Positions 1-24,861 of a DNA stretch of 24,861 nt are shown here, piece by piece. Made by a program: the position numbers and the translations under genes. How positions within the stretch are numbered: position 1 is the stretch's first letter; every line of letters begins with the position of its first letter. Source of the DNA: a virus; the IMG/VR virus record IMGVR_UViG_3300020160_000662, positions 1 through 24,861 of that record. One strand, 5' to 3'. Under the pieces are notes generated by a model. The model was not told the DNA's origin. It made no database searches and saw only the letters and a program-made list of their open reading frames with translations.

Positions 1-2361
1 GACGCTGCTTTGCGTGGCGAAGTTTCCTTGCCCGACAATGGTCGCGGCTTGGCCTAGTGAAGTGATCGCGAGCGCGTCCGTCACGATCGTTGTTCCGTCG
101 GCCCGGCGAACGTTCGTGCCGAACGTCGTGAAGGCGAGCGAGGCTAGCGCGGCCTGCCCGACGAACGACGCGGCCTGCCCTAGTGATGTGATCGCGAGCG
201 CGTCCGTCACGATCGTTGTTCCGTCTGCCCGCCTGACGTTCGTCCCGAAGGTTGTGAAGCCAAGCGACGACAATCCGCCGAAGCCCGTCAGGAAGGCGCT
301 GCCGTTCGCAACAGTGCTGACGGTTGCGAAGTTGCCTTGCCCGACGATCGTCGCGGCTTGGCCTAGAGCCGTTTTGAATGCGGCCAGAGTTGCGAGAACG
401 CCCCCGCTCGTTTCTCGCACGTCGATACCGAAGGTTCCGCCGACCGTCGCGTTGTCTGCAGGCTTTCCCGCGCCAGTGACGCCCGACCACGGGACCGAAG
501 ACGCCGCGCCGGTTGCGAAAGCGCCGCTACTGAAAACGATCGCGGCGATGCACCATTCGGATTGCAGGGTGTCCGAAAGAAACTTCGCAGACACGCCGTA
601 TTCCTCGCCATCGGCGACGCCTTCCGAAACGACGATGAAGTTCGCATCACTTGGGAGCGCGATCGTCTTCGCTGTCTTCGGCGTCGTGCCGTCAGTGTTT
701 TCGACTTCGACATAAAGGAAGCGAACGCGCGGATCGGTCGGCGCTGTCCACGCGATGCGAAGCGCGGGAACGGATGAAAGCGTTCCGGTCAAAGAAATCG
801 CGGTGACGGTAATCGCGGGAACCTGAACAGCGGACAGGGTTGCGGTCCCGCTAATCGGCACGGGCGGCGGATCGGCTGCGAGGCTTTGGCTCCATGCGCT
901 GTCTGACGGGTCGACTTCCTGCGCGTTGATCGTGACCGTGAAAGTCACGGGATCGAAAACGCGCTCCATCACTTCGAAGGTCTTGCCCGTGACGCCGAAG
1001 CGCGAGCCCGCCTCGCCCGTCCTGACGAACCAATCGCCGCGCTCTAGTTCGATCGTGTGATAAGGATAAATACCCGTCAGCGTTCCCTGCCGCCGCTCAT
1101 ACCTCGCCTTGAGTGTCGCGAGCCTTTCGGCCCGCTCGCTGTTCGTCTCGAAGTCCAGATCGAAAGTGAATTCGCGAGGCTCGGCCCCGTCTTGCGTATT
1201 CCATACCGGGTCGGAAACTTCGGCGTAAGGGATGGGCTGATAGACTTGAGCCGGTTCCTGATATTTGCCCCGCACGACGCCGACAAGATTTCCGAAGGTT
1301 CGCTTCGGCGTGTAGGTTTCCGATGCCATGTCGGGAAGATCGTCGTCGTGCAATTCCATGACTGGCGTGCGCGCCTCGATGCCGATCACGCCAACGCGTC
1401 CGCCGAAGTCAGCCGGTTGCGCGCACATCGCCGTGCAATGGCGCTTGATGACGTCGTCCCAAGCTTCGTTCGCCGTGATGATGCCGTTAGCCCGGTATCG
1501 CTTTTGCGTCCCGCCCGCTTTCAGCGCGACGTTCTCATCGCAGACATTGGCTTGCGCTAGGAATTTATCATACGGAACAAACTTCGACGGCATGCCGATA
1601 CCGAAGACGCGCTGCCCGTTCCAGAAGCGGCCTAGCTGGAAATGATCTAGCGCGACCATCGGGTTCACGCCCTCGGCGTCGCCAAGCTCCCAAGTCGTCG
1701 GATCGTTCAGGCGATGCAATCCGCTCCCGCCCGCCGTGCTGTCTTTTCGCCGATCGTAAAACTTCGCGCCCTCATGCTCGAAAACGAATTGCGGCGGCGA
1801 CCGAAGATTGTCGCTGTCCCATTGCAATTCGACGACGACATAAGCGCATCCCGTCATCTTGTTCGCAGACGTCCAATCGCCCGCCGAATAGGTCACTAGC
1901 GAAGGGTCCGCAGTCTGCCCGACGCGCCCATCGTAATAGGTCAGCCAAACGCGATCGCCGCCCGAACGGAAATCAGGGATCGCAGTTCGCACGCCATGAA
2001 CAAGCGGCGTCGACCAGACAACGCGACCGCCCGCCCAAACCTTCGTAATCGTTCCGCACGGCCCTTCGCTTAGGTAGACCGGGAGGTAAAGTTTCGTGTT
2101 ATTTGTTGAACCTAGATACCAATCGACAAGCGTCCCGCCGACCGCGCGCTTTCCGATAATAAGGCGACGCGGCGGCGCGGGGTTTAGCTCAAGATTGATT
2201 AGCCCGCCCTGATCTTTGACCTTCGAGTTGTTTTTGACGACGGCATCGATGCCCTGCAAGACCGTTGCGAGCGTCATCATTTGCGCGAGTTGGTTCACCC
2301 ATGCGATGCCGTGAACCGCATGAAGCGCGAGCGAAATAAGCGCGGGAATTGCCTGCGGCAT
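1..2361 (-). CDS. J-like tail tip / host-specificity protein (C-terminus beyond window)
   Basis: An open frame of 787 codons starts at ATG 2361, directly after the stop of the upstream gene, and runs off the left edge, so the product is partial. The N-terminal 500 residues resemble the central tail-tip proteins of alphaproteobacterial siphophages: a hydrophobic N-terminus, a segment with GGRVVW near residue 115, and DYSD-like beta-rich stretches. Around residues 510-600 there is a fibronectin-III-like stretch. Near 623-640 lies the WSGVTGAGKPADNATVG motif common in phage tail proteins. From about 655 onward the chain becomes a 42-residue tandem repeat that continues past the window edge. Position after tape measure, DUF2163 and DUF6950 genes matches the lambda J slot, so a role in receptor contact at the tail tip is inferred. 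The family assignment is from motif and context, not a search. Confidence 0.8.
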   Translation of the reverse strand, partial: MPQAIPALISLALHAVHGIAWVNQLAQMMTLATVLQGIDAVVKNNSKVKDQGGLINLELNPAPPRRLIIGKRAVGGTLVDWYLGSTNNTKLYLPVYLSEGPCGTITKVWAGGRVVWSTPLVHGVRTAIPDFRSGGDRVWLTYYDGRVGQTADPSLVTYSAGDWTSANKMTGCAYVVVELQWDSDNLRSPPQFVFEHEGAKFYDRRKDSTAGGSGLHRLNDPTTWELGDAEGVNPMVALDHFQLGRFWNGQRVFGIGMPSKFVPYDKFLAQANVCDENVALKAGGTQKRYRANGIITANEAWDDVIKRHCTAMCAQPADFGGRVGVIGIEARTPVMELHDDDLPDMASETYTPKRTFGNLVGVVRGKYQEPAQVYQPIPYAEVSDPVWNTQDGAEPREFTFDLDFETNSERAERLATLKARYERRQGTLTGIYPYHTIELERGDWFVRTGEAGSRFGVTGKTFEVMERVFDPVTFTVTINAQEVDPSDSAWSQSLAADPPPVPISGTATLSAVQVPAITVTAISLTGTLSSVPALRIAWTAPTDPRVRFLYVEVENTDGTTPKTAKTIALPSDANFIVVSEGVADGEEYGVSAKFLSDTLQSEWCIAAIVFSSGAFATGAASSVPWSGVTGAGKPADNATVGGTFGIDVRETSGGVLATLAAFKTALGQAATIVGQGNFATVSTVANGSAFLTGFGGLSSLGFTTFGTNVRRADGTTIVTDALAITSLGQAASFVGQAALASLAFTTFGTNVRRADGTTIVTDALAITSLGQAATIVGQGNFATQSSV
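62..225 (-). repeat. 126-bp (42-residue) tandem repeat inside the J-like gene
   Basis: A 38-bp block at 62-99 recurs identically at 188-225, giving a 126-bp period. In the protein the repeated unit contains FGTNVRRADGTTIVTDALAI followed by a SLGQAA motif. A related, diverged unit precedes it (SLGQAA-like motif near 360). The array reaches the window edge, so its copy number is unknown. Confidence 0.85.
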
Positions 2362-2772
2362 TTATCCGACCTTCCATGCGCGCATTGCGATGCTTATCGG
2401 CGAATGACGAATTCCGCGCGGCGCGACCGGCCCGATGATCGTCGCCCCATCACAGATCGCGAGAAAGTCGCCAAGCTCGCCCTTTGCCAAGGCGACGTCG
2501 CCGCGCTGCATGTCGCGCGGCTTGATTTCGGGAAGTCGCGCCGACGCGAGTTGCCCTAGGTCTTCGTATCCAAGCGAGGCGAGAAAATGCCAAGCCTCGC
2601 TTTCTGTTTCATACTGCCCGCGAAAGTCTTCGGCCATGTCGTCGCCCGTGACGGCGAGAATGCAATCGGCTGCGAAGATCGCGCAATCATGCCAGCCCCA
2701 GCGCCACGGCTCGCGCATCTTCGCGATCGTGCAACGGACTAGGGCTTGCTCCCATCCCTGCACGCGGCTCAT
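2362..2772 (-). CDS. DUF6950-type tail protein (NlpC/P60-like position, lambda K slot)
   Basis: The product has 136 residues. The N-terminal part contains WRWGWHDCAIFAADCI followed by TGDDMAEDFRGQY, the signature I recognise for DUF6950 proteins of alphaproteobacterial phages. The HDC motif resembles the catalytic Cys region of NlpC/P60 peptidases, and a later RGDVAL segment fits that fold. I do not see a convincing conserved His partner, so peptidase activity is uncertain. The start ATG (2772) overlaps the stop of the upstream gene by ATGA, suggesting translational coupling, and the next gene begins one base after its stop. By position it corresponds to the tail-tip K protein, which may trim peptidoglycan during infection or act in tip assembly. 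Confidence 0.75.
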   Translation of the reverse strand: MSRVQGWEQALVRCTIAKMREPWRWGWHDCAIFAADCILAVTGDDMAEDFRGQYETESEAWHFLASLGYEDLGQLASARLPEIKPRDMQRGDVALAKGELGDFLAICDGATIIGPVAPRGIRHSPISIAMRAWKVG

Positions 2773-3440
2773 CGCGCGGCCTCGTTCGGATTATATCTGT
2801 TTCCGCCCACGACTACCTGACCATCGCCGCCTGTCTGCATGCCCGGAACGGTTGTCCACGCGGTTCCAAACGGAATATCCTGCCTAGGTTTGAGCGCGAT
2901 ATTTTTGAAGCTGCCGTCAGTCGGGTCGCGCATCTTTTGATCGATATCGGACACGGTGCGGAGTGTGCGCGAGCGCGCGAGAAAGGTTCCCGAATAGCAA
3001 GTCATGACGACGTTGGGTTCGACGTCGACGCCAAGCGGCGCTTGGATCGTGTCCATGTGGCCCAGCCAATCGAACGCCGTCCCGATCGCGGTGACGAAGT
3101 TCGTCGAGACATTGAACAAGACTTGCCGAACGCGGATTTCGCGACGATGCCAGCTTCGGTCGAGGATGCGCCCGACGAAGCTTGCGTCGTCGAATTGCTT
3201 GCTTCCTTCGAGAACCAAAATCAGCGGCTCGGCGACTAGGTTAGAGCTTGATCGGATTTCGCCTTCGATCCTGCCCGTCGTGCCGATCGGCTCATAAGTC
3301 TGCCCGTCGAATGTGATCGTTTCATTCTGATCCCATGCGCGCAAAGTCCCTTCATCGCAGAACAGTTCGAAGAACCACGCGGAAGCTTTTTCCCGCGCGG
3401 CTGCTGCGTTCCTGACTTCTGTCGTTAGAGGCTGCGGCAT
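2769..3440 (-). CDS. DUF2163-like tail tip protein (lambda L slot)
   Basis: The 223-residue product lies between the Dit-like gene and the DUF6950 gene, the usual place of DUF2163/BR0599-type proteins in phages and gene transfer agents of Alphaproteobacteria. Visible features include the early FFELFCDEGTLRAWDQNE segment, a beta-rich body with FDGQTYEPIG, and the later LRTVSDIDQKMRDPTDGSF region that resembles the conserved R/DQ/D pattern of this family. No signal peptide or membrane segment is seen. A structural role in the tail tip or hub is inferred from family and context. The spacing to the upstream gene is two bases, and the stop overlaps the next start. Confidence 0.65.
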   Translation of the reverse strand: MPQPLTTEVRNAAAAREKASAWFFELFCDEGTLRAWDQNETITFDGQTYEPIGTTGRIEGEIRSSSNLVAEPLILVLEGSKQFDDASFVGRILDRSWHRREIRVRQVLFNVSTNFVTAIGTAFDWLGHMDTIQAPLGVDVEPNVVMTCYSGTFLARSRTLRTVSDIDQKMRDPTDGSFKNIALKPRQDIPFGTAWTTVPGMQTGGDGQVVVGGNRYNPNEAAR

Positions 3441-3442
3441 CC

Positions 3443-4054
3443 CTACCTGACAACTTGAACGGCATCGAATGAAACGCTTGCGCGCCCCTCCGCTCGTTCA
3501 CTGTTTCGGGGTAGGGAAGCAAGTTTGAATTCGCCCAGCGCCTCGAAGAGCCTGACGTTTGGCGTCGCGTGCGGGGTTTGTGGATAAGGCCAGACGGACA
3601 CAGTCGCCGCGCCGCCTGACGGGACCGCTGTCGCGAGAATTTCGCCAAGCCAATAGCCGCTTGCCGTTGTCGAGAAACCGACCATGTCGCCCGGTGAGAG
3701 GGTATTCGAGCCTAGGCCGGTAAGGTTCACGGTTCCGGCTGCAATGCTTACAGACGCAACGCCTAGCCCCGCGTTGGTCATGTTCGGGGCGAGCAATGGG
3801 CGACGCCGCGAAATGCGCGCCGCCGTGAAGCTCACGCGCGAGCCTTTGCGCCGGGCAAGCCAAGCCGTCAGGCTTCGATACGTCGTCGCGTCTAGGTTTT
3901 CATAAACGAAACTTATCGGCCCCCAATAGGGACGGCCTAGCGTGATGACGTCGTCATTGCCGCCGCGCATGGCGTAAGCTGTCTGCCGCTCCGAAGGCGA
4001 GGGCCAGACGATCGCTTTCAGTTTGTCCGTGATGATGAATTCGCCCGCGCTCAT
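3443..4054 (-). CDS. Distal tail-like structural protein (after the tape measure)
   Basis: The 203-residue product begins ATG 4054, directly after the tape measure stop. I do not recognise a named family with certainty. The sequence is beta-rich with aromatic residues (ITLGRPYWGPISFVYENL near residue 38) and a central Gly/Ser/Thr-rich section (GTVNLTGLGSNTLSPGDMVG) that looks like an OB-fold or hub-type insertion. The position between tape measure and DUF2163 genes is that of the distal tail protein or lambda M equivalent, which would cap the tube and dock the tip. That role is inferred from context only. Confidence 0.6.
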   Translation of the reverse strand: MSAGEFIITDKLKAIVWPSPSERQTAYAMRGGNDDVITLGRPYWGPISFVYENLDATTYRSLTAWLARRKGSRVSFTAARISRRRPLLAPNMTNAGLGVASVSIAAGTVNLTGLGSNTLSPGDMVGFSTTASGYWLGEILATAVPSGGAATVSVWPYPQTPHATPNVRLFEALGEFKLASLPRNSERAEGRASVSFDAVQVVR

Positions 4055-6982
4055 TTAGTAAGCCCCCACTAGGCGACGGTTTGCGATGCGAGCGTCGATC
4101 GCGTGCGGAAGCTCGCGACGGTGAGCCGCAAGCGTGCGCTCTAGTTGTTCGATCGTGACGCCGCCGCCCATGCTTCCGACGTTGATAACCGTGTCCCCAA
4201 TCTGGATCGCTTCGCGCCCGCCGCTGTCGTCGGAAGTCATCGCGCCCGTCTTGTTCGGAATGATGTATCCGTCAGTTTTCGGCACGAACAATTCCGCGCC
4301 AAGCTCGCCGACGCGATACGCCCTGCCGCCCCTCACGTCGCCGCCCGAAGCTTTGCCGCCACTCAAGCCGAAGAAACCGGCGATGCCTGAAATCACTTCG
4401 CTGAAATCGCCAACGCCCTCCCCGCCGAATACGCTCTTCCAGACGTCGGCGTCCGTCAGAAGGTCGAAGAGAAGATCGACCATTTGATCGACCGCGCGCG
4501 AAAGTCCATCCGCCGCCGCATCCCCGATAACGTTTTCGAGTAGGTCGCCATAGTCGCCGGTCATGATCGCGTCATAGAGCCCGCGCTTCGTCGCGTTCTT
4601 CACGTCTTCCGAATAGCCGTCCCAATATCCTTCGGGCTTGTTCTTCGGATCGGTCGAAGCGGCCATCGCGGCCAAGCGCGCATCGGCGTCGGCGACGGAT
4701 GCGTCGTATGCTGCATCGCTGTCCGAAAAATCTAGGCGCGCGTCGACGCTGTCTTTCAGTTGCGCCTGTAATTGATCGTCCAAAATTTTCTGAATGACCC
4801 GGTTCTGATCCGGTAGCAGATCGCCGTTCGCGTTCAGCGCGGCAAGTTCGTTCAAGACTAGCAGGCTGTCTTCGACGGCGTCGTTATACGCGATCAACGC
4901 CGCGAGACGCCCACGCGATTTCTCTTCCTCGGTTCCAACCGCATCGTTGACGGCTTCGATCGCGGCCCGATAATCTTCGAGCGCCGATGTGTAAATCGGG
5001 AAATCAAGCGCCTCTTTTTTCGGCCTGCCGCCGCCGCCCGGCGGTGGCGTCGTTTTCTTTGGCGGGTCGCCGTCTTTGCCCGGAAGGACAACGGCTGTTT
5101 CGCCAGCGACAGCGACGTCGATCGCTTCCAGCGTGTCGAGCGCGCGCTTGATATCTGCTTCCGTTAGCGTCTTCGCCAATATGTAATCTTGCAGCAATCG
5201 CTGCGTATCCGTCAGCGGAATTCGCTGCTTCAATTGCTCATCGATAGCGGCCTTGGCATTGGCAAGCTGATTTTCGCGCGTGCCGTATGCGCCTTCGATA
5301 CGCCTTCCGCCTTCGGCGCTAATGGTCCCGTCAGGATTTAACGCGCTGCGGAAGTTGACCGCGCCCGCCGTCGTCCTGCCGAACAGGACGGCATCGTTCT
5401 TCGGAACGCGACCGGGTTCGACGCGACTAAATTCGGGGCTGTCTTTGCTCAACAGTCCAGCGGGGTAAGTGACTTTCTTCGGGGCGGATTGCGGGACGTT
5501 GAAAAGAAGGCGATCAAGTTCGTCGCCGGGCTTCTCTGCTTGAGCGCGCTTGTCTTCCGCGTCCCTCAAATCCATTTGAGCTTGCGCGCGAAGAACGTTC
5601 AGAAGTTCCTTGTTTTTCACGATGCGGGTGTTGATCGCGTCGACGTCCTGTTGCGCAGCGATGATCGCGGCTTCCCCGCCATCCTTGATTGCTTTGTTGA
5701 GGGTTTCGTTTGCGATCGTAAGGTCGGCGATATCGCTAACGATCTTGTTTTGCGCGGTAACCATTTTATCGATAGCGGCTTCGGCCTTGTCCACCATGCC
5801 GACGATATCGTCGGAAACGGTATTGGTCAGACTGGCGACCAGATCGGCTACCCATGACAGCGTGTCGCCAAGCGTGCGGAAAATTCCGATCAGGATTTCG
5901 GTCGCGCCAGCCTCGCCGATCGCCAGCACAAGAGCTTCGAACGAAGACGACGCTTGCAGGATCGCGCCGTTTAAGTTTTCGTCCATCACTTTCGCAATGT
6001 CGCGTGACGTGCCTTCGGAATTCTTTAGCGCGACCGTGTAGGCGTCTATGCCCTTCCCGGCTTCGCGCGATGCTTCCTGCAGGACCGAAAAAACGTCGAG
6101 GTTTTCGCCGCGAAAAATATCGATGACTTGATCCGTTGTGATGCCCGCATCAGTTAGCTTTCGAATGACGCCAGAAATCCCATCGGTCGCTAGATCATAA
6201 TCGCCGATCAGCGCCTTGATCTTGTCGCGCTGCGAAACAAGCTGCGTCGCTACCGATTGAAAGCCGCGACCGCCTAGACCGCCTGTCAGGCCCGCATCGG
6301 CGAGCTTGGCGATTGCCGCTGTCGCCTCCTCAAGTCCAATGCCAAGCGCCTTCGCGGTAGGCGCGGCAAACTTCATCGCCTCGCCCAGCGACGAAACGTC
6401 GGCGTTTGAAATGACGGACGCCTTCGCGAGAACGTCCATCACGCGCGCCGTCTGACTGACTTCGAGCCCAAAGCCGCGAAGCGTGCTGCTTGAAATTTCC
6501 GCCGCCTGCGCGAGCCCCAGCCCGCCCGCCTGCGCAAGATCAAGCGTCGGCCCGATCGCCTCTATGATTTCATTCGTCGTGAAACCGGCCTGCCCTAGAA
6601 GCGCCATGCCGTCCGCTGCCTGCGTCGCGCTGAACCGCGTCGTCGCGCCGAGGGCTTTCGCCTTGTCTTCGAGCGCGTCGAATTCCCTGCCCGTTGCGCC
6701 AGTGATCGCCTTGACGGTCGACATCGTCTGTCCGAAGTCGGCCAAAAGCTTGATGCTGGATACGAAACCCGCGCCAACGCCAAGCGTCAAAAGCGACGTG
6801 CTTAAGAGCTTCACGTTTTGCATCAGACCGCCGATGGAATTTCCGACCGCGCCCATGCTCGCCGACGCGGAATTCGCGAAGGCTCTGGCCTGCGCTTCGG
6901 CGCGCTGCAGATCGGCGACAAGCAACGAACCATCGGCCCGAATGTCGATTTCAACGCCGCCGATGTTGACCCGTCCGGTCAT
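4055..6982 (-). CDS. Tail tape measure protein
   Basis: The 975-residue product sets tail length and is ejected with the DNA in siphoviruses. Residues 55-80 form a hydrophobic Gly-rich stretch, and residues 80-280 match the TP901-type tape measure core (DFGQTMSTVKAITGATG, FSATQAADGMALLGQAGF, AAPTAKALGIGLEEATAAIA). A coiled-coil-like region rich in Lys/Asp/Gln follows at about 390-490, then a Pro/Gly-rich linker near 640-660. The C-terminal GGRAYRVGELGAELFVPKTDG motif (about 885-905) is a hallmark of tape measures. Its ATG shares one base with the stop of the chaperone fusion (TAATG). If the usual 1.5 angstrom per residue rule applies, the tail would be about 145 nm. Confidence 0.93.
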   Translation of the reverse strand: MTGRVNIGGVEIDIRADGSLLVADLQRAEAQARAFANSASASMGAVGNSIGGLMQNVKLLSTSLLTLGVGAGFVSSIKLLADFGQTMSTVKAITGATGREFDALEDKAKALGATTRFSATQAADGMALLGQAGFTTNEIIEAIGPTLDLAQAGGLGLAQAAEISSSTLRGFGLEVSQTARVMDVLAKASVISNADVSSLGEAMKFAAPTAKALGIGLEEATAAIAKLADAGLTGGLGGRGFQSVATQLVSQRDKIKALIGDYDLATDGISGVIRKLTDAGITTDQVIDIFRGENLDVFSVLQEASREAGKGIDAYTVALKNSEGTSRDIAKVMDENLNGAILQASSSFEALVLAIGEAGATEILIGIFRTLGDTLSWVADLVASLTNTVSDDIVGMVDKAEAAIDKMVTAQNKIVSDIADLTIANETLNKAIKDGGEAAIIAAQQDVDAINTRIVKNKELLNVLRAQAQMDLRDAEDKRAQAEKPGDELDRLLFNVPQSAPKKVTYPAGLLSKDSPEFSRVEPGRVPKNDAVLFGRTTAGAVNFRSALNPDGTISAEGGRRIEGAYGTRENQLANAKAAIDEQLKQRIPLTDTQRLLQDYILAKTLTEADIKRALDTLEAIDVAVAGETAVVLPGKDGDPPKKTTPPPGGGGRPKKEALDFPIYTSALEDYRAAIEAVNDAVGTEEEKSRGRLAALIAYNDAVEDSLLVLNELAALNANGDLLPDQNRVIQKILDDQLQAQLKDSVDARLDFSDSDAAYDASVADADARLAAMAASTDPKNKPEGYWDGYSEDVKNATKRGLYDAIMTGDYGDLLENVIGDAAADGLSRAVDQMVDLLFDLLTDADVWKSVFGGEGVGDFSEVISGIAGFFGLSGGKASGGDVRGGRAYRVGELGAELFVPKTDGYIIPNKTGAMTSDDSGGREAIQIGDTVINVGSMGGGVTIEQLERTLAAHRRELPHAIDARIANRRLVGAY

Positions 6983-7760
6983 TAGTTCATTTCCTCTTTC
7001 GGAACGACTTTGATCGTGTGGCCGCTGCTATAAAGCCAAGCTTTTATGTTCATCGAAATTTCGGTCGGCGACTGCTGTCGAAGTTCCCTGCCCTTCCTGT
7101 TAACCAGAAGCTCTTCAATGTTCGGCATGTTCTTAACGCGCGCCAGATACTCGCCTTGATAAGCCGCGACCGTCGCCGTGTCGCGTTGATCGTATAAACG
7201 TTCGCGATACCCTTCGATAATCTTGAGCGTCGCGTATGGCGTCATTTCCCAAAATTCTTCCCACCCTACCCCTGCTCTAAGCGCCTCTTGAAGAGCGACT
7301 TCAAGGAAGTCGCCATTCGCTTCAACTTTCCCTCACTCGGTTTATTGCCTGCCTCCGTTTCGGGGCGCATGCCGGGACCGAACAGGGCGAGAAGCCAAGC
7401 CTTGTTCAGCGCCTCCGTCGTCGAGACGATCGGCGGCGACCATTCGAGAACGTCTTCGACAGGCATCGCCGAATTTCCGCGCCGCTTTGTGTCGCGTCCT
7501 GTTGCCCGGCTGATAAGATCGGCGAGCCCGTCAACGTCGCGCTCTTCGAGGTAGGTCGCGACCTTGCGAAGATATCCGGGCTTGCCGAAATCGCGCTGCA
7601 ATAGCGACACGACTTTCCAGTTGAATAGAAGATCAACCGTCAAGCCGTTGTGATGCAGCGACACGATACCCGCGTTCGGGTCTTTGATCTTGAACGTTGG
7701 CGTCGACGGTTCGTCGTCGACGTCAACGTTCGCCAGTTCCCTCTTGAGCGCGACCAGCAT
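6982..7760 (-). CDS. Tail assembly chaperone, -1 frameshift fusion (lambda GT-like)
   Basis: This is the predicted extended product made when ribosomes slip back one base at GGGAAAG (7332-7326). It joins 145 codons of the upstream frame to 114 codons of the -1 frame, giving 259 residues and ending at TAA 6984-6982. Without the shift, the -1 frame would appear only as an 87-codon gene starting at ATG 7245. However, the same frame stays open and protein-like upstream of that ATG (GDFLEVALQEALRAGVGWEE, then FWEMTPYATL), with the Trp-rich segment and M-T-P motif typical of tail chaperones. The order shorter chaperone, shifted extension, tape measure is the lambda G/GT/H arrangement. In lambda the T-like part binds the tail tube protein during assembly on the tape measure. 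Confidence 0.85.
7266..7760 (-). CDS. Tail assembly chaperone, unshifted form (lambda G-like)
   Basis: The zero-frame product has 164 residues and ends LFKRRLEQG at TAG 7268-7266. It contains FKIKDPNAGIVSLHHNGLTV and a helical RDFGKPGYLRKVATYLEERD region, then a linker rich in charged residues around the slip site. It lies one base after the tail tube gene and before the tape measure, the canonical chaperone place. The last 19 residues (after Lys145) are present only in the unshifted form and look unrelated to the rest, being basic. Function as a chaperone coating the tape measure is inferred from position, length and the frameshift signal; no specific family was confirmed. Confidence 0.82.
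   Translation of the reverse strand: MLVALKRELANVDVDDEPSTPTFKIKDPNAGIVSLHHNGLTVDLLFNWKVVSLLQRDFGKPGYLRKVATYLEERDVDGLADLISRATGRDTKRRGNSAMPVEDVLEWSPPIVSTTEALNKAWLLALFGPGMRPETEAGNKPSEGKLKRMATSLKSLFKRRLEQG
7326..7332 (-). other. Programmed -1 ribosomal frameshift site, GGGAAAG
   Basis: The minus strand reads G GGA AAG in the zero frame, the X XXY YYZ arrangement for tandem slippage, and GGG AAA after the shift. The heptamer is the same as that described for lambda G/GT. It lies 20 codons before the zero-frame stop, and the -1 frame downstream is open to the tape measure start. Confidence 0.87.
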
Positions 7761-7761
7761 G

Positions 7762-8175
7762 TTATGGGACGACGACTTCGGTAATGTCGCCCGACAACTT
7801 GATCGTCACGGTGCAAACCAGTTTCGTGCCGACCGAACGCGGGTTCGAAACGCCAAGAATGAGCGCGTCGAAAGTCGACTGCCAAGTTCCGTCGACAGCG
7901 CGAAAACGCTTGACCGTTCCCTTCGCGGCGCGGACGAGTTCTTGCGTGACTTGGCCCGGCTCCCAATTGAACGAGAACGAACCATTCGACGCGCGGATAA
8001 TTCCGGCTTCGCTTTCTTCGCTATTGTTCGCGCTGTCGAAGTCCGTCGTATCGATGACGTCGGCGGCGCGCTCGCCCGGATTGAATTCGAAGACGCCCGG
8101 AATTTCGGTGTAGACGTCGGGCCCGGTTGCGGTTCGCATCGAAAATGCGGTGTTGCTCGGTAGTGAAACGGCCAT
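7762..8175 (-). CDS. Major tail (tube) protein
   Basis: The 137-residue product forms the tail tube in this context. It starts MAVSLPSNTAFSM and carries the FEFNPGERAADVIDTTDFDS segment near residues 28-47, where a DxTDxDS-type motif is characteristic of lambda V/TTP-like tube proteins. A beta-rich C-terminal half follows, with SFSFNWEPGQVTQELVRAAK and an FDALILGVS strand. It is preceded by DUF3168 and followed one base later by the chaperone gene, as in lambda U-V-G order. No C-terminal immunoglobulin-like extension is present, and the length is near the minimum for a tube domain. Confidence 0.85.
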   Translation of the reverse strand: MAVSLPSNTAFSMRTATGPDVYTEIPGVFEFNPGERAADVIDTTDFDSANNSEESEAGIIRASNGSFSFNWEPGQVTQELVRAAKGTVKRFRAVDGTWQSTFDALILGVSNPRSVGTKLVCTVTIKLSGDITEVVVP

Positions 8176-8177
8176 GT

Positions 8178-8609
8178 TCAGGCTTCCTTGATTTTGAGGG
8201 ACACGGTCAAGATACGACCCTCGATCGAAGGGTCAGACGTCGGCCCGGCGACCGGCCCCGACACAAAGGACGCCAACAAACTTCCGCCCGGAAAGCTTGC
8301 CGTCGTCCAGTTGTGCAGCAACGCGCGCGCGGCTTCCGCGACAGCATTGATCGCGATCGACGATCCGTTGTGCTTCGAATAAATTCTTGCGCGCAATTGA
8401 ATGTCGCGCCCGTTGTTCGTGTAGGTGTCATCCGCATCGTTCAAGATCGGTTCCCCGACGATGATCGACGGCTTCGCTTCGACTTCGTAATCGGCGGGCA
8501 ATGGTTCGGTGAGGATCGCGGGAACGCCGCCGTAAACGGCGAGCAACGCGCACAGGGGCGCGTTGCCAGCGAGGCGCGACCTAATTCCCGCTGATGCGTC
8601 CATAGACAT
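8178..8609 (-). CDS. DUF3168 tail terminator / completion protein
   Basis: The 143-residue product has the DUF3168 pattern: an N-terminal helix (AGIRSRLAGNAPLCALL), YGGVPAILTEPLPADYEVEA, KPSIIVGEP, then RDIQLRARIYS with the conserved Arg, followed by a helix (IAINAVAEAARALLHNW). This family includes tail terminators that close the head-proximal end of the tail tube. The neighbours (HK97 gp10-like before, tail tube after) fit. The start used is ATG 8609, with AGAGG seven bases upstream; a second in-frame ATG at 8603 is possible. A recurrent intergenic element (8638-8651) lies about 30 bases upstream. Confidence 0.85.
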   Translation of the reverse strand: MSMDASAGIRSRLAGNAPLCALLAVYGGVPAILTEPLPADYEVEAKPSIIVGEPILNDADDTYTNNGRDIQLRARIYSKHNGSSIAINAVAEAARALLHNWTTASFPGGSLLASFVSGPVAGPTSDPSIEGRILTVSLKIKEA

Positions 8610-8637
8610 TGCGAAGCCTCTAAGCCTGATGCGCTTC

Positions 8638-8651
8638 TAAGGTGTTTCGCC
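8638..8651 (-). promoter_or_regulatory. Recurrent intergenic element upstream of the DUF3168 gene
   Basis: The minus strand reads GGCGAAACACCTTA, beginning six bases after the stop of the HK97 gp10-like gene. The GG and CC flanking the CGAAACA core can pair. It is identical over 14 bases to the element upstream of the capsid gene at 15699-15712. Confidence 0.5.
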
Positions 8652-8657
8652 GATTTG

Positions 8658-9089
8658 CTAGAGCCGCGTTTTGCTCGCGAAAACCGCCTTAAGACGCGCC
8701 GTGTTTTCTGCGGTTAGCAGGCGGGAAATCCACGGGCGCGGCGCGATCTTGTCGGTCCCAAGTTCAAGCGCCGCCGCTTTTTCGAGGTTGTTAACGACCT
8801 TGCCAAGCGCGTAACCCGAAACAACGTCGGACAGGAATTCGACCTTTGTCATGTTGCGAAGCTGCGCCGTGTCCGGTGCGGGAGCCTCGCCCGGCGCGGA
8901 CGCCTGATGAAGTTTTTTCTTGCCGCGTTTGTATAGCTTGCCCGATCGCTTCGGGTCGCTCGAAAGGATATCGGTTTGAACGATGCGAAGGGCTTCGATC
9001 GTCGTCGCGCGAACGCCGCGAACCGCTGCCCTGCGAACAAGATCGTTCGCGAGCTTGATATCGAAATAAACCCTCGGCCCACGCGCCAT
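8658..9089 (-). CDS. HK97 gp10-like head-tail joining / tail completion protein
   Basis: The product is 143 residues from ATG 9089, which follows a strong GGAGGG site by seven bases. Longer in-frame starts (up to 9191) would overlap the end of the neck gene and add a non-homologous Arg-rich leader, so they are not preferred. The sequence begins MARGPRVYFDIKLANDLVRR, has a helical N-terminal half, the basic KRSGKLYKRGKKKLHQASAP loop and AALELGTDKIAPRPWISRLL near the C-terminus. That E-x-GT-xxxx-RPW pattern is typical of HK97 gp10 family proteins. The family sits between head closure and tail terminator genes and helps complete the head-tail joint. The gap to the upstream stop is two bases. Confidence 0.85.
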   Translation of the reverse strand: MARGPRVYFDIKLANDLVRRAAVRGVRATTIEALRIVQTDILSSDPKRSGKLYKRGKKKLHQASAPGEAPAPDTAQLRNMTKVEFLSDVVSGYALGKVVNNLEKAAALELGTDKIAPRPWISRLLTAENTARLKAVFASKTRL

Positions 9090-9091
9090 GC

Positions 9092-12000
9092 TTACGCCCT
9101 CCGAAGCGCCATCGTGATCGCCGCCCAACTGTCTGCCGTCGCCGACGATCCTGTCGAAGACGCGGCAGGGTCGAGCGCGCCAGACGTCCAAGCGTATGTA
9201 GCAATCGACGCCTGTCCGTCGACTGTCGCGACGCCGATTGACTGAAGCAAGTTCGTCGAGCTTGCGAAGGTGAAGTTCGCGCCGGTTGCGGCTGCGCCAG
9301 CCGTGCCGACGACGACAACGGAACCGCGCGTAACCGGCGTGATTGCGGGCGGGTTCGGGCGCGATGTGTTGTTGCCGACCGCAAACGTCGCGGCGACTTC
9401 CATCGGCGTTTCGGGGTTTACCTCCCTGTATACGTGGATCGCATACGCGCCGCCGTTCGCGGCTGCGCCTGTAGCGTTGAGCCTGACGTTTGCATCAGGC
9501 GTCGCGGGCATAAATTTGTAGCCCATGAGAAGCATAGCGTCGTTATTGTCAGAGCCGTTGCGCTGCGCTCCGCTGACAACCGTATAAGCGACCGCACTCG
9601 GGTCGGTGATCGCAAGCGTTTGCGAACCAGAGACGCCGACGCCATAGACGACGACAACGAAGTCGCCAGCCTGAACGCCAGCGTTCGCGCCGCCCACGCC
9701 GCCATTGAAGCCGCTGCTAAGCGGGACGTCGGTATTCGTCGCCGTCGAAGGCGTGACGGTTCCGGTCTTGCCGCCGACATAAGATATCGTTGATTTGACC
9801 GCCCGCGCGCTGACGGTTGCGTCCGCAAGCGTGACCGCAAGCGCGCCAGTGTTCGCGACCGCGTTGACCGTTCCCGACGCTGATACGGTCGCGTCCGCTG
9901 CGGTTATCGCAAGATCGCCCGCGTTGCGTTGGTATCCATCGGCGGCGACGGTCGGCCCCGCCAACGTTGCAGCGCCCGCCCCTTGGATCGTTGGCGTTCC
10001 TGTAGCGGACAGGGAGCCGACTGCGACCGTCATCGCGCCCGCGCCTGCGTTGCGCTGATAGCCCTCGCCGACGACCGAAGCCCCGACGAGCGATGGCGCC
10101 AGCGTGGCGACGATGCGCGGCGATCCTGCGCCCGCCACTGTCGCGCCCGCCATCGTTTGCGCGAGCGCGCCCGCGTTGCGCTGATAGCCGTCTGCCGTGA
10201 TGGTCGAAGGCGTGAGCGTCGAAGCCGAAGCGCCAGTGACAACCGGCGAGCCCGCCCCGGTTACGGTTGCGCTCGTTAGCGTTGCAGCGCCCGCGCCTGC
10301 GTTGCGCTGATACCCGGCCCCCGCGACGCTATCCCCGGCGAGCGTTACGGCCCCCGCGCCCTGAAGAACGCCCGAAGAGCTTGCGACAAGCGTCGCGCTG
10401 TCGAGGGTGATTGCAAGCGCGCCGATGTTCCGCTGATAGCCCGCGCCCGCGACTGCTGACGCCGTCAGCGTCGCCGCGACTGCGCCCGTCACGATGGGCG
10501 AGCCCGCGCCCGTCATCGTCGAAGGCGTCAGCGAGCTTGCGAGCGCGCCCGCGTTGCGCTGATAGCCCGCCCCGGCCACGGTCGCCCCGACCAGCGTCGA
10601 CGCGCCCGCGCCAACGATGCGAGGCGATCCGGCTGCGGCGACGGTTGCGCCCGCTGCGGTGATTGCGAGCGCGCCCGCGTTCCGTTGGTAGCCGTCCGCG
10701 ATAAGCGTTCCGCCGACAAGCGTCGCCGACAATTGACCGGGGTTCGTAATGGTTCCGTTCGATTGTGCGATCGCATGGTCAAGCGTGATCGCCCCCGACC
10801 CTTGAACGCTGCTCGAAGAGCTTGCGAATAGCGTCGCGCTGGCGAGCGTGATCGATGCCGCGCCCGCGTTCCGCTGATAGCCCGCGCCAGCGACCGTCGA
10901 CGTCGCCAGCGTCGCCGCGCCCGCGCCGACGATCCTTGGCGTTCCTGTAGCGACGACACTCGCCCCGGCAAGCGTGACAGCCGTCGCGCCCACGTTCCGC
11001 TGATAGCCCGCCCCGGCCACGGTCGGCCCGGCGAGGGTTTGCGCCAGCGCGCCCGCCACAACCGGCGAGCCCACCGCCGCGATCGACGCGCTGGCGAGGG
11101 TGAAGGCCCCCGCGCCTGCGTTTCGTTGGTAGCCCGCCCCGGCCACGATCGCGCCCGCGAGGGATGCCGCCCCAGCGCCGACGATCCTTGGCGATCCAGA
11201 GCCCGTCAGGGAGCTTGCGACGAGCGAGGCAGTCAGCGCCCCGGCGTTCCGCTGATACCCATCAGCGGCCACGCCTGCCCCGGCGAGGGTGATCGCGGCG
11301 CTTGCCAAGGCGGAGCCCGCCGCGCCCCCGGATACAGTCGCCCCGGCGAGGGTGATCGCCAGAGCGCCCGCGTTGCGCTGATATCCGTCGCCGACCGAAG
11401 CCGCCCCGGCCAAGATAGGCGCAGAAACGCCTAGGATCGTCGGGGATGCGGTTCCGGCCAGAGTTGCGCCACTGAGCGCCAAAGTCGCCGCGCCCCCTAT
11501 GACGGGGCTCCCTAGGCTCGCCAGCGACGCCCCGGCCAAGGCGACAACCGAATCGCCTTCGATTTTCGGCGATCCTGCCCCGGCCAGCGACGCCCCGGCC
11601 AGCGTGACAGCGCCAGTCGAAAGGATCGTCGCCCGCCCGATCGCGGTAAGGGTCGCGCCGCCCAGCGTGACCGCTAGCGAGCCCGTTCGACCGATTGTCG
11701 GGATCGCGCCCGGCGTCGCCCGCCCGTCGAAGGTCGCGCCAGCCGGATCGCTCATCACTTCGACGAACGTCCACGCCTTGCCATCGATAACGAGAATGTC
11801 GCCCCCTTCCGGCGCTCTTCCGGGGATCGTCACGGCGAGGATCATCGCGCGCCGATCCTTCGCGGGGATATCGTCAACGCCGCGTTGGAAATCCGTATAA
11901 TCGACGATCAACGCCTTGCAGGAAATTTCCGCGTAGGTTGCGACCGTGCCGCCCCGGCCATCCGCGACGCGCTCCGTCGCGCTGTAAAAGATCGCGTCTT

Positions 12001-12424
12001 CGAAAAGCGTCGCCCCCATCGCGCCACCGATCGTCGCCGGAACGCCATCGAGCAAGCTTGAAACGTTCGGCGCTGTCGTGTCGCCTGATGGCATCGGCGC
12101 GCGTGTCGCGCGCGCTTCGTATTGCGCATTCGCCGGATCGGATCGAACGGACAGGATTGCCCACGCCTTGCCGTCGAGAACCAGCACGTCGCCCGCTTCC
12201 GGTTTTTGCGTGACGGTCGCGGCGAGAATAAGCGCGTTTCGTTCGGATGACGGAAGCCCGCCGTCCGCACGCTGACGATCGGTGAATTCGACGACAAGCG
12301 CGCGGCAAGGGAGGCGGATTGCGCCGCCACCTGTCCAGCCGCCGCGACCGTCAGACGATCGCGGCGCTTTCGCGTGAAGCGTCGCCGAACGGAAGAGGCT
12401 TTGCCCCATCGCGTCGGCGATCAA
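9092..12424 (-). CDS. Giant neck protein: tandem connector domains, repeat shaft and C-terminal beta-rich domain
   Basis: The 1110-residue product sits in the head-closure position. Residues 1-108 and 122-240 are two related domains: MGQSLFRSATL aligns with MGATLFEDAIF, SDGRGGW with ADGRGGT, CRALVVEFTDRQR with CKALIVDYTDFQR, and VLDGKAWAI with VIDGKAWTF. They resemble phage head-closure (FII-like) proteins, normally about 110 residues alone. Residues 248-876 are Ala/Gly/Thr-rich repeats of 21 residues. Residues 877-1110 form a distinct beta-rich C-terminus (AGDFVVVVYGVGVSG, GGAYAIHVYREV, SWAAITMALRR) of jelly-roll or lectin-like appearance. TTG 12424 is the first conventional start, but the reading frame is open and homologous to domain 2 upstream to about 12451. 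I infer a connector-anchored neck fibre or adhesin; the domains were not confirmed by search. Confidence 0.8.
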   Translation of the reverse strand: MIADAMGQSLFRSATLHAKAPRSSDGRGGWTGGGAIRLPCRALVVEFTDRQRADGGLPSSERNALILAATVTQKPEAGDVLVLDGKAWAILSVRSDPANAQYEARATRAPMPSGDTTAPNVSSLLDGVPATIGGAMGATLFEDAIFYSATERVADGRGGTVATYAEISCKALIVDYTDFQRGVDDIPAKDRRAMILAVTIPGRAPEGGDILVIDGKAWTFVEVMSDPAGATFDGRATPGAIPTIGRTGSLAVTLGGATLTAIGRATILSTGAVTLAGASLAGAGSPKIEGDSVVALAGASLASLGSPVIGGAATLALSGATLAGTASPTILGVSAPILAGAASVGDGYQRNAGALAITLAGATVSGGAAGSALASAAITLAGAGVAADGYQRNAGALTASLVASSLTGSGSPRIVGAGAASLAGAIVAGAGYQRNAGAGAFTLASASIAAVGSPVVAGALAQTLAGPTVAGAGYQRNVGATAVTLAGASVVATGTPRIVGAGAATLATSTVAGAGYQRNAGAASITLASATLFASSSSSVQGSGAITLDHAIAQSNGTITNPGQLSATLVGGTLIADGYQRNAGALAITAAGATVAAAGSPRIVGAGASTLVGATVAGAGYQRNAGALASSLTPSTMTGAGSPIVTGAVAATLTASAVAGAGYQRNIGALAITLDSATLVASSSGVLQGAGAVTLAGDSVAGAGYQRNAGAGAATLTSATVTGAGSPVVTGASASTLTPSTITADGYQRNAGALAQTMAGATVAGAGSPRIVATLAPSLVGASVVGEGYQRNAGAGAMTVAVGSLSATGTPTIQGAGAATLAGPTVAADGYQRNAGDLAITAADATVSASGTVNAVANTGALAVTLADATVSARAVKSTISYVGGKTGTVTPSTATNTDVPLSSGFNGGVGGANAGVQAGDFVVVVYGVGVSGSQTLAITDPSAVAYTVVSGAQRNGSDNNDAMLLMGYKFMPATPDANVRLNATGAAANGGAYAIHVYREVNPETPMEVAATFAVGNNTSRPNPPAITPVTRGSVVVVGTAGAAATGANFTFASSTNLLQSIGVATVDGQASIATYAWTSGALDPAASSTGSSATADSWAAITMALRRA
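9797..11683 (-). repeat. About thirty 63-bp coding repeats, many paired as 126-bp units
   Basis: The repeat encodes 21-residue units of the form GALAITLAGATVAGAG plus a loop of SPRIV or YQRNA. The two loops alternate, giving a 42-residue higher unit. GYQRN occurs 12 times, starting at residues 347, 389, 431, 473, 515, 578, 620, 662, 704, 746, 788 and 830. All intervals are 42 except the fifth, which is 63 (three half-units). The first four or five units use only the SP-type loop. All differences are multiples of 21 residues, so units can be gained or lost without breaking the frame. Confidence 0.93.
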
Positions 12425-12478
12425 CTTCGGAAGAGCGCCTAACAGGGACAGCGTCGGCCCCTTCCATCATTGGGAGGG

Positions 12479-12886
12479 TTAGCCGTTGCCTTCGGTGATC
12501 GTGAACGTCGTAACGGTGACGGGTTGGTTGATGACGATCGTCGTCGTCGTCAATTGCAGGTCGCCGCCGCCGCCCGTCGCCGTCACGGTTCCTTGCGCGT
12601 GAACCGTCGTGCCGTTCGAAGCGTAGATCGTAAAATAACCTGCGGTGATCGACGCATCCGCGAGCGTGTCTTCCCATGTTCCGACTTTGGCTTTCGTCCC
12701 GCCCGACGCTGCGGCCAGATAGTCAGACGGAAGGTTCATCGTCACGCCGACAGTTCCGGTTCGCAAGGTTGCGCAGTTGGCGGGAACCGTGCCCGAACGG
12801 ATTTCGAGGATCGCGCTAACGCCGATCGCGGTTTCGATCGCATCGAGGCGAGCGTTGCGAACAGCATCGGAAAACTGCAAGGCCAT
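12479..12886 (-). CDS. Conserved phage structural protein of unknown function, 135 aa
   Basis: The product begins MALQFSDAVRNARLDAIETA, followed by ILEIRSGTVPANC, LPSDYLAAASGGTKAKVGTW and a beta/Gly-rich C-terminus with TVTATGGGGDLQLTTTTI and VTVTTFTIT. I recognise this pattern as a small protein often found in proteobacterial phage head-tail regions, but I know no assigned function. The N-terminal helix and beta-rich remainder would suit a decoration or fibre-associated protein. Its ATG follows a good GGAG site by eight bases. It stands alone in the operon, with 52 bases upstream holding a recurrent element and 54 bases downstream to the neck gene. Confidence 0.75.
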   Translation of the reverse strand: MALQFSDAVRNARLDAIETAIGVSAILEIRSGTVPANCATLRTGTVGVTMNLPSDYLAAASGGTKAKVGTWEDTLADASITAGYFTIYASNGTTVHAQGTVTATGGGGDLQLTTTTIVINQPVTVTTFTITEGNG

Positions 12887-12917
12887 GTGATCTTCTCCGC
12901 AAGGGTTTCAGGTTGCT

Positions 12918-12930
12918 TAAGCTGTTTCGC
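12918..12930 (-). promoter_or_regulatory. Recurrent intergenic element upstream of the 135-aa gene
   Basis: The minus strand reads GCGAAACAGCTTA, eight bases after the zinc-ribbon stop. GC on each side of GAAACA can pair, and the flank continues into a GCTTAAGC palindrome. It lies about 30 bases upstream of the ATG at 12886. Confidence 0.45.
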
Positions 12931-12938
12931 GGGAAGGT

Positions 12939-13247
12939 CTATGCCGCCCCGTTCCAATGCTCTTTGTGGATTGTCCCGCATGACGCGCACATCAGCGCGT
13001 CGATCATCACGACGAAGGCTTGATCGGAACACGTCGCGCACGACTGACGGACGACGCCGTCTTCGGGAACGACAGGCCCATCGCGAACCGCGCTCATGCG
13101 TCCGCATTTCGCACATTCGAAATGCTTCCGCCCGCAAGGGACCGTGACGTCGTGTTCGCGGTGTCCGCAAAGCTCGCAAATCAGCGTCCCCCGTGTCTGC
13201 CGATCATCGATCGGGCGGGGCGCGAATTGCAGAACGTTGTTTTTCAT
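12939..13247 (-). CDS. Double zinc-ribbon protein in the head gene block
   Basis: The 102-residue product has four CxxC knuckles: C24/C27 (CELC), C45/C48 (CAKC), C70/C73 (CATC) and C87/C90 (CASC), plus C38. Paired in order these give two zinc ribbons of similar spacing (17 and 13 residues between knuckles). Such folds bind nucleic acid or stabilise small proteins; the role here is unknown. The start ATG 13247 overlaps the stop of the adaptor gene (ATGA), so it is translated together with head completion genes. A zinc-ribbon gene at this place is unusual for a siphophage head module. I do not recognise a named family. Confidence 0.8.
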   Translation of the reverse strand: MKNNVLQFAPRPIDDRQTRGTLICELCGHREHDVTVPCGRKHFECAKCGRMSAVRDGPVVPEDGVVRQSCATCSDQAFVVMIDALMCASCGTIHKEHWNGAA

Positions 13248-13756
13248 CTAGACGATCCTGCGTTGATCGTCTTCGCGCCAAGGAAGGAAGCGGCGAGCCT
13301 TTCGACAAGGTAAAAGCGATCGGCGGCGTCGCGCTCGATCGCGGCTTTCATGCCGCCATCGTATTCGATTTCGACTGAACCTGCCTTTAGCTTTTTGATG
13401 CTCGCGCCCGATGGCGATTGCACGGGAGCGCCGACGCCAGCGAGCGGCCCGGCGAATGCCAGCTTCGCGAGTTCGGCAACGGCCTGCAGTAGCTTCGGCG
13501 GAAGATCGGCGGCGTCACGCGGGAAGACGAGGGATTGCGTGGGCTCGGTTGGGAGCCCGCGCGCGCGCGTCCCCCACTCGATATCGAAAAACTGCGTCGC
13601 CTTCCGAATGCATGTCGTGACAATATCGTTGCTTTCGGAAGCGAAGACAGCGTCGCCGCGATCGTGGAAATAGGTTCGGACAAACGCGACGCTGCAATAA
13701 GCGTCGGCGTTTGCTAGGCCCGTTCCATCTTCGACGATTAGCGCGGGGATCGACAT
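13244..13756 (-). CDS. Head-tail adaptor (DnaT-like/gp6-like family)
   Basis: The 170-residue product starts MSIPALIVEDGTGLANADAY, then SVAFVRTYFHDRGD, CIRKATQFFDIEWGTRARG and a PTQSLVFPRD segment. This matches the adaptor family often labelled DnaT-like ssDNA-binding protein in phage annotations (VEDGTG-ADAY start, W-G-R core, Q-L-FPR motif, helical C-terminal half). Despite the label, its position after the capsid and before neck genes points to the adaptor ring that sits below the portal. The C-terminal third has a variable EIEYDGGMKAAIERDAADR segment. It lies three bases after the preceding stop. Confidence 0.82.
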   Translation of the reverse strand: MSIPALIVEDGTGLANADAYCSVAFVRTYFHDRGDAVFASESNDIVTTCIRKATQFFDIEWGTRARGLPTEPTQSLVFPRDAADLPPKLLQAVAELAKLAFAGPLAGVGAPVQSPSGASIKKLKAGSVEIEYDGGMKAAIERDAADRFYLVERLAASFLGAKTINAGSSR

Positions 13757-13759
13757 CGT

Positions 13760-14455
13760 TTATTCAGGGTCGGCAATGTTGGCGATAATTTCTTGACGCT
13801 CTTTTAGCTTCTCCGCGACGAAGGCTTCGACCGCGCCCTTCGAGCGCGCCGAAGAGCCCAGCGACTTCGCAAGCTTCGACATGTCTTGCCAGTTCAGCGA
13901 CGTTGCGTCGTCGGGAATATACGCCTCGACGCGCATCAGCCCGTCCGCGCTCATGAAGAGCTTATCGCCGATCGCGAATTTCACGATCGACTGATCCGGG
14001 TTCTGATAGGCCCCGGCTTCCTCGGCGAGAAAGAATTCCTCGCCCTCGAATGCTGGCGCGGCTGGCGCGGCTGACGCGAAGCCAAGCAACGCGGCGAGGT
14101 CGGCGGTTGACGCGTCGGGGTTGCGCTTGACGAACAGCGCCCCGGCTTCGCCGATGATCGTTTTCAGTTCTTCGACCGTGGAGGCTTGGAGCCCGGCAAG
14201 AGCGACAGCAATCGCGCCAAAAGATGCAGCGGCTTCGGCTGCGTCGCGCGGCTCTTTATTTGATGCTGTCGCTTTCGGCTTAGGGGCTTTGACCAGAGCG
14301 GACAGGGTTGAAGTCTCGGCGACCATGAATTCGACGACGTCGACGAATTCGGCTTCGACCGCCGCGCGCTGCTCTTTCGTTTGAGCGGATGCCGATCGGT
14401 TCAGATAGTGAAGCTTCCGCTCTTCCATCAGCAAGCTTGCGTCTTGATCGTTCAT
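13760..14455 (-). CDS. Unknown head-region protein, 231 aa
   Basis: I do not recognise this family. The start chosen is ATG 14455, preceded by GGGACAGGG; a TTG at 14470 would add five residues and overlap the terminator tail. The N-terminal 60 residues are charged and helical. A low-complexity Ala/Lys/Pro section follows, then a helical domain (AIAVALAGLQASTVEELKTI, residues about 82-101) and ALFVKRNPDASTADLAALLG. A beta-rich section with FAIGDKLFMSADGLMRVEAY and a helical C-terminus rich in Lys/Glu complete it. The place directly after the major capsid gene is often taken by decoration, head-vertex or adaptor proteins, but the sequence does not decide between these. Transcription from the capsid gene must read through the hairpin upstream. 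Confidence 0.75.
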   Translation of the reverse strand: MNDQDASLLMEERKLHYLNRSASAQTKEQRAAVEAEFVDVVEFMVAETSTLSALVKAPKPKATASNKEPRDAAEAAASFGAIAVALAGLQASTVEELKTIIGEAGALFVKRNPDASTADLAALLGFASAAPAAPAFEGEEFFLAEEAGAYQNPDQSIVKFAIGDKLFMSADGLMRVEAYIPDDATSLNWQDMSKLAKSLGSSARSKGAVEAFVAEKLKERQEIIANIADPE

Positions 14456-14468
14456 CCCTGTCCCTTTC

Positions 14469-14507
14469 AAAATAACGACCCGGCGAGCATGGGCGCTCGC
14501 CGGGTCG
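14469..14507 (-). terminator. Rho-independent terminator-like hairpin after the capsid gene
   Basis: Arms 14476-14488 and 14495-14507 form a perfect 13-bp GC-rich stem with a six-base loop. On the minus strand the stem is followed by TTATTTT. It lies 15 bases after the capsid stop and about 20 bases before the next ATG, so it probably attenuates rather than fully stops transcription. Confidence 0.8.
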
Positions 14508-14521
14508 ACCGTCGCGGGTGA

Positions 14522-15565
14522 TTAGTCGAGGCGCGACTTAACGAACGCCATCTTGATGTTTTTCCGCTGATACACGCGGTTCCAGTTCGACGCCGTCGCG
14601 AGTTCCGCGCGGGTCGCCGACAGACCAGCGACAGACGCTTCCGTCCACTCGAAGCCCATCGGATGCACGATCGGGTGCCGACGCTCGACAAGCTCTTCGA
14701 TGCCGCCGCCGTTGCCGCCCTTGGCGGCGCGTTCGACTTCGGTCGGCGTCTTCGGCGTTCCGGTGCCAAGCTGGAAACAGCCCGCGCCGAACACGATCGA
14801 AACATAAACGTTTTTGTTCGCAGCGCCCGCGCCGTCGTTGATGCTCTCGACAAGTACCGGCATGCCGTCGTCGACGATCACGCGCTTGCCTTGGAACGTT
14901 TGAAACAGAAGTTGTCCCGTCTGCATGTCGTGCTGATCTTTCAGCGCGCCGCGCTTCTGAAGCTTGGCATGCGCCGCCGAATGCATGGCGATGGCGACGA
15001 GGTCTTGCTTGTGATCGCCCATCGTCTGCGCCGCGTCGATCAACGTGTTATCGTTGAGGTCGCGGGCGTTGCCAGCCGTGACCGCCGCATCGTTGTTCGT
15101 GGCGATGTTGACGATCATGTCGCCGCTATCGTTGGCGATGTTATCGGCAAGCACGCCAAGCGCCGTCGACAGCATCATTTTCTGCGACCACGTCGCCCAA
15201 TACTGCGCAGTCTGATCGGCGATCGCCGTCAGCGGATCGCGAGCGATCATCGCAGTCGTCAGGTCGGCGCTGCCCCAAATCTGGTTATACATGTGGAGCC
15301 GGGCTTTCTGCTTGCCCGTGGTGATCTTCTTCGCGACGCCGATCGTCGCATCGTTGTCGGTCGAAATGTTGGCTTCGTCGTTCGCCAGTTGTTTGAAGAA
15401 CGGCAGAAGGTACACGCCGCCTTGACCAGCGGCGAGCGCGTCAAGGTTCGGGTTCTGTTGAGCGATGCCCGACGCGATGAACGCGTTAAGCTCGATCGCT
15501 TTTTCCATCGCGTATTCGGTATATTCAGCGCCGTAAACCAGATCGGCAAGAGCGGTAATAGCCAT
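14522..15565 (-). CDS. Major capsid protein (gp13-like coat protein)
   Basis: The 347-residue product forms the capsid shell. It begins MAITALADLVYGAEYTEYAM, continues with IASGIAQQNPNLDALA and GGVYLLPFFKQL, then KITTGKQKARLHMYNQIWGS, ADLTTAMIARDPLTAIADQT and YWATWSQKMMLSTALGVL. That order is the pattern of the Major capsid protein 13-like family (HK97-fold coat proteins without a large cleaved delta domain). The later IVDDGMPVL segment and C-terminal VHPMGFEWTEASVAGLSATR are also typical. The gene follows scaffold after a structured 173-bp leader and is followed by a terminator-like hairpin, an arrangement that can raise its expression over the flanking genes. GGAG lies 11 bases before the ATG. 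Confidence 0.92.
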   Translation of the reverse strand: MAITALADLVYGAEYTEYAMEKAIELNAFIASGIAQQNPNLDALAAGQGGVYLLPFFKQLANDEANISTDNDATIGVAKKITTGKQKARLHMYNQIWGSADLTTAMIARDPLTAIADQTAQYWATWSQKMMLSTALGVLADNIANDSGDMIVNIATNNDAAVTAGNARDLNDNTLIDAAQTMGDHKQDLVAIAMHSAAHAKLQKRGALKDQHDMQTGQLLFQTFQGKRVIVDDGMPVLVESINDGAGAANKNVYVSIVFGAGCFQLGTGTPKTPTEVERAAKGGNGGGIEELVERRHPIVHPMGFEWTEASVAGLSATRAELATASNWNRVYQRKNIKMAFVKSRLD

Positions 15566-15690
15566 GTGCTTCGAAGCTCCAAAAGCGTTTCAAACGAAAG
15601 CGCCCTAACCGGGGCGTGACGGGTGATCGCTAGGGCTCCCCTTGCGCTCGAAAGTCTTCGGGCGGCGAGCTTCCCGCCGCCCTTGTGCTT

Positions 15691-15728
15691 CCCGCTCTTA
15701 AGGTGTTTCGCCTTAATGTAAGAGCGGG
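15691..15728 (-). promoter_or_regulatory. Bulged stem-loop in the capsid gene leader, carrying the recurrent element
   Basis: On the minus strand CCCGCTCTTA pairs with TAAGAGCGGG, and the stem extends by AGG/CCT across a five-base bulge, with CGAAACA as the loop (recurrent element at 15699-15712). It lies 126 bases upstream of the capsid ATG. A second GC-rich hairpin is at 15660-15682, and a smaller one (CGCCC/GGGCG) near 15600. No T-run follows either on the minus strand, so they do not look like simple terminators. Confidence 0.6.
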
Positions 15729-15738
15729 GTTATTCGGA

Positions 15739-16554
15739 CTAGACCGCGCGTTCCGCCGCCGCTTTGAGTTGAGCGGCGAGCGCGGGATTTTTCTGCCGCA
15801 ATGCGGCTTGCTCGGTGAGGCTGTAGCTAGGCGAGCCCTTGATATACGGGTTCTTCCCTGCCGGTGATGTGCGGGTCTTCGAGCCGCCCGAACCAGAGCC
15901 GCCGCCCTCTGCCTCGAAGACAGCGCCGAAGCGTTCGTCGGCCTTGATCGTCTCGACCAACGTCGTCACGGTCGCGACTTGCCCGCCTGCCGCCTGCATT
16001 TCGTCGCCGTTGGGCGCAAGCACGGTGAGCGAGACTTTTCCATCCTCGCCGATTTCGCCCTTCACGCGCCCGCGAAGCATCGGCAAGAGAAGATCGACGT
16101 TGCCTTTCTGCGTCGCGAGTTCGCCCGTCAGCGATCGCTCGATCGTCTCATCGATCCGCGCTTTGTTCGCGGCCTGCAACGCGGCGTCGGCGTCGGCTGC
16201 TTTCTTTTCGGCTGCGGATATCTTGCGCTGCAATTTGGTTTCGGCTGCGGCGACCGCGTCGGCGATTTGCTTCGCGACGTCGGGGTTCTTCGGGTCGATC
16301 GAAGGTTTCTGTTTCAGGCGATCGACGACGTCGGCCATATCAAGGTCAAGCTCTTCGATCGCCGTCGCGAGTTCGTCGACGTCCAGATCGCCAAGCTTGG
16401 CGACTTGCTCTTTGAGTTTTTTGTTATCGTTGAAGAGTTGATCGCGGTTCTTTTTGAGCCCCGACGTTTGGGCTTCGACGTAATTTCCAATCGCCTGCTC
16501 GATTTCCGCCGAAGACGTCAGGCCAAGGGCGGCGAGCAATTGCGCTAGTGTCAT
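15739..16554 (-). CDS. Capsid scaffolding protein
   Basis: The 271-residue product lies directly before the major capsid gene. It is highly charged and helical: an N-terminal helix (MTLAQLLAALGLTSSAEIEQ), coiled-coil-like stretches at about 33-75 (KKNRDQLFNDNKKLKEQVAK) and 93-140 rich in Ala/Lys/Glu, and GELATQKGNVDLLLPMLRGR near 143-162. The last 55 residues hold a Gly/Ser-rich linker and a Lys/Arg/Ala-rich tail that could bind the capsid interior. This composition and position are typical of scaffolds for gp13-like coat proteins. No protease signature is seen, so a separate or no protease is expected. The ATG at 16554 has only a weak ribosome site (GGGAAG). Confidence 0.85.
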   Translation of the reverse strand: MTLAQLLAALGLTSSAEIEQAIGNYVEAQTSGLKKNRDQLFNDNKKLKEQVAKLGDLDVDELATAIEELDLDMADVVDRLKQKPSIDPKNPDVAKQIADAVAAAETKLQRKISAAEKKAADADAALQAANKARIDETIERSLTGELATQKGNVDLLLPMLRGRVKGEIGEDGKVSLTVLAPNGDEMQAAGGQVATVTTLVETIKADERFGAVFEAEGGGSGSGGSKTRTSPAGKNPYIKGSPSYSLTEQAALRQKNPALAAQLKAAAERAV

Positions 16555-16602
16555 TTGGGCTTCCCATCTGATTGGCCCGGCTTCCGGGCGATCAAAGGGT
16601 TC

Positions 16603-16615
16603 GAAAGTGTTTCGC
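16603..16615 (-). promoter_or_regulatory. Recurrent intergenic element upstream of scaffold
   Basis: The minus strand reads GCGAAACACTTTC, beginning eight bases after the stop of the 55-aa gene. CGAAA and TTTCG can form a small hairpin. A second perfect hairpin (GCCCGG-AAG-CCGGGC) follows before the scaffold ATG. Confidence 0.45.
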
Positions 16616-16623
16616 GCTTTTCG

Positions 16624-16791
16624 TCAAACGCCTTCGTCGTCAAGCCTCTTTAGCGCCTCGTCGATCGTCTCGAATTGTTCAGGCGTCACGGCGTCCAGTT
16701 CGTCGACCATCGCGCCCGACATGTCGACAAGCTCGCCCTCCGGGCGCTCGCCCTCATAGTCGAGAACGTATTTGATCGGCGGCGTCGCCAT
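16624..16791 (-). CDS. Small acidic protein, 55 aa
   Basis: This short frame begins MATPPIKYVLDYEGERPEGE and ends ETIDEALKRLDDEGV. Its ATG at 16791 shares a base with the MuF stop (TAATG), a strong coupling signal, and it fills the space between MuF and the scaffold leader. It is very acidic (about one third Asp/Glu) with a predicted C-terminal helix. No family is recognised. Small acidic proteins in this position may be head-assembly accessories, but nothing here shows a function. The coupled start and lack of any better frame in the gap support it being real. Confidence 0.65.
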   Translation of the reverse strand: MATPPIKYVLDYEGERPEGELVDMSGAMVDELDAVTPEQFETIDEALKRLDDEGV

Positions 16792-18668
16792 TACTTCGCT
16801 TCCTTCGCGATTTGGGTTTCGAAAAGGGCGCGATGCTTCGGGTCTTTCAGATCAACGAAGCCGCTCCAATTTCGATTTAGCAAAGCCTCTTTGCCCGCCT
16901 TGAAACCGCTCGCCGTGGTGAGCGACGAAAACTCATACGGCAATCGAGCGGGGTCGCTCTGCCTGTTTACGAACGCGTTGAATTTATCGAATTCGACTTG
17001 ATCGATCTTCCCCGCGATTTGCAGACGACGAAGCCCGACGAAAGCTTGCGCGCGAAAATCATCGATCGACTTCGTGCCGAAGCCAAAGCGCGCCCACGTA
17101 TAACCGCCGATATCAATGTTCGCCGTGACGCCCAATTTCTTCACGCCGATCTTGTCGTATACGCCAAGCGATCCGCGCATGATCGATCGACCAAAGCCGC
17201 CGCCTTGCGCGTTTTTGTTGATCGCAAGATAGGCGTGATAAACCTCGAAGCTTCCGTCGGGTTGCCGCTTGAATGTGCGATCCATCATTTCGATATCGCC
17301 GCCGCGCATGCTGAACGTGAAGCCGAAGCGATTTGTCTTCGCGTCGATAAGCGCGCCGACTTGGCCGCGTATCTTGCCCGCGTTCGCCGCCGCCTGTCCT
17401 ACCTCGCCCAGCATGTCGCCCATCATGTCGACAAGCGCGTCGGGCGTGATCTTGAGCCCATCCGCGACCTTGCGCACGGCATCCGACGCAAGGATTTCGG
17501 CGCGGTTCGCCAGCGGCTCGATACGCGCCACGGTCGGCGCTGGCGATGCCTTGGGGGGCTTCGGTTTCTTCGGCGGCTTCGGCGTCGCGACTGACGTCGG
17601 GATGCGGCGCGTTCGTGCTGTCGGGTTTGCCGGTGCGCCATGCTGTTCGACAAGTTGCGCGAGCGTGAGCGGCGATCCGTTCGTCGAAAGCAAGTCGCGT
17701 TGCGAAATGCGCCCCTCGCGAAAGAGCGCGGCCCGGCCAACGCCGAAGACTTCGTTTTGTTCGGCGACCGGCAGGCCCGCGAAGTATGAATTGAAATCGG
17801 GCGACAGGGCGGGCGGGTTCTCAAGATCAAGCACGCTCGAAATGATCGATCGACAGCGCCAATGCAAAGCCGGTTGACGGAATGGCGTCGAATGCCCGAT
17901 CGGCTCCATCGTATCGAGCCGCCACGTCAGGCCATGCCGACCCGAACATATCAGCGTTGTGCGGCTGTCCAGCACGGCGACGTGCTGCAGACCTTCGACG
18001 ACGTCGGCGTTCTGCCTGAACACGGCCATTTGCGCCTCGTTGGCGACCGACGTCACGGATGTTCGAACAAGGCTTTCAGCGTTGCGGCGCGACACGGCCA
18101 TGACGCCGTCAGTGTAGTTCTTCGCGCGCGTGCCGCGAACGCGTGCGATTAGCTGCCCGATGTTCTCGCCCGATGCGACGCCGATTTGCATTTGCCGCGC
18201 GAAGTTGTCGGACAGGGCTTGGCCCTCTGCCGCCCAAAATGAAGCGGCGACGCCGCCAAGCACGACGGGTTGATCGACTAGCGCGTCGAGAACCGACGTC
18301 GGCGCGAGCGCGATCGATGCATCGGCCCCGGTTGCGTCGACGGATTTTTGCAGGCTCTTTTGCTTCCATCGCGCTTCATCGCGCGCGAGTTCGGGAAGCT
18401 CGCCCGTCGCTTCCTTGCTGATGCGATCGTAACGCGCGGCGATTTCTTCCGCGACTTCCTTTTTCAGTTTCTTGAGCCTCGCTTGCCGCTTCGCTCCGTC
18501 AGCCGGATCGAAGTCGGCAAGCTTGGCGATCGTGTCTCGCTCAAGATCAAGCAAGAGGCGCAAGACCCGCGCATTCACATCAGACGCGTAGCGATCGCGA
18601 GTGATCGTTCGTGTGATCGCCTCGCGCGCTTCCCTGTCTGATTGTGATAAGCGCGGACGACGTGCCAC
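16791..18668 (-). CDS. MuF-type minor head protein with C-terminal GNAT-like domain
   Basis: The 625-residue product starts at GTG 18668. Residues 1-110 are charged and helical. Residues about 145-280 match the Mu F/SPP1 gp7 head morphogenesis domain: RRNAESLVRTSVTSVANEAQ (194-213), AVLDSRTTLICSGRHGLTW (231-249) and LHWRCRSIISSVL (268-280). A Pro/Lys linker (residues 361-376) leads to a second, unrelated region. Residues about 445-535 look like a GNAT acetyltransferase: VYHAYLAINKNAQGGGFGRS with a Q-x-x-G-x-G acetyl-CoA loop at 488-493, then a helix and strand, and GGYTWARFGF at 521-530. A helical tail with LFETQIAKEAK ends the chain. MuF proteins are minor head components next to the portal; MuF fusions with toxin domains are known. 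Acetyltransferase activity is inferred from motif only. Confidence 0.85.
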   Translation of the reverse strand: MARRPRLSQSDREAREAITRTITRDRYASDVNARVLRLLLDLERDTIAKLADFDPADGAKRQARLKKLKKEVAEEIAARYDRISKEATGELPELARDEARWKQKSLQKSVDATGADASIALAPTSVLDALVDQPVVLGGVAASFWAAEGQALSDNFARQMQIGVASGENIGQLIARVRGTRAKNYTDGVMAVSRRNAESLVRTSVTSVANEAQMAVFRQNADVVEGLQHVAVLDSRTTLICSGRHGLTWRLDTMEPIGHSTPFRQPALHWRCRSIISSVLDLENPPALSPDFNSYFAGLPVAEQNEVFGVGRAALFREGRISQRDLLSTNGSPLTLAQLVEQHGAPANPTARTRRIPTSVATPKPPKKPKPPKASPAPTVARIEPLANRAEILASDAVRKVADGLKITPDALVDMMGDMLGEVGQAAANAGKIRGQVGALIDAKTNRFGFTFSMRGGDIEMMDRTFKRQPDGSFEVYHAYLAINKNAQGGGFGRSIMRGSLGVYDKIGVKKLGVTANIDIGGYTWARFGFGTKSIDDFRAQAFVGLRRLQIAGKIDQVEFDKFNAFVNRQSDPARLPYEFSSLTTASGFKAGKEALLNRNWSGFVDLKDPKHRALFETQIAKEAK

Positions 18669-18671
18669 GAA

Positions 18672-18812
18672 TTACGCGCCCGGCGCGGGCGGCTTGCCTT
18701 CGCCTTCGGTGAAGAACGTTCCGCCCGAAAGCTTGCGGATCGTCGGCCTGATGACGGCATAGAAAGCCGCGCCCACGACAACGCCGATCGCCAGAAACAC
18801 GAGTTCGCCCAT
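18672..18812 (-). CDS. Small single-pass membrane protein, 46 aa
   Basis: The frame from ATG 18812 encodes MGELVFLAIGVVVGAAFYAV, a hydrophobic N-terminal helix, then a basic turn (IRPTIRKLSGG) and a soluble tail ending KPPAPGA. It ends three bases before the MuF start. The N-out/C-in or reverse topology cannot be decided; the positive RPTIRK after the helix suggests the tail stays in the cytoplasm. Membrane peptides in head operons are sometimes holin-like or superinfection factors, but a single helix is not diagnostic. It fills what would otherwise be a 184-bp gap. Confidence 0.6.
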   Translation of the reverse strand: MGELVFLAIGVVVGAAFYAVIRPTIRKLSGGTFFTEGEGKPPAPGA

Positions 18813-18852
18813 AGCTTCAAAACCTTTCCAGATTGCCCCCAATGCGCTTCGG

Positions 18853-19317
18853 TTAGTCGCGTGAGGGTGCAGGCCACGCGCCGAATGAAGTCGTTCCCTT
18901 GATCGCTAGACGCCAATGCCAGTCGGTTCGGATAAGCAATCGCGCCGTCATGTCTTCGCTATGGCATCCGACAAACCGGATCGTCACGCCGTGCTGTACA
19001 TTCAACTTGTGCATAACGCGGTTTTCAAGGTCTTCGCACATATCGTTCGCCGAAACCCATTTGATCGACTTCGTTTCCGCGATCGCTTCATGCGCGGCCC
19101 GGCTCAATCCCTCGAAGCTCTTGTCAGGCCCTCGAAGAACCTCACGCAAGCGACTGAACACGCCCGGCCCCTTCGCAACCGTTTCAGCGCGAGCCGCATC
19201 AGCGGCCACGCTGGCGCGTCGCGCGGCCTCTTCGTTTTCGATCTTCATCCGCTCTTTCGGCGTTAGCGGCTTCGAGAGTTCAAGCGGCGGCGTCGGCGTC
19301 TTGGTCGCGGGTTTCAT
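18853..19317 (-). CDS. Unknown protein downstream of portal, 154 aa
   Basis: I do not recognise a family. ATG 19317 overlaps the portal stop by ATGA. The first 60 residues are Pro/Lys-rich then Ala/Arg/Glu-rich and probably helical (KERMKIENEEAARRASVAAD). The middle has FSRLREVLRGPDKSFEGLSR, and the C-terminal half is a compact alpha/beta region with KWVSANDMCEDLENRVMHKL, VTIRFVGCHSEDMTARLLIR and a Trp-rich end. The portal-coupled position suggests a head-assembly or connector accessory, but no motif confirms this. Confidence 0.7.
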   Translation of the reverse strand: MKPATKTPTPPLELSKPLTPKERMKIENEEAARRASVAADAARAETVAKGPGVFSRLREVLRGPDKSFEGLSRAAHEAIAETKSIKWVSANDMCEDLENRVMHKLNVQHGVTIRFVGCHSEDMTARLLIRTDWHWRLAIKGTTSFGAWPAPSRD

Positions 19318-20858
19318 GCGGCCTCGCTTTCGGCGTCAGGGGGAATAGGCGGGTCCATATTCGGCATGCCCGGAACCGTGACGGGCAGGCCGGTAAGCGG
19401 GTCGGTTGTGATCGCAGGCCCTTCCGCCTCTAGCTCGGCTTCGTTCGCCTCGGCGTCGAAGTCGCCGTCGAGAATTCCTTCGCTCTGCATTTGTCTGATG
19501 AAGGAAGGGCGAGACAGGTCGCCGCCGTTGCGCATGCCCTGCAGCGCCGTGACGCGAACCTGATCGACCGTGTTGATGCCGAATTCCGTGTTAGGCGCGA
19601 AGCTCGTTTCGGGCGGCTCGCGACGTTTCCAGATCGACAGGAATTCGACCGCGATATCGAGCGCAAGGCCAAGCGCGATAGACCATGATTGAAGGGAAGA
19701 GTTCGCCTTGTTCTGTCCAAGCGCATCCTTCGTCGCCGTCACGCCTGCCTGTTGCCGCATCAGCGGTTGATATGCCAAAATCGACATATCCTTTTCGAGC
19801 CGGTCTAGGTCTTTCTCGCCCGCCGCGATCGCCGTTCCCTGCGGCTCGATATAATAAAACTTCGACTGTGCATCGCGCGAAAACATTGTGACGTTAGGCC
19901 CGATGACGTTTTTCCCGTCAGCCCCTTTCGCCAGTTCGTCGCTGTCGACGCCAGCGCCGCCAAGCATGGGGAAGCGCGACACGGTGAGGATGGCGCGTTG
20001 ATCGGATGACGACTGCCAGTGTTCAACGTTCTTTTCGGCGAGCCCGTTCAGCGGCGGAAGCAAGCGGCCATAACTGTCGACGTTGCCGATCCGATATCGG
20101 GTGATCGGCAAAATCGGTTTGCCCTCCCATGCGATATCGAGAAAGCCTTCGGCGTCCGACCATGTTTCGGCTCCGTCGTCGCGCTCATATCGCCGCCACA
20201 CGGCGACGCCGTCTTCGATACGCCACTCGAAGACGCGTTCGACCATGTAATCGCCGAAGTCTTCCTCGGCTTCGATCCACTCGGTTTCATACCATCGCGC
20301 GTATGTGCAGAACACGCGACCGCCGCGCTTCGTCACTTTGAAGTCGAGCATATTATCGGCGCTGATAAGCGAGAGGTAAGGACGACCGCCGCCGATCGTG
20401 CGCCGTACATCAGCGAGCGAAATCGGCTTGCCTTCCTCGGTCGGCTTCGGCAATTCCGGCGCGTCGCAAATCACATAGACTTCGCCTTTCGCCATCGCGA
20501 GCGCGAGCATTTGTTTTGCGAAATGTTGAATGTCGTTTCCTTCGACGTCCACTTCGGCGAGCATGTCTTGCAAGTCGTCGTCGATCTTGTCCGACCATTT
20601 CATCGGCGAGCTAAAGACGGTGTCCGTCAGGTTCTCGACCGACTGCGCGAAGACGGGCAAGAGAAACGATCGCGAGAGGCGCTTCGCGTATTCTTCATCG
20701 TCTTCGTTTTTGTGCTGCGGCAGGAATTCGCTTCCCGCATCCCGCATCGCCTCTGATCCACCCATCAGCGCGTCGGCCAACGCCCAGCGCGAAACCATCA
20801 TGTCGGCGTAAGCCGATCGGGTCTTCGGGTCTTTCAATGTCGATTTGACTTCGGCCAT
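19314..20858 (-). CDS. Portal protein (DUF4055-like)
   Basis: The product is 514 residues from ATG 20858 (MAEVKSTLKD). A TTG at 20873 would add five residues but has no ribosome site, so it is not preferred. The sequence has MGGSEAMRDAGSEFLPQHKN near residues 33-52, EYAKRLSRSFLLPVFAQSVE, LTDTVFSSPM, GGRPYLSLISADNMLDFKV and a long C-terminal helical region with MRQQAGVTATKDALGQNKAN. This order matches the DUF4055 group of phage portals. The portal ring occupies one capsid vertex, docks terminase and the adaptor, and is the gate for DNA. The acidic C-terminus is common in portals. It is followed by an overlapping unknown gene and then MuF, a usual portal-MuF succession. Confidence 0.9.
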   Translation of the reverse strand: MAEVKSTLKDPKTRSAYADMMVSRWALADALMGGSEAMRDAGSEFLPQHKNEDDEEYAKRLSRSFLLPVFAQSVENLTDTVFSSPMKWSDKIDDDLQDMLAEVDVEGNDIQHFAKQMLALAMAKGEVYVICDAPELPKPTEEGKPISLADVRRTIGGGRPYLSLISADNMLDFKVTKRGGRVFCTYARWYETEWIEAEEDFGDYMVERVFEWRIEDGVAVWRRYERDDGAETWSDAEGFLDIAWEGKPILPITRYRIGNVDSYGRLLPPLNGLAEKNVEHWQSSSDQRAILTVSRFPMLGGAGVDSDELAKGADGKNVIGPNVTMFSRDAQSKFYYIEPQGTAIAAGEKDLDRLEKDMSILAYQPLMRQQAGVTATKDALGQNKANSSLQSWSIALGLALDIAVEFLSIWKRREPPETSFAPNTEFGINTVDQVRVTALQGMRNGGDLSRPSFIRQMQSEGILDGDFDAEANEAELEAEGPAITTDPLTGLPVTVPGMPNMDPPIPPDAESEAA

Positions 20859-20890
20859 GCGCGCGCCCTGCAAGGTTTAGCTGACAGGGG

Positions 20891-20905
20891 TTAGGCTGTT
20901 TCGCC
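20891..20905 (-). promoter_or_regulatory. Recurrent intergenic element upstream of portal
   Basis: The minus strand reads GGCGAAACAGCCTAA; GGC and GCC can pair around GAAACA. It lies about 33 bases upstream of ATG 20858. The rest of this 162-bp gap (20859-21020) holds a 10-bp perfect inverted repeat with a 12-base loop (20932-20963) and nothing else I can name. Confidence 0.45.
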
Positions 20906-21020
20906 CGGCTCGCAAACCGGCCCGACAAATGCGAAGCGGCGACGAACGCCCGCCGCCGCTTCGTTTAGTGAAGGCGCGTGAGGGATCGCGCCCGTTTCAT
21001 CCTCTCAAGTCGGGACGAAT

Positions 21021-21203
21021 TCAGGAAAATGGCGGCTCTAGAACGGACCATAAATCAGCGGCTCCGAACGTCGCCGTTGCGATCGCAATGTTCAGCATGA
21101 CGGCGATAAGCCAGAGCCCGGCGAGGCTGAAACCGATGACGCCGACAATTCGTCTTGCAAGCTTCGGCTTGGCGCTTTGAACGGAACCGTTTTGCATTGG
21201 CAT
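21021..21203 (-). CDS. Small membrane protein, 58-60 aa
   Basis: The product is basic at the N-terminus (SAKPKLARR) and then strongly hydrophobic with FSLAGLWLIAVMLNIAIATA, a convincing transmembrane helix, ending DLWSVLEPPFS. The ATG at 21203 has GGGG too close, while the in-frame ATG at 21197 follows GGGGA by five bases and is more likely, giving 58 residues. It overlaps the end of the 79-aa frame in a different phase. Family unknown; a single-helix membrane protein could be holin-like or take part in superinfection exclusion, but nothing shows which. Confidence 0.55.
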   Translation of the reverse strand: MPMQNGSVQSAKPKLARRIVGVIGFSLAGLWLIAVMLNIAIATATFGAADLWSVLEPPFS

Positions 21204-21331
21204 CCCCGACTAGCGGCGAGCTTCCCTTCTAATTCTTCGAACCTTTCGGCGACGAAAAACAGCGAGCCCACGAGAAGGGAATACAGTGTCGCGCTTACCA
21301 GCAAGAGCCCGAAGGGAACGGCGAGCCTCAT
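21092..21331 (-). CDS. Small protein with N-terminal hydrophobic helix, 79 aa
   Basis: The frame starts ATG 21331 with an ATGA overlap onto the 29-aa frame. Residues 1-27 (AVPFGLLLVSATLYSLLVGS) form a hydrophobic helix, followed by an acidic AERFEELEGKL section and a Ser-rich low-complexity C-terminus. The last 37 codons overlap the 60-aa frame and look less protein-like, so the true product may be the N-terminal part, or this gene may have lost its original end. No lipobox is seen. Confidence 0.45.
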   Translation of the reverse strand: MRLAVPFGLLLVSATLYSLLVGSLFFVAERFEELEGKLAASRGCQCKTVPFKAPSRSLQDELSASSVSASPGSGLSPSC

Positions 21332-21417
21332 TTGCGCGCCAAAGGTTGCTTAGGCTTCGCGAGGTCGGGCGGATCGAAGAGAAAATCTTTCGAGCGGAAA
21401 TCGATTTCGTGCGGCAT
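21328..21417 (-). CDS. Tiny gene after terminase, 29 aa
   Basis: ATG 21417 follows a GGGGG ribosome site by five bases, ten bases after the large terminase stop. The product begins MPHEIDFRSKDFLFDPPDLA and ends PKQPLARK. It ends in ATGA with the next frame. The strong ribosome site and the coupled stop support translation; function unknown. Confidence 0.45.
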   Translation of the reverse strand: MPHEIDFRSKDFLFDPPDLAKPKQPLARK

Positions 21418-21426
21418 GCGAGCCCC

Positions 21427-22980
21427 CTACATTTTTCCAAGCATCAAGCCTCTGCGCTCGGCAAGGCATCGATATCGAATGGGATCATACGCGTGATCTT
21501 CCCCGTCGCTGTCAACGTCGTCGGGTTTCTTTTCGTCGCGCTGCAGCTTCGGAACCGTTCGTATGATGTGCTTACAGGTGGAGAACACGAACAGGCCCGG
21601 CGCTTCCATCGGATTGCCCTCGCCGAAGGCTTCGGATGAAACCATTCTATCGATCACATTCTTCGCGCCAGTGATGCGCGAGCCCGGCGATTTGTCGGCT
21701 TCGTCGAAGTCGACAAGCTCGCTTCGATACGTGTCGATAATCGCCTTGCCTTGGGGCGCGTTAAAGATTTGCGTATCGGCAGGCCCGCGCATGACGCGGA
21801 CGCCGTGAACGTTCTGAACCGTTCGATCCATCGCTTTAATGTCGCGCGCGATTTCGCCGTCAGTGTCGCGACGCCCTTTGTTCGGTTCGCCGTTCCATCC
21901 ATAGATTTCGGCGATGCAAAACAGCGTCCCGCGCGGGAAGCGATACCAAACGCCCTTATCTATTTCGACGTCGCTTCCGTCGCTTTCCGCGAACCAGATC
22001 GTGCAATGCGGCGACGCCGCTCCCCAATCATGCGCGCGATCGACGCGCCAGTGTGACGGGATAAGAAACGGCTTGATGACGTGCGTGTCGTTCGACCATA
22101 CGCCAGAGAAGAAACCGCCAACCGACAAATCCCATCGGCCTTCGATCCACGCCGCGCGCTTGGCCTTGTCGCTTGGCATGATGCGGGCGAGGTATGACGG
22201 ATCGGCCTTCATCATGTGATCGTTGTCGCGGAAGTCCAAGCGAACATGCGTGCGCGTAATTTTGAACGTCTCGCGATGCGTGCCGAAATCGATTTCGCGC
22301 GCTTCATCGATCATTTGCATTTGCGCGCCTGCGTCGATGAACCTTTCTTTCACCCACCATGCGCCCGGCCCCCAAGGGTTAGTCGCCGATCGCACGCGCG
22401 GACGAACCAGCGGGTTCGAAGATCGCACGCAAGAAATGATATCGAAGTATAGGCCCGGCTCATGCCAGTTGCACAATTCGTCGAAGCCCAGCCACGGCCA
22501 CTCTTGCCCTAGGTATTGCGAAATGTCTTCGGGGCGCTTCGCGTGACGAAACAGAAGCTTCGCGCCATCGGGAAACGTCCAGCCTAGCGCGTCGGCGCTC
22601 GCATGAAACTTCGCGCCGGGGATCAATTGTGGAATGCGCTTTTTTGAACGCTCAACAATGTCGGCGAGGTCTTTGTATTCGCGACGAAGGATAAGACCGC
22701 GCCAATCGCCTTTCGCGCCCTTGCCCACATCGTTGCAGAAATCCGCCAGAAGCCAATCCGACTTGCCGCCGCCGCGATTTCCCCACGCGAGCATTTCGAA
22801 CGCGGGCGACGCCATCAAGAAATTTTGGATGAAGGTCGGACGCCATGCTTCGGGAACGATGACGCCTGTCGGCGTTTTGTAATAGGTCTTGAGCGCGTCG
22901 GCCTTGGCTTCCTCGGCCTTCGCGTTCGGCGGAACGATCTTCGTCGTCTGCTGTGATTTGAATTTAGCCCAAGGCGTCAC
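21427..22980 (-). CDS. terL: Terminase large subunit
   Basis: The 517-residue motor-nuclease packages DNA into the prohead. The ATPase part has a Walker A-type GNRGGGKS at residues 67-74, a Walker B WLGFDEL at 163-169 with the catalytic acidic pair, and a coupling motif SATNPWG at 198-204. The C-terminal nuclease part begins near 313 with VDRAHDWGAASPHCTIWF, where Asp318 is a likely metal ligand of the RNase H-like fold. It starts at GTG 22980, overlapping the small subunit stop as GTGA, so the two subunits are coupled. The length is normal. I do not assign it to cos or pac type from sequence alone. Confidence 0.95.
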   Translation of the reverse strand: MTPWAKFKSQQTTKIVPPNAKAEEAKADALKTYYKTPTGVIVPEAWRPTFIQNFLMASPAFEMLAWGNRGGGKSDWLLADFCNDVGKGAKGDWRGLILRREYKDLADIVERSKKRIPQLIPGAKFHASADALGWTFPDGAKLLFRHAKRPEDISQYLGQEWPWLGFDELCNWHEPGLYFDIISCVRSSNPLVRPRVRSATNPWGPGAWWVKERFIDAGAQMQMIDEAREIDFGTHRETFKITRTHVRLDFRDNDHMMKADPSYLARIMPSDKAKRAAWIEGRWDLSVGGFFSGVWSNDTHVIKPFLIPSHWRVDRAHDWGAASPHCTIWFAESDGSDVEIDKGVWYRFPRGTLFCIAEIYGWNGEPNKGRRDTDGEIARDIKAMDRTVQNVHGVRVMRGPADTQIFNAPQGKAIIDTYRSELVDFDEADKSPGSRITGAKNVIDRMVSSEAFGEGNPMEAPGLFVFSTCKHIIRTVPKLQRDEKKPDDVDSDGEDHAYDPIRYRCLAERRGLMLGKM

Positions 22981-23618
22981 AACGCCTTACCCTCGATAAG
23001 ACCCTTGTCCATCTTCGCGCGCTCTTCGGCGATCTTGCGCGCCTGCTCTTCCCACTCTTCGCGAGAGGCGACAGGCGTTCGAACGAAAACGGCTTGCTCA
23101 ATGTTGAACGTGTCGCCCTTGTCGCTTGGCATCTTCGTCAATTGGAAAACTTCGGCGAGCTTGAAAAGCGCCGCCTGACGATCCGCGATTTCGATCGCGA
23201 GCGAGTTCGACTTCCCCCAAGTTCGGGTAATTTTCTTGACGCGCCGCCGAAGCTCTTCGGGGAGTTCGGCGCTGTCTTTCAGGTCGACGCTGTTGCCCGT
23301 CCATCTCGCGAAATCGCCCATTGATGTTCGGGCGTCTTGCGCGAGTTCGTCGACGATCCACGCTTTCGTTAGTCCCGTGCGTTGCGTGGTAAGCTCGGCG
23401 ACTGCCTCGGCGATGTTAGCATTTCTTAGCAGGCGATGGGCTTCGACATACGCGCCGCTTTCCGCGTATCCGGCCCGGATCGCGGCTGCGCCGCCGTTCA
23501 AGTCGATCATGTATTCTTCGACGAAACGCCTTTGCTTGCCTTTCAAGGCATCAAATTTCGGCGTCTTCGATTTCTCTTCGGGCGGGCTTCCCGCTACCGG
23601 CGCGACTGCTGTCGTCAT
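22977..23618 (-). CDS. terS: Terminase small subunit (Terminase_2-like)
   Basis: The product is 213 residues from ATG 23618, preceded by GAGAAGC. A TTG at 23681 would add a non-conserved leader and is not preferred. The DNA-binding N-terminal domain carries KGKQRRFVEEYMIDLNGGAA followed by AIRAGYAESGAYVEAHRLLR and NANIAEAVAEL, the Terminase_2 signature of a helix-turn-helix that recognises the packaging site. The middle is helical and basic (LRRRVKKITRTWG). The C-terminal section has EEWEEQARKIAEERAKMDKG, likely contacting the large subunit. The inverted repeats directly upstream (23643-23719) are candidate recognition sequences. Confidence 0.93.
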   Translation of the reverse strand: MTTAVAPVAGSPPEEKSKTPKFDALKGKQRRFVEEYMIDLNGGAAAIRAGYAESGAYVEAHRLLRNANIAEAVAELTTQRTGLTKAWIVDELAQDARTSMGDFARWTGNSVDLKDSAELPEELRRRVKKITRTWGKSNSLAIEIADRQAALFKLAEVFQLTKMPSDKGDTFNIEQAVFVRTPVASREEWEEQARKIAEERAKMDKGLIEGKAL

Positions 23619-23642
23619 GTTTCGAGCTTCTCGAAAATGAAA

Positions 23643-23719
23643 ACGGGCGACCCTCCGCACGCAAATGCTGGGGGGCAACAATTGACGAAAGATCGCCCGT
23701 CGCGGCTGTTACCGCGACG
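23643..23719. other. Nested inverted repeats upstream of terS (candidate packaging or regulatory site)
   Basis: Arms at 23643-23650 and 23693-23700 (ACGGGCGA/TCGCCCGT) pair across 42 bases. Next to them, 23698-23705 and 23712-23719 (CGTCGCGG/CCGCGACG) form a perfect 8-bp stem with a six-base loop. No clear T-run follows. The place just before the small terminase gene is where cos or pac sites often lie; this is a positional inference. Confidence 0.35.
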
Positions 23720-23727
23720 GGAATGTC

Positions 23728-23740
23728 GAAACCGTTTCGC
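23728..23740 (-). promoter_or_regulatory. Variant of the recurrent intergenic element upstream of terS
   Basis: The minus strand reads GCGAAACGGTTTC, the most divergent copy, in which CGAAAC and GTTTCG are inverted around one base. It lies 14 bases after the stop of the 89-aa gene. Confidence 0.35.
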
Positions 23741-23754
23741 GGCCTAGCGCAAGC

Positions 23755-24024
23755 TCACGCCTGCGAATGATCTTCGTCGATCGGCCTGCCGTTCTGAAAA
23801 TGCCGCTCAATGGCTTCTGGCGCGGGCGCTGGCGCTGTTGCGGCTTGCTCCGCTGCCTCGATAGCGGACAGGGCGAGTTCGCTATCGGCGAGCGCCCTAG
23901 CGAGCGCGTTTTCGATCCGCACGCCCTCGGCTTTGTGGGCGAGGCGTTTCAGTGTGAGCGATGCAATGGCCGCGTTTGCGTCCATGTAAAGCTTTCGGCT
24001 TTTCGTCAGGTCTTCGGTTGTCAT
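23755..24024 (-). CDS. Small helical protein between regulator and terminase, 89 aa
   Basis: The product has no recognised family. It begins MTTEDLTKSRKLYMDANAAI and is almost wholly helical, with a possible coiled coil from about residue 15 to 65 rich in Ala/Leu/Glu, then a Pro/Ala linker (ATAPAPAPEAIE) and a charged tail. AGGGG stands seven bases before the ATG, and the start lies eight bases after the regulator stop, so the two genes form one unit. It could be a packaging accessory or a partner of the regulator. Confidence 0.7.
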   Translation of the reverse strand: MTTEDLTKSRKLYMDANAAIASLTLKRLAHKAEGVRIENALARALADSELALSAIEAAEQAATAPAPAPEAIERHFQNGRPIDEDHSQA

Positions 24025-24032
24025 ATCGGCCC

Positions 24033-24635
24033 CTATGCTGCCCGCTCGCCGAACACGTCGGCGAGCCGTTCAATTCGTTTTGCGCGCTTGATCGGTTCAG
24101 GCTGATAAGCCTCGCGCGCGTGAGCCGCGCAATAGCTGCTCCCCTCGCGCCTGTCGCATCCGCAGAACCCGAACGTCGACGCCTTGGGATCGCCTATAGG
24201 CCAGCGACACGAACGCGCTGTGAGCCCATCCAGCGACGCGCCCGGCAATGGAATGATTTTGTCGATCGCCGTCGAAAGCGTTTCAGCCTTGCGCGATCGC
24301 GACGGGAAGTTTTTCGCGTTGATGTGCTGCGATGCGCGCTCGCGCCGAACGCTTGCAGGCATCGCCTCGCGAATGCCTAGCCGGTGAATTTTTCCGATGA
24401 TCGAATTTCGCGTTCGATATTTTATCTTCCGCTGTATCTGCCCGTAAGACAAACCCTTGGCGACCGCATCGCGAAGGGCGACCGTCTCGGCTTCGGTCCA
24501 CGGCCTTTCCCGCGCCTGCGGTATCGGTTCGGGTTTCTTCGGCGGCGCTTGCCGAACAGGGATCGCCTTGGCTGTCGGCGAGCGGACAGGGGCGATTGCG
24601 TGTTGCCTCATCGCACGCGGGCTCCCGGCTCGCAT
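24033..24635 (-). CDS. gcrA-like: GcrA-family cell-cycle-type transcription regulator
   Basis: The 200-residue product contains both GcrA signatures. A helix-turn-helix at about 44-88 has PWTEAETVALRDAVAKGLSY and YRTRNSIIGKIHRLGIRE. The C-terminal sigma70-binding region at about 142-177 has RSCRWPIGDPKASTFGFCGC and GSSYCAAHAREAY. In Caulobacter, GcrA binds sigma70-RNA polymerase and acts at promoters with methylated GANTC. Here the domain is preceded by about 40 basic, Pro-rich residues not usual in the host protein. The ATG at 24635 is used; ATG 24611 would give 192 residues and overlaps the 62-aa frame by ATGA. As the first gene of the leftward block, it may switch on late genes or change host cell-cycle transcription; both are inferences. 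Confidence 0.9.
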   Translation of the reverse strand: MRAGSPRAMRQHAIAPVRSPTAKAIPVRQAPPKKPEPIPQARERPWTEAETVALRDAVAKGLSYGQIQRKIKYRTRNSIIGKIHRLGIREAMPASVRRERASQHINAKNFPSRSRKAETLSTAIDKIIPLPGASLDGLTARSCRWPIGDPKASTFGFCGCDRREGSSYCAAHAREAYQPEPIKRAKRIERLADVFGERAA

Positions 24636-24796
24636 GCGCTTTCCGGTTTGAGCCGGTGAAATTGGTAAGTCTGCAATGCCCGCTCCCGCTTTTGCGGGGC
24701 GTCGTCCAGCCGTCGAAAGTTCAGGTCGCGGCCAATTGCTAACCCGAACCCAAATCGGGGCGCAAGCCCCAATCTAATTTCATACGGAATTAGCAT
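24608..24796 (-). CDS. Doubtful 62-aa frame in the gcrA-like leader
   Basis: The frame begins MLIPYEIRLGLAPRFGFGLA and ends with an ATGA overlap onto ATG 24611 of the regulator, which would fit a coupled leader peptide. Against it, there is no good ribosome site, its start lies inside the inverted repeat at 24795-24814, and the RNA folds into several hairpins. The sequence has no recognisable domain. Confidence 0.25.
   Translation of the reverse strand: MLIPYEIRLGLAPRFGFGLAIGRDLNFRRLDDAPQKRERALQTYQFHRLKPESACEPGARVR
24643..24770. other. Three small hairpins in the leader of the gcrA-like gene
   Basis: CCGG stems at 24643-24656, CCCGC-TTTT-GCGGG at 24685-24698 and GGGGC-GCAA-GCCCC at 24757-24770 follow one another. 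They could form a structured 5' leader of the leftward transcript. On the plus strand the last one is followed by AATCTAATTT and could weakly terminate rightward transcription. Confidence 0.4.
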
Positions 24797-24814
24797 TGCT
24801 CAATTTTGAGCAAT
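24795..24814. promoter_or_regulatory. Perfect 8-bp inverted repeat in AT-rich DNA, likely operator
   Basis: ATTGCTCA and TGAGCAAT face each other across ATTT, an architecture suited to a dimeric repressor. It lies in the only AT-rich stretch of the window (about 24780-24861), which also holds TATATA-like -10 sequences on both strands and a GGGTAT/ATACCC pair at 24833-24859. A TTGAGC at 24806 with TATAGG 17 bases later could be a rightward promoter. The exact promoter cannot be fixed by eye. Confidence 0.55.
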
Positions 24815-24861
24815 TCCAAATTTGTTTATATAGGGTATGCCCCAAATATCTATATACCCCC

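What the first reader, a model, noticed from the sequence alone, without database searches (positions are those of the whole stretch)
24033..24635. Phage-borne GcrA at the head of the packaging and structural block, with no GANTC near its promoter
Both GcrA signatures (helix-turn-helix and C-terminal Cys-rich CRWPIGDP region) are intact, with an added basic Pro-rich N-terminus. No GANTC is seen in its leader or the intergenic gaps. If the protein works like host GcrA, its targets should be host promoters, or it acts on phage promoters without methylation through sigma70. Its place before terS suggests a late activator.
Basis: partly seen in the sequence, partly recalled or inferred. Interest (0 to 1): 0.6.

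Follow-up and report, generated by a model that had tools for sequence, protein, structure and literature searches.

The report
Phage GcrA in a GANTC-free genome
A phage of (most likely) an alphaproteobacterium carries an intact copy of GcrA, the bacterial regulator that reads methylated GANTC sites, although its own genome has been swept almost completely clean of GANTC, so if the protein reads that mark at all it must read it on the host's DNA.

Summary
The gene is real. 24033-24635(-) is a Pfam GcrA protein (106.6 bits, cut-off 26.9) whose two domains model onto C. crescentus GcrA's DNA-binding and sigma70-binding domains. Every residue invariant across 49 GcrA proteins is kept. "No GANTC near its promoter" is true but is not a promoter property. 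The whole 24,861-b window has one GANTC (48.8 expected with protein and codon usage fixed), and a 59-kb relative with the same gcrA-ORF-terS-terL order has none (85 expected in 36 kb of its coding DNA). Serine after Asp/Glu is written AGY in 69 of 70 cases. Erasure and gcrA are not strictly linked: most gcrA-carrying phages show only host-like depletion (median O/E 0.58), pelagiphage HTVC011P is purged without gcrA, and this phage also avoids CCWGG and other palindromes. Restriction evasion is therefore a sufficient cause. "Late activator" is not supported: gcrA's leader carries the palindrome-promoter element that precedes about ten small genes in the relative's non-structural region. Best reading: a host-directed sigma70/GcrA co-activator made with the small takeover genes, unable to dock on GANTC in phage DNA. 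Phage GcrA (phiCbK) and GANTC depletion (pelagiphages) were each known; I found no report of them together.

The parts
24033..24635 (-). gcrA, 200 aa as listed; probable true start ATG at 24611 (192 aa)
   Evidence: PF07750 106.6 bits, cut-off 26.9; relative's ATG aligns with Met9
24513..24635 (-). basic Pro-rich N-terminal extension (residues 1-41)
   Evidence: conserved in the relative G001; other phage and host GcrAs in A1 start near Trp46
24369..24512 (-). DNA-binding domain, residues 42-89, recognition helix TRNSIIGKIHRLG
   Evidence: model matches 5yiv, GcrA DBD on methylated DNA, TMt 0.93, rmsd 0.8
24078..24239 (-). sigma70-interacting domain, residues 133-186, with invariant C143, W145, P146, G148, D149, P150, C158, Y168, C169, H172
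   Evidence: model matches 5yix TMt 0.89, rmsd 1.1, 51% identity; invariant columns
24796..24813 (-). perfect palindrome TTGCTCAAAATTGAGCAA upstream of gcrA, candidate operator
   Evidence: conserved in G001 at 62-79; about ten more copies at G001 49.0-53.7 kb
24787..24795 (-). extended -10-like TGCTAATTC directly after the palindrome
   Evidence: same position as TGnTATAAA after the repeated palindromes of G001; promoter activity inferred
24608..24796 (-). possible small ORF (62 aa) ending inside the start of gcrA; uncertain
   Evidence: core FGLAI.RDLN...QKRERAL also open in G001; its ATG lies in the presumed promoter, so the start is doubtful
23755..24024 (-). 89-aa ORF between gcrA and terS, no family match
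22977..23618 (-). terminase small subunit
   Evidence: PF03592 E=1.4e-26; 57% identical in G001/G002
21427..22980 (-). terminase large subunit
   Evidence: phrog_979 E=3e-22
19314..20858 (-). portal protein
   Evidence: phrog_145 E=1.5e-85, PF13264
14522..15565 (-). major capsid protein
   Evidence: phrog_247 E=1e-91
11550..11554 (.). the only GANTC (GAATC) in the window

Best explanation
The protein is a phage-encoded GcrA. SHOWN: both functional domains and all invariant residues are present; the phage genome, and that of a 59-kb relative, has been purged of GANTC at nucleotide level; gcrA's leader shares a palindrome-promoter element with a small-gene array of the relative. INFERRED: after infection the phage makes GcrA together with its small takeover genes. 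The C-terminal domain docks on host sigma70 and the DNA-binding domain directs the holoenzyme to methylated GANTC promoters, which exist only on the host chromosome. This boosts host replication and cell-cycle genes (the class controlled by host GcrA), while phage DNA neither binds host CcrM nor titrates GcrA. The purge itself is most simply explained by evasion of GANTC-directed restriction, or of another GANTC-directed host activity, and was probably not caused by the gcrA gene.
For: PF07750. DBD fold match to 5yiv and SID fold match to 5yix. Invariant residues kept; SID departs from the >=60% consensus at one residue only. GANTC 1 vs 48.8 in the window; 0 in 59,145 b of G001, 0 vs 85.4 in its coding DNA. 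Ser after Asp/Glu is AGY 43/43 and 26/27 against about 26% elsewhere; ANT is never used in ..G ANx C.. contexts. Shared palindrome plus TGn-TA element. In C. crescentus GcrA is a sigma70 cofactor at methylated promoters (PMC7403470). phiCbK's GcrA was proposed to switch on host replication genes (PMC3556154).
Against: No binding or expression data. In Brevundimonas many methylated GANTC sites are not bound, and what governs GcrA binding is unclear (PMC7987155), so GANTC-free phage promoters could still be affected through sigma70. The early timing of the small-gene array is inferred from gene content, not measured. The DBD departs from consensus at several core positions (W58V, A68Q). The host is unknown.
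Confidence: 0.5

Rival explanations
1. The GANTC purge is restriction evasion only, and gcrA is an unrelated passenger gene acting on the host or on nothing. The phage avoids several restriction-type palindromes because its hosts carry such systems.
For: CCWGG 0 vs 50, and CGGCCG, GCCGGC, CCGCGG, GGCGCC also nearly absent. Purge without gcrA in pelagiphage HTVC011P: GANTC 1/59.5, no GcrA by HMM. Pelagiphage clades with GANTC depletion are published (PMC9516812). gcrA-carrying phages with normal or host-like GANTC are the majority.
Against: CcrM homologues were found next to an endonuclease only outside the Alphaproteobacteria (PMC3973325). In the relative L013 and the gcrA-carrying record G005 GANTC is the one palindrome erased (0/26 and 0/30) while CCWGG is normal. 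GANTC is also the most depleted palindrome in G010 and G006.
Confidence: 0.5
2. Phage GcrA acts on phage promoters through sigma70 without methylation, as a general holoenzyme activator of phage transcription.
For: [quoted passage not shown] The phage keeps the gene in a GANTC-free genome, and the sigma-binding domain is the better conserved half.
Against: The m6A-reading helix is also conserved (TRNxxIGKxHRLG), which would not be needed. In C. crescentus activation was found at methylated promoters.
Confidence: 0.22
3. Phage GcrA competes with host GcrA for sigma70 and methylated promoters and so shuts down or freezes the host cell cycle (dominant negative).
For: Divergent N-terminal extension and linker; 40% identity to host GcrA in the alignment.
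Against: No lost domain; nothing in the sequence points to inactivity.
Confidence: 0.15
4. Late-gene activator of the packaging and structural block.
For: gcrA stands first in the block in the window, G001 and G002.
Against: Its leader carries the promoter-like element of the small-gene array, which was not found in front of the other structural genes. gcrA sits in the DNA-metabolism region in phiCbK and G010. No GANTC exists for it to read in the block.
Confidence: 0.07

Closest known systems
Caulobacter crescentus GcrA (PDB 5yiu/5yiv/5yix/7ye1)
   Same: Both domains with matching predicted folds (TMt 0.93 and 0.89), same recognition helix pattern, same C-terminal CxWPIGDP...FCG...YCxxHAR core
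   Different: Phage-borne; N-terminal extension of 37-45 aa; about 40% identical in the alignment; genome without GANTC
phiCbK gp222 and relatives (Dolichocephalovirinae GcrA)
   Same: Phage-encoded GcrA, proposed host cell-cycle take-over (PMC3556154)
   Different: 28% identical to the window protein; gene in the DNA-metabolism region; GANTC merely depleted (O/E 0.47, 42 sites in 50 kb)
GANTC-depleted pelagiphages such as HTVC011P (PMC9516812)
   Same: GANTC nearly absent genome-wide (1 in 39 kb), CCWGG absent
   Different: No gcrA; SAR11 podovirus
Pseudomonas YuA/M6-like siphophages
   Same: Portal 34% identical, homologous capsid and head genes
   Different: Different hosts; more distant capsid homologues from other hosts have near-normal GANTC, median O/E 0.91

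Membership tests
GcrA (PF07750) | profile match over the curated cut-off | tested here: met
   106.6 bits vs 26.9
GcrA (PF07750) | N-terminal DNA-binding domain with the methyl-DNA-reading helix | tested here: met
   fold match to 5yiv, TMt 0.93, 41% identity; TRNSIIGKIHRLG
GcrA (PF07750) | C-terminal sigma70-interacting domain | tested here: met
   fold match to 5yix, TMt 0.89, 51% identity; invariant residues kept; individual contact residues not available
GcrA (PF07750) | binds sigma70 domain 2 and activates m6A-GANTC promoters | not testable with these tools
   needs biochemistry
Restriction-site avoidance | motif depleted beyond protein and codon constraints | tested here: met
   GANTC 1 vs 48.8 in the window, 0 vs 85.4 in G001; CCWGG 0 vs 50.3 and 0 vs 75.1
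Restriction-site avoidance | a host restriction enzyme for that motif | not testable with these tools
   host unknown; no close prophage in GTDB
gcrA-linked GANTC erasure | carriage of gcrA predicts erasure | tested here: not met
   71 gcrA+ loci of 8 kb or more: median O/E 0.58, only 5.6% below 0.15; 21 gcrA- alphaproteobacterial (pro)phages median 0.71, none below 0.15, p=0.024, confounded; purge without gcrA in HTVC011P
Late activator | expressed or placed to act on the late operon | tested here: inconclusive
   adjacent to terS, but promoter element shared with the small-gene array

The most novel reading that the evidence does not exclude
The phage has erased GANTC from its own genome so that GcrA (its own copy and the host's) and CcrM act on the host chromosome only. 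It would be a regulator aimed by an epigenetic mark that the virus has made itself unable to bear, with erasure recurring in unrelated gcrA-carrying phages (window clade, G005, L189).
Probability: 0.18. Interest if true: 0.75.

Novelty: new variant of a known kind. Interest (0 to 1): 0.5.

Why it matters
Phage GcrA homologues have been noted since 2012 without a known target. A phage that carries an intact GcrA but has no GANTC makes the question clean: any methylation-dependent effect must fall on the host chromosome. It also supplies a natural test of why phages of CcrM-bearing hosts lose GANTC, since relatives with and without other erased palindromes, and with and without gcrA, are now named.

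Tried and rejected
1) Link between gcrA and GANTC erasure: rejected as a rule (HTVC011P). 2) Local loss at the promoter: rejected, since the loss is genome-wide. 3) Codon or amino-acid composition as the cause: rejected by codon-preserving shuffles and by serine-codon choice. 4) Host-like depletion as the cause: insufficient, because alphaproteobacterial genomes are only about 2-fold low (PMC3973325). 5) Erasure as a side effect of CCWGG avoidance: rejected by L013 and G005. 6) Host identification through capsid homologues in GTDB genomes: none closer than about 40%, mostly other phyla and classes. 7) GcrA alignment scan of viral contigs failed (no conserved stretch) and was replaced by a CxWPxGDP DNA pattern. 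8) The GANTC pattern was too short for the whole-record search, so counts were made on fetched stretches. 10) The palindrome as a widespread phage element: rejected, only G001 and its sister metagenome have several copies in IMG/VR.

Full report
CHECK OF THE OBSERVATION. The ORF 24033-24635(-) is a GcrA: PF07750, E=2.1e-30, 106.6 bits against a cut-off of 26.9. By sequence the best solved relative is C. crescentus GcrA, 7ye1. It heads a minus-strand run: gcrA, an 89-aa ORF, terS, terL, portal, head morphogenesis, scaffold, major capsid, then tail genes. The N-terminal basic Pro-rich stretch is real. In the relative G001 (IMGVR_UViG_3300017722_002103, 59,145 b) it is conserved, but that gene starts at the codon that aligns with Met9 here, so 24611 is the likelier start.

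THE MISSING GANTC IS GENOME-WIDE. The window has one GANTC (11550); dinucleotide shuffles give 147.7 +/- 11.8, maximal-order Markov 52 and codon-preserving shuffles of 24 coding sequences 48.8 +/- 5.8. G001 has none in 59,145 b and the near-identical-family record G002 none in 23,705 b; codon-preserving expectation for 35.6 kb of G001 coding DNA is 85.4 +/- 6.8. Selection acted on nucleotides: serine after Asp or Glu is AGY in 43/43 (G001) and 26/27 (window) cases, against about 26% AGY elsewhere (Fisher 3e-24 and 7.5e-14), and in ..G ANx C.. contexts the ANT codons are never used. The finding's 'no GANTC near the promoter' therefore says nothing about this promoter.

WHAT ELSE IS ERASED. CCWGG is also absent (0 vs 50.3 in the window, 0 vs 75.1 in G001 coding DNA), and CGGCCG, GCCGGC, CCGCGG and GGCGCC are nearly so; GATC is over-represented. 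This is the pattern of restriction-site avoidance. In L013, a third member of the clade (terL 70%, portal 60%, capsid 64% identical), GANTC is absent (0/26) while CCWGG is not depleted (54/38), so the GANTC loss stands apart. L013 ends inside terS, so whether it has gcrA is unknown.

IS IT TIED TO gcrA? In 71 such loci of 8 kb or more the median GANTC O/E is 0.58; 21 gcrA-negative alphaproteobacterial phages and prophages give 0.71 with none below 0.15 (p=0.024, but a small and mixed sample, largely prophages); 59 capsid homologues of mostly other hosts give 0.91. Named gcrA phages give 0.47-0.83. Alphaproteobacterial genomes themselves are at least 2-fold low (PMC3973325), so most gcrA phages look host-like. 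Total erasure beside gcrA occurs in the window clade, G005 (15 kb, 0/30) and L189 (14 kb, 0/23). The latter two matched the window only through GcrA at 28-32% identity in the set of window proteins tested. HTVC011P is erased without gcrA (1/59.5). Hence gcrA neither requires nor is required for erasure.

THE PROTEIN. Across 49 GcrAs C143, W145, P146, G148, D149, P150, C158, Y168, C169, H172 and A176 are invariant and W46, R76, G81, K82, R85 nearly so; the window protein has them all. In the sigma-interacting domain it departs from the 60% consensus at one residue only (S167), in the DNA-binding domain at seven. The AlphaFold model (mean pLDDT 77.7, both domains above 90; linker and N-terminus low) matches 5yiv (DBD on methylated DNA, TMt 0.93, rmsd 0.8) and 5yix (SID with sigma70, TMt 0.89, rmsd 1.1). 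The four residues C143, C158, C169 and H172 would suit a metal site; this is inference. Contact residues from the original structure paper could not be read.

PROMOTER AND TIMING. Upstream of gcrA lies a perfect palindrome TTGCTCAAAATTGAGCAA (24796-24813), followed by TGCTAATTC. G001 has TCGCTCAAATTTGAGCAA then TGGTATTTC at the same place, in an otherwise diverged leader. G001 carries about ten more copies at 49.0-53.7 kb, several of the form TTGCTCAATTYTGAGCAT-GCTATAAAACGGTTTCATC, in front of small ORFs beyond the primase and helicase genes; about 0.4 such sites (4 or fewer mismatches) are expected by chance. No copy with 3 or fewer mismatches lies elsewhere in the window. In IMG/VR several copies occur only in this clade. 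gcrA thus appears to be read from the same promoter class as the small-gene array, which I take to be early or takeover genes (inference). In phiCbK and in the capsid-related record G010, gcrA lies among DNA-metabolism genes. I find no support for a late activator.

MECHANISM. Most likely, phage GcrA rides host sigma70-RNAP to methylated GANTC promoters of the host. Since phage DNA has at most one GANTC, any methylation-dependent action must be on the host. Shown: domains, conservation, erasure, shared promoter element. Inferred: expression time, sigma70 binding, methyl-DNA reading, benefit. The erasure is sufficiently explained by restriction evasion, although CcrM homologues are orphan in Alphaproteobacteria (PMC3973325) and no host enzyme could be named. 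A direct link between erasure and GcrA is the most novel reading not excluded.

COMPARISON. Phage GcrA: phiCbK (PMC3556154); its role in ending a lytic deferment was suggested (PMC9437464). GANTC depletion: pelagiphage clades (PMC9516812). No paper in the held library was found that joins the two; subscription papers are not held. The host is inferred to be alphaproteobacterial from gcrA itself; no close prophage was found in GTDB genomes.

Noticed in passing
window 24857-24861; L006:1-22: The window and G001 both end at a G run followed by TATA, about 220-250 b upstream of gcrA (18 Gs in G001). It may be a hard-to-sequence homopolymer, a genome end or an artefact.
   Followed up: partly
G001 49066-53596 (L008:9066-13596): About ten near-identical promoter cassettes (palindrome, TATAAA, CATCAGGAACGAAGGAAC leader) in front of small ORFs.
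   Followed up: partly
window whole; L006-L008: CCWGG is completely absent and GCCGGC, CCGCGG, CGGCCG nearly so, while GATC, CGATCG and AAGCTT are over-represented.
   Followed up: partly
Many of these, notably those of about 53% GC, also lack CCWGG.
   Followed up: partly
L311:13964-17202: In record G010 gcrA lies next to proteins that look like DNA methyltransferases (832 aa with a C-terminal methylase-like part; 247 aa cytosine type) and a DnaB-like helicase. Judged by eye only.
   Followed up: no
L070, L072: Two short capsid-homologous contigs (36% identity) also nearly lack GANTC (0/16, 1/21); gcrA status unknown because the contigs are short.
   Followed up: no
window 9192-12424: Very long repetitive ORF with many repeats of GYQRNAGA type.
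   Followed up: no
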